This document shows, piece after piece, positions 1 to 42,556 of a DNA stretch of 42,556 bases. Where the stretch lies: positions 1 through 42,556 of IMG/VR virus record IMGVR_UViG_3300028193_000001; one strand, given 5' to 3'. The first letter of the stretch is position 1. Every line of letters begins with the position of its first letter. The DNA comes from a virus. Below the pieces are notes generated by a model. That model was not told the origin of the DNA. It saw only the letters and a program-made list of their open reading frames with translations, and searched no databases. The position numbers and the translations under genes were made by a program.

Positions 1-41
1 ATGCCAGTTCCCATCTCGGCGCTCGCCTTTGCTTATTTTAA
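1..41 (+). CDS. 3' end of the DGR variable protein (continues from the window end)
   Basis: Read in the frame that continues from the window's last base through 36 missing nt, bases 3-38 encode A-S-S-H-L-G-A-R-L-C-L-F, and TAA at 39-41 is the stop. Bases 1-40 align without gaps to TR 156-195. The seven mismatches all fall on TR adenines (162, 167, 170, 176, 180, 184, 193). This is therefore the 3' part of the VR belonging to the protein that starts at 41314. Joined over the gap, the protein would be about 439 residues. The alternative is the tail of a second, unseen target gene, if the window is part of a longer linear contig. Confidence 0.8.
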   Translation, partial: ASSHLGARLCLF

Positions 42-73
42 GGATATAAGATAATGAACGGCTTTTATGTAAA

Positions 74-195
74 CGTGTGGTGCATGTTGGCAGTAATGCG
101 AATAACAGTGCGAAAGTTGGCGTGTTCTACGTTAATGCGAATAACGATTCCTCGAATGCCAATTCCAATATCGGCACTCACCTATGCTTATTATA
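74..195 (+). repeat. DGR template repeat (TR)
   Basis: This non-coding copy is the template of the retroelement. TR 74-119 aligns with VR 42511-42556, and TR 156-195 aligns with VR 1-40. Of the 24 TR adenines in the two aligned parts, 17 differ in the VR (11 to G, 3 to C, 3 to T). None of the roughly 62 non-adenine positions differs. In the VR frame the TR is rich in AAT, AAC and AGT codons, which is usual because adenine-rich codons give maximum diversity. It begins only about 33 nt after the VR and ends about 110 nt before the reverse transcriptase. That spacer (196-304) includes a small CCCG/CGGG hairpin at 261-275 and is probably part of the template RNA. Confidence 0.93.
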
Positions 196-304
196 ACCTT
201 ACACATAAAAGCCATGCCCCTTGGCAAAACACAAAGCAATGCCTCATTCGTGTTGGTAGTCCCGTTTTTTTCGGGGTCGAATACTCGGAGGTGAAATAAG
301 CAAA

Positions 305-1363
305 ATGAAACGCTTTGGATATCTCTACGAAAAAATATGGGCGATGGAAAACATCCAACTCGCGCACTTGAATGCACAGCGAGGAAAGAAGCATTATAAA
401 GAAGTGAGAATGATCAACTCGAATCAGGAATTCTATCTAAAAAAAATACAGAATATGCTCAAGGAGAAGATATATAAAACATCTAATTATGTAAAAATGA
501 CAAAGAAAACCAATTGTGGGAAAGTCCGAGAAATATATAAACTCCCATATTTCCCAGATAGGATCGTACATCATGCCATAATGCAGATACTTAGACCAAT
601 ATGGTATAAGACACTTATTCGAGACACCTACTCTTCGATCAAAGGGAGAGGTATTCATGATGGGGTAAACAGAATTAAGAAAGCCCTTTTTGACAAAGAG
701 AACACTCTGTATTGTTTAAAGTTTGATATAAAACAGTATTATCCATCCATTAATAACGGGATATTAAAATCCGTAATTCGTAAAAGAATTAAAGATTCGG
801 ATGTATTATATCTTCTTGATGAGATCATTGATTCTGTTCAAGGCGTACCAATTGGAAATTATTTAAGCCAATACTTTGGTAATCTATATCTTTCTGAATA
901 TGATCATTGGGCAAAAGAGGAAATGGGGATCAAGTATTATTTCAGATATTGTGATGATATTGTCATTCTACATAAAGACAAGAAGTTCCTACATGAGATA
1001 AGAAAACAATCTGAGGAATATTTAAGTGAAAGCAGGCAGTTACAAATAAAAAACAACTGGCAGGTTTTCCCCGTTGCTGATAGAGGAATAGATTTTTTGG
1101 GCTATCGTTTTTATCATAATTATGTTCTTTTGAGGAGATCTGTAGCAACATCCTTTAAGCAGAAAATAAAAAATTTAATAAGGAATTGGGAATACATAAA
1201 CACCATTCAGGCAGTTAGCATGGTTATGAGCTATATTGGCTGGATCAAATATGCGAACTGCAAAAACCTATTGAGATCACTTATCGGCAAAGACATTTTT
1301 TGGATCATAAAAACCAAATGCAAGGATTCTAATATTAATAATCCGCTACAGGGCATAGTATGA
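305..1363 (+). CDS. DGR reverse transcriptase
   Basis: This retroelement reverse transcriptase copies the TR RNA into cDNA with adenine-directed errors; the cDNA then replaces the VR (known for the family). At 352 aa it has the usual DGR RT length. Motif A has Asp141 (KFDIKQYYPS). The catalytic box is Y215-C-D-D218. Motif 4 reads I183-GNYLSQ, the DGR-type IGxxxSQ rather than the SP form of retroviral and group II enzymes. The N-terminus (LYEKIWAMENIQLAHLNAQR) also fits DGR RTs. It lies directly downstream of TR and overlaps the next gene by ATGA, so the two are translationally coupled. No Avd-like gene is seen beside it. Confidence 0.95.
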   Translation: MKRFGYLYEKIWAMENIQLAHLNAQRGKKHYKEVRMINSNQEFYLKKIQNMLKEKIYKTSNYVKMTKKTNCGKVREIYKLPYFPDRIVHHAIMQILRPIWYKTLIRDTYSSIKGRGIHDGVNRIKKALFDKENTLYCLKFDIKQYYPSINNGILKSVIRKRIKDSDVLYLLDEIIDSVQGVPIGNYLSQYFGNLYLSEYDHWAKEEMGIKYYFRYCDDIVILHKDKKFLHEIRKQSEEYLSESRQLQIKNNWQVFPVADRGIDFLGYRFYHNYVLLRRSVATSFKQKIKNLIRNWEYINTIQAVSMVMSYIGWIKYANCKNLLRSLIGKDIFWIIKTKCKDSNINNPLQGIV

Positions 1364-1656
1364 AAATGAAAAAATTTTCTGATATTTCAAAAGAAAACAT
1401 TTTAGACGGCGATAAGATTCGGCTTGACGACATTCTTAACGAAGAGATTTTGATTATTGGATTTCGTATTAAGGACAGCCGTTATAGCAAAAATAGTAAC
1501 GGGAAATATCTTACATTGCAGATTGAGTATAAAGATAAGAAAAATGTAGTTTTCACAGGATCTGATGTTCTGATAGACCAATTGGAGAAGTATGGCAATG
1601 AGATTCCCTTTTTAGCAACAATAAGAAAAATTAACAGATATTATTCTTTAACATAA
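1360..1656 (+). CDS. Putative DGR accessory protein, small, possibly OB-fold-like
   Basis: This 98-aa protein overlaps the RT stop by 4 bp, so coupled expression with the retroelement is likely. It is predicted to be rich in beta strand (LIIGFRIKDSRY, KYLTLQIEYKDKK, VVFTGSDVLIDQL), with a VVFTGS turn and an aromatic end (RYYSL). I believe similar small proteins sit downstream of DGR RTs in other phages, but I cannot check that here. It is not Avd, which is a four-helix bundle of about 120 aa. A role in binding single-stranded cDNA or template RNA is inference from position and strand content only. Confidence 0.6.
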   Translation: MKMKKFSDISKENILDGDKIRLDDILNEEILIIGFRIKDSRYSKNSNGKYLTLQIEYKDKKNVVFTGSDVLIDQLEKYGNEIPFLATIRKINRYYSLT

Positions 1657-1665
1657 GGAGTTTAT

Positions 1666-2160
1666 ATGAAAGGAAATAGCAAACACATTCTGCCACTGTA
1701 CGATACTATACAGGGCGGATTGGTGATATTTGATATTGAGAAAGTTCAGAAAGATGATGAGCTTTCATACAATTACAGGCATGTGAATGTAAACAAAAAA
1801 GCCGGCTATGATGCTGTTGTATCGGCGATCATTCATTCTGAATATAGCTTGGATGCAGAGGTAGCGCTTTGCAAAGATAAGTCTCACAAGCTGAACAAAA
1901 AGTCCGACAAAGAGCACTCCGATTATCTTGCACTTTGCGAGAAAGCCAAAATCGTGGCACATGCAGTTTGTGGTGATTATACTGAAGATGTATTGAAAAC
2001 CAAGAGTGTTCCCGACCTGGATGAGATCGCAGCAGCGCTGGATGTCGAGCTGGTTGATCCGAGCTATAGCACTGCGTTGAAACCTGCGAAAAGAAATAAG
2101 ATCATGAGCAGGATCACGGTACATTCCCAAGTGCAAATTGGGAACAAAGTAGGGCTGTAG
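1666..2160 (+). CDS. Hypothetical phage protein downstream of the DGR
   Basis: This 164-aa soluble protein has a good ribosome site (AAGGAG, 7 nt before ATG). The N-terminal part contains YDTIQGGLVIFDIEKV. The middle is rich in Lys, Glu and Asp (KSHKLNKKSDKEHSD), and no membrane segment is visible. It lies between the DGR genes and the lysis-type membrane genes, so a late or virion-associated role is possible. I do not recognise the family and assign no function. Confidence 0.7.
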   Translation: MKGNSKHILPLYDTIQGGLVIFDIEKVQKDDELSYNYRHVNVNKKAGYDAVVSAIIHSEYSLDAEVALCKDKSHKLNKKSDKEHSDYLALCEKAKIVAHAVCGDYTEDVLKTKSVPDLDEIAAALDVELVDPSYSTALKPAKRNKIMSRITVHSQVQIGNKVGL

Positions 2161-2188
2161 CGTTACTAAGCTGGGGCTTAGTAACGAG
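2161..2188 (+). repeat. Palindromic repeat, family A variant (GTTACTAAG/CTTAGTAAC)
   Basis: A perfect 9-bp inverted repeat with a 6-base loop (CTGGGG) lies exactly between two genes. It is a variant of the family-A palindromes (GTTCCCAAG/CTTGGGAAC) found throughout the window. A close relative (GTTACCAAG/CTTGGTAAC) is at 32822. Confidence 0.8.
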
Positions 2189-2195
2189 ATGTCTT

Positions 2196-2639
2196 ATGTT
2201 TGTTTTATTGATACTTCCGTTCATTTATTTATTGCTTCGCTGGTATTATTATTATGGCGAGGGTACAACAGAGGCGATGCTGTGGAAAATCTCAAAACCT
2301 CATACTCATGAGTTTTCTGCAAAGTATCACCAGTTCCGGGAGCTGGTAGAGAATATGGGACACCGGATTTTGGTGGCTGTTATGGCTGTAGTTGTCTGGG
2401 GCTGGATGGGTTTGTTGATATGGCTCGGTGCAGAACTCAGCGGGATATGTATTTATGAACTGAAATTCAGGCACATCAAATATGATGGCGACTGGCAGCA
2501 CAGGAAAGATGGATATTATAGGATCCCTATATTTGGGAAGATCATAAAAATAAGGTATCCTGCTGCAAGCACGATGATATTTATCGGGCTGTTCGGATTT
2601 ATCATTTTTGCAATTACAGTACGAACAATGAATTTATAG
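2196..2639 (+). CDS. Small membrane protein, three predicted TM segments
   Basis: This 147-aa protein has hydrophobic stretches near residues 2-18 (FVLLILPFIYLLLRWYYYY), 59-80 (ILVAVMAVVVWGWMGLLIWL) and 124-143 (MIFIGLFGFIIFAI), with a basic, aromatic loop between the last two. The ribosome site is weak: the start follows a palindromic repeat, and an earlier or later start is possible. It lies just before two holin-type genes, so it may belong to the lysis cassette. The family is not recognised. Confidence 0.6.
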   Translation: MFVLLILPFIYLLLRWYYYYGEGTTEAMLWKISKPHTHEFSAKYHQFRELVENMGHRILVAVMAVVVWGWMGLLIWLGAELSGICIYELKFRHIKYDGDWQHRKDGYYRIPIFGKIIKIRYPAASTMIFIGLFGFIIFAITVRTMNL

Positions 2640-2648
2640 GGGAGCAAA

Positions 2649-2870
2649 ATGTCTGACGAAAACGGCTGTAAAACTTTTGTTCGGATCACTAATAAAATGA
2701 TCTATGATAAGATCGTAGATTTAGAAAAAGTTGTTGATGCGGTTGTTAAAGATACTAAGCAAAACGTAAAAGACATCGAGTCAAATAAAAAATTAATTTG
2801 GTGGCTTCTGACATCGATTGGTGTAATAGCTCTCAGCATAATCGGCTGGGCGCTCAGGTCTGGAATTTAG
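2649..2870 (+). CDS. XhlA-like holin-associated protein
   Basis: This 73-aa protein has an amphipathic, coiled-coil-like N-terminal part (residues about 15-48, IYDKIVDLEKVVDAVVKDT) followed by one C-terminal membrane segment (WWLLTSIGVIALSIIGWAL). This is the architecture of the XhlA/haemolysin-type phage lysis proteins that assist holins. GGGGAGC precedes the start, and the gene is followed 23 bp later by a 3-TM holin. The call rests on architecture and position, not on a diagnostic motif. Confidence 0.6.
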   Translation: MSDENGCKTFVRITNKMIYDKIVDLEKVVDAVVKDTKQNVKDIESNKKLIWWLLTSIGVIALSIIGWALRSGI

Positions 2871-2893
2871 ATGTGTTTTCATAGGAGATTAAC

Positions 2894-3316
2894 ATGAGCA
2901 TATTAGATACAATTGGAAAAATCATTTCACCGGTTACAAATCTCATCGATGGGCTTACTACTTCCGAAGAGGAAAAGCTTTCTTTGAAAAATGAGCTGAA
3001 AAGGATCGAGCTGAATACATACGAAGTTTTGATGAAGTATGAGACAAAGCTGATCGAGGCACAGTCCTCAATCGTTAGGGCTGAGGCACGTGGTGAATCC
3101 TGGTTACAACGTAACTGGAGACCGATGCTTATGGTGACATTCATGTCGATCATCGCAAACAATTATATTTTGGCACCATATTTACAGGCAATATTCAATT
3201 GGAGTGTGGTTCTCGATCTCCCTACCCATATATGGACAGCGATCACAGTTGGAATGGGTGGGTATATTGTAGGACGCTCAGGTGAAAAGATATTTAAGGA
3301 AATAACAAACAAATGA
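2894..3316 (+). CDS. Holin of the 3-TM (GTA-holin-like) type
   Basis: This 140-aa protein begins with an amphipathic region (TSEEEKLSLKNELKRIELN) and a charged helix with EAQSSIVRAEARG, then SWLQRNWRPMLMVTF, followed by hydrophobic segments (about 75-95 and 108-128). The E-A-x-G-x-S-W-x-R-x-W-R-P signature is what I associate with the GTA_holin_3TM family of Gram-negative phages and gene transfer agents. It would form inner-membrane lesions at lysis. It has a clear ribosome site (AGGAG) and follows the XhlA-like gene, so the two form a lysis pair. Confidence 0.8.
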   Translation: MSILDTIGKIISPVTNLIDGLTTSEEEKLSLKNELKRIELNTYEVLMKYETKLIEAQSSIVRAEARGESWLQRNWRPMLMVTFMSIIANNYILAPYLQAIFNWSVVLDLPTHIWTAITVGMGGYIVGRSGEKIFKEITNK

Positions 3317-3337
3317 AGAAGAAAATGAGATTCAAAA

Positions 3338-3382
3338 CACACCCCGTGGCTAAAGCCACACCCCTCTTATTAGAGGGGATTT
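3338..3382 (+). repeat. Double-hairpin repeat, family B
   Basis: Two small hairpins lie side by side: GTGGC/GCCAC with loop TAAA, then CCCCTC/GAGGGG with loop TTATTA. Further copies are at about 12994, 13863 and 20061, each ending in GAGGGG a few bases before a gene start. This copy fills the gap between the holin and portal genes. Confidence 0.85.
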
Positions 3383-3409
3383 GCATGGAAATAAAAAAGG
3401 GAAAATAGG

Positions 3410-5623
3410 ATGAACTATCTTTCAAATAGCAGTATGGGCGAACAGGTCGAAGCTCAATTGGAGTTCCGATATAAGCACGGGCATTCCAACTCTGAAAATC
3501 CCGATAAGGTGATCCAGCTCAAGGGCATGGATTACATCGAGGATATTGAGAGAGATACTGCTTATAGGTCCTACCTGAACACACGCATCCAGTCCGTTGT
3601 TTCAAAGGGATTTAAAATAATACCTCATGTGAGCATGGTGAAGGGCAAGTCTGCTGTTAGGGCAAGGGATCTGGAAATTTGTGAATTCGTGCGATATAAT
3701 ATTGAGCGGATACCTACATTTGAAACAGACGTTATTGCAATGTTCGATAGTATTTCCAAAGGATTTTCGCTTTCCGAGATCAATTATGAATTACTGATCA
3801 AAGGTAAATATCGAAATAAGATTGGTTTGAAAAACATACGATTCAAACCGGCAAAGCAATTCTCATTCAAGTTTGACAGATTTGGATATTATCAGCCAAC
3901 AGTGGTCGATCCCTATGACTCCAACAAAGTACTCGATCTAAATAAATTCATACATTTTATAAGTGGCAGGAATGATGAGAATCCGTATGGTGAGAGCGCT
4001 GCTTCTCTACTTGCATTTTGGGTATGGCTTAAAAAAAATGGCGCAAAGTTCTGGGCTATTTTTCAAGAGCGATTTGGGATGCCTTTCAGTACAGTAGAAG
4101 TTCCGGACAATGCAGACGATGATACGATAGCTAAAGCACAACTTCTTCTGGATTCATTTGTAAAAGATTCGGGTGCTTTGGTTCCCAAAAATATAGTAAT
4201 AAAACTTCTTGAAGCAGCACGTGCCGGAGATGCGTCTTATGACGGATTCATCAAAAGGTGTAATTCCGAAATAGCAATGATAGTACTGGGTCAAACCCTG
4301 AGCACGAATGAAAGCGTCAAAGGAACAGGAACCTATGCACAGGCGAGCGTTCATGCCGGAGTGCTGAATAATTATACACTTTTTGATGTATGTGTGAGCG
4401 CTGCTGCTCTTAATCATCAGCTTATACGTAATTTAGTTGATATGAATTACGATACAGATTATTATCCTGTTTTCCAGTGGAACAGTTTTAATATGAGTAT
4501 GCTCATCACGATTGCACAGAATATTGCTAATTTGGTGGATGCCGGTTTGAAAGTGCCAGCAAGGTTTATCTATGAAGCAATTGGGATCGATGTGCCGGAA
4601 GGTAATGAGGAAACACTGAAGAGCGAGGAGCGAAGAGCGAAGAGCGAGGAGATCACGCCAAAAGGTGAGGATAATAAAGTTACAGGATACCAGGAGTTTG
4701 CAGAAAATAATATTGATGATATTATCGAGCAGAATGAGCGATTCTGGAGAGATAATGATATTATCAGCGACATCTATACTCAGAAATTCGCAGAGGATTT
4801 CCAGAGCGTAGCGACATATATTTCCAAACAAAAGAAATTCCAGAAAGAGAATATTGAAAAATATATCACAAAAGTTTTAACCCCAGAGGTCAAAGAATTA
4901 CTCGTTTTGAGCTACTTGCAGGGCAAGGATCATGCAGGGCAGCAGATGGTCGGGGAGCGTGTAGCGTGGAGCGAGAAGCGTGGACCAGAAAGATTTCACG
5001 CTGAGAACGCAGAGGAAGAACGCAAAGAACGCAGAGATTTTGTGGAAAATGAAGATGAAAAGAAGTCTTATGATGAGTGGATATTGTATTTTATTGGTGC
5101 TGGGATCATTACGGAAGCTGGCTTGAAGAAATTGGAAGAGCAGCTTGCAGGCAGGATCGGGGTGATAGCTTATGATCAGGCGGTGCAGGTAGGGGATAGA
5201 TTATACAATATTATTGCAGGTGCAAGCGGTGATGGATTCGCAGCGGTTAAGGCAGCCATACAAGAACATCTTGCAAGCTGGGGATTGACCGAGCTGAGTC
5301 CTTCCCATTTGGCAACTGTAGCTCAAACAAACCTGGCGACATATTATGCAAATGGACGTGAGGAGATCTATAAGGATGCAGATCCCTCAGAATTTCCGTA
5401 CCGTATGGTAGTGACCATGAATGATACTCGGGTGCGTCCATCTCATAAAAAATTTCATAAATTCACGAGAAAAATAAATGATCCGATCTGGCGTGTGCTG
5501 AAAGAGCCGTTTGATTATGGCTGCAGGTGCACGAGAATCGTATTACACAGATCGAGAGAAGCAGCGGAAACCATGACTGTGCCGGAAATGACAGAGTTGG
5601 GGTTTGTAATGAGCAGGATGTGA
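3410..5623 (+). CDS. Portal protein (DUF935, Mu gp29-like) fused to MuF head morphogenesis domain
   Basis: This 737-aa protein is the dodecameric vertex channel for DNA entry, fused to a minor head protein. Residues about 20-400 match the DUF935/Mu gp29 portal pattern (DTAYRSYLNTRIQSVVSKGF; FAKQFSF-like segment; NPYGESAASLLAFWVWLKKN; FQERFGMPFSTVEVP). Residues about 620-725 carry a MuF-type domain (NLATYYANGREE; NDTRVRPSHKKFHKF; YGCRCTRIVL). In Mu these are separate proteins (gp29 and gp30). Two stretches are translated intergenic-type repeats: about 400-415 (SEERRAKSEE) and about 513-548 (RVAWSEKRGPERFHAENAEE). The second lies near the domain junction. It is followed by the protease and capsid genes, as in Mu-like heads. 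Confidence 0.92.
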   Translation: MNYLSNSSMGEQVEAQLEFRYKHGHSNSENPDKVIQLKGMDYIEDIERDTAYRSYLNTRIQSVVSKGFKIIPHVSMVKGKSAVRARDLEICEFVRYNIERIPTFETDVIAMFDSISKGFSLSEINYELLIKGKYRNKIGLKNIRFKPAKQFSFKFDRFGYYQPTVVDPYDSNKVLDLNKFIHFISGRNDENPYGESAASLLAFWVWLKKNGAKFWAIFQERFGMPFSTVEVPDNADDDTIAKAQLLLDSFVKDSGALVPKNIVIKLLEAARAGDASYDGFIKRCNSEIAMIVLGQTLSTNESVKGTGTYAQASVHAGVLNNYTLFDVCVSAAALNHQLIRNLVDMNYDTDYYPVFQWNSFNMSMLITIAQNIANLVDAGLKVPARFIYEAIGIDVPEGNEETLKSEERRAKSEEITPKGEDNKVTGYQEFAENNIDDIIEQNERFWRDNDIISDIYTQKFAEDFQSVATYISKQKKFQKENIEKYITKVLTPEVKELLVLSYLQGKDHAGQQMVGERVAWSEKRGPERFHAENAEEERKERRDFVENEDEKKSYDEWILYFIGAGIITEAGLKKLEEQLAGRIGVIAYDQAVQVGDRLYNIIAGASGDGFAAVKAAIQEHLASWGLTELSPSHLATVAQTNLATYYANGREEIYKDADPSEFPYRMVVTMNDTRVRPSHKKFHKFTRKINDPIWRVLKEPFDYGCRCTRIVLHRSREAAETMTVPEMTELGFVMSRM
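4612..4652 (+). repeat. Family F repeat (AGCGAAGAGCGAGGAG type) inside the portal gene
   Basis: A run of AGCGA(A/G)GAGCGA units is translated in frame within the portal coding sequence. The same repeat is otherwise intergenic here (19866, 20833, 30336, 37080, 37262). Confidence 0.85.
4950..5042 (+). repeat. Family F plus family D repeats inside the portal-MuF gene
   Basis: AGCGTGGAGCGAGAAGCGTGG is followed by TTTCACGCTGAGAACGCAGAGG-type units, both read in frame. These families fill intergenic gaps elsewhere (11866, 26549, 29085). The block lies between the portal body and the MuF domain. Confidence 0.85.
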
Positions 5624-5635
5624 AGATGAAGAGTT

Positions 5636-5670
5636 TAGCCACGAAACACACGAAAAAACACGAAAAAAAG
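5636..5670 (+). repeat. Family E repeat (CCACGAAACACACGAAAA type)
   Basis: An ACGAAA-rich repeat of the family also seen at 10895, 13702, 23698, 31374 and 33791. It lies between the portal stop and the likely start of the next small gene. Confidence 0.85.
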
Positions 5671-5673
5671 AGA

Positions 5674-5823
5674 ATGAAATGTTTATATTGCGGAAAAGAA
5701 ACTGAGGGATATTGGGAAGAATTTGAAAGAGTAGATGATGGGATTAAAGATGTTGAAGAAATTTTTATGCAATATTGTGATGAGAGATGTGCCAATGAGG
5801 ATGAAAATGAGGAAGAGGAATAA
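5674..5823 (+). CDS. Small Cys-rich (zinc-ribbon-like) protein
   Basis: This 49-aa protein has C-L-Y-C near the N-terminus and Y-C-D-E-R-C towards the end, followed by an acidic tail (EDENEEEE). The four Cys residues could hold a zinc ion. The frame is open further upstream, with an alternative ATG at 5626 just after the portal stop, but that start would translate an intergenic-type repeat, so I prefer 5674. The ribosome site is weak for either. Small zinc-ribbon proteins are common between phage genes; no specific role is claimed. Confidence 0.55.
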   Translation: MKCLYCGKETEGYWEEFERVDDGIKDVEEIFMQYCDERCANEDENEEEE

Positions 5824-5856
5824 AAATGGAAAATATAAAATTAAAAATAAAACTCT

Positions 5857-5886
5857 CTCGTTCCCAAGCCCCTGATTGGGAATGCA
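5857..5886 (+). repeat. Family A palindrome
   Basis: CGTTCCCAAGCCCCTGATTGGGAATG is a slightly mismatched copy of the GTTCCCAAG/CTTGGGAA palindrome. It ends about 18 bp before the protease start. Confidence 0.85.
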
Positions 5887-5903
5887 ATGAAGTGAGGTAA
5901 AAT

Positions 5904-7190
5904 ATGGATTTTAAACAATATGAATATACGGAAAATGAGGATGGGACATTTGATATTCTGAGTGTGCCTATTTTCGTACTTGGCAAGCATAGAGGTTTCA
6001 AATATGATGAGAAGTGGTACAAAGAGGTGCTTGCGAATCATAAAGAAGATGAGGAGAATGATTATTATCCATCGATCATATTAGGGCATAATGGCGAAGA
6101 TATGTCCGATGAGAAGCCGGCAAAGGGGTTGCTGAAGAACCTACAATTGAAGGGCAAAAACATACTTGCGGATCTTACAAAGATCACAAAGGATATGTTT
6201 GAGTCTATTAAGAATAGGGAATATCCGCACCGCTCTGTCGAGGTGAATCCCGAAGCTCATAAAATAACTGCGCTGGCACTGCTGGGAGGTCATGCACCAT
6301 ATCATAAAATGCCGGTATTAGAAGTTTTTCATGATGATGACGATCATGAAATATTGAATTTTTATCTGAACGATGACGATGATCTGGAATGGGATAATAC
6401 TGTTAATCAAGAGGCAAAAGTACAGGAAAAGAGATCGGGACTTCAAAAGATAATTAATGTGATCACAGACAGATTATGGCGTATAGCTCATAGTTCAAAA
6501 GAAGATAAAGAAGTCGAAAATAAAGTGGATGAGGTGCTTGATCAGGGGAGAACCGCTGTTCATGAACACCTGAAAGTTGATAACAATTACAACAAAAATG
6601 ACAATGAGGAGGTCGATGTGGAAAAGAAATTCACAGAAGATGACCTGGAAGCAGCACGCTTAAAGGCAGCGGAAGATGCTTCCAAAACAGCCGAGACCAG
6701 TTATCGGGAAAAATTCAAAGAAGAAAATGGAATATATCCTGATGAGATGGCAGGCAAGATGAAGCTGAATGCGGAAAAAGCATACACGGAAGGGCTTACG
6801 AGCTCGGTTCAGAATCTTCGCGAGAAGAAGTATGCAGAAAAATTGGTAGTTCCTGCTGTATTCGATGAGATGGTGACTCCTATTCTCATGGGTATCAAGA
6901 AAGGTGAAGTAAAATTTGCTGAAAAAGATGATACCATGACTATGGAGAAGGCGGTGGTGGAATTAATCGATAACATATTTGCGAGGGCATCAGAAAACAA
7001 GCTCTTTGTCGATACCGGCGAGAACGTGAATCATGATCAGGGAAACCTGACAAAGACACGTTTCGGTGATGAAGATGTTGATCCTGAATCTGCTGAACTG
7101 GATAAGAAAGTTCAGAAATATTCAGAAGAGAATAAGGTTTCTTACGTAGAAGCTCTCGAAGCAGTCAAACAAGCTGGGGAGGCATCATGA
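5904..7190 (+). CDS. Phage Mu I-like head protease with scaffold-like C-terminus
   Basis: This 428-aa protein is the prohead maturation protease and internal scaffold. The N-terminal about 150 residues have the pattern of Mu I-type proteins: VPIFVLGKHRGFKYDEKWY, YPSIILGHN, PAKGLLKNLQLKGKNILADL, YPHRSVEVNP and ITALALLGGHAPY. The remainder is charged and helical (residues about 210-330), like a scaffold. The start is supported by GAGGT 8 nt upstream. It lies directly between the portal-MuF gene and the decoration and capsid genes, and its stop overlaps the next start (ATGA). Confidence 0.87.
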   Translation: MDFKQYEYTENEDGTFDILSVPIFVLGKHRGFKYDEKWYKEVLANHKEDEENDYYPSIILGHNGEDMSDEKPAKGLLKNLQLKGKNILADLTKITKDMFESIKNREYPHRSVEVNPEAHKITALALLGGHAPYHKMPVLEVFHDDDDHEILNFYLNDDDDLEWDNTVNQEAKVQEKRSGLQKIINVITDRLWRIAHSSKEDKEVENKVDEVLDQGRTAVHEHLKVDNNYNKNDNEEVDVEKKFTEDDLEAARLKAAEDASKTAETSYREKFKEENGIYPDEMAGKMKLNAEKAYTEGLTSSVQNLREKKYAEKLVVPAVFDEMVTPILMGIKKGEVKFAEKDDTMTMEKAVVELIDNIFARASENKLFVDTGENVNHDQGNLTKTRFGDEDVDPESAELDKKVQKYSEENKVSYVEALEAVKQAGEAS

Positions 7191-7531
7191 AATCATTTGA
7201 TTATCTCGGCGTACTAACTATTGAAGCCGCAGAAGCACTTACTGCAAACAGATTCGTCACCTATGACGGAAAGCACACTGTTGACGTAATGCCTATTGGC
7301 GTAGCTCTTCATGACTGTGCATCCGGCAACCAGGCATCTATCGCTCATGGTGGGGTACTGGTGGTTTATACTGCGGGTACATTTAGTGCTGGTGCATTAG
7401 TCAAATCCGATGCAAACGGCTGTGCTGTTGAAAACACAGCGACAGATATTGCTAACTTAAAGAAAGGTTCTTATATGGCTATGGACGCAGGTACTACCGG
7501 CAATTACATCCGTATCTATAAGGCATTATAG
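7187..7531 (+). CDS. Capsid decoration (cement) protein, DUF2190-like
   Basis: This 114-aa Ala/Gly/Val-rich beta protein has the pattern of phage capsid cement proteins: VLTIEAAEALTANRFVTYDG, GVALHDCASGNQASIAHGG, then LVKSDANGCAV. In related phages it stabilises the capsid lattice. It overlaps the protease stop by 4 bp and precedes the capsid gene by 11 bp, the usual position. Confidence 0.8.
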   Translation: MKSFDYLGVLTIEAAEALTANRFVTYDGKHTVDVMPIGVALHDCASGNQASIAHGGVLVVYTAGTFSAGALVKSDANGCAVENTATDIANLKKGSYMAMDAGTTGNYIRIYKAL

Positions 7532-7542
7532 GGAGGTATATA

Positions 7543-8481
7543 ATGGGAAGAATAGCAGAACTTACAGGATCGGTAGATCCGGTCCTCACGAAACTTGCAA
7601 TCGGGTATAAAAACCCAAAATTCATCGCTGACCTTGTAGTACCGTCAATTCCGGTTCTTACTGAGACAGGGACATTCTTCAAACTTGGCAAAGAAGGATT
7701 CCTCATCTATGATGCAAAGCGTGCGTATGGTGCAGAGGCACGAAAGATATTCACCAAAAGAGAAAGCGATACTTATGCGTGCTATGAAAGAGCACTCGAA
7801 CATCCTCTCGATTATGAAGAGATCAAAAGGGCACAGCGTTACGGCACGAATTTTGATGTCATCAATCTTGAGCAGAATGCACAGCAGACAGTATCTCTGG
7901 CACAGGCAGTTGCAAAGGAAAAAGCAGTTGCAGACATTCTCTTTTCCGGCACATACTATGCCATCGGCAACAAAGCTACTTTGACAGGCAATGACCAGTG
8001 GTCAGTCAAAGCAACTTCCGATCCTCTTGGTGATATTATTACAGGCATCAAAGCTGCACGTGCAGACATGGGAGTGGAACCCAACACATTAGTAATGGGA
8101 TACCTCGCATGGGATGCTTTCCGTAATCATCCTTCCGTGCTGGCAAAGATCAAGAACAGTAAAAACAATTTTGTGTCTATTGAAGATGCAAAAGAGATAA
8201 CCGGAATTCCCAATATTGTTGTTGGAAAATCGATCTATTCCACCGATGCAGGCGTATTCACAGACCTGTGGGGTGACAATGCAGCTCTTATTTATCTTCC
8301 TACTCAGGGCGAGAATGCAAAGGGCGTTACTGTTCATACTGTCCGATTCAATGTGAAGGGATATCCTATTGTTCGTAAATATGCAAACAAGAAAACTCTG
8401 GATATTGAAGAGACTCAGATCTGGGGTGTGAAGAACATCGACACAAGCTATGGTTATCTGATTATTGATGTGGTAGCATAA
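7543..8481 (+). CDS. Major capsid protein
   Basis: At 312 aa it has the usual length for HK97-fold coat proteins of this type. N-terminal features (LAIGYKNPKFIADLVVPSIP, GTFFKLGKEGFLIYDAKRAY) and the long central helix region (FDVINLEQNAQQTVSLAQAV) fit the family. A strong ribosome site (GGGAGG) precedes the start. It follows protease and decoration genes and is followed by connector genes, which fixes the role by order as well as by pattern. Confidence 0.9.
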   Translation: MGRIAELTGSVDPVLTKLAIGYKNPKFIADLVVPSIPVLTETGTFFKLGKEGFLIYDAKRAYGAEARKIFTKRESDTYACYERALEHPLDYEEIKRAQRYGTNFDVINLEQNAQQTVSLAQAVAKEKAVADILFSGTYYAIGNKATLTGNDQWSVKATSDPLGDIITGIKAARADMGVEPNTLVMGYLAWDAFRNHPSVLAKIKNSKNNFVSIEDAKEITGIPNIVVGKSIYSTDAGVFTDLWGDNAALIYLPTQGENAKGVTVHTVRFNVKGYPIVRKYANKKTLDIEETQIWGVKNIDTSYGYLIIDVVA

Positions 8482-8492
8482 CAGGAGGCAAC

Positions 8493-8672
8493 ATGTTTAA
8501 AATACTTTCTGATATTAAGTATGATGGTGTTATTATACCAGCAGGTGGAAAATCCGATCTCGAGAAATTGAAGAAACCGGAACTTGAAAAGCTGATGGAT
8601 AATAAGATCATTGTACCTGTGATATCTCAAAAAGCAGAGGTAGAAGCCAAAGCAAAGAAGGGGGTATCATGA
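8493..8672 (+). CDS. Small head-associated protein
   Basis: This 59-aa frame starts with ATG after AGGAGG and ends by overlapping the next start (ATGA). It begins MFKILSDIKYDGVIIPAGGK, then has a Lys/Glu/Leu-rich helix, and ends KAKKGVS. Short proteins of this kind often follow the capsid gene in siphoviruses. The strong ribosome site and tight packing support it as real. Its function is unknown. Confidence 0.75.
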   Translation: MFKILSDIKYDGVIIPAGGKSDLEKLKKPELEKLMDNKIIVPVISQKAEVEAKAKKGVS

Positions 8673-9178
8673 AGAAATTAATGACATTCCTGTTTATAGT
8701 TTGCATTATTGGAGCATCTGTTATTCTCACAAATGGGCTTCTTACTGCTAAATATAACTCCAACCAGGAACAGGCACTCAACAGGATGGCTGCATTGCTC
8801 GGTTATTCCGGATATTATTCCCTCGAGCAGGTGTATGATCTGCTGATTGATAGTGATGGAAGAGTTGAGCTTATTGCAATGCGAACCTGCACTGCGGAAT
8901 TTCTTAATTATGGTGCTGTTAGTGGGAAAGCAGATTCAATACATCTTACATATTCACCTGTATTCGACTCACTTCAAACCGGGTTATATGTCAGCTTTAT
9001 TGCTGATTCTGCTAATACCGGAGCTGCAACAATTACAGTTGATGCACTTGCAGAGAAGAACATATACGAAGCATACGACAAGTCTGCTCTTGAGGCGAAT
9101 GATATAAAAGCCGGCATGGCTGTTATGCTTATGTATGACGGCACCCAATGGCAGCAGATGAGCCAGAGCGGTAACTGA
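8669..9178 (+). CDS. Membrane-anchored or secreted protein with phage fibre-type beta domain
   Basis: The 169-aa protein starts with a signal peptide or anchor (MKKLMTFLFIVCIIGASVIL). Residues about 100-165 hold a motif common in phage tail and fibre proteins (YVSFIADSANTGAATITVDA; AGMAVMLMYDGTQWQQM). An N-terminal signal is unusual on a virion protein. It sits between the capsid and connector genes. It may be a head fibre, or an exported protein that borrowed a fibre domain. Confidence 0.6.
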   Translation: MKKLMTFLFIVCIIGASVILTNGLLTAKYNSNQEQALNRMAALLGYSGYYSLEQVYDLLIDSDGRVELIAMRTCTAEFLNYGAVSGKADSIHLTYSPVFDSLQTGLYVSFIADSANTGAATITVDALAEKNIYEAYDKSALEANDIKAGMAVMLMYDGTQWQQMSQSGN

Positions 9179-9204
9179 TGATGAGAAGATTAATCCAAAA
9201 ATCG

Positions 9205-9245
9205 GGAGATTCTTCGCTTCGCTCAAGAATGACAATGTTGTTTTT
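9205..9245 (+). repeat. Family H repeat (GAGATTCTTCGCTTCGCTC type)
   Basis: A second copy, partly translated, lies at 39329-39376 at the start of the terminase gene. The core is a short dyad followed by AAGAATGACAATGTTG. It ends just before the connector gene. Confidence 0.8.
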
Positions 9246-9258
9246 TTGGTAAGTTGAT

Positions 9259-9741
9259 ATGCCAACATATACTACAGTAGCAAAGGTTCAGGCGGAGCTT
9301 CCGAGCGGACAGCCGGAGGGCTATACTGCCGAAACATGGGCGACCAAGATTGGTGAGCTGATTTCCGAGTGCTCACAATATGTGGACGACAATGTAGGCA
9401 GTAAATATCCCTTCTCTTATAAGACGAATACTCAGAAGTTCCCGGATATTACCGATGAGCCAGCTACTCCTTCTACGATTGAGAGAATCACCCGATGGTT
9501 GGTTACATCTGATGCACTTGGATATTTTCAAGGAATGTATAATGTAGATGATGCAGAAGTTCGGAAAAAGCTACGCGAAAAAGCCGAATACAAGTTCAGA
9601 GCTATCCAAAAAGGTGAGATTGTGATCAGCGTGAGTGGTGTTAGCTTGAGAACGAGCTTTAGTTATTCCGTGAATGACAGGGCTGACGATGAAGATGATC
9701 TGGATTTTGATAGAGATGAACTGGATATATTAAACCCATGA
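9259..9741 (+). CDS. Head-tail connector, Mu gp36-like (DUF1320)
   Basis: This 160-aa protein has the DUF1320/gp36 pattern: an N-terminal helix region (TTVAKVQAELPSG), ISECSQYVDDNVGSKYPF, and a helix pair with ALGYFQGMYNVDDAEVRKK. The family forms an adaptor ring beneath the portal. It follows the capsid genes in the usual order. Its acidic C-terminus (DDEDDLDFDRDEL) is typical of such adaptors. Confidence 0.82.
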   Translation: MPTYTTVAKVQAELPSGQPEGYTAETWATKIGELISECSQYVDDNVGSKYPFSYKTNTQKFPDITDEPATPSTIERITRWLVTSDALGYFQGMYNVDDAEVRKKLREKAEYKFRAIQKGEIVISVSGVSLRTSFSYSVNDRADDEDDLDFDRDELDILNP

Positions 9742-9763
9742 TGAAGAAATGCAACCAGAATTT

Positions 9764-9860
9764 AGCCACGAAATGCACACCCCGATACAGTCGTTCCTCC
9801 TTACGGGGCAGGCGAAAGAACACCCGCCTTCATTCCATTCCGGCGTGGCAGTCGAAAAAG
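9764..9860 (+). repeat. Repeat cluster (families E, C and G)
   Basis: In order: a CCACGAAATGCAC fragment (E), CACCCCGATACAGTCGTTCC with CTTACGGGGCAGGCG (C, also at 13740), and a degenerate CCGCCTTCATTCCATT block (G). The block is open in one frame but looks repeat-derived, so I do not call a gene here. Confidence 0.8.
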
Positions 9861-9919
9861 AAAAGAAAATATTATAATGAAGAAAGAGTCTATTCTGAGA
9901 TTACAGAGAAGGAAAAGTA

Positions 9920-10462
9920 ATGAATATTGAGATCACGGTACAGGATAATGCAACTCTGGCTCTGGAGAGGGTCGAGAGATACACTGACGATCTGCGTCCT
10001 TCGTGGAATAAGATCGTGCAGTATATGCTTTCTGCCCTCGATGGTATGTTCTTTGATATGAGCGGTGATCTTGGAGATAGTGGACGTGTTCATCGTGGTG
10101 TGAAGTGGAAGTATTTTGTTCCACAATATGTGCGAGCAGATAGTACGGTGGTCCCTGCATGGGGAGGTATTCCCAAAGTGAGAGGAAGAGGTCTTGTCAA
10201 AGGTAGATTGCGTGATTCTACAACTCGAAGGGTCCATAAAGGCGATAGTGTGATGCAGAATCTCGGCAAAATGAGGAAAGCTCTTTTACAGGATAACACT
10301 CTTCTTCCCGACATGCTTATTATGCGAGTGGATGACAACCAGGGCAAGGTGTATCGACAGAACGAGCTCAGGCAATTCATGTTTTTTGAAGATCCTGTGG
10401 ACGTGCTTGAGATCGGCAAATTGATCGAGGAGGATATACGCAATGTCTATCAATCATCGTGA
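9920..10462 (+). CDS. Tail completion / virion morphogenesis protein (Mu gpG-like)
   Basis: This 180-aa protein has an N-terminal helix region (NATLALERVERYTDDLRPSW) and a middle rich in Arg and Gly (RGRGLVKGRLRDSTTRR), then SVMQNLGKMRKALLQDN. The pattern and position between gp36-like and gp37-like genes fit phage virion morphogenesis proteins. These join head to tail or complete tails. The start is supported by AAGGAAAAG. Its end overlaps the next gene by 20 bp. Confidence 0.68.
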   Translation: MNIEITVQDNATLALERVERYTDDLRPSWNKIVQYMLSALDGMFFDMSGDLGDSGRVHRGVKWKYFVPQYVRADSTVVPAWGGIPKVRGRGLVKGRLRDSTTRRVHKGDSVMQNLGKMRKALLQDNTLLPDMLIMRVDDNQGKVYRQNELRQFMFFEDPVDVLEIGKLIEEDIRNVYQSS

Positions 10463-10886
10463 TATATTGAATGACGTGGAGAGCAAGGTCGTTGCGAGAT
10501 TGCAGGCGGATAGCAATGTTATTGCCAACTATATTCATGAGAAAATAGTTAAGGATGTGAAAACATATAAGCAGTCACAGCTTCCGGCAGTTGGCGTGTA
10601 TTGTCATTCTATAATTCCACGAGATGGGCTGATGGAGGTCATCGGTGTATGTTCAATAGTAGTTGCGGGATCACTCGATCATTGCGAGGATACCTGCAAG
10701 CAAATAGTGGCTGAGGTATTTCAGCATTTTGATACCGGTTTTATTCCCGGATTTGCAAATAATGCAGATATGGAGAATGTCGAGCCGGTCATGGCTGAGA
10801 TTTTTCCAGTGCAAACGCCTGAGCATTTTAATTGGCAGGCGGGCATGGTAAAATTTAAGATAACTTTAATTAGGTTTAGGAATTAA
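10443..10886 (+). CDS. Tail terminator-like protein (Mu gp37-like position)
   Basis: This 147-aa alpha/beta protein starts SINHRDILNDVESKVVARLQ and contains PAVGVYCHSIIPRDGLMEV and CSIVVAGSLDH, then a helix with CEDTCKQIVAEVFQHF. Alternating strands with one long helix fit tail terminator or gp37-like proteins, which cap the tail tube. GGAGGA lies upstream within the preceding gene. The role rests on order (connector, completion, this gene, tail tube). Confidence 0.65.
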   Translation: MSINHRDILNDVESKVVARLQADSNVIANYIHEKIVKDVKTYKQSQLPAVGVYCHSIIPRDGLMEVIGVCSIVVAGSLDHCEDTCKQIVAEVFQHFDTGFIPGFANNADMENVEPVMAEIFPVQTPEHFNWQAGMVKFKITLIRFRN

Positions 10887-10894
10887 ATAAAGGC

Positions 10895-11033
10895 AACCAC
10901 GAAATGCACGAAAAACACGAAACGGAAATGAATACACAATCCCGTATTCTTGTTCCCAAGCCCCTGCTTGGGAACTCTGGAGGTGTTTCGTTAATTGTCG
11001 GGAACATTCCCAAGCAGGGGCTTGGGAACGAGA
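10895..11033 (+). repeat. Repeat cluster (family E and two family A palindromes)
   Basis: A CCACGAAATGCACGAAAAACACG unit (E) is followed by two GTTCCCAAG/CTTGGGAAC palindromes (10952-10975 and 11005-11032) with GC-rich loops in opposite orientation. Together they occupy nearly the whole gap before the tail tube gene. No gene is seen in this gap. Confidence 0.88.
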
Positions 11034-11092
11034 GGGTTGCAAAACTTAGTAACGAGATGTTAATTATTAAAAATAAAATTTAGGAGATAAAA

Positions 11093-11854
11093 ATGGCAAA
11101 ACTTAGAGAAGCTATATGGGCAGATGGTATTGTGGCGCTTGGAGATGAAGTTCTTCCGGACGTTATTGCTTTTTCTGTCAATGAGGAATTTCGGAATGTC
11201 ACTCATAAACAGGGTGATGGCGGTGGAGATGTTGTTTGGGCTACCGGCAGAAAAATAACCGGGTCTATCACATTCAAAGCACTTACAGCAGAGATATACG
11301 CTGCACTTACAGGCGGGACTTTAACCGCAGGGACCACATATTCACGTGTGCGTAAAGGTGATGAAGGTCCTACCGAAATTGCCGTTAATATTATCACACT
11401 TGCTCATGGTGCAGATGCATTAGTTCAGGAAGATTCGGTCGAACTTTTTGGAGCAAATGGTACTGTATTTAAAAAGGTTACAGACCCACCATCAGGAGCT
11501 GGAGAATTTTCTTATGTTGCTGCTACCGGAGTATGTACATTTCATGCAGACGAGATAGATACATTTATCTATCCTCAATATATCTGGAAGGATACTTCCG
11601 GCGGAAACAAGGTTGAGGTTGGTAAATATGATGTACCGAGCCAGATGGAGCTTTGGGGCACATTGCGTTCCAAGGAATTGAATTCCGCAGACGGCGATCA
11701 GAGCGATATGGTGATCCATCTCTCCAAAGTCAATGTAACTACCGGTATTTCACTCGGTGGTGAGAGTTCAGAGGAAACAAAGGATTACGCAGTCGAGTTC
11801 AGTGCTATCATAGATAATACCAGCGACTTTGAAGTATATTTTGGCAAATATTAA
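11093..11854 (+). CDS. Major tail tube protein, copy 1
   Basis: This 253-aa beta-rich protein contains the paired signature GDGGGDVVWATGRKITGSITF and later SQMELWGTLRSKEL, VIHLSKVNVTTGISLGG and DFEVYFGKY. It is followed by a clear paralogue and then the chaperone and tape measure genes, which is the tail tube position. No sheath gene is present, so the tail should be non-contractile. A strong ribosome site (TAGGAGA) precedes the start. Confidence 0.82.
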   Translation: MAKLREAIWADGIVALGDEVLPDVIAFSVNEEFRNVTHKQGDGGGDVVWATGRKITGSITFKALTAEIYAALTGGTLTAGTTYSRVRKGDEGPTEIAVNIITLAHGADALVQEDSVELFGANGTVFKKVTDPPSGAGEFSYVAATGVCTFHADEIDTFIYPQYIWKDTSGGNKVEVGKYDVPSQMELWGTLRSKELNSADGDQSDMVIHLSKVNVTTGISLGGESSEETKDYAVEFSAIIDNTSDFEVYFGKY

Positions 11855-11862
11855 TCGTGGAA

Positions 11863-11962
11863 AGATTTCACGCAAAGATCGCAGAGAAGGAAACGCAAAG
11901 AACGCAGAGAAAGAAATATTAAAAATTATATTAATCTCCTTAGCGTCCTCTGCGAGAAATAG
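11863..11962 (+). repeat. Family D repeats (CACGCAAAGATCGCAGAGAA type)
   Basis: Two direct CGCAGAGA-type blocks are followed by a complement-oriented block (CCTTAGCGTCCTCTGCG). The inverted arrangement could fold. They fill the gap between the tail tube paralogues. Confidence 0.85.
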
Positions 11963-11974
11963 ATAGGAGTTAAT

Positions 11975-12847
11975 ATGCCAAAAACAAGAGAAGTCGTATG
12001 GGCTGAAGGTGTTGCTTTTCTCGGCGGATTAAAACTTGCCGATACTATAACCGTTGCTATTAATGATGAATTGAAGATAGTTCGCCATCTTCTTGGTGAT
12101 GGGGGTGGTGAAATTACTTGGGCTACAGGCAGAAAAGTAACCGGAATCGTCACCTTTAATGGCATAGATGCGGATCTGCTTGCAGAGATCACAGGTGGGA
12201 CCAAAACCGCAGGCACAAAAACACGTGTACGACTTGGCGAAGAGTCTGCTATTGTTTTTGATGACGAGGGTATCCCTAATGGTAGTCCTTACAAGATCGA
12301 TCTCGTTCATGGTACAGATGTGGTCCCCGATTCAATTGAGGTATATGATGAGAATGGGATACATTATAAAAAAGTGATAGGTAATCCATTCCCGTATGAA
12401 TTTTATTATAAATCTGGTGATCTGAAATTCAATTCACAAGCAGTTGGTCTGATGATGTATCCTGCTTATTTGTATGATGACAGCGGAGTGGGAAATACTA
12501 TCACTATTAAGAAGAGCGATCTTCCAAGCAGAATGGAATTGTGGTGTATGCTTCGGGCACGTAATCTCGCTGAAATCTCCACAGAATATCTCAATAGAGA
12601 TATTATTATTCATCTGGCAAAGGTGAACCGTACAGGAGCTCTTACTGTTGGTGCTGAGGATCGGGAAAATACATCGTCCTGGAGTTTCGAGTTTATGGCT
12701 GAATTGATGGAAGATGGCGACATGGAAGTATATTTCCCGAAGAAACGTATTCGTACTGCTATACTTATTGTTGATTATGCCGGGAATAATATTTGTGATT
12801 ATAATGGTGAACTGATCGGCATGGGATACACCGAGGATTGGGGATAG
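11975..12847 (+). CDS. Major tail tube protein, copy 2 (longer paralogue)
   Basis: This 290-aa paralogue of the previous gene shares the start pattern (REVVWAEGVAFLGG versus REAIWADGIVALGD), GDGGGEITWATGRKVTG, the R-V-R-x-G-E turn, SRMELWCMLRARNL, IHLAKVNRTGALTVGA and MEVYFPKK. It has about 38 extra residues at the C-terminus (TAILIVDYAGNNICDYNG). Two tube proteins in tandem suggest either a mixed tube or a specialised minor tube or tail-end protein. The ribosome site is strong (TAGGAG). Confidence 0.8.
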   Translation: MPKTREVVWAEGVAFLGGLKLADTITVAINDELKIVRHLLGDGGGEITWATGRKVTGIVTFNGIDADLLAEITGGTKTAGTKTRVRLGEESAIVFDDEGIPNGSPYKIDLVHGTDVVPDSIEVYDENGIHYKKVIGNPFPYEFYYKSGDLKFNSQAVGLMMYPAYLYDDSGVGNTITIKKSDLPSRMELWCMLRARNLAEISTEYLNRDIIIHLAKVNRTGALTVGAEDRENTSSWSFEFMAELMEDGDMEVYFPKKRIRTAILIVDYAGNNICDYNGELIGMGYTEDWG

Positions 12848-12849
12848 GC

Positions 12850-13040
12850 GGAAAAGATTCCACGCAAAGCTCGCAGAGAAGAAATGGAAATTACCTCATT
12901 CCCAAGCCCTCACGTCATCTCGTTCCCAAGCCCCTGCTTGGGAATGTCTGGAAATAATGTCATGCTGAGCCGGTCTAAGCATAAAGAGCAGATAACACAC
13001 CCCACGGCTGAAGCCGCACCCCTCTTGATAGAGGGGAATA
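12850..13040 (+). repeat. Repeat cluster (families D, A, I and B)
   Basis: In order: a CACGCAAAGCTCGCAGAGAA unit (D), a partial and a full family-A palindrome (12896-12948), a TCATGCTGAGCCGGTC unit (I, also at 13830), and a family-B double hairpin (about 12994-13038) whose GAGGGG end lies shortly before the next start. No gene is seen here. Confidence 0.88.
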
Positions 13041-13062
13041 GTAATGAAAGCAGGTGAAATAA

Positions 13063-13593
13063 ATGGCTGATAAAGATAAAGAAAAGTTCGGGAAAATTTT
13101 TAAAGGTCTCAGAAATGCAAAGAATAATATCAAGAGCAAGGCAGCAATCGCCAAGATGTCGAGGCAAAAGCATGTTCTGATCGAGGATTTGTATAAGAAG
13201 CAGTGCCGGTTTGCCGATGCTGCCATTCCGTATGCCAATGCCTATGCCTATGATATAATTCAGAAATATTTCGGAGATATTACAACCATTAATATGGATG
13301 ATTTCTCGCAGATGGGAGTGGTATTGTATATCCTGGATAATCAATTCGATGAAAAGCTCGCTGATATGACGCATGAAGAACTCTCCAAAGAAGGGCAGTT
13401 GTATCTGATGAATATTCCGCTCGACCGTATTTTGGTGTATGTGGAGCTGATCCTTCAGTTTTTTGAAGATGTAAAAAAAAAATTATACATCGCGACCCTG
13501 GAGAAACTGGAGACGGCTCGGGCTATGGTCAAGAAAATCACGGATTTGGAGAACTCTGTATCGGACTTGCAGAGCGATTCGGAAAGTCAGTAG
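13063..13593 (+). CDS. Tail assembly chaperone (lambda gpG-like), short form
   Basis: This 176-aa helical protein lies between the tail tubes and the tape measure, the invariable position of tail chaperones. These keep the tape measure soluble and direct tube polymerisation. Its N-terminus is basic and lysine-rich. Near the 3' end is a run of ten A (13473-13482) followed by a -1 frame open to 13697. That is the arrangement of the lambda G/GT programmed frameshift. After the run the zero frame continues LYIATLEKLETARAMVKK and stops at 13593. Confidence 0.78.
   Translation: MADKDKEKFGKIFKGLRNAKNNIKSKAAIAKMSRQKHVLIEDLYKKQCRFADAAIPYANAYAYDIIQKYFGDITTINMDDFSQMGVVLYILDNQFDEKLADMTHEELSKEGQLYLMNIPLDRILVYVELILQFFEDVKKKLYIATLEKLETARAMVKKITDLENSVSDLQSDSESQ
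13473..13482 (+). other. Probable -1 frameshift slippery site (A10)
   Basis: Ten consecutive A span codons AAA-AAA-AAA of the chaperone gene, so both P- and A-site tRNAs can re-pair after a one-base backward slip. The site lies about 110 bp before the zero-frame stop. Confidence 0.72.
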
Positions 13594-13697
13594 GTCATTT
13601 CTATATGAAAAAGAGCTTACTTTATACACTTACAGTTGCTAATATTACGTATTATCGTGATCAGGAAATGATGAAGAAAATGAAAAAAGAAAGCTGA
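13482..13697 (+). CDS. Tail chaperone frameshift extension (lambda gpT-like part)
   Basis: Reading in the -1 frame from 13482 gives an uninterrupted stretch of 71 codons to TGA at 13695-13697. It includes GELCIGLAERFGKSVGHFYM, then SLLYTLTVANITYY and RDQEMMKKMKK. This looks like real coding sequence and resembles gpT-type extensions, which bind the tape measure. It would be made as a fusion to the first about 139 residues of the 13063 gene. An internal ATG (13605) could give a short free form, but no clear ribosome site precedes it. Confidence 0.72.
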   Translation: MIHRDPGETGDGSGYGQENHGFGELCIGLAERFGKSVGHFYMKKSLLYTLTVANITYYRDQEMMKKMKKES

Positions 13698-13699
13698 AA

Positions 13700-13905
13700 A
13701 TGCAACCACGAAAAATACCCAGAATTTTTGCCACGAAAAGCACCCCGATACAGTCGTTCCTCCTTACGGGGCAGGCGAAAAGACACGAAAAAGAAAGAGA
13801 ATGTTGTAATGAAGAAAAATAATAATGTCATGCTGAGCCGGTCGAAGTATGAAGAAGATAAAACACACCCCACGGCTGAAGCCGTACCCCTCTTATTAGA
13901 GGGGA
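13700..13905 (+). repeat. Repeat cluster before the tape measure gene (families E, C, I and B)
   Basis: In order: CCACGAAAAATACCC (E), CACCCCGATACAGTCGTTCC with GGGGCAGGCG (C), GTCATGCTGAGCCGGTCG (I), and a family-B double hairpin (13863-13904). The order matches parts of the clusters at 9764 and 12959, as if composite blocks are copied together. No gene is seen. Confidence 0.88.
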
Positions 13906-13920
13906 ATGATAAGGATTATT

Positions 13921-16900
13921 ATGGCAGGTAGTAAAATTGAGTTGCTAATTGCGGCACGTAATGAAGCAGGCAGAGAGCTAAAACTACTAAGGGGTGAAAT
14001 ACACGAGCTTCGTAATGCTATTGTCGGAATGAATGAAAAGACAAAAAGCTCAAACAAAGAGGTCGAGGAATCCAATAAGAAGGTCGGGAAGTCTTATATT
14101 AAGAATGCACGTACAATTAATGATATTACTCATAATATTAAGATATTGCAGAATCAGCAAAAAAGCGCTGTGATCGGAAGCCGGGAATATACTTCATCTA
14201 TAAAAATGCTGAGAATAGAGCAGAAAAAACTGGCTTCGGCTACCGGCAAGATGGGAGCACAGGGAGTTCAGCAATTCAACAGAATGAGAATAGCTACTTC
14301 GGGACTGCGAAGGACACTCGGTGCTATGCGTAACCAGATACTCGTTTTTCTGCTTGCCTGGCGCATGATCAAAACTACATTAGACATCGGCACGGAAGCA
14401 ATACAAGTGAGCAAGGATGCTGAGGAGATACAAAATAAATTCGATGTTGTGTTCAAGTCCGTGAAAGATGTTACCAATGATTGGGCTGAGAGTTTTGCGG
14501 ATAGCGTGGGACGTGCAAGGCAGGATGTTAAGAAATTCTCATCTGAGGTAGGGGATGTGCTCAAACCCCTCGGATTCGCAACCAATGAATCCGCTGCACT
14601 TGCAAAGCAGGTGGTCGAACTCGGACTCGATGTCGCAAGTTTTAATAACAGGCAGGATCCCGAAGTAATACAGTCGTTTATTAAAGCAATAACCGGTGAG
14701 CGGGAATCGCTCAAAACGCTCGGTATTGTTATTAATGAGGCGGATGTGGAGCAGGAGGCATATACTGCGGGACTGGTGGCGCAGGGTGAGGAGCTGAGCA
14801 AAACCGCAAAAGCACAGGCAACGATCAATCTGCTCTTCAAGAACTCCCAAGACGCACAGGGCGACCTGGCACGGACCTCCGAGAGCTTGGTAAATGTTGA
14901 GAAAAGACGCAATGCCGAGTATAAGAATATGATGGAACGTATGGGTAAGAAGCTCATTCCTCTTGCAAAAACGTGGAATAAGCTGCTTATCTCTATGTAC
15001 GAGCTGACAAAACCGGCTGTGAATAAGCTGGCTGAACTGCAGCGTACTATGGCTGGTTTTGAGAGGCAGGAAAAGAACCTCAATATGATGATATCTCAAT
15101 TCCAGAACCTGAAGGACCGCACCGGCAAATCCAATGAAGAGATTGATAGGATGAACGGATTGATGCAGAAACTCGGTGAGGCGTTTCCTTCGGCTGCTAC
15201 TTTTGACGAATTTGGGAATGTGATCGATGTGAATATTGAAAGTATGAGAACTCTAATAGAATTACAAATAGAATCATTAAGACTTATTCTTTCCAAGCAA
15301 TTGAAAAACACATATAAGGATTTTGTTGATGATTTGAAAAAGATGGACGAGCTTAGTGGAAGCATTGAATTTAGAAAAGTCTTTTATAAAGAACCTGCCG
15401 AAGAAAAAAAATCAGCTCTTGAGGCGCTCGGATTAGAAAATTTAGGAAAACTTACAAAGCAAGAGCTCAAATGGGCTGAAGAAGAAATAAAAAAATCATC
15501 AAAAATTATTGATGTTTTTAAAGGAAAAATGGATTCATTACAGGCACCGTTAGACGTTGCCGTAAAACGAATTATGTCAATGTTCTTAGAGCCAGATAAA
15601 GTAACTATTGTAGAATTGGCGGCAGAACTTGGAATGAATCTTAAAAATAACGAGAAATTTCTTAATAGACTTTTACAGCGCTGGAAGGAACTGCAGAAAA
15701 CTACAAGCGAGGGTTTGGGCGGTGGCAAAGAGGAAGCCGGATTATTATTCAACGAAAAGGAGCTGGAAACTCTTGAGAAAAGTTTGAAGAAATTATATGA
15801 AGAGCTTGGGGAAGAACAGATCACGCTCGGCTCATTAGATATTGATGAGGGATTTGAACGTGCTACTTTTATTATGGAAGGGCAAATAAACCAGCGGATC
15901 GCATTGCTGAATAAGGAAAAACAAAAGCTGATCGATCATCATAAAGGAGTTGAAAAAATACACGGCGATGATCTGAAGGCATTTGAAACCTATACGGAGG
16001 AAATTGTTACACTCGAAAAAGTAAAAGCTACTAAATTGGACATATTGCGAGAGCAGTACAGACAGAAATTCGAGGAAGCGTATGTGGATGCACGGATAAA
16101 TGCAATTGAAGATTCTATGCAGAGACAGATAGAAACTTATGAACAGGGATATGAAGATCAGAAAGTTATTTATGATGAATATCTTGAGCATAAAATAATA
16201 AGCACCGAGCAATACAATGCTATGCTACTCCAGCTTGAGAAAGCAAAGAATGATAAGATAAACGATCTCAGGCAAGAGCAGCTTGATAAGGATGAACAGG
16301 ATTACTTAAATTATTTCAAGGATATGGCTGCGATGTCCGAAGCAGATTATGAGCTTCAGAAGAAGTTGGTGAATATCGAGGCATCCGAGAAATTTACAGC
16401 TATGCTGGATCTCAAACAGCGTGGAATTATTGGTATTCAGGAGCTTGCGGAAGCAGAGGTGGCTATTGAGCAGTGGAAATATGAGCAGAAAAGAGCAATT
16501 TTATTAAAGCAATTTGATGATGCAAATCATTATTGGTTAGAGCCAACTATGGCTGGATTGGATATGATCGCAAATAAATGGATTGAGTCAATGGATATTG
16601 CAAGTGATGTAGCTTCTTCATTCATAAACTCTTTTGCGAGTATAGCAATGGAGTGGATCAAAGAGCAGATAAAAATGGTTCTTATTTCGGATTCTCTGAA
16701 GGCAATCGAGGTGGTAAAAGCGGCTAAAACAGGTACTGCTATGGCTATAGCTTATACACCGGCTGCTGTAGCTGCGAATATTGCAAGTTTTGGTGGAGCT
16801 GGTGTTGCTGCAGCCACGACACATGCTGCTTATTTTACTGCTGCACAGGCGATGGCTCTTGGTGGATTGGTTGGTGCAAAAGAAGGAATGTTTGTAGATA

Positions 16901-17451
16901 AAGAGCAGGTCATTACCGTTGGTGAAGGTGGAGAAAAAGAGGTTATTATTCCGATATCCAAATTTGTGCCGTTCCTTGCAGGAGATTATTCGCTGCCTGG
17001 TGGGTTCGGGATCGAGCATATTCCCAGAGTTTCACGCGGAGCACGCGGAGGAACAAAGAACGCAGAGACCGCAAAGATTGGAATGAGTATCCCAGATATT
17101 AGTAATGTGTATGAGCAGTCACCGGTGAGTAGTCATTTTTCTGCTGTTAATAATTATATATCTAATGTGACTCGTTCCCAAGTTGAACTTGGGAATGTAA
17201 TGATGGCTGGTGGGGGCGTTCCCAAATCGGAGTTTGGGAACGAGAATGTAATTAAGATGAATGAATTGGAATCGCTGATGAGGTCGAACACTAATGCGAT
17301 CAAGGCGATGAATATGAATTTGGTGAGCAAGGATATGACACCGAATATATTAATTGAGAGTAAGATTGATGGCGAAAAGTTCGTGCTAAAACAGGTGAAG
17401 GCAATCGAGAATGAGCTGACACGCAGAGGTGTAAATTTAGACGATGCCTAA
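13921..17451 (+). CDS. Tape measure protein
   Basis: This 1176-aa protein sets tail length. The N-terminal part is coiled coil (LRGEIHELRNAIVGMNEKTK). Residues about 130-155 form a hydrophobic patch (RNQILVFLLAWRMIKTTL). A long helical middle follows, then an Ala-rich membrane-like region near 920-985 (VAANIASFGGAGVAAAT) and the usual end motif (ALGGLVGAKEGMFV; VITVGEGGEKEVIIP). I prefer ATG 13921 (AAGG 6 nt upstream) over 13906. At about 1.5 angstrom per residue, tail length would be near 175 nm (rule of thumb). Residues about 1035-1055 and 1083-1108 are translated family D and family A repeats. Confidence 0.92.
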   Translation: MAGSKIELLIAARNEAGRELKLLRGEIHELRNAIVGMNEKTKSSNKEVEESNKKVGKSYIKNARTINDITHNIKILQNQQKSAVIGSREYTSSIKMLRIEQKKLASATGKMGAQGVQQFNRMRIATSGLRRTLGAMRNQILVFLLAWRMIKTTLDIGTEAIQVSKDAEEIQNKFDVVFKSVKDVTNDWAESFADSVGRARQDVKKFSSEVGDVLKPLGFATNESAALAKQVVELGLDVASFNNRQDPEVIQSFIKAITGERESLKTLGIVINEADVEQEAYTAGLVAQGEELSKTAKAQATINLLFKNSQDAQGDLARTSESLVNVEKRRNAEYKNMMERMGKKLIPLAKTWNKLLISMYELTKPAVNKLAELQRTMAGFERQEKNLNMMISQFQNLKDRTGKSNEEIDRMNGLMQKLGEAFPSAATFDEFGNVIDVNIESMRTLIELQIESLRLILSKQLKNTYKDFVDDLKKMDELSGSIEFRKVFYKEPAEEKKSALEALGLENLGKLTKQELKWAEEEIKKSSKIIDVFKGKMDSLQAPLDVAVKRIMSMFLEPDKVTIVELAAELGMNLKNNEKFLNRLLQRWKELQKTTSEGLGGGKEEAGLLFNEKELETLEKSLKKLYEELGEEQITLGSLDIDEGFERATFIMEGQINQRIALLNKEKQKLIDHHKGVEKIHGDDLKAFETYTEEIVTLEKVKATKLDILREQYRQKFEEAYVDARINAIEDSMQRQIETYEQGYEDQKVIYDEYLEHKIISTEQYNAMLLQLEKAKNDKINDLRQEQLDKDEQDYLNYFKDMAAMSEADYELQKKLVNIEASEKFTAMLDLKQRGIIGIQELAEAEVAIEQWKYEQKRAILLKQFDDANHYWLEPTMAGLDMIANKWIESMDIASDVASSFINSFASIAMEWIKEQIKMVLISDSLKAIEVVKAAKTGTAMAIAYTPAAVAANIASFGGAGVAAATTHAAYFTAAQAMALGGLVGAKEGMFVDKEQVITVGEGGEKEVIIPISKFVPFLAGDYSLPGGFGIEHIPRVSRGARGGTKNAETAKIGMSIPDISNVYEQSPVSSHFSAVNNYISNVTRSQVELGNVMMAGGGVPKSEFGNENVIKMNELESLMRSNTNAIKAMNMNLVSKDMTPNILIESKIDGEKFVLKQVKAIENELTRRGVNLDDA
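17026..17080 (+). repeat. Family D repeat inside the tape measure gene
   Basis: TTTCACGCGGAGCACGCGGAGG is followed by AAAGAACGCAGAGACCGCAAAG, read in frame near the tape measure C-terminus. Elsewhere the same family is intergenic. Confidence 0.88.
17171..17244 (+). repeat. Two family A palindromes inside the tape measure gene
   Basis: CTCGTTCCCAAG...CTTGGGAATG (17171-17198) and GCGTTCCCAAATCGGAG...GGGAACGAG (17217-17244) are both translated in frame (RSQVELGN, then VPKSEFGNEN). The second is the same variant as the intergenic copies at 29153 and 29593. Confidence 0.9.
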
Positions 17452-19036
17452 TTTTAGAGTTTTGGTCGATGGCGATGATGTAAGCAGATTTTGCGATGCG
17501 GATACTGTATATTGCTTGAAGCGGAATCGGGATTTTTCTTTGATCGTACCTGGATTGAATATTTATATGTCTCAGGACAGTACAACCGTTCCGGAAAAGG
17601 GCGATATTGTGCTCATATATTACGCCACGGATATTATTTTTTACGGATTTATTGATAATGTGAAGGACGCCAATGACGGCACGGATTATGATATTAAGAT
17701 CATTCATTACCTTGAAAAACTCAAGGATTATAAGATAGATCATGACACTCTTCATACTGCACTCGCAGCAGGAACATCAGCACAGTACGGTACTTCATTT
17801 TTCGGAATTTATTACGTACAAGCAACATGGTTGGTTGAGTGTTTAATGAATCTTATAAGCACACCATATTCTGTGACTATGAATGGTGTAAGCGAATATA
17901 TCTTTCCTGGAATTAAGTTTGAAGAAATATATTTTTATGAGCAGATGCTTTATTCAATGGGTCAAAATCAAGCTGCAAGATATGATGTTTGGAATAACGA
18001 AGATGATGAAAATTATTATGAATATCAAGATAATAAAATTAGCGCCTTCACCCTGCTGAGTGAATTGACATCTATTTTCAAAATATACATTTATTTCTGG
18101 AATGATTTTGTTGTGGATATTGAGAGCAATCTGGATCAATACAGCTTTCATAAGAGTTTGCGGTGGAAGCGTGAGAGCAGAGATTATAATGCACCAAATA
18201 ATAATGTAAATGTAAAAGTGTCCTTTAAAAAAGACTTAGAGGCATATTCAGACCCAGATTTTACTGATTTAGATCAATATAATTTTTTGGGAGATGATAT
18301 AACATATAGAAATATAAAAAACAAATCTTTAATTAATAATATGGGGATTTTTATTAATTTAAAGTCAAACGGATTACAAATTAATGGTGGCTTCGAGACT
18401 TGGTTATCCGGTGTGCCAGAAGGATGGACAACTGGCGGTGTAAATGTTTTCCAAGAAACAAATCCTACTTATGTACATGGAGGCACAAGTTCGGTAAAAT
18501 TACATAATACTACTGGGGGATCCTTTGCATATATATATCAAGTGATTAATCTTGATTATGTGGGAATATTTGGATTAATACATTTTTGGAGATGGTGTAC
18601 ATGGGGAAATTCATTAATAGTAAATATTGAGGGATGGAAAAATGGTGTGTGGGTAGAAATATATAATCAAGCTACAGGTACTTACAGCGGTTGGGTTAAA
18701 GAGAGTATTAATTTTGAAATACCACAAGATATAACAAGAATAAAAATAAAATTTATAAATCAAATAGCCCCTCCTGTTCATACAATTACTTATATTGATG
18801 ACTTTGAGATATTTATTGTGGAGTCGCTATTAAAGGAATATGCGGTTTCTCTGATGGATGTTTATGCTCGGGATTATACTGTTTTAGATGTTGAGACTGA
18901 GATCGATACTGTTATCCGCAGGGCGCAGGAGATCGGCTTCGATGTCGCGGAGCAGAAGAAAGTTATTATGCTGGATGGTCCCGAAGGTGATGCTCTGGGA
19001 TTTCCTTATACGTTGCCTTTGGAGTTTGAGACGTGA
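17444..19036 (+). CDS. Tail tip / distal tail protein with carbohydrate-binding-like insert
   Basis: This 530-aa protein follows the tape measure and overlaps it by 8 bp, the position of distal tail or hub proteins. The first about 300 residues are beta-rich (FRVLVDGDDVSRFCDADTVY; DIVLIYYATDIIFYGFID). Residues about 305-462 look like a CBM-type jelly roll: NGGFETWLSGVPEGWTTGG, HGGTSSVKLHNTTGG, then VWVEIYNQATGTYSGW and ITYIDDFEIF. The chain then returns to a helix-rich end. An inserted sugar-binding domain suggests a role in host surface contact alongside the DGR protein. Confidence 0.75.
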   Translation: MPNFRVLVDGDDVSRFCDADTVYCLKRNRDFSLIVPGLNIYMSQDSTTVPEKGDIVLIYYATDIIFYGFIDNVKDANDGTDYDIKIIHYLEKLKDYKIDHDTLHTALAAGTSAQYGTSFFGIYYVQATWLVECLMNLISTPYSVTMNGVSEYIFPGIKFEEIYFYEQMLYSMGQNQAARYDVWNNEDDENYYEYQDNKISAFTLLSELTSIFKIYIYFWNDFVVDIESNLDQYSFHKSLRWKRESRDYNAPNNNVNVKVSFKKDLEAYSDPDFTDLDQYNFLGDDITYRNIKNKSLINNMGIFINLKSNGLQINGGFETWLSGVPEGWTTGGVNVFQETNPTYVHGGTSSVKLHNTTGGSFAYIYQVINLDYVGIFGLIHFWRWCTWGNSLIVNIEGWKNGVWVEIYNQATGTYSGWVKESINFEIPQDITRIKIKFINQIAPPVHTITYIDDFEIFIVESLLKEYAVSLMDVYARDYTVLDVETEIDTVIRRAQEIGFDVAEQKKVIMLDGPEGDALGFPYTLPLEFET

Positions 19037-19052
19037 TAAAAAGGGAAAATGG

Positions 19053-19080
19053 CATTCCCAAGTCCAACTTGGGAACGAGA
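19053..19080 (+). repeat. Family A palindrome
   Basis: CATTCCCAAG TCCAA CTTGGGAACGAG lies between the tail tip gene and the following gene. Confidence 0.88.
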
Positions 19081-19116
19081 GATGAAATATAAAGTAAAAA
19101 ATAAGGAAGTATTATC

Positions 19117-19863
19117 ATGGCTTTAATAACAATTATTGATAAAGGGGTTGGAGATAAACTGACCTCTGCGGAAATAAATCAGATATTAGATGCTCTTAAG
19201 GATGGGACTAAGGAAGTAAACTGCTCAGGAATGCAGGTTGCGGGGGTTTTGCTGTCTGCAACCATTGCAGAATTGAATTGTTTGCATAGTGCGGGAGTCT
19301 CAAATGCTGAATTTGCCATATTGGATGGATTGTTGGTGTCAACGACTCAAATCAATATATTAGGAGATGATGGGGCAAAGGGAAATGCTCTTATTGGCAG
19401 AAGTGCCGGCGGAGCGATCGGGAATATTCAAACGATCGATGGTAATCCGAATATCACCAGCCCTCTTGCTTTCCTTAATATGCCTTTTTGGGTGAAAAAA
19501 GAGATCAATCATGATGATACAAGTCCTGTTACGATACTTAGCATTGGAGATGGATATATTGTGCATAGAGCGATAGTGAAAGTTACCGAGGCATGGGATG
19601 ACAGCTCTAAGGCGTTCAAGGTTGGGCACGGCTCGGATGATGATGCTTTTATTACTGATCTCGGTGCAGCACTTGCAACTCCAAAATATTACGGATTTGA
19701 TAATACATATTGGGGAGTTCGGCTTGATAACAGTGTGGATAAACATTCCAAATTATGGATCGCAGACGGAGCTTATGATCTGAAGGCAACATTTGTGGGC
19801 ACAGGCAATGGTGGAAGCCAGGGCATTTGTGATGTTTATATATTAATGTCAAAATTGGATTAA
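19117..19863 (+). CDS. Tail-fibre-like structural protein
   Basis: This 248-aa protein begins with a helix and turn region found at the start of many tail fibre or appendage proteins (LTSAEINQILDALKDGTKEV). A repeated short strand pattern follows (LSATIAELNCLHSAGVSNAEF). The C-terminal beta domain (about 125-248) has VTILSIGDGYIVHRAIVKVTE and ends GGSQGICDVYILMSKLD, suggesting a compact beta-sandwich. It has a good ribosome site (AAGGAAG). It is placed after the tail tip and is likely a trimeric fibre or cap, but no receptor-binding motif is recognised. Confidence 0.62.
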   Translation: MALITIIDKGVGDKLTSAEINQILDALKDGTKEVNCSGMQVAGVLLSATIAELNCLHSAGVSNAEFAILDGLLVSTTQINILGDDGAKGNALIGRSAGGAIGNIQTIDGNPNITSPLAFLNMPFWVKKEINHDDTSPVTILSIGDGYIVHRAIVKVTEAWDDSSKAFKVGHGSDDDAFITDLGAALATPKYYGFDNTYWGVRLDNSVDKHSKLWIADGAYDLKATFVGTGNGGSQGICDVYILMSKLD

Positions 19864-19865
19864 GA

Positions 19866-20101
19866 GAACGAGGAGCGAAAAGCGTGAAGCGAAAAGCGAC
19901 ATTTACCATCTCGTTCCCAAGTTCAACTTGGGAACAAGTAAAAACATCCTCGTTCCCAAGCCCTCACACCATCTCGTTCCCAAGCCCTCACACCATCTCG
20001 TTCCCAAGCCCTCACACCATCTCGTTCCCAAGCCCCTGCTTGGGAATGCAAAGCAGAAAACACACCCCCCGGCCAAAGCCGCACCCCTCTTATTAGAGGG
20101 G
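19866..20101 (+). repeat. Large repeat cluster with 24-bp tandem array (families F, A and B)
   Basis: It begins with AGCGAAAAGCG units (F), then a full family-A palindrome (19909-19937). Three 24-bp direct units (CTCGTTCCCAAGCCCTCACACCAT type, 19949-20020) follow, then a complete palindrome and a family-B double hairpin (20061-20101). The tandem part is made of half-palindromes. The cluster is open in more than one frame, but I call no gene because it is repeat throughout. Confidence 0.88.
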
Positions 20102-20128
20102 AATGATAGATATTAAAGAGGTGTTGAT

Positions 20129-20833
20129 ATGATACAAGGAATTGGTAATCCGGTTGTGATGAGCACAGACGGCACCATTCATAGTGGTGTTGCTCTGGAA
20201 TTAAAGTTTTGCGATGAAATATTCCCAAATTTTGAAAAACGAACAGAGATTAAAAAGAGCAGTATATTCAACGGATTCAACCATTATGTGAACCGGTGGA
20301 CGCATTGGGAATTCCGGTGGATCATCCATTTATACGAGGCGATCCGTGCCGGCGAAGCTGCGCCATATAATACACCTGCTGCATATTTCGCTGAGTTATT
20401 AAACCTATTAGATTGTAATTTTAAATTAAAAGCGCATAAATACGAGTATAATTATACAGATAATGAGCCAAGTGCGGTGGCTGTGGCAAACTGGATCCAG
20501 TCGAAGCATATTACTTTTGGTACGGGAAGTTCCGGGACTTCGATAGTATTGGATGAGGCAGAGCTTAATGAGGATGATTATCTAAATGGGCTAAATATTA
20601 CGTGGAATGGAACGACAAAAGCGATCATAGATTATGTGGGTTCTACTCATACCGCCACGATTGCGTCACCTTTCGCGAGTGATCCGGTAATTACTGACGA
20701 ATATACTATTGATGTGTTTTTCCACTGCAAGCCGTTTAAATTGTTTTATCTGGAAGATTTGCAGCGGGCGGATTGCCTGGAGCTGATCGTGGAGAGCATG
20801 CGCCCGGTTGATGTGGATCAGATCGCAACATAA
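20129..20833 (+). CDS. Late structural protein of unknown function
   Basis: This 234-aa protein is the last gene of the late operon before a terminator. The N-terminal part (NPVVMSTDGTIHSGVALELK) and the middle (NRWTHWEFRWIIHLYEAIR) look folded and globular. Residues about 130-200 form a beta-rich section (SIVLDEAELNEDDY; IIDYVGSTHTATIASPF). It is probably a tail-associated protein by position. I do not recognise the family. AGAGGTG precedes the ATG. Confidence 0.65.
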   Translation: MIQGIGNPVVMSTDGTIHSGVALELKFCDEIFPNFEKRTEIKKSSIFNGFNHYVNRWTHWEFRWIIHLYEAIRAGEAAPYNTPAAYFAELLNLLDCNFKLKAHKYEYNYTDNEPSAVAVANWIQSKHITFGTGSSGTSIVLDEAELNEDDYLNGLNITWNGTTKAIIDYVGSTHTATIASPFASDPVITDEYTIDVFFHCKPFKLFYLEDLQRADCLELIVESMRPVDVDQIAT

Positions 20834-20896
20834 GCGAAGAGCGTGAAGCGTGGAGCGAAAAGATACCACGCACCCAATACCCAGTACCTATAAAAA

Positions 20897-20928
20897 AAGC
20901 CGGGCAGGGTTAGTGCTCGGCTTGTTTT
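20897..20928. terminator. Bidirectional terminator between convergent operons
   Basis: Stem AAGCCGGGC (20897-20905) pairs with GCTCGGCTT (20915-20923) with one G-U pair. On the plus strand it is followed by GTTTT. On the minus strand the stem is followed by seven T, a textbook tail. It sits between the end of the plus-strand late genes (20833) and the end of the minus-strand operon (20941). Confidence 0.9.
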
Positions 20929-20940
20929 GGGGGGCAAGGA

Positions 20941-21438
20941 TTATAGCTGAATTTCCTCCATCTCTATGAGTTTCTCAATTGCACTATTAAGATCGTCATT
21001 CTGTTCTGGAAAATTACTCTGATTGTCTGTATTCTCACAATATAGCACACCTACACCAACAATTTCCCGCGTGGAAAGATGAAGATATATGAAAGCAACC
21101 GGATTATTCATTTTTCGTAAATCTGCAATCGCATCAGCATCAATATCGAAATACTGAAATGCGTCAACCTGGATCTCAATGACATCCGAATCGTGTTCTT
21201 TCTCGATATAGTATTCATACATTAGATTTCCCGCCGCAAGTATGTCGGGACAATTCTGAATTATTTCCGTTTCATAGCCAATACCGTTAATAGTCGAATA
21301 TAATATCACGTCAGTATCGGGGTCAGAAATTTCGTCATCGAAAACGAAAATTTCAAGATTGTTGGATTCTTTCCATTGTTCATAATCTTTTTGATTGGAA
21401 AATGCTTTCTCAATTGCTCTGAATTTTTTAATTTTCAT
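20941..21438 (-). CDS. Hypothetical acidic protein (minus operon, gene 4)
   Basis: This 165-aa acidic protein begins MKIKKFRAIEKAFSNQKDY and contains EIFVFDDEISDPDTDV and ADAIADLRKMNNPVAFIYLH. The C-terminus ends in an amphipathic helix (NSAIEKLIEMEEIQL). A good ribosome site (AAGGAG) lies before the start. It is last in the only leftward operon and ends 18 bp from the shared terminator. The leftward direction, opposite to all other genes, suggests a lysogeny or host-interaction role, but nothing in the sequence specifies one. Confidence 0.65.
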   Translation of the reverse strand: MKIKKFRAIEKAFSNQKDYEQWKESNNLEIFVFDDEISDPDTDVILYSTINGIGYETEIIQNCPDILAAGNLMYEYYIEKEHDSDVIEIQVDAFQYFDIDADAIADLRKMNNPVAFIYLHLSTREIVGVGVLYCENTDNQSNFPEQNDDLNSAIEKLIEMEEIQL

Positions 21439-21449
21439 ATTATTTCTCC

Positions 21450-21650
21450 TTATTTCATTTCATAATTTTGTATAACGGCTCGGGTGCCGTCAGGGAGTTT
21501 TGTCAATTCCGTCTCAGGAACGTTCTCAATGTCAAGGTCAATGATCTGGATCGGGTGCTCCTGGTTCTCAATTTCCACCACCACGCCGGCATGAATAAAG
21601 ATCCGGGTTGGGTGAGAGTCATGTGTTTTTTCAAATGTGATGTCTTTCAT
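21450..21650 (-). CDS. Hypothetical small protein (minus operon, gene 3)
   Basis: This 66-aa protein (MKDITFEKTHDSHPTRIFIH...) is predicted to be mostly beta strand, including AGVVVEIENQEHPIQIIDLD. It overlaps the preceding gene by 4 bp, so the two are coupled. Its ribosome site (GGAGGTCC) lies inside that gene. It is followed 12 bp later by the last gene of the operon. No family is recognised. Confidence 0.65.
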   Translation of the reverse strand: MKDITFEKTHDSHPTRIFIHAGVVVEIENQEHPIQIIDLDIENVPETELTKLPDGTRAVIQNYEMK

Positions 21651-22066
21651 TGATGGACCTCCTGGGCGGGTTTCGGGTTGCGGGTTGCGGGTTTCGGGGG
21701 TTGAATTGCAGTAATTAATATTTCATCTGCGTCAGGTTTTAGTCCCAATTCAAGTAATACAAATTTAAAGATGTTGGGATTTTCAAAATCCTCATAGTAT
21801 TGATGGGGGATTCCATGCTCTGCAAACTCAATATTGATTAGAAGCTGTTCCCGGATATGCTCGCCGGTTTGTGTTAATGTTCCGGATTCATCGATCAGAT
21901 CTTCTTTGATCATTCGATGTGTTATTCTTATTTGAGTTTTGTTGACTGTGATGGTGTCAAGTCTCACCTGATCATCTTCGTTGACGATCCTGTAGTAGTT
22001 TGATTCTCCGGCAAGTGCGGTTTTCACGTTTACCGGGAGTTTTACGGGTGCGTAAGATGTTTTCAT
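21647..22066 (-). CDS. Hypothetical protein (minus operon, gene 2) with repeat-derived tail
   Basis: This 139-aa protein has an alpha/beta-looking body (YYRIVNEDDQVRLDTITVNK; FKFVLLELGLKPDADEILI). The last about 18 residues (PPKPATRNPKPAQEV) are encoded by a family-J repeat (GGGTTGCGGGTTTCGGG, 21665-21700), so the original C-terminus seems altered or extended. It starts after CAGGAGC and overlaps the stop of a 19-codon upstream frame (ATGA). Confidence 0.65.
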   Translation of the reverse strand: MKTSYAPVKLPVNVKTALAGESNYYRIVNEDDQVRLDTITVNKTQIRITHRMIKEDLIDESGTLTQTGEHIREQLLINIEFAEHGIPHQYYEDFENPNIFKFVLLELGLKPDADEILITAIQPPKPATRNPKPAQEVHQ

Positions 22067-22122
22067 TTTTGCTCCTGTTCCTGTGCGGTTAGCACATTTT
22101 TACTTATTTCTTTGATTTTCAT
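22063..22122 (-). CDS. 19-residue leader ORF, possibly leaderless
   Basis: ATG at 22122 directly abuts the conserved promoter box (22121-22160). The 19-residue peptide (MKIKEISKNVLTAQEQEQK) ends with a TGA that overlaps the next start by ATGA. There is no room for a Shine-Dalgarno site if transcription starts at the box, so translation would be leaderless. Its 3' part carries the ribosome site of the next gene. It could be a coupling leader peptide or only a by-product of the box. It is too short to be sure. Confidence 0.45.
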   Translation of the reverse strand: MKIKEISKNVLTAQEQEQK

Positions 22123-22160
22123 GGTGTCAATGGTAATGACACAATAATACCCTGTCAAGT
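22121..22160 (-). promoter_or_regulatory. Leftward promoter/operator box (copy 1 of an inverted pair)
   Basis: Read on the minus strand, this 40-bp box carries TTGACA, a 17-bp spacer and TACCAT as a possible -10, then TTGACACCAT at its end. It matches the box at 22742-22781 at 33 of 40 positions. The dyad TGACA...TGTCA inside it could be an operator half-site pair. It drives the minus operon. Confidence 0.75.
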
Positions 22161-22620
22161 TTATATGAAATTTATTTTATCTATTTAATATGATCGGGGA
22201 CCGCTGTCCCTGAAATATGCTCAGAGTTTATCCGGTTGTTCTTTGACTTTGCTTTCAATCCATTCCACGAAACTGTGTTTATGTAGAGTATGTTTCGAAA
22301 AAAAGTGTGGGGTTGACAGTCCTTTACACACGATCTTGGGTTAGGCGTGAATTTTGAAAACAAATGAAGTGAAAATGATCAACAAAACTGTGTGCTATAA
22401 TAGCCAGAAAAGAAACTTTTAAAGGATAAAACAGCAAAAAAAGAGCAAAAAAACAATAAAAACGGGGGAAAGTTACAACTCAAAACGTAAAGCGAAACTA
22501 CAAGCGGAGTGCTGCCAGTACCGGTAGGGGGGCTGTAAACATATGCACCCCTTCATATATATCCCCCCACCCTGATATCGCCACAGAGTATGAATTTCAA
22601 TAAAAGCAAATTTTAAAAAA
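22161..22620. other. Gene-free part of the control region
   Basis: No convincing gene is seen. The stretch is AT-rich with a few GC islands. One is a short GGGAC/GTCCC hairpin near 22196-22212. Another is a GGGGGG run (22527-22532) facing CCCCCC (22563-22568) across an about 30-base loop with CATATG. A TTGACA at 22313 has no good -10. This or the adjoining stretch is the likeliest place for an attP, given the integrase at 22975, but no attachment core can be recognised without a host sequence. Confidence 0.5.
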
Positions 22621-22621
22621 A

Positions 22622-22650
22622 TTGACATGTTTTTTATTTTTTAGCATAGT
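22622..22650 (+). promoter_or_regulatory. Promoter for the putative small RNA
   Basis: TTGACA (22622-22627), exactly 17 bp spacer (T-rich), then CATAGT (22645-22650). Transcription would start near 22657, just where a stem-loop begins. Confidence 0.7.
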
Positions 22651-22656
22651 AGCCAT

Positions 22657-22735
22657 ACTAAACATCGGGTGTTCTCCCGTTTGATTTAGTGCGGTTACAT
22701 CCCCTGCCTTTTGGTGGGGGATTTTTTATTTTTTA
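22657..22735 (+). ncRNA. Putative small regulatory RNA of about 75 nt
   Basis: Between the promoter and a strong terminator lie two hairpins and no plausible ORF. The first pairs ACTAAA (22657-22662) with TTTAGT (22685-22690), then C-A with T-G across one bulge, then CGGG (22666-22669) with CCCG (22676-22679), with loop TGTTCT. The second is the terminator hairpin. A GC-loop stem-loop RNA in a phage control region between divergent operons suggests an antisense or immunity-type RNA. The target is unknown. Confidence 0.6.
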
Positions 22736-22736
22736 A
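22699..22736 (+). terminator. Rho-independent terminator of the small RNA
   Basis: ATCCCCTGCC (22699-22708) pairs with GGTGGGGGAT (22713-22722) through a TTTT loop with two G-U pairs. It is followed by TTTTTATTTTTT. Confidence 0.9.
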
Positions 22737-22741
22737 TAAAA

Positions 22742-22781
22742 ACTTGACAGGTTATTATTAGGTCATCCTCTTTGACACCAT
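22742..22781 (+). promoter_or_regulatory. Rightward promoter/operator box (copy 2 of the inverted pair)
   Basis: This 40-bp box has TTGACA (22744-22749), the TATTATT centre, GTCAT, and TTGACACCAT directly abutting the start codon at 22782. It matches the minus-strand box at 22121-22160 at 33 of 40 positions. The candidate -10 (CCTCTT, 17 bp from TTGACA) is poor, so activation or an unusual host consensus is possible. No ribosome site lies between the box and ATG, so the mRNA may be leaderless. Confidence 0.75.
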
Positions 22782-22997
22782 ATGAGAAATAAACAAAAAA
22801 CAGAGAATCTTAAAAAGGTTCATTTAAACCTGAATCCTTATTATAAGGACTTGGTTGACCATCCGGAAAAGATACATCCTCGCCTTGAAGGTGAAGCTAT
22901 AGTAAACATTATGAAATTGGGATTGGATGCGTTGATCATACAAGAAAGTAACCGATTAGAAAGAGAGGATCAAGATGAACAAGGAGAAACTGAATAA
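22782..22997 (+). CDS. Ribbon-helix-helix-like small regulator
   Basis: This 71-aa protein contains one strand followed by two helices: KKVHLNLNPYYKDLVDHPEK, then GEAIVNIMKLGLDALIIQES. This is compatible with an RHH DNA-binding fold (known to act as a dimer on short operators). It is the first gene after the rightward box, overlaps the integrase start by 23 bp, and could regulate the box pair. The RHH call is by pattern only. No classical CI-type repressor is seen anywhere. Confidence 0.55.
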   Translation: MRNKQKTENLKKVHLNLNPYYKDLVDHPEKIHPRLEGEAIVNIMKLGLDALIIQESNRLEREDQDEQGETE

Positions 22998-23676
22998 GCT
23001 CGTAAAAGAGATTTCCAGAATTATCAGGAATAATGATCTTAGTTATGATGAGTTTAACGAAGTTAACCGGCTGTCTCGGAAGGTGACCGGATTAACTGCG
23101 CCGAAAAGGCGCAAACAATTTCACGTTCTTCCTACTCATGAAGAACTTTCAAAATTTTTAGATGTGCTCGCAGGTGCACCTCTCAAACATGAGCTGATGA
23201 TCAAGCTGTTGTGGTTCACCGGACTTCGTAATTTCGAGATGTGTAATATCCGGATGAATGAAGTTGATCTAAATGAAGCAGGGATGGAAAAGATACTCAT
23301 ACACGGGAAAGGCGGATATGACAGATTCGTTGCAATCCCACCAAAACTGGCACGGGACCTGAAGAGATATATGAAAGATGTATCCAATAATATTTGGCTG
23401 TTCGAGAGCAGGATCGGGAAGCCATATACTACAGCAGGATTCCGTAAAATTGTTCGCAAGTACCGGGATCTCGCTGGCTTGAGCGATAAGATATATCCTC
23501 ACAATTTCCGGCATCTCGTTGGCACCGAAGCAATAAAGCTCGGGTTCTCCAAAGAAGAGGTCCAAAACATTCTAAGACATACGTCCATTAAGTCCACCGA
23601 TATTTATACCAATACCAACCAGGAATGGACGAGAGATATTGGCATAAAATTAGAGCAACAATTTAATAGTTATTAG
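22975..23676 (+). CDS. Tyrosine recombinase (integrase)
   Basis: This 233-aa site-specific recombinase has all catalytic positions: Arg85 (TGLRNFE), Lys112 (HGKGGYDR), His176 and Arg179 (HNFRH), His202 (LRHTS) and nucleophile Tyr211 (DIYTN). The N-terminal DNA-binding arm is short compared with lambda-type integrases of 300-400 aa, closer to minimal phage or Xer-like forms. It follows the presumed RHH gene and precedes the exported-protein cluster. It probably integrates and excises the phage genome. Confidence 0.9.
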   Translation: MNKEKLNKLVKEISRIIRNNDLSYDEFNEVNRLSRKVTGLTAPKRRKQFHVLPTHEELSKFLDVLAGAPLKHELMIKLLWFTGLRNFEMCNIRMNEVDLNEAGMEKILIHGKGGYDRFVAIPPKLARDLKRYMKDVSNNIWLFESRIGKPYTTAGFRKIVRKYRDLAGLSDKIYPHNFRHLVGTEAIKLGFSKEEVQNILRHTSIKSTDIYTNTNQEWTRDIGIKLEQQFNSY

Positions 23677-23697
23677 GAGGCAACCAATGGAAGAAAT

Positions 23698-23738
23698 GCA
23701 ACCACGAAATGCACGAAAAGACACGAAAAAGAAAGAGG
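23698..23738 (+). repeat. Family E repeat
   Basis: CAACCACGAAATGCACGAAAAG and ACACGAAAAAGAAAG units lie between the integrase and the next gene. The GAGGAG that serves as the ribosome site follows directly. Confidence 0.88.
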
Positions 23739-23742
23739 AGAA

Positions 23743-24525
23743 ATGATGAAAAAGAGAATGAAAAAAAGTATATTTATTTTAATTATATTTCTAACCTTTT
23801 TACATTTTTATATGTATGCTGAAGAAATAAATACTGGATTTATGCAAATTATGGGAGTTTTAAAAGGTGAATCTTCTATAAAATTATATTGGGGGTTAAG
23901 TATTGGATCGTCCTCAGACAAATACCCATATAAAATGAAATCACAATTGCTATATGATTTTAATGTATGGCTTACGGATGAACCCGATAGTAATGAGATA
24001 ATTGGTCAAATAAAAGAATTTCGATTTATAAAAGAACACCATGAAATAATATCATCTTTATTTAAGCAATTTGGTATGATCGGGAATAGTCTTGGAATGT
24101 TTATATATCGTGATGGACAGATACCGATACGTGTTGCTGAATTTTCAGGCAAGCCGTGCCTGCTAATAACAGATGTTGCGACTGACAAAGTATATAATAC
24201 CCTTAGAACTACATCGAGAAGTAGGGCGTCTGATATTTTGAATTCAACTATCTTGCCTGAGCTTAACGACTTCAATAGAGGATTAAAAGATACAGATATC
24301 GATCAGTTCGGAATTATTGTTTCTTATGGGAGTAAGGATTTTCTTGATGATTACAATTTAAGTTTGAAGGGTGAAGCATTATGCCTTATTGTGTCAAAAA
24401 TTGATTGCGCTAAATTTATTAATGGCGAAATAACCGACAATGAGTTACTCGACAATTCTCATATTTTTATAAGTGATAGAAATATGATGTCCGGCTTTAA
24501 AAAAATTAATATAAATATTGAATAA
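23743..24525 (+). CDS. Exported protein of unknown function
   Basis: The protein has 260 aa from ATG 23743, or 255 from ATG 23758. The start region is a signal peptide (KKSIFILIIFLTFLHFYMYAEE). The rest is soluble and mixed alpha/beta (LYWGLSIGSSSDKYPYKMKS; FGMIGNSLGMFIYRDGQ). I prefer 23758 because the MKKSIF start then matches the genes at 24525 and 25945. It lies in a cluster of exported proteins right after the integrase, a typical place for lysogenic-conversion genes. The family is unknown. Confidence 0.6.
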   Translation: MMKKRMKKSIFILIIFLTFLHFYMYAEEINTGFMQIMGVLKGESSIKLYWGLSIGSSSDKYPYKMKSQLLYDFNVWLTDEPDSNEIIGQIKEFRFIKEHHEIISSLFKQFGMIGNSLGMFIYRDGQIPIRVAEFSGKPCLLITDVATDKVYNTLRTTSRSRASDILNSTILPELNDFNRGLKDTDIDQFGIIVSYGSKDFLDDYNLSLKGEALCLIVSKIDCAKFINGEITDNELLDNSHIFISDRNMMSGFKKININIE

Positions 24526-24608
24526 TGAAAAAAAGTATATTTATTATTATAATATTATTATTAGTATATTCCTTTTTAAATGGCTGGTGTTGGGAGAAAA
24601 TAGTATGA
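24525..24608 (+). pseudogene. Truncated duplicate of a signal-peptide gene start
   Basis: A 27-codon frame (MKKSIFIIIILLLVYSFLNG...) is nearly identical over about 60 nt to the start of the gene at 25945, then diverges and stops at 24606-24608. Its ATG overlaps the stop of the gene before it, and its stop overlaps the next start (ATGA). It looks like a copied 5' end whose body was lost or replaced. It may still serve to couple translation. Confidence 0.6.
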
Positions 24609-24931
24609 AAATTGACAATCTTATTTTTTTTGGTATGAGCAAAAAAGAAGCTATCGCCATCGCCGAGGAAATGGAAAAAATGGCTTCTGATATAAAAAAT
24701 AGTGATCTTTTTCTTCATAACCATGAAGAAAATATATTCCAGGATATAGCCGATGCCTTATGTGGAGAAATGCGCCACGTAAAAGATTTTGGAATACACA
24801 TACCAATAAATAAAATAATAAGTTTGGCAAAGAAAAAATTCGGGTTGAGGTATATATTCTTTTATTGGAGAAGAAAGTTTTATTTACAACAAATAATTTT
24901 AAATATCGTTGCAGATGAAAAAGGAAGTTGA
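24605..24931 (+). CDS. Hypothetical protein of the exported-gene cluster
   Basis: This 108-aa protein starts at ATG 24605, with GGGAGAAAA before it. An open extension upstream would re-read the duplicated signal region in another frame and is not used. It contains a helical, acidic N-terminal half (SKKEAIAIAEEMEKMASDIK) and a basic, aromatic C-terminal half (RYIFFYWRRKFYLQQIIL). It shows no signal peptide. The family is unknown. Confidence 0.55.
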   Translation: MKIDNLIFFGMSKKEAIAIAEEMEKMASDIKNSDLFLHNHEENIFQDIADALCGEMRHVKDFGIHIPINKIISLAKKKFGLRYIFFYWRRKFYLQQIILNIVADEKGS

Positions 24932-24944
24932 AAAAGGAAGACCT

Positions 24945-24981
24945 CACGCAAAGAACGCAGAGAAATACGCAGAGGAAGAAA
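24945..24981 (+). repeat. Family D repeat
   Basis: CACGCAAAGAACGCAGAGAAATACGCAGAGG is open in frame with the next gene. If that gene started upstream (24909) the repeat would be part of its N-terminus. Confidence 0.85.
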
Positions 24982-25097
24982 AGAATAAAAACATAAATGA
25001 GGATTTTAAAGATTGGGCTGATAAGCATCAAGAAGAATTTATGGAAATGCAAAAACGGGCAAGAGGTCCTCAGAAAAGAAAGGAAAGAGGTGGATCA

Positions 25098-25697
25098 ATG
25101 AATAGTAAAATTTTGATAAGATGTTTTATTGCCTTATCGATAATTATGTTCATAGTATGGGTATTTTTACTAATTCAGCACAACCTTCAAAGAATTAATC
25201 TGACAGCAGCGGATTCTGTCGAGACCAAGTCATATAATGTTGAAATATCAGATGAACGTGGTAATTATAAATATTATACGGCTAATGCAGATATGTCATA
25301 CGATTATGATAATGGGGCAAAGTTCAAGGTTGCCTGTGATCTTACAGCAAGTTTTCATTTTTCATTTTTAACGGAATATGATCCCAACGAAAGTAATATT
25401 GATAAAATCGAATACACTTATGTTGAATTGAAATCGAGAGATGCTTGTTTCTCTATTTATTATGAAGATATTGAAAAGGAAAAGGAATCCCGGTATCATT
25501 TTGGACCTGAAGAATCTTATCGTACTTTTCTTGAGAAAAAGGATTATCTGAATTTGTATGAAGTCTTAAAATCTGATGTTATTTTTGTAAAATTTTATGG
25601 TAAAAAGGACGATTATAGTTATAAATTGCCGGATGAACAGCTTGAGGGTTTGCGTACAATCGTTAATTTATATCACGAATTGTATAAGGAGGAATGA
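25098..25697 (+). CDS. Single-pass membrane protein of unknown function
   Basis: This 199-aa protein has one N-terminal membrane segment (RCFIALSIIMFIVWVFLLIQ) and a soluble, acidic, beta-rich domain (YNVEISDERGNYKYYTANAD; DGEE-type loops). The start at 25098 has AAGAGGTGG 6 nt upstream. A longer frame from 24909 exists but would translate a family-D repeat. It is part of the exported cluster; the domain should face the periplasm. Confidence 0.6.
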   Translation: MNSKILIRCFIALSIIMFIVWVFLLIQHNLQRINLTAADSVETKSYNVEISDERGNYKYYTANADMSYDYDNGAKFKVACDLTASFHFSFLTEYDPNESNIDKIEYTYVELKSRDACFSIYYEDIEKEKESRYHFGPEESYRTFLEKKDYLNLYEVLKSDVIFVKFYGKKDDYSYKLPDEQLEGLRTIVNLYHELYKEE

Positions 25698-25948
25698 TGG
25701 GAATAAATTATCAAGAATTTTTAATGTATGTTGCAGAAAATGCTTTGGAAAAATTAATGTATGAACCCATAATATTAAGTCATGAAATAACTGTAAATGA
25801 TAGCACTTCTTATCATCCTGCAGAAAAGAAAGGTTTTTGGAAACTGAAACTATATTATAAAGATGAACCTTTTATTGATATCTATATTTCTTTTGTAGAT
25901 TATAATAAATATTCTCTTGACTTTAAAAAATTAAAGGGGGTTGGATGA
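25694..25948 (+). CDS. Hypothetical small protein
   Basis: This 84-aa protein overlaps the preceding gene (ATGATG at the stop) and has AAGGAGGAA as its ribosome site. It contains a helix (NYQEFLMYVAENALEKLMYE) and strands (PFIDIYISFVDYNKYSLDF). Its stop overlaps the next gene's ATG (ATGA). It looks like a member of the same coupled cluster; the function is unknown. Confidence 0.6.
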   Translation: MMGINYQEFLMYVAENALEKLMYEPIILSHEITVNDSTSYHPAEKKGFWKLKLYYKDEPFIDIYISFVDYNKYSLDFKKLKGVG

Positions 25949-26541
25949 AAAAAAGTATATTTATTATTATAATATTATTATTAGTATGTTCCTTTTTAAA
26001 TGGCTGGGGGCGTAAGGAGAGAAAGCTCAATTTTATAGAGGAAACAAATCATATTGTCGCTTTTGAGTTCACAACAAATTCTGATCTTGGCATTCAATTC
26101 ATCCGAAGTGTCGCCCATAAGCCGGGTATTTTCTTTCATGTTCAAAGCCATCTTGGTAGCCCGGCTGAAGAGTGTGTATATGGAAGCATCACTCCTTATA
26201 TTGCTGAGGAAATATATGGCGACTGGTATAGGGGAGATGATAAGCATAGTATCCTCTATGCAGTAGGAGTGTCGCTTGCGATGTCGCCCTCGACATTATT
26301 ATGCTTAGGTATGGGAATAGCACAGCAGATTACATACAGAAATTACATGGACCTCACCGGTATCCTCGGCGATGGGGGATCTTATTATGTTATCGAGAAA
26401 GATGAGTGGGGGATCAGCCCATATCTTTCAATTAATTTTAAGGTTTCTCGGTTTATGATATGTGCATTCTCGCTTTCGACCTATCCGTTCCAGGTGGGTT
26501 TTGGGCTTGGTGCGGATTTCGGGATTGCTGGGATAAAATAA
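25945..26541 (+). CDS. Exported, possibly outer-membrane-like protein
   Basis: This 198-aa protein has a signal peptide (KKSIFIIIILLLVCSFLNGW) followed by a charged region and a Gly- and aromatic-rich end with alternating hydrophobic residues (SPYLSINFKVSRFMICAFSL; VGFGLGADFGIAGI). The C-terminal part looks like beta-barrel-type strands. It could alter the surface of a Gram-negative lysogen. Its first about 60 nt are almost identical to 24525-24585. The outer-membrane call is inference. Confidence 0.55.
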   Translation: MKKSIFIIIILLLVCSFLNGWGRKERKLNFIEETNHIVAFEFTTNSDLGIQFIRSVAHKPGIFFHVQSHLGSPAEECVYGSITPYIAEEIYGDWYRGDDKHSILYAVGVSLAMSPSTLLCLGMGIAQQITYRNYMDLTGILGDGGSYYVIEKDEWGISPYLSINFKVSRFMICAFSLSTYPFQVGFGLGADFGIAGIK

Positions 26542-26545
26542 TGGA

Positions 26546-26690
26546 GAAAAGAGTTCACGCAGAGATCTCAAAGAAAGACCGCAGAGGAAGAAGAGAAAAT
26601 AAAAATGAACAAATATAAAATTAAATTTCTCTGCGATCTCTGTGTCCTTCCTCTGCGTGCTCTGCGAGATTCTTTACGTGAAATAAAGAT
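26546..26690 (+). repeat. Family D repeats, inverted pair
   Basis: TTCACGCAGAGATCTC and CCGCAGAGGAAG units (26549-26592) are followed by complement-oriented CTCTGCGATCTCTGTG and CCTCTGCGTGCTCTGCG (26629-26668). The two halves can pair into a large hairpin. No gene is seen apart from a 17-codon frame just downstream. Confidence 0.85.
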
Positions 26691-26708
26691 GGAAAGGAAA
26701 TATCTATT

Positions 26709-26762
26709 ATGATCAAGGAACAGGATGTTGAAGTAACCGCATTAAAAAAGGAGAAGCCATGA
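26709..26762 (+). CDS. Possible 17-residue leader ORF
   Basis: ATG 26709 opens a 17-codon frame (MIKEQDVEVTALKKEKP) whose TGA overlaps the next start by ATGA. Its 3' part holds the AAGGAG ribosome site of the next gene. It is too short to be sure; coupling is the only support. Confidence 0.3.
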   Translation: MIKEQDVEVTALKKEKP

Positions 26763-27406
26763 TCATCAGAAACGAACAGGGGGATTTTGATATCTCGGGG
26801 ACAGTTGTTTATCTGTCTGATCTGTGGAGTTACTATGATAAATCCGAGGTGTTGAAGGATATGCAGGAGGGCAAAATCTCAGCACATAAATGGACGGATG
26901 AGACCACAGATATTGAGAAATTGCAAGATTTCTTGGAAGGAAAAACTGTACTTTCCGGACTTATTACGAAAAAATATCTTGACTACAAATCATTCATAGA
27001 TTCGGATTCGGTTAAATTTTCTGAGCTAAAAAAAATGTTAAATAAAAGATTTGAAAGCTATGAAATAATGATGCGCAGCATCCTTTTCAAACTCAACGAA
27101 CTGCTCTCACAATTTTGCCAGGATAAGTTTATCGGGCTAAAGGAAATAGCTGAAGATTATTCTTATCGTGGCAGGCAAATTTATACACTAAAATCATTAA
27201 GGAACAAAATCCGATCGGAAAGATTTGGGAATATGGAAGTCGGACATTTGGATATAGATGATCTTCATATCACCTTAATGAAGCGGGGTATGAAATGGAT
27301 TACTCCTCTTGTACATTGGCAAACCGAGCGAAACAAGTTATCCTACAATCATTATTGGAGAGCGTTCAGTCGAAAAAAATTTTGTACGAAGGTATGTGTA
27401 AAATGA
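26759..27406 (+). CDS. Hypothetical helical protein
   Basis: This 215-aa protein has an N-terminal domain (ISGTVVYLSDLWSYYDKSEV) and a helical, Leu- and Lys-rich middle (FKLNELLSQFCQDKFIGLKE). A basic C-terminus (RAFSRKKFCTKVCV) ends just before the AT-rich region with a terminator. A good ribosome site (AAGGAG) is present. It is last of the genes before the replication block. The family is unknown. Confidence 0.6.
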   Translation: MIIRNEQGDFDISGTVVYLSDLWSYYDKSEVLKDMQEGKISAHKWTDETTDIEKLQDFLEGKTVLSGLITKKYLDYKSFIDSDSVKFSELKKMLNKRFESYEIMMRSILFKLNELLSQFCQDKFIGLKEIAEDYSYRGRQIYTLKSLRNKIRSERFGNMEVGHLDIDDLHITLMKRGMKWITPLVHWQTERNKLSYNHYWRAFSRKKFCTKVCVK

Positions 27407-27616
27407 AAGTAAAGTCATTTTTTGGAACATTTTTGGTAAGTTCTGTTTTTTTAATAAATTCTGTAAAATCGCATAAGTGTTAAACACACAGGAAGATGTG
27501 TCTTTTGGTTATAGTTCCTTCCTTTTTTTAGGAATATTAGCAATGTCTGATAATGTAGATATCGTCACTTAAAAGCTAATAGGTTGGAATAGCCCTGCAA
27601 ATAGGGCATAAACTAT
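27407..27616. other. Gene-free AT-rich stretch
   Basis: No gene is seen. The stretch contains a short TTCCT/AGGAA hairpin and an ACACA/TGTGT pair near 27483-27530 that may be part of a leader or transcript end. It lies directly before the terminator at 27617. Confidence 0.4.
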
Positions 27617-27662
27617 ATAAAAGAGTCATATTTCCCTGTGTGGAAAATGTGGCTCTTTTTGT
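27617..27662 (+). terminator. Probable terminator before the replication genes
   Basis: AAAAGAGTCATATTTCC pairs imperfectly with GGAAAATGTGGCTCTTTTT around a loop CTGTGT, and the stem ends in a T run. It should end the exported-protein operon. Confidence 0.7.
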
Positions 27663-27708
27663 ATTATAGGGCATAAAATGATAAATCAAAGCAGGAAGCC
27701 GAGCTTTG

Positions 27709-27738
27709 TTTACATAATAAAGATTATCTAAATAAAAT
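27709..27738 (+). promoter_or_regulatory. Probable promoter of the replication operon
   Basis: TTTACA (27709-27714), an 18-bp AT-rich spacer and TAAAAT (27733-27738). The first gene starts at 27757 with AAGGAG between. Confidence 0.6.
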
Positions 27739-27756
27739 ATTCGATAAGGAGACTCG

Positions 27757-27912
27757 ATGGCTGTAAAGAAAATTGAAAATACTGCAAAGGAATGTAGTAA
27801 AGAATATGAAATGCTACTGAAAAAGTATTGGGATACTAAAGTGGCGACAGATATTATCAAAGCATTTGAACTTGGGCGACGACTGGGTGCTCTTACACTC
27901 AAGAAAAAATGA
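27757..27912 (+). CDS. Small protein upstream of the replication initiator
   Basis: This 51-aa lysine-rich helical protein (MAVKKIENTAKECSKEYEML...) ends in KAFELGRRLGALTLKKK. It has a clear ribosome site (AAGGAGA, 6 nt before ATG) and is preceded by a promoter. It ends about 40 bp before the initiator gene. It may be a small DNA-binding or regulatory protein; no family is recognised. Confidence 0.6.
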   Translation: MAVKKIENTAKECSKEYEMLLKKYWDTKVATDIIKAFELGRRLGALTLKKK

Positions 27913-27953
27913 TCTGTTTTCATAAAACAACCATGTGGAGAATGTAATTCTGT

Positions 27954-28835
27954 ATGTCAAGAAAAATAATTGAGAACAAAAAAACCGGATTTATCCTTGC
28001 TTTTCGATCTATTCGTGAAAATTGGAAGTGGGGACGCAAACCTTACTCGAATTTACATGCCTTTTTGGATCTGATAATGGAAGCAGAATTTGAAGATCGT
28101 GAAATTGAAGTGGGAAATGACATAGTTTTAATCAAAAGAGGGCAGGTTTACCGATCCTTACGTGATTGGGCGACAAGATGGGGGTGGCATAGAAACAGTG
28201 TTGACCGATACTTCCGCAAAATGGAATTTGATTCCACGATTTTGCGAGAAAACGTCAAAAAACAGGTCATGCTAACCGTCGTCAAGTACGATGATTACCA
28301 GATTCGGCGGGACAATGCTGGGACAATGCTGGGACAATGCTGGGACAATGCTGGGACACCTCATCCATTATTTAAGAAAGAATTAAAAGAAGGATATGAT
28401 GATATCATCAATGATATACAGAATATTAATAATAATATATATATTACCCAGTTGAAATCGCTGATTTCTAAGTGGAATTTTGATGAGGAGACGACCGATG
28501 AGATTTTTTCTTTGATCAAAGACGAAGAAGTTGCTGTGCTTTATCTCGAAAAGGCAAAATCTATAAATAACATTATTCGATCAAAGGGAAATATCAACAA
28601 TCCATCGAGGTATTTTTATACATGTTTGAAAAATTTCAATCCGAAGATAGATAAGAAGTCTCGGAAATTTGCACGGAAGATCATTAAGGAAAACGAGAAT
28701 CGTAAAAAAATGCTGGATACTGTCGAGCAAGAAGAAAGAGAAAGAGAAGAACTAAAAAAGAATGATCCGGAAAAATATTATGAGTTTCTGAATTTATTTA
28801 TTTCCTGGGATGAATTCAAAAAGGGGCAAACATGA
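27954..28835 (+). CDS. Replication initiator / replisome organiser
   Basis: This 293-aa protein has an N-terminal winged-helix pattern of phage replisome organisers (lambda O or DnaD-like): IVLIKRGQVYRSLRDWATRW, then GWHRNSVDRYFRKMEFD and KYDDYQIR. A low-complexity linker (DNAGTMLGQCWDNAGT) is encoded by four 11-bp iterons. The C-terminal helical domain (about 150-290) would recruit helicase. As in lambda O, the presumed origin lies inside the gene. A DnaB helicase gene lies downstream at 34878. Confidence 0.82.
   Translation: MSRKIIENKKTGFILAFRSIRENWKWGRKPYSNLHAFLDLIMEAEFEDREIEVGNDIVLIKRGQVYRSLRDWATRWGWHRNSVDRYFRKMEFDSTILRENVKKQVMLTVVKYDDYQIRRDNAGTMLGQCWDNAGTPHPLFKKELKEGYDDIINDIQNINNNIYITQLKSLISKWNFDEETTDEIFSLIKDEEVAVLYLEKAKSINNIIRSKGNINNPSRYFYTCLKNFNPKIDKKSRKFARKIIKENENRKKMLDTVEQEEREREELKKNDPEKYYEFLNLFISWDEFKKGQT
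28309..28358 (+). repeat. Four 11-bp iterons (GGGACAATGCT), likely origin
   Basis: Perfect direct copies lie at 28309-28319, 28320-28330, 28331-28341 and 28342-28352, with a partial fifth at 28353-28358. The spacing equals one helical turn, so all copies face the same side of the DNA, as expected for initiator binding sites. Confidence 0.85.
28361..28447. other. AT-rich putative unwinding element of the origin
   Basis: Directly next to the iterons, this stretch ends in AATATTAATAATAATATATA-type sequence and contains GATATGATGATATCATC dyads. Iterons plus an adjacent AT-rich stretch inside the initiator gene mimic the lambda ori arrangement. Confidence 0.65.
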
Positions 28836-29080
28836 TATTCCGACAGGCAGAAAAGGAATATTGGTATGAATTACGGATTATGCCGGGGGATTGGAATAGA
28901 CCAGAAAAGGGATGTGGAAAGAAATTCATAAAAAAATTAAAAGAACAGGTCCCAGCACAGCAGCGCAGATTCATCAAACGGAAGGATTGCTGGCTTATTC
29001 ATCAGAAAGCAAAGCATATTGTTGATGGTCTGATCGGTGAGATCTGGGGCGGACAGAGAGGGTTGTTTGATGAGGAATAA
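28832..29080 (+). CDS. Hypothetical small protein of the replication block
   Basis: This 82-aa basic protein overlaps the initiator stop by 4 bp. It contains Trp- and Lys-rich segments (YWYELRIMPGDWNRPEKG; KRKDCWLIHQKAKHIVDGL). It may act with the initiator, but the sequence does not say how. The family is unknown. Confidence 0.6.
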   Translation: MIFRQAEKEYWYELRIMPGDWNRPEKGCGKKFIKKLKEQVPAQQRRFIKRKDCWLIHQKAKHIVDGLIGEIWGGQRGLFDEE

Positions 29081-29084
29081 AAGA

Positions 29085-29182
29085 GTTCACACGGAGATCG
29101 CAAAGAATCTCGCAGAACACGCAGAGGAAGATAATTTTAAAAAAATAAAATAGCGTTCCCAAATCGGAGTTTGGGAACGAGA
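29085..29182 (+). repeat. Repeat cluster (families D and A)
   Basis: GTTCACACGGAGATCG and CTCGCAGAACACGCAGAGG (D) are followed by the palindrome GTTCCCAAATCGGAG... at 29153-29182 (A). No gene is seen in this gap. Confidence 0.85.
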
Positions 29183-29197
29183 AGATAGGAGACTAAT

Positions 29198-29404
29198 ATG
29201 GCAATAATAGCAAGTTTGGCAGGAATATTTGTATTTATATTCGCATTGTTACTTTTCCTCATAATTGGATGGGGATGGTATGCCCTTTTGTGGGCTTGGG
29301 TTGCAGGATTTTTTTCTATCCTACTTCTACTTTTTCTCGGCAGGAATGCACCGAGATATTTTGATGATGATGAATACAAACCAAGAGAGGAGAACAAAAA
29401 ATGA
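29198..29404 (+). CDS. Small two-TM membrane protein
   Basis: This 68-aa protein has two membrane segments (about 3-24, SLAGIFVFIFALLLFLIIGW; 28-48, LWAWVAGFFSILLLLFLG) and a charged tail (FDDDEYKPREENKK). A good ribosome site (AGGAGA) precedes it. Its stop overlaps the next start (ATGA). The function is unknown; candidates are a superinfection-type or holin-like protein. Confidence 0.6.
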   Translation: MAIIASLAGIFVFIFALLLFLIIGWGWYALLWAWVAGFFSILLLLFLGRNAPRYFDDDEYKPREENKK

Positions 29405-29568
29405 AAATCATTGAAATGCTGGATGAGTTTTTTACAGATTTAGATTTTAGAGGACTTCTTGTTTTTTCATATTTAATTTTTCCTTTGATGACTACAATGG
29501 TACTTGCGGAATGGATGTTTCCGGGTTTTATTACAAGAGAGATACCACTGATAAAAAAACGGTTATGA
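29401..29568 (+). CDS. Small membrane protein
   Basis: This 55-aa protein is coupled to the gene before (ATGA) and to the gene after (ATGA). It has an acidic, amphipathic start (MKIIEMLDEFFTDLDF) and one membrane segment (LLVFSYLIFPLMTTMVLAEW), then a basic end (REIPLIKKRL). The function is unknown. The tight overlaps on both sides support it. Confidence 0.6.
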   Translation: MKIIEMLDEFFTDLDFRGLLVFSYLIFPLMTTMVLAEWMFPGFITREIPLIKKRL

Positions 29569-29870
29569 TTTTAATAAAAAATAACAGAGAGAGCATTCCC
29601 AAATCGGAGTTTGGGAATGAGAAGTACTCATTTTTTATTATTAGGCGCATTGGTTTTTGCGGTCTTTTTCCCTCCAATGGGTTTTTCAGCCGCTCCTCCT
29701 TTCACCGGTGCGCCTTTTTTCAAGAGTTCACGCATCCGCCTTCATTTCATTACGGCGTGACAGGGAGAAAACAAAATGATGAAAGTGAAGAACAAATATT
29801 GAAAGAAATACATGAGCGGGTGCAGGGATTGTTGGAAGATTATATAGCAAAAAAGAAAATAGAAGGATAA
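29565..29870 (+). CDS. Repeat-interrupted small protein
   Basis: The 101-aa frame starts by ATGA overlap. Its first residues (MILIKNNRE) and its last about 30 (EEQILKEIHERVQGLLED...) look like ordinary coding sequence. The middle is made of a translated family-A palindrome (SIPKSEFGNE) and a family-G repeat (EFTHPPSFHYGVTG). This suggests a short gene into which repeats were inserted without breaking the frame. An overlapping 47-codon frame (29617-29760) with a signal-like start cannot be excluded. Confidence 0.5.
   Translation: MILIKNNRESIPKSEFGNEKYSFFIIRRIGFCGLFPSNGFFSRSSFHRCAFFQEFTHPPSFHYGVTGRKQNDESEEQILKEIHERVQGLLEDYIAKKKIEG
29593..29621 (+). repeat. Family A palindrome inside a coding frame
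   Basis: GCATTCCCAAATCGGAG...TTTGGGAATGAG is the same variant as at 29153 and 17217. It is read in frame in the 29565 gene. Confidence 0.85.
29732..29765 (+). repeat. Family G repeat (GTTCACGCATCCGCCTTC type)
   Basis: Further copies lie at 32393 and 36226, with a degenerate one near 9827. In all three good copies it is followed by GTGACAGG. Confidence 0.85.
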
Positions 29871-29872
29871 AA

Positions 29873-30067
29873 ATGGAAGAATTAATTGAAAAATTAGATT
29901 TGTTGATAAGGGAATATGATCTTTTAAAAACAGATATACGCTATCAAATTCTTAATGCCGAGAGATTGGGATTTAATATTGAACTTAAAGTGTTTGAAGA
30001 TAAAAAGAATTTAATTTATCAGATGGTTTGTGATCTTAAAGATTTAAAAAGGTTCTTGGAGGAATGA
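29873..30067 (+). CDS. Small coiled-coil protein
   Basis: This 64-aa protein consists almost wholly of heptad-like helix (ELIEKLDLLIREYDLLKTD; LIYQMVCDLKDLKRFL). It starts 3 bp after the previous gene and ends overlapping the region before the glutaredoxin-like gene. It may be an oligomerising partner, but no partner is evident. Confidence 0.6.
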   Translation: MEELIEKLDLLIREYDLLKTDIRYQILNAERLGFNIELKVFEDKKNLIYQMVCDLKDLKRFLEE

Positions 30068-30069
30068 GT

Positions 30070-30330
30070 ATGAAACGAATTGCAATTATTACAAGCGAAG
30101 GATGTGTGCCATGCAGGATGCTAAAGTACGAACTCAGCAAAAGAGAGATACCCTTTGATTCCTATGACGAGAATAGCTTGAACGCAGAGCATCTTTTAAA
30201 TCTCACAACAGAGATGGCTTCACCGATAACATTTTTGCTTGAGCAGAATCCACTGGGCGTAACACATGAAGTTGTAGCCGGGTATAGCATGGAGAAGCTA
30301 CAGAAGATATTGGATTGGTGGAGCGAGTAA
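30070..30330 (+). CDS. Glutaredoxin/NrdH-like redox protein
   Basis: This 86-aa thioredoxin-fold protein has C12-V-P-C15 near the N-terminus, preceded by a strand (KRIAIITSEG). Its TTEMASPITFLLEQ segment has the cis-Pro position, and a C-terminal helix follows (MEKLQKILDWW). Phage glutaredoxins supply electrons to ribonucleotide reductase or other enzymes; no RNR gene is seen here. The PAPS-reductase-like enzyme at 37340 could use it, but that is inference. I prefer ATG 30070 because GGAGG then lies 7 nt upstream. ATG 30064 is too close. Confidence 0.75.
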   Translation: MKRIAIITSEGCVPCRMLKYELSKREIPFDSYDENSLNAEHLLNLTTEMASPITFLLEQNPLGVTHEVVAGYSMEKLQKILDWWSE

Positions 30331-30335
30331 AATGA

Positions 30336-30385
30336 AAAGCGAAGAGCGAAGAGCGAGGAGTGAAAAGGCGAAGGGGCGAGGAATA
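30336..30385 (+). repeat. Family F repeat
   Basis: AGCGAAGAGCGAAGAGCGAGGAG units plus GGCGAAGGGGCGAGG lie before the second recombinase gene. Confidence 0.85.
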
Positions 30386-30402
30386 AAATTATTGGAGAGC
30401 GT

Positions 30403-31368
30403 ATGAATGATCATATAGTGCAGTTCAAGAATTACTTGATTGGATTGAAGTCATTGTCCGGGGCGACTGCGAAGAATTATTCCAGCAGGTTGGTATTGCT
30501 GGAGCGGAGATTCAATAAGCCGGTTCAGGATGTAACAGAGGATGAGCTTCAAACATATTTTCTTGAAATACGTCCTTACAAAAAACTGAATACGATCCGT
30601 CTCGAGCAGACTGCGATCAAGTCGTTTTTCCGCTGGTATTCCAAGAAATTCGGCAAGGAGGATCCATCCCAAGAACTCAGGGTCGGGCATGAAGAATACA
30701 CTGCGCCGGATATATTTTCGCCGGAGGAGTTTCAAAAAATGATGTTCGCTTGCGGAGATAGTAATTGGGTTAGTATCCGCAATAGGGCTATACTGGCATT
30801 GCTTGCAGATACGGGCATTCGCATCGGGGAGTTGGTGCAGCTCAAGGTCGGCAATATCGTATTTGATGAGAATAATAATAGGTTTCAGATTAATATTTTG
30901 GGAAACACAAAATCCTACAGACAGCGGAGTTTTCCTTTTTGCGAAGTCAAGGATCGGCTTATTATTGCTGAGAACTGGACCATGTATTGGCAGATGATCA
31001 AGTTGGTGAAGCAATGGCATTTGGATGCACCCTTGTTTCAGCCAAAAGAGTTTGGGGATTCCGGCACAGGCATAGCACTTTCAATCTCAACGGTACAGAA
31101 GCTGGTAAAGGATGTGGTGGAAAAGGCAGGTATTGAGAAAAATATCCACGTGCATACTTTCCGGCATACTTATGCGACATATTGTGTTGTAAATAATATA
31201 AATTTGGAGGTTTTGCGATGCCGACTGGGACATGCAAAATTAGAGTCAACTATGAAATATGTTCATCTTGCGGATATTGTACGTAAGGATTCGCTTATTC
31301 ATAATCCATACAGATATACGAGGACGAGTATATCGGGGTTTGCCAGGGCGATGAAGGGAACGAAATGA
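30403..31368 (+). CDS. Tyrosine recombinase, XerC/XerD-like
   Basis: This 321-aa recombinase has the full two-domain architecture: an N-terminal core-binding domain (FKNYLIGLKSLSGATAKNY) and a catalytic domain with Arg140 (DTGIRIGEL), His251 and Arg254 (HTFRH), His277 (LGHAKLEST) and Tyr286 (MKYVH). It is the second tyrosine recombinase of the genome. Roles to weigh: integrase proper, with the 22975 enzyme as excision or resolution partner, or a dimer resolvase. Confidence 0.9.
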   Translation: MNDHIVQFKNYLIGLKSLSGATAKNYSSRLVLLERRFNKPVQDVTEDELQTYFLEIRPYKKLNTIRLEQTAIKSFFRWYSKKFGKEDPSQELRVGHEEYTAPDIFSPEEFQKMMFACGDSNWVSIRNRAILALLADTGIRIGELVQLKVGNIVFDENNNRFQINILGNTKSYRQRSFPFCEVKDRLIIAENWTMYWQMIKLVKQWHLDAPLFQPKEFGDSGTGIALSISTVQKLVKDVVEKAGIEKNIHVHTFRHTYATYCVVNNINLEVLRCRLGHAKLESTMKYVHLADIVRKDSLIHNPYRYTRTSISGFARAMKGTK

Positions 31369-31371
31369 ATT

Positions 31372-31455
31372 TAACCACGAAAAACACGAAAAGACATGAA
31401 AAAGAAAAGAGAATTTTATAATGAAGATAAGGGTTCACGCGGAGCACGCAGAGTA
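31372..31455 (+). repeat. Repeat cluster (families E and D)
   Basis: ACCACGAAAAACACGAAAAG (E) and GTTCACGCGGAGCACGCAG (D) lie before a small gene. Confidence 0.85.
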
Positions 31456-31496
31456 AGAAAATTTTGTAATGAAGAAAAAAAAACAGGAGAATAAAA

Positions 31497-31778
31497 ATGA
31501 AGAAGTTTGTTAAGGTTTTTTATTTGCAGGGGAATGGAGAGCAAGAGTTTTTTATGCCAGTTGGTGCGGAAATATTAACAGTTCAAGTACGCATTGACGG
31601 AGGACCTTGTATTTGCGTTTCATATACTCCAAGCAATGCAGTAGAAAAAAGACGATTTTACGTTATTCCTGATAATGGTGAAATTGACTGTGATAAAGCA
31701 AAAGAAATAAAATATATAGGTTCATTCCAACTTGTATATTATATCAATTGTCATGTTTTTGAGCTTATTGGAGAGTGA
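31497..31778 (+). CDS. Hypothetical protein
   Basis: This 93-aa beta-rich protein (FVKVFYLQGNGEQEFFMPVG; VRIDGGPCICVSYTPSN) has a clear ribosome site (AGGAG). It may be part of the small-gene early block. No family is recognised. Confidence 0.6.
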   Translation: MKKFVKVFYLQGNGEQEFFMPVGAEILTVQVRIDGGPCICVSYTPSNAVEKRRFYVIPDNGEIDCDKAKEIKYIGSFQLVYYINCHVFELIGE

Positions 31779-31784
31779 GGTAAA

Positions 31785-31946
31785 ATGAATGAAAAAATAG
31801 TTAAATATGAGCGCACGATCGTGAAGAAATATGTGCAACAGCTTTTGTCAAACATGGGATTTTTCGACAGGATCAGGTTTGTATTCCTGGGCGATTATTA
31901 CAAGCCAATGCGCAGAACCGACCATAAACTGAAGGAGAAAAAATGA
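31785..31946 (+). CDS. Small basic protein
   Basis: This 53-aa frame (MNEKIVKYERTIVKKYVQQL...) starts after GAGGTAAA and overlaps the next gene by ATGA. It is rich in Lys, Arg and Tyr (FLGDYYKPMRRTDHKL). The function is unknown; the tight spacing on both sides supports it as real. Confidence 0.6.
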   Translation: MNEKIVKYERTIVKKYVQQLLSNMGFFDRIRFVFLGDYYKPMRRTDHKLKEKK

Positions 31947-32134
31947 AAGTTTGTGTGATTAAAAGCGGTGATAGATATTTTATGAGATTTGTGCTGAATA
32001 GTCATAGTCCAGAGGTTAGTGGCGATCCGAAAAATGCATGTAGATTATCAATGTCGAATGCAAAAAGGGTGAAGAGGAGAATGAAAAAAGCGGGGATCTC
32101 ATCAGAAATAATTGTTATTGGAGAATCGAAATAA
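31943..32134 (+). CDS. Small basic protein
   Basis: This 63-aa protein (MKVCVIKSGDRYFMRFVLNS...) has a strand-rich start and a basic helix (NAKRVKRRMKKAGISSE). It could bind nucleic acid. It overlaps both neighbours by 4 and 1 bp. The family is unknown. Confidence 0.6.
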   Translation: MKVCVIKSGDRYFMRFVLNSHSPEVSGDPKNACRLSMSNAKRVKRRMKKAGISSEIIVIGESK

Positions 32135-32460
32135 TGGCAGATAAGCTAAATGCAGGATGGACACAAAAATACGAAGAAGGCATGGAAAGGATACATGTGA
32201 ACGAAAATAAATGCAGGGTAGTCATCATCCGAGGACCGAGCATTAAGCCGAATCCGGTGTTGCAGAAATACGAAGTTGAGTATGCGATTGTGCCTCAAGG
32301 TGAGATTCATGACGAGAAGAAGCACCCCCTGAAGATCAAATTTTTCACACACAAAAAAGAGGCATTGAACTGGATTGAAGAAGTGGGAGAAGAGTTCACG
32401 CATCCGCCTTCATTGCATTACGGAGTGACAGGCGAAAAAGAAAAGAAAATTTTAAAATGA
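32134..32460 (+). CDS. Hypothetical protein with repeat-derived C-terminus
   Basis: This 108-aa protein has a body of about 87 residues (GWTQKYEEGMERIHVNENKC; RVVIIRGPSIKPNP). The last about 20 residues (EEFTHPPSLHYGVTGEKEKK) come from a family-G repeat read in the same frame as in the 29565 gene. The original stop seems to have been lost or moved. Confidence 0.6.
   Translation: MADKLNAGWTQKYEEGMERIHVNENKCRVVIIRGPSIKPNPVLQKYEVEYAIVPQGEIHDEKKHPLKIKFFTHKKEALNWIEEVGEEFTHPPSLHYGVTGEKEKKILK
32393..32432 (+). repeat. Family G repeat in a coding 3' end
   Basis: GAGTTCACGCATCCGCCTTC and GTGACAGGCG, translated as the tail of the gene above. Confidence 0.85.
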
Positions 32461-32477
32461 AGAAAAAAAAATATAAT

Positions 32478-32534
32478 ATTAATTTTCTCATCTTCCTCTG
32501 CGGTTTTTCTTTGCGGACTCTGCGTGAAAGGTCA
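32478..32534 (+). repeat. Family D repeat, complement orientation
   Basis: AATTTTCTCATCTTCCTCTGCG and TTTGCGGACTCTGCGTGAAAG. It is the reverse orientation of the usual block. Confidence 0.85.
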
Positions 32535-32537
32535 TAA

Positions 32538-32948
32538 ATGAAAAAAGAGATTTGTAATTATCATTTTGGTGAGCTTCGGGTTGTGTATGAGATGATCAGT
32601 CGTTATCCGAGAAGAAGAAAGCTCGGACAGAATTATCCTCTTCCCCCCGAGAAGTTAGAAAAGATATTGATCGACCTGCTACAGATCGTTCCTCGTAAGA
32701 AGAATTTTAATAAGATACTTAAAAAATTATACGGGCATGTGTCCGGCAAGGTTCGTGATCAGAAATACGAGCTGGCTCGGCTGTCTGTTTTATATAAAAG
32801 CAAGAACACTCCTGCTGCGTGGGGCGTTACCAAGCTGGGGCTTGGTAACGAGAAATGTACCTTTGGAACCTCCGAAATAAAAAGGGAACGATTATTTCAC
32901 CGGCAGGAGTCTCTTTCTCAAAAGCAATTATTTGGGGAATCGCTATGA
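32538..32948 (+). CDS. Hypothetical basic protein with repeat-derived middle
   Basis: This 136-aa protein has a basic N-terminal half (RRRKLGQNYPLPPEKLEKIL) that looks folded. Residues about 93-108 (TPAAWGVTKLGLGNEK) come from a GTTACCAAG/CTTGGTAAC palindrome (32822-32851). The C-terminus is Arg- and Gln-rich (RERLFHRQESLSQKQ). No family is recognised. Confidence 0.55.
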   Translation: MKKEICNYHFGELRVVYEMISRYPRRRKLGQNYPLPPEKLEKILIDLLQIVPRKKNFNKILKKLYGHVSGKVRDQKYELARLSVLYKSKNTPAAWGVTKLGLGNEKCTFGTSEIKRERLFHRQESLSQKQLFGESL

Positions 32949-32961
32949 AAAAGGAGTATGT

Positions 32962-33570
32962 ATGAAAGCGTTAAAAGATGCTTATATGGAAAATTATGGT
33001 ATATGTTACTTGCCATATTTTACTGAAAATTTCGACAAATTGATAACAGGAGCAATGGAAAAAATTGAGCCATTTTCTCATAAAGAAATATCACAAATGA
33101 CAGTATATTTTCAAGTTAGGGGAGAAGGTGTCTCAAGTGAGTATGATTGTTGTGATAACGAAAAATGTATTAAGCAATCGAAAGCAGATATTCGTAAAGA
33201 CTATGGCAAAAAAACCCACGTTGAAGAATGTTGGTATGACAACGATGGCGACCATGAATGTATTGAAACATGCAGTCAATGTGGCAAGCCACTAAATGAA
33301 TTTATGACATGGTGTGAGAGTGAATTAGAATATATTGAAGGAATAGAACTGAATGTGGACACATTAAAAGATGAGGCATTTTTGATATACTGCATTCTTC
33401 AGAGTGTGCCATCTAATGATTGTGATATTTCAGGGTATCACCAATATCAAGGTGGTAAGATATTAGAAGATGCTTTAGAAAGAAGGGAAAAATTTTATCA
33501 AAGAATTGGAAAATTAGCCAAGACCATTATTAAAACAAATTTAGGTCAGCCGTTGCGAACTGATGTATAA
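32962..33570 (+). CDS. Cys-rich hypothetical protein
   Basis: The protein has 202 aa from ATG 32962 (AAAGGAG, 5 nt upstream); an earlier ATG at 32932 is less likely. The middle has several Cys pairs (EYDCCDNEKC; EECWYDNDGDHEC; CSQCGKPLNE) that could bind zinc. A helical C-terminal half follows (LEDALERREKFYQRIGKLAK). The function is unknown. Confidence 0.6.
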   Translation: MKALKDAYMENYGICYLPYFTENFDKLITGAMEKIEPFSHKEISQMTVYFQVRGEGVSSEYDCCDNEKCIKQSKADIRKDYGKKTHVEECWYDNDGDHECIETCSQCGKPLNEFMTWCESELEYIEGIELNVDTLKDEAFLIYCILQSVPSNDCDISGYHQYQGGKILEDALERREKFYQRIGKLAKTIIKTNLGQPLRTDV

Positions 33571-33593
33571 CATGAAAACAAAAAGGAGCAAGT

Positions 33594-33842
33594 ATGCTAA
33601 AGATAACAATCGATGAGTTTATTCTGTTAAAAAAGCAGGCGGAAGGTACCATAGAGCAGGTGGTTTCCGATCTGTATGAGCGTACAGGGTACATGATCCA
33701 GCATATTGAGATCGATGCACCGATTGGTGTGAAAAAAGCGTTTGTTACTGGATGTAAGCGGGAAGTTTTTTCCGAGGAAGTGAAGAAAAGGCAACCACGA
33801 AATGCACGAAAAGACACGAAAAAAAGAAAGAGAATTTTATAA
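33594..33842 (+). CDS. Small protein with repeat-derived basic tail
   Basis: This 82-aa protein has an alpha/beta body (IDEFILLKKQAEGTIEQVVS; YMIQHIEIDAPIGVKK). The last about 18 residues (RQPRNARKDTKKRKR) are a translated family-E repeat. The repeat provides a strongly basic tail that may or may not be functional. AAGGAGC precedes the start. Confidence 0.6.
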   Translation: MLKITIDEFILLKKQAEGTIEQVVSDLYERTGYMIQHIEIDAPIGVKKAFVTGCKREVFSEEVKKRQPRNARKDTKKRKRIL

Positions 33843-33860
33843 TGAAAAATAAGGAGAAAA

Positions 33861-34088
33861 ATGAAAGTAATATCGATCATAATTCAAGAAAGAACTGAAG
33901 GGGATCATCATGGAATAAATATTTCATGTTACAACGAAACCCCGAAATATATGTGCAATAAGCCGGAAAAAGGATTTTGTGGTGTTACTAAAAAGGAGCA
34001 CCAAATTTCAGTGGCTATTGAAAAGCAAATTAAATCTTATATTGTAGCAGGGGGAGGAACCATCACAAAAAGGAATAAAAATCAATGA
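33861..34088 (+). CDS. Hypothetical small protein
   Basis: This 75-aa protein starts with a strand (KVISIIIQERTEG) and a Cys-containing middle (NETPKYMCNKPEKGFCGVTK), then a helix (ISVAIEKQIKSYIVAGGG). It has a good ribosome site (AAGGAGA). Its stop overlaps the nuclease start. Confidence 0.6.
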   Translation: MKVISIIIQERTEGDHHGINISCYNETPKYMCNKPEKGFCGVTKKEHQISVAIEKQIKSYIVAGGGTITKRNKNQ

Positions 34089-34888
34089 AAACTGATATCA
34101 AAATAAAAGTAACCGAAGGGGACATTTTGGAATTATTAAGACAAAGACATTCTGAGGATCTATTTATACCAAAATGCAAAACCGGAGCTACATGGGGCGT
34201 TAAACAATATTATGTGATGGATGCATGGTCAATGAAAAGATCATGGTCAAAAAACATAACAACCGCCTATGAAATAAAAGTGAGCAGGGGCGACTTTTTG
34301 AACGACACAAAACATAATGAATATTTGAAATATTGTAATCAATTTTATTTTGTTGCCCCAACTGGAATTATAAACAAGAATGAGCTTCCGCCCGAGAAAG
34401 GATTAATTGAGACATCAAAGAATTGTAAAACCTTATATACAAAGAAAAAAGCAACATATAGAGATATTGAAGTTCCAAAAAAATTGCTATATTACATACT
34501 AATATGCAGGGCAGATATTAGAGAAGAGCAGGGAATAGATCGTTTATATTATTGGAGATTATTAATATCCCAAAATGAAGAGGATGTGGAACTTGGAAAA
34601 AAGGTCAGTAAAAAAATCAGAGATGTTGTAAATTATCATATTGCAGAGAACGGAAGATTAAAACGTGAAATAGGTCTATTTAAAGATATTGAAAAATTTT
34701 TATTGGATGAATTTGGAATAGACAAAACAAAACTAAAACAAAAGGGATTATGGGGAATTAGAAAAGAAATACAGGAAGCTAAGAATCCAGACTTAAAAAT
34801 AAAGATGATAGCGGCTGATGTAAAAGAACAAGCCACTTATATAACGAAAGCTATAGAAAATCTTGTAAGGATTATACATGGAAACTGA
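34085..34888 (+). CDS. PD-(D/E)XK nuclease-like protein (MmcB-type pattern)
   Basis: This 267-aa protein has the core of MmcB-like/PD-(D/E)XK nucleases: Glu63-x-Lys65 in AYEIKVSRGDFLND, then the strand-turn YCNQFYFVAPTGIINKNELP. The MmcB group is linked to DNA repair. The C-terminal half is helical and basic. It overlaps the helicase start by 11 bp, so it acts with replication, or in recombination or host DNA degradation. The substrate is not known. Confidence 0.7.
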   Translation: MKTDIKIKVTEGDILELLRQRHSEDLFIPKCKTGATWGVKQYYVMDAWSMKRSWSKNITTAYEIKVSRGDFLNDTKHNEYLKYCNQFYFVAPTGIINKNELPPEKGLIETSKNCKTLYTKKKATYRDIEVPKKLLYYILICRADIREEQGIDRLYYWRLLISQNEEDVELGKKVSKKIRDVVNYHIAENGRLKREIGLFKDIEKFLLDEFGIDKTKLKQKGLWGIRKEIQEAKNPDLKIKMIAADVKEQATYITKAIENLVRIIHGN

Positions 34889-36206
34889 CATCAAAATACC
34901 ACCACATAACGTGAATGCCGAGGGGGCTGTACTCGGTGCTATGTTGCTGGAAGATTGGGCTGTGGCTCGTGGAATTGAGCTGGTACGGGAGGAGTATTTC
35001 TATAAGTCCGCTCACAAATTCATATTCCGTGCTATTTGCTCGGTTTTCGATCAGGGAAACGAAATCGATCTGATCACACTAATTCATGAGCTGAAACGGC
35101 AGGGCAACTATGAAAAAGTGGGAGGGATTGCGTATCTTACAGAAATCCAGGATGTGGTGAGTTCCGCAGCAAGTATCGAGAGCCATGCAACTATCGTAAC
35201 CGAAAAGGCAGTGCTACGCAAGCTCATTACAACAGCGGGCGGGATCGAAGCACAATGCTATGACGATGTGCTCGATAGCAAGTTCATTATCGAGGAAGCA
35301 GAGAAAAATATATTCGAGGTTACAGAGGACATTACGAGGACGGGATATGGATTCCGCAGCATAGGGCAAACGCTATCTCACACACTCAAGCGTATGGATG
35401 AGGTGGCGAAGCGGAAAACCATGATCATCGGCATACCGAGCGGGTATCATGAACTCGATAAGATGACCGGCGGATTCACCGATGGCGATTATTATGTGAT
35501 AGCTGCACGTCCGAGTATCGGGAAAACCGCACTTGCTGTGAATATTGCTTATAATGCAACTGTGAAATCCGGCAAATGCGTGGGGATGTTCTCGCTGGAG
35601 ATGAAAAAGGATACGATCAACCTGAGAATGCTCGCAGTGGGATCCGGCGTGAGTATGTTCAAAATGATGTGCGGATACAGTTTGCAGCCGGCGGATTCGC
35701 TTATGATATCCAAAACGGCAGAACATCTTTCCGGAGCGAATTTCCACGTGGATGATAACGGCAATACGAGTATGATGGATGTGCGATCCAGGGCACGTAG
35801 ATTGAAGTATGAGTATGGTGTGGATATGCTTTTTATCGATTATATGCAGTTGCTTCTTCCGAATGTATATCGTCAGTCTCGGCAGCAGGAGATCACAGAG
35901 ATTTCACGCTCTATCAAGATGCTGGCAAAGGAGCTGGATATTCCTATTATTGCGATTTCCCAGCTTTCGAGAGGTCCCGAGCTGAGAAAGGATAAACATC
36001 CGCTTTTGTCCGACCTGCGTGAGTCCGGTGCTATCGAGCAAGATGCTGATGTGGTGTTTCTGCTCTATAGGGATGAGTATTATACTAATGAGGAATCCGA
36101 AGAGCCGGGAATCGCAGACGTGGATGTGGCAAAAAATCGTAACGGACCGACCGGCAGGGTTAAGATGCGATGGATCAAGGAAAGCATGAGGTTTGAGAGG
36201 ATATGA
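34878..36206 (+). CDS. dnaB: Replicative DNA helicase, DnaB family
   Basis: This 442-aa hexameric helicase has an N-terminal DnaB domain (PHNVNAEGAVLGAMLLEDWA) and a RecA-like C-terminal domain. Walker A is ARPSIGKTA (about 209-217), Walker B is MLFIDYMQL (about 316-324), and the DnaB motif SQLSRGPELR lies near 355. The end (VKMRWIKESMRFERI) is usual for the family. It overlaps the nuclease gene and would be loaded by the initiator at 27954. It is a complete gene. Confidence 0.95.
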   Translation: METDIKIPPHNVNAEGAVLGAMLLEDWAVARGIELVREEYFYKSAHKFIFRAICSVFDQGNEIDLITLIHELKRQGNYEKVGGIAYLTEIQDVVSSAASIESHATIVTEKAVLRKLITTAGGIEAQCYDDVLDSKFIIEEAEKNIFEVTEDITRTGYGFRSIGQTLSHTLKRMDEVAKRKTMIIGIPSGYHELDKMTGGFTDGDYYVIAARPSIGKTALAVNIAYNATVKSGKCVGMFSLEMKKDTINLRMLAVGSGVSMFKMMCGYSLQPADSLMISKTAEHLSGANFHVDDNGNTSMMDVRSRARRLKYEYGVDMLFIDYMQLLLPNVYRQSRQQEITEISRSIKMLAKELDIPIIAISQLSRGPELRKDKHPLLSDLRESGAIEQDADVVFLLYRDEYYTNEESEEPGIADVDVAKNRNGPTGRVKMRWIKESMRFERI

Positions 36207-36478
36207 GGAGCGTGGAGCGAAGAGAGTTCACGCATCCGCCTTCATTTCATTACGGCGTGACAGGAAGGACGCAGAGGAAGAAAATAAAAAATTTAAAATG
36301 GAAAATATAAAATTAAAAACAATATCTCTCGTTCCCAAGCCCCCACACACTCTCGTTCCCAAGCCCCTGCTTGGGAATGTCGGGAGAATAAAACGAAGAA
36401 AATTTAAAATGAAATTTCTTTATTTTCTCAGCGGTCTCAGCGAGATTCTTGGAGGTCTCTGCGTGAAATTCTGGGAGA
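36207..36478 (+). repeat. Repeat cluster (families F, G, D and A)
   Basis: In order: AGCGTGGAGCGAAGAG (F), GTTCACGCATCCGCCTTC (G), a GACGCAGAGGAAG unit (D), half and full family-A palindromes (36327-36379), then CTCAGCGGTCTCAGCGAG and TCTCTGCGTGAAATTC (D, complement). The stretch is open in the peptidase frame but is repeat throughout. The gene proper starts at 36496. Confidence 0.85.
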
Positions 36479-36495
36479 AACAGATAGGAGGCAGT

Positions 36496-37080
36496 ATGCC
36501 AAATAAGATCAAGGGATTAAGTCAGTATGATGAAAGATGGAAGAATGCGAGTTGCGGGTTGCGGGTTGCGGGTTGCGGGTTGCGGGTTGCGGGTTGCGGG
36601 AATGAGACTATCGGTGAAGTGGGGTGCTTGCTTACATGCTATTGTATGCTGGCACAATATCTCACGGGTATCGAGTGGAATCCGTTGCAGTTGAATTATT
36701 TATTGAAGAGATTCGGCGGGTATATGGATTGCAATAAGATCGTGCATTCCACAATATCATATCTTTTCGGGGAGTTTCTTTTTGGTGGATTGATATTGTG
36801 CAAGGATGTGCCTGCACCGATTTCGGATATTACGCTGATGCTTCCTACAATCGTGAAAATTGATTATATGGCAGGGCATTGGGTGCTTGTTACGGAGCAA
36901 AAGGGTGATGACTATGTGATACTGGATCCGCTGCAGACGTTCCCAAGCAGGGGCTTGGGAACGAGAAATGGCGGGGGATTGGGAACGAGTGAGAGTGGGG
37001 AGGAGATGTTATTAGAGAAATATGGTAAGCCGGGCTGGGGGCTGGAGAGGATCGTGCTGACGGCAGTGGTGAGATCGTGA
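36496..37080 (+). CDS. Papain-like cysteine peptidase (C39-like)
   Basis: This 194-aa peptidase has Cys44 (GEVGCLLTCYCM), His128 (AGHWVLV) and Asp144 (VILDPLQ) in the papain/C39 order. It starts after TAGGAGG. Between the first Trp and the catalytic Cys lies a translated tandem repeat (about residues 17-36, units CGLRVAG). A family-A palindrome is read in frame near residues 148-165 (FPSRGLGTRN). It could be a lysis enzyme or a virion or host-targeted peptidase; no signal peptide is seen. Both inserts are unlike the ordinary family. Confidence 0.75.
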   Translation: MPNKIKGLSQYDERWKNASCGLRVAGCGLRVAGCGNETIGEVGCLLTCYCMLAQYLTGIEWNPLQLNYLLKRFGGYMDCNKIVHSTISYLFGEFLFGGLILCKDVPAPISDITLMLPTIVKIDYMAGHWVLVTEQKGDDYVILDPLQTFPSRGLGTRNGGGLGTSESGEEMLLEKYGKPGWGLERIVLTAVVRS

Positions 37081-37135
37081 AGCGAGGAGCGAGGAGCGTG
37101 GAGCGAAGAGCGAAGAGCGAAGGGGCGACAGATTT
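37081..37135 (+). repeat. Family F repeat
   Basis: AGCGAGGAGCGAGGAGCGTGG and AGCGAAGAGCGAAGAGCG units lie directly after the peptidase stop. Confidence 0.85.
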
Positions 37136-37155
37136 TATAAATAGGGCGGTTGGTG

Positions 37156-37314
37156 ATGTGTAAGAATAAAATAAAAAATAACATTAACATTGATTCAGCA
37201 AATAAGTTAGTCCTTCATGGATATTATAGACGTGCTTCCGACTGCCCTTTTTTAATCGAAAAGAGAGGAGGCGAAGGGGCGAGGGGGCGAAGAGGCGAAA
37301 GGGCGACTTGGTGA
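37156..37314 (+). CDS. Possible small protein between repeats
   Basis: The 52-codon frame begins MCKNKIKNNINIDSANKLVL and HGYYRRASDCPFLIEK, which look like ordinary protein sequence. The last about 16 residues (EGARGRRGERATW) come from the family-F-like GGGGCGAGG repeat. No good ribosome site precedes it. A truncated gene is as likely as a functional one. Confidence 0.35.
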   Translation: MCKNKIKNNINIDSANKLVLHGYYRRASDCPFLIEKRGGEGARGRRGERATW

Positions 37315-37330
37315 AGAGGCGCGAAGAGAG
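37262..37330 (+). repeat. GCGAAGGGGCGAGGGGGCG-type repeat (family F relative)
   Basis: GGCGA(A/G)GGGGCGA-type units end immediately before the ribosome site of the next gene. Confidence 0.8.
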
Positions 37331-37339
37331 GGTTGCTAT

Positions 37340-38071
37340 ATGACTCGGGAAGAAAGATCAATAAAATTCATAAAATCTTTTGAACCGAAAAAAGGATATT
37401 TTGTTGGCAATTCTGGTGGTAAGGATAGCATTGTGCTTGAACATTTAATGAGAAGATCGGGCGTAAAGTTCAAGTCAATATTTAATTTCACAACGGTTGA
37501 CCCACCACAGATTAGAGATTTTCTGAAGAAATATTATCCAGATACGATTTGGATGTATCCAAAAGAAACAATGTTTCAGGGTATTATAAAAAGAGATCTT
37601 CCACGAAGGGATGCAAGATGGTGCTGTGAGCATCTAAAGCATTATGCTAATAAATGGGAAGTTGTGGCAACCGGAATTCGAGCAGAAGAAAGCATCAATA
37701 GAAAAAATAACAGAGCGGAAGTTGAATTTTTCGATGAGCATATAATGTTTAATCCTATTTTTAAATGGTCAACACGTCAAATATGGGAATATATAAAATA
37801 TCACAAATTACCCTATTGTGAATTGTATGATAAGGGATTTAGCAGGATTGGTTGTATTGGATGTCCGATGACCGGATATAAAAATTTAGTGAAAGAATTT
37901 ACAATGTTTCCGAATTATAAGAAAGCATATTTGTGGAGTATTCAGAAACTTATTGACAAAGGATTATATCTTGATTTTGAAAATGCTGAAGATGTATTTG
38001 AATGGTGGATTCAGGGGGTGTCAGTGAAAAAATATCTTGGTTTGAAGAAGCAAATTAAGATTCATTTCTGA
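37340..38071 (+). CDS. PAPS-reductase-like PP-loop enzyme
   Basis: This 243-aa enzyme has the PP-loop S25-GGKDS30 near the start, then RRDARWCCEHLK, ATGIRAEESINR and the paired Cys of CIGCPMTGY. The Cys pattern (CC with CxxC) fits the iron-sulfur type of APS/PAPS reductase or DndC-like sulfur transferases. Phage members may reduce sulfate or act in nucleic-acid sulfur modification; the sequence does not decide. No dndD or dndE gene is present. It is the last early gene before the terminator at 38248. Confidence 0.78.
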   Translation: MTREERSIKFIKSFEPKKGYFVGNSGGKDSIVLEHLMRRSGVKFKSIFNFTTVDPPQIRDFLKKYYPDTIWMYPKETMFQGIIKRDLPRRDARWCCEHLKHYANKWEVVATGIRAEESINRKNNRAEVEFFDEHIMFNPIFKWSTRQIWEYIKYHKLPYCELYDKGFSRIGCIGCPMTGYKNLVKEFTMFPNYKKAYLWSIQKLIDKGLYLDFENAEDVFEWWIQGVSVKKYLGLKKQIKIHF

Positions 38072-38095
38072 CAGGAGGAAAATTAAAAATGAAGA

Positions 38096-38120
38096 AAGAG
38101 TTCACGCAAAGAGTGCTGAG
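38096..38120 (+). repeat. Short family D fragment
   Basis: AGAGTTCACGCAAAGAGTGC lies shortly after the PAPS-reductase-like gene. Confidence 0.7.
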
Positions 38121-38171
38121 AATATGAATGGAAAAAATGAAGAGGGAAAATAAAAAATAAAAAAATATTTT

Positions 38172-38199
38172 ATTCCGTGAAACTGTTCAAAGGTGGAAC
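38172..38199 (+). repeat. Family K repeat, copy 1
   Basis: TTCCGTGAAACTGTTCAAAG followed by GTGGAAC is a degenerate copy of the hairpin at 38248. The core AAACTGTTCAAAGGTGGAAC is identical in both. Confidence 0.8.
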
Positions 38200-38247
38200 T
38201 AAGGGCTAAAAAAAAATGTAGATGCCTATAAAATGGGGACAAAATGA

Positions 38248-38285
38248 GTTCCACAAAACTGTTCAAAGGTGGAACGATTTTTTTT
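38248..38285 (+). terminator. Terminator of the early operon (family K copy 2)
   Basis: GTTCCAC (38248-38254) pairs with GTGGAAC (38269-38275) across a 14-base loop and is followed by GATTTTTTTT. It lies between the early genes and the late promoter. Confidence 0.75.
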
Positions 38286-38319
38286 GAGGGAATTCTGTAA
38301 CTTACTTTATATCAATAAC

Positions 38320-38348
38320 TTGACAAGCATAAACGTAATGGCACTTTT
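38320..38348 (+). promoter_or_regulatory. Probable late promoter
   Basis: TTGACA (38320-38325), a 17-bp spacer, then ACTTTT (38343-38348). It precedes the terminase genes by about 12 bp. Like the rightward box it starts with ACTTGACA and has a poor -10, and the ATG at 38361 lies close behind without a clear Shine-Dalgarno. It would drive the whole late operon through the junction to 20897. Confidence 0.6.
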
Positions 38349-38360
38349 TCAATCAAGATT

Positions 38361-39305
38361 ATGAAAGCGAATAAAGAGCAGAAAAAACAAGAGCGTCATT
38401 TTTGGTGCAAGCGCTGCCAATATTATTGGTTGACCGACCAATATGAGGAGCAAAAAAAACCTACGAATGACAAATATCCTTACGAGTCTGAATGCCCAAA
38501 ATGTGGGGAACTAACAGCAAACAATCATCATTGCGTAGCTCAGATATTAGGTGCGAAGCCGAAATGTACAGGACCTCGCACAGAGGAGGGAAAAGCACGA
38601 TCCTCTCAGAATGCGTTCAAGACAGGGATGTTCAGTACCCGCTCAAGTTATCTTGCACCCGCTCTTTATGGCAAATACCCTGAATGCAGGCAGAAAACAG
38701 ATGAGGTAACAGATCAAGGCGATCCGGTTTATGAGGATACTTGTGAACACGCTAAACTTTGTAAGCAAAAATTGCTGAGGCACTGTCCTCACCAGCTCAA
38801 TCTTATCGTTCAATACGCTGCTGCATACGAGGATGGAGATGCAAATGCCTTGAAGCAATTCGCTGGCATAGCACAGGGAAGAATCCATGTACTTCTTGAG
38901 AAAATGTATCAGGAGGTCATACAAGAAGGTCTTCAGATTTCCGAGCCAAGCAGGTTTGGTATTTTGAAGAAAGCACATCCTATGCTCGACCAAATAGGCA
39001 AGTTCATGCCGATTGCGGGATTTACCAGCGATCAGCAGCAGATGAATCCGAAATCGCAGCCGGATGGTGCAGAGCATCCTGAAGGCACAATGGAATTCAA
39101 GGGCGATCCAAATGATTTTATTGGATTGCTGGCTTATAAGATGGATCAGGCACGGGCAAAGATGAAGGTTGTTTCTGAAGATAAACAAGAGGAAGATCAC
39201 GAGGCAGAGATTGTGGAAAAAGCAGTTGAGGTTGGACCTGAAGATAATCCGTTCGAGAAGCGTGGAGCGAAGAGCGTGGAGCGAGAAGAGAAGAGTGAAA
39301 AGTGA
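38361..39305 (+). CDS. Terminase small subunit (putative), zinc-finger type
   Basis: This 314-aa protein has an N-terminal zinc-finger-like region (WCKRCQYYW; ECPKCGELTANNHHC). The pattern GPRTEEGKARSSQNAFKTGM is one I associate with terminase small subunits and related DNA-binding phage proteins. The middle is helical. The C-terminus (about 300-314) is a family-F repeat read in frame (GAKSVEREEKSEK). It is directly followed by, and overlaps, the large terminase. The call is by context and motif. Confidence 0.7.
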   Translation: MKANKEQKKQERHFWCKRCQYYWLTDQYEEQKKPTNDKYPYESECPKCGELTANNHHCVAQILGAKPKCTGPRTEEGKARSSQNAFKTGMFSTRSSYLAPALYGKYPECRQKTDEVTDQGDPVYEDTCEHAKLCKQKLLRHCPHQLNLIVQYAAAYEDGDANALKQFAGIAQGRIHVLLEKMYQEVIQEGLQISEPSRFGILKKAHPMLDQIGKFMPIAGFTSDQQQMNPKSQPDGAEHPEGTMEFKGDPNDFIGLLAYKMDQARAKMKVVSEDKQEEDHEAEIVEKAVEVGPEDNPFEKRGAKSVEREEKSEK

Positions 39306-41038
39306 AAAAAAGATTAATCAGATATTTGGGAGATTCTTCGCTACGCTCCAGAATGACAATTATTGTTTTGGTGTTGCTTATGAGTTTGACATCTGTTAAG
39401 ATTGCGAATGTTGCGGAGCAGGAGCTTCAAAAATTCAAGACAGATAATGTGGATGAGCGATATGCTGCTTATGCACTTTTTATGAAACATGCTTGCAATG
39501 TCGATCTCTTTCCTACTCAGCTTATGCAGGCGGATGATTATTTTCATAATACATACACACTCGAAGTAAAGCCACCACGTGCTGCGAAAAGTTTTGGGAA
39601 AAACGGGATCAATTTGTATGAGTGTGCAATTAACGAAAAAGAAAATCTTACAATTTATACACCGAAATTCAGCATTGGTAAGGAAGCATACGACTATCAG
39701 TATAATTTTATTTCAAATTCGACACTTCTCAATAATTTTATAAGGGTAAAATCCGGCAAGAATCAGTTATCATCCATACGATATGAATTTGTCAACCAGA
39801 GCAATTGCAAAATAATGACAGTTGCCGGCAAGATGGAAGGACACGAAACCAGCATTGCGGATGTGATGGAATTGGATCTTTGGGATTGGGAAGATTTTGC
39901 AAATAAGATGCCGAGACGACTCGGTTCCATAAACCAGAATGGATTGCCAACACGTATTCGTGTGGATGGCACTATTATGGGGCAGGAAAATATCTATAAG
40001 CTGGTTACTGAAGAAAAATATTTGAATATTTATCGCAACCTGATGAGGGCACAGCCGAATAACTTGCTTGGCATTCCAGAAGGTACATTGATGGATGTGG
40101 ATATTATGCTTGCAGCCGGTGTGCTCGATCCTGATATGGTTGAGCTGCAAAAGCAACAAATGACACCGGATGAAGTGCAGCGTTCTCTCTATCTAAAATT
40201 TACGGAATCAACAAATTTTATACACTCTAAATATCTTTTAGCTGTGATGAAGAAGGCACAGAAATGGAATCTCGAAGGAGTGCCATTTATAAAAGATGGA
40301 AGATATGTTTCTGACGGCATTGTATCGATTGGATTTGACTGCGGACATGCAGGGCAGACAGAAACAAGCTCGAAATATTCATTGCAGGTTTATGAGCATT
40401 TTGGCAATTACAGGAGATGGCTGAACAGCTTTACCTGGGCTTCGGATTATGATGACTCGCAGCTTTTGAAGGAGATAGTTGAGATCATTGCATTTTACAG
40501 ACCTCTTGGCGGATACGGTGATGCTCTCAAACAGAATTTTATTTCATCCTTGAACGATATTTGCTGGAGGGAAGGGCTTACTGATCTGAACAGGGAAGAG
40601 TTTCCCGACAATAAGCCATCGAGCTGGGATCACTGGTTCATTACTCCGTTGTGGAATACGGACAAAAACAAACATTTTTATTATGATTCACTTCAGCAGG
40701 GAATTCATAAAGGCACTTGCTACTATCCATATTATTCGATTTCAGACAACAGGCATGAAGCGGCACAGATGAGGCAGCTCAAGAGGCAGATGCTCAATAT
40801 CAGAAAGGAAAAAACAAAGGGATCGTACCCTCGTTATAAGGCAAATGATGAGAAGATAGGAGACGATCATACGGATGCGGCAGGAATGGCAAATCTATGG
40901 CTTGATGTACATGTGCAGAAGCCGATAGATTACAGCTTGATCAAACCTTCGGGAATGCAAACCAAGACTGCCGGCTTGACGGATAATTCAATACTCTCGG
41001 ATCTAAATATTTCGAGAGAAAATTATGACAATTTTTAG
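39302..41038 (+). CDS. Terminase large subunit
   Basis: This 578-aa packaging motor has the C-terminal RNase H-type nuclease: Asp near residue 344 (SIGFDCGHAG), GGYGDALKQNFIS, and the final Asp-His-Thr-Asp near 522 (GDDHTDAAGMANLW). The ATPase Walker A seems to be P-P-R-A-A-K-S (about 90-96), an unusual form. The frame opens at a GTG (39302) that overlaps the previous stop. The first about 26 residues carry a translated family-H repeat (SSLRSRMTIIVLVLL). ATG 39380 may be the true start. The role is secure by order and nuclease motifs. Confidence 0.88.
   Translation: MKKRLIRYLGDSSLRSRMTIIVLVLLMSLTSVKIANVAEQELQKFKTDNVDERYAAYALFMKHACNVDLFPTQLMQADDYFHNTYTLEVKPPRAAKSFGKNGINLYECAINEKENLTIYTPKFSIGKEAYDYQYNFISNSTLLNNFIRVKSGKNQLSSIRYEFVNQSNCKIMTVAGKMEGHETSIADVMELDLWDWEDFANKMPRRLGSINQNGLPTRIRVDGTIMGQENIYKLVTEEKYLNIYRNLMRAQPNNLLGIPEGTLMDVDIMLAAGVLDPDMVELQKQQMTPDEVQRSLYLKFTESTNFIHSKYLLAVMKKAQKWNLEGVPFIKDGRYVSDGIVSIGFDCGHAGQTETSSKYSLQVYEHFGNYRRWLNSFTWASDYDDSQLLKEIVEIIAFYRPLGGYGDALKQNFISSLNDICWREGLTDLNREEFPDNKPSSWDHWFITPLWNTDKNKHFYYDSLQQGIHKGTCYYPYYSISDNRHEAAQMRQLKRQMLNIRKEKTKGSYPRYKANDEKIGDDHTDAAGMANLWLDVHVQKPIDYSLIKPSGMQTKTAGLTDNSILSDLNISRENYDNF
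39329..39376 (+). repeat. Family H repeat at the start of the terminase gene
   Basis: GGAGATTCTTCGCTACGCTC and AGAATGACAATTATTG units, like 9205-9245. They are open in frame with the gene. Confidence 0.8.
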
Positions 41039-41046
41039 GAGAAAAT

Positions 41047-41304
41047 ATGAAATTTGGACAATTACAAAGCGTTCACCCATATTGCAGGGCAGCGGATAGA
41101 GGTACAGATACGGCTGCCTTTGCTGAGACACGCGGAATTGCGTGTAATGTTGCGGCATCATACCATGTTACGTTTGAGGAAGATGGCGTGACGCCGGTTG
41201 CGATGTATCTCAATAAAGGTATTGTATATCCTTTTTTAATCACAAACATTCTCACTACCTTGGATGCTGCGCTGACTGCGGGCGACATTACATTACTATA
41301 TTAA
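41047..41304 (+). CDS. Small phage protein before the DGR target
   Basis: This 85-aa Ala-rich, strand-rich protein (CRAADRGTDTAAFAETRGIA; YPFLITNILTTLDAALTAG) has a good ribosome site (AGGAGA). It lies between the large terminase and the DGR target gene, 9 bp before the latter. It could be a virion component or a chaperone of the variable protein; there is no direct evidence. Confidence 0.6.
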   Translation: MKFGQLQSVHPYCRAADRGTDTAAFAETRGIACNVAASYHVTFEEDGVTPVAMYLNKGIVYPFLITNILTTLDAALTAGDITLLY

Positions 41305-41313
41305 GGAGCTATT

Positions 41314-42556
41314 ATGGCAAAAAAAATATCAGAATATGATGAGGAATCTCTTGATCTTACTAATCAGTTTTTACTGATCGATGACACCAGCCAGAATAAA
41401 TTTGGCAAACTGCCATTGAGCAGGGTGTTTGATCCCGCCTATGGTATTGAGTGGGATCCATCAGCAGACACTTACACACGGCTTGGCAGAATCGCGGGCT
41501 ATGCAGCAGGCACTCCAACAGCAAAAGGCGCGGTAGTTCCCGATGACTTGCTGCCTGTACAAGCAGGCATGTTTGGCTGTGTTGTTAATGATGCAAAAGA
41601 GATGCAGTACAGGTTGAGTGCCACAAATCATGCCAACAAAGAGGATGGCAATGCTGCAACACTTACCGGTGCAGACGGGCAGGTGATGATCCGAGTTCCA
41701 CGGCACTGGTGGCTGCAGGAATACGTGGGCGGAAAGCACCGCTTTTGGGTGAGTCCATATCCCGTGAAGGGCTACCATGAATTTACAGGTGGATATATTG
41801 GTAAATACGGGGCAACAATGTATGATGACGGAACCTCTGATTATGTGGATGGTGACGGCAATGGTGGAGCGGATATAGCCAATGATGTGCTTGCTTCCGT
41901 AAGCGGCAAGAAGCCGTGGAGCAGTGAGGATAGAGCTGATTTCCGCACCCTTGCAGAAAACAGAGGCACTGGCTGGCACCTGCTTGATAATAGAATTTAC
42001 AGCGCAGTTGTTCGCTTGATGATAATTGAGCTTGCAACGCTTAATATGCAGGCAGCTATAAGTGAAGGAAATTCCAAGTTTGCAAGCTGGGTTTTTGCTA
42101 CATGTATTGGCGCAACCGGCAAGTCCAATGCAGACGGCGAGACCAGTAATGGGCAATCCACAGCGGGCGGAAATATTGGAGATTATGTTTCTTACAGAGG
42201 CATTGAAGATATATTCGGAAATCTCTACCAATTCCTTGATGGCGTGAATGTGAAAAATGTTGAAGCAGACCTTGCGAGCTATTTATGGTTATGTAATGAA
42301 CATGCGAATTATGCAGATGATGTTGAAACGAATTATACAAAATCCGGCGAGTTGGCATTGTTAGATGGATATGGTGCCAATCTCATTCAGAATATTAATG
42401 ACAAGGGCGGTTTGTACACCTCTGCTGTTGGTGGAAGTTCTACAACCAAGCTAACGGATTATTATTATCAGGCATATAGTGTATTAGCACCTGGCTATGT
42501 TACAGACTGGCGTGTGGTGCGTGTTGGCGGTTATGCGGGTAGCGGTGCGGCGGTTG
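41314..42556 (+). CDS. DGR variable protein, C-type-lectin-like receptor-binding protein (runs off the window)
   Basis: 414 complete codons are present, and the last base is the first base of codon 415. With the 36 missing nt and bases 1-38 the protein would be about 439 aa. The N-terminal part has virion-attachment-like sequence (ESLDLTNQFLLIDDTSQNKF). The C-terminal half is a C-type-lectin or formylglycine-generating-enzyme-like fold of DGR proteins: MIRVPRHWWLQEYVG, YRGIEDIFGNLYQFLDG, then ITDWRVVRVGG-type end (here VTDWRVVRVGGYAG). The end is the VR, whose changes match TR adenines. It is likely the tail-tip adhesin that recognises host receptors. Confidence 0.9.
   Translation, partial: MAKKISEYDEESLDLTNQFLLIDDTSQNKFGKLPLSRVFDPAYGIEWDPSADTYTRLGRIAGYAAGTPTAKGAVVPDDLLPVQAGMFGCVVNDAKEMQYRLSATNHANKEDGNAATLTGADGQVMIRVPRHWWLQEYVGGKHRFWVSPYPVKGYHEFTGGYIGKYGATMYDDGTSDYVDGDGNGGADIANDVLASVSGKKPWSSEDRADFRTLAENRGTGWHLLDNRIYSAVVRLMIIELATLNMQAAISEGNSKFASWVFATCIGATGKSNADGETSNGQSTAGGNIGDYVSYRGIEDIFGNLYQFLDGVNVKNVEADLASYLWLCNEHANYADDVETNYTKSGELALLDGYGANLIQNINDKGGLYTSAVGGSSTTKLTDYYYQAYSVLAPGYVTDWRVVRVGGYAGSGAAV
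42511..42556 (+). repeat. DGR variable repeat (VR), 5' part
   Basis: This part matches TR 74-119 without gaps. Ten differences, all at TR adenines (84, 92, 95, 101, 102, 105, 107, 113, 114, 115), out of 12 adenines present. The first 10 nt (42511-42520) are identical to TR 74-83. The 3' part of the VR is at 1-40. Confidence 0.93.

Follow-up and report, generated by a model that had tools for sequence, protein, structure and literature searches.

A 'linear' tailed-phage record closes into a 42,592-bp circular map and has both its ends inside one DGR hypervariable repeat

Why should a virus record end, on both sides, inside the same hypervariable repeat (VR)? The window analysed here is an entire IMG/VR virus record of 42,556 bp, classed 'linear', and the first-pass annotation, made from the sequence alone, had placed its right end in the VR at position 119 of the template repeat (TR) and its left end in the VR at TR position 156. 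Gapless alignments agree, with TR positions numbered according to the location of the TR at window 74-196:

42511-42556, + strand: left half of the VR (TR positions 74-119), in gapless alignment with the TR and with mismatches only at TR adenines
1-41, + strand: right half of the VR (TR positions 156-196), which also holds the C-terminus of the target gene with its stop codon at 39-41
74-196, + strand: template repeat (TR), the same in all three contigs that hold it
41314-42556, + strand: 5' part of the DGR target gene (tail protein, PHROG 5302), an open-ended ORF (phrog_5302, E 9.8e-69)

Both halves match the TR at 100% of its non-adenine positions, exactly 36 nt of TR register separate the two, and the reading frame of the target stays open across this gap to end ...ASSHLGARLCLF* (translation) at window 39-41. 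No second VR-like place exists in the whole window on either strand, the next best candidates reaching only 59-64% at non-adenine positions. The window ends share no exact overlap of 10-60 nt and so are not a simple terminal repeat; the missing terminal direct repeat, which is the usual database criterion and not a requirement of topology, is explained by a break inside the VR. Further features follow downstream:

60-70 and 203-213, + strand: left and right arms of a perfect 11-bp inverted repeat on either side of the TR (repeat search)
210-307, + strand: RT-17 RNA (Rfam RF03020) in the spacer between TR and reverse transcriptase (cmscan 59.4 bits, gathering 40.4)
305-1363, + strand: DGR reverse transcriptase (RT), 352 aa (PF00078; phrog_1423, E 2.6e-111; best solved relative 8ub7, E 5.6e-35)
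1360-1656, + strand: 98-aa protein downstream of the RT, weak phrog_19665 match, not recognised as Avd

The locus combines a DGR-type RT, an adenine-biased TR/VR pair and a VR at the 3' end of an RT-adjacent target. It is a further example of an already known type of element; what is unusual is that the two halves of its one VR form the record's ends.

When the RT and target proteins were used as queries, contigs spanning the junction came up under two metagenome numbers: IMG/VR 3300028276_000002 (L003) and 3300029680_000207 (L004). In L003, bases 1-159 correspond to window 42398-42556, the last of them being window 42556, and base 196 to window 1; in L004, window 40328-42556 extends up to base 2229 and window 1 onward starts at base 2266. 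Each contig holds exactly 36 nt between the window ends, in frame, which is the length that the first-pass annotation had called missing. It had also predicted a mixed set of 36-nt fillers that agree with TR 120-155 at all but the adenine positions, and two such fillers are now seen: compared with TR 120-155, the L003 36-mer carries 4 changes and the L004 36-mer 6, all of them among the 9 adenines, with 0 of the 27 other positions changed in either. Ends running into other DNA had been named as the finding that would tell against the join; L003 and L004 instead go from the target gene to the TR and then the RT, with nothing else between.

The contig to which L003 belongs (G001, 20,289 bp) starts at window 42398, passes the junction and ends at 20094, and a second contig of the same sample number, 3300028276 (G002, 22,632 bp), runs from window 19889 to 42544, stopping inside the VR at TR 107. 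The two overlap at the VR and at 19889-20094; no exact overlap between them exists at 20 kb, because of a difference in the copy number of a 24-nt unit:

19949-20035, + strand: 24-nt tandem repeat, the break site of G001 and G002, with one unit fewer in G002

Since the window is unbroken through 20 kb and G001 is unbroken through the VR, the map is closed at 42,592 bp. The record is thus confirmed as a complete circular-mapping phage genome of this length, including the 36 bases absent from the record itself. The spanning contigs (L003/L011 and L004) are assemblies themselves, and the window and sample 3300028276 may have source material in common or be closely related data; only L004, which has 3 substitutions outside the VR, clearly belongs to a separate lineage, and it is the more independent witness. 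Of the relatives in Cloacimonadota MAGs, neither spans the junction, contig C45 of G115 stopping within the target gene and contig C152 of G118 before the RT. The end of the former (L065, 5726-6228), although also inside the target gene, lies before the VR.

Gene order on the two sides of the junction fits the closed map:

38361-39305, + strand: 314-aa protein directly before TerL, in the position of a small terminase, conserved in G115 C45
39302-41038, + strand: probable large terminase subunit (TerL), 27.6% over 85% to the DNA packaging protein of Microcystis phage yong1
2894-3316, + strand: holin (phrog_3427)
3410-5623, + strand: portal protein (Mu-type) with a Mu F-like part (PF06074, PF04233; phrog_113)
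7543-8481, + strand: major head protein (MCP; phrog_1005)

TerL, the target with its DGR, the holin, the Mu-type portal, a protease, the head protein and the tape measure follow one another on one strand across the junction, and all function-assigned genes from 22782 via the junction to 20833 are on the + strand. TerL stands before the junction and the portal after it, and their homologues are adjacent in yong1, where TerL is directly followed by the portal. The MAG relatives retain this arrangement on each side of the junction: G115 has DnaB ... TerL-85aa-target, and G118 has 164aa-147aa-73aa-portal-protease-MCP. No family match was found for the 314-aa protein. A late operon had been drawn from 38320 across the junction to 20897: its common strand and the closing of the TerL-to-portal order hold, but its borders carry no promoter or terminator signals above chance (16 promoter-like sites found against 15.3 expected, and a terminator scan likewise at chance level). 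Elsewhere the window contains two different tyrosine recombinases in one phage (22975-23676 and 30403-31368, the latter with a weak telomere-resolvase match), two 63-nt stretches, 98% identical and signal-peptide-like, at two neighbouring genes (24525-24587 and 25945-26007), and a PAPS reductase-family gene (37340-38071), either an auxiliary metabolic or a DNA-modification gene.

What the closure says is a matter of the map, and it fits a covalent circle, circularly permuted linear DNA, concatemeric DNA or tandem DNA alike. The earlier claim of a circular genome accordingly stands for the map, through the closed tiling with L003, L004 and G002, and does not extend to the physical molecule. Headful phages give a circular map without fixed ends, and we would give an even chance to a particle genome of this kind here, that is, circularly permuted, terminally redundant linear DNA whose circular map comes from varied cut sites; this would oppose a circular molecule, not a circular map. 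The probable TerL and the Mu-type portal are in its favour, but this TerL has no match beyond one named phage.

The closed map leads to the question of why the record breaks where it does, and here the comparison of alleles is informative. Within TR 74-193, the window VR differs from the TR at 17 of 23 adenines and at 0 of 61 other positions (Fisher p 4e-13); for the whole VR, the changes affect 22/32 adenines versus 0/88 other positions in L004 (p 1e-16) and 19/32 adenines versus 1/88 other bases in L003. Four alleles of the pair together show one non-adenine change within TR 74-193; this sole such change inside the repeat is a T to G at L003:127 (TR 87), in one allele only. By contrast with the VR, TR 74-200 is identical across three contigs. 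Outside the VR the window shows zero substitutions against G001 (18.5 kb compared) and against G002 (13.2 kb compared), or none over about 31.7 kb for the 3300028276 contigs together, all the differences being confined to the VR. Judged from these sequences, variation of the VR alongside a constant TR points, if indirectly, to DGR activity. Some positions do not vary: TR positions 176, 180 and 184 read G, G and T in all three VR alleles and the 3' part of the right VR half (the half at window 1-41) is constant among alleles and IMH-like; these fixed TR/VR differences are as expected for an IMH/IMH* pair, for which the region is a candidate. Each of the four alleles also has G at positions 92 and 107, perhaps through selection. 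L004 carries a 2-nt deletion at the end of the VR (L004:2287-2315, TTATTTTAA -> TTATTAA), which moves the stop codon and lengthens the product by two residues; it may be a scar of retrohoming or an error of assembly.

The first-pass annotation had proposed that assembly failed where the phage particles differ most, and this proposal is now well backed. A second contig, G002, also ends inside the VR (TR 107) and with a different allele; G001 and G002, under one sample number, carry different VR alleles; alleles of the 3300028276 contigs and the window differ only there; and the start of G001 lies 126 nt ahead of the point where it first departs from the G002 allele, a distance of about one large assembly k-mer. 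That similarity between TR and VR alone, and not a mixture of alleles, confused the assembler is very unlikely. The two repeats are in register with each other at a distance of 156 nt, and repeats do interrupt assemblies, but their longest exact common word is 13-14 nt, shorter than the usual assembly k, and two contigs were assembled through the VR, which together make repeat similarity a poor cause of the break; it also leaves aside the position of the break, in the VR and not in the TR, and the other allele seen within one sample number. A mixture of alleles at the VR is thus strongly supported as the probable cause of the break.

As for the host, close relatives of the phage genes are found in Cloacimonadota MAGs (MCP 86% in G118, TerL 76% in G115), a host assignment that passes through MAG binning, which may be wrong, and the window's dispersed repeats are of host type, recurring across Cloacimonadota contigs. 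Together these make Cloacimonadota, of which Candidatus Zophobacter is a member, the likely host. The repeats are a feature in their own right: there are dozens of them, intergenic, of several families and unusual for a phage (for example at window 3334-3379, 4602-4662, 12953-13047, 23694-23737, 29723-29804 and 36938-36970), and the same kind is present throughout the Cloacimonadota MAG contigs. No papers were found in a literature search on DGRs of Cloacimonadota phages.

Host-type repeats and two tyrosine recombinases could also suggest a fragment of an integrated prophage with host DNA beyond both ends, but phage genes continue across the junction in L003 and L004 and flank both integrases, and we consider this reading highly improbable, even if integration at another stage of the life cycle is possible. 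The least credible reading of all is a genome that is linear, without a circle, and has a different VR-bearing gene at either end: the abstract of PMC10743442 describes some DGRs as having more than one target gene, but the window has no second VR, in two contigs the halves are joined by exactly 36 nt within one reading frame, and these spanning contigs refute it unless both are chimeric.

Taken together, these results favour, with a probability of about 0.93, a complete, circular-map, tailed and probably temperate Cloacimonadota phage whose record was cut within its DGR-diversified VR. The sequence of events would begin with the RT copying the TR RNA with errors at adenines, and we infer that this enzyme made the changes seen here; the mutated copy would replace the VR at the 3' end of the tail-protein gene, and particles of one otherwise clonal population would come to differ in the VR alone. 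Many VR alleles between single flanking sequences would make the short-read assembly graph branch at the VR, and the assembler would have stopped there from both sides, turning a circular map into a 'linear' record with one half of the VR at each end.

The element shares several features with the DGR of Bordetella phage BPP-1: (i) the RT is closest to the solved bRT (8ub7 family), 8ub7 being the BPP-1 enzyme. (ii) TR-to-VR changes are confined to adenines and the VR is at the 3' end of a tail gene. (iii) The constant 3' end resembles IMH/IMH*. (iv) The spacer between TR and RT is structured: in BPP-1 the RNA of this spacer recruits the RT complex (PMC12875486), and here the RT-17 RNA, present in L003 and L004 too, is in the same place. 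It is probably the template-RNA scaffold of this phage, and its position suggests that RT-17 is the DGR template-RNA spacer in this group. There are differences from BPP-1 as well: (i) no avd-sized gene lies between VR and TR here, the TR starting about 30 nt past the target stop; no ORF of at least 60 aa was found between VR and TR except one overlapping the TR, and the 98-aa downstream protein gave no Avd match. (ii) The TR is bracketed by the 11-bp inverted repeat, whose arms pair in the predicted fold, the overall stability of which is not above that of shuffles; the inverted repeat was not found in relatives L005 and L007. (iii) The target has no detected sequence relation to Mtd. This target gene, which runs off the right end of the window and is full-length in L004, resembles instead the variable protein TaqVP of a Thermus aquaticus prophage DGR (PDB 5VF4, PMC6328139) through a match of its family profile (E 9.3e-5), the matched stretch ending before the VR. 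On this profile evidence an FGE-type C-type lectin fold is a likely candidate; an AlphaFold model of the target (pLDDT 32) was discarded as too poor. Among DGRs of other phages, those of crAss-like phages and Psychrobacillus phage Perkons have RTs up to 51% and targets up to 30% identical, but their genomes are about 97-137 kb and show no DNA-level similarity to this phage, and the phage collection contained no DNA-level relatives.

In passages of PMC7981956 and PMC9238414, the DGR target gene is described as an often variable spot in viromes, microdiversity is named as a cause of assembly breaks, and reverse transcriptases are said to be missing from short-read virome assemblies; a circular genome whose record ends are the halves of one VR is not reported in those passages. 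Here, a record labelled 'linear' is shown by other sequence records to be a complete circular map, and its break point is a readout of DGR diversification: about 31.7 kb compared are identical, yet at least four VR alleles exist. Whether DGRs systematically hide complete circular phage genomes, many 'linear' or incomplete DGR phages being closed genomes cut in the VR, is a proposition that we hold to be about as probable as its opposite. If true, such hidden genomes would be recognisable by two ends that are complementary halves of one VR, and statistics on completeness, topology and DGR targets would be biased against the most actively diversifying phages. Asking whether the ends of a contig form one VR is a simple test for hidden complete genomes of DGR phages, and this phage of an uncultured phylum is well suited, as a natural example, to measurements of VR allele pools.
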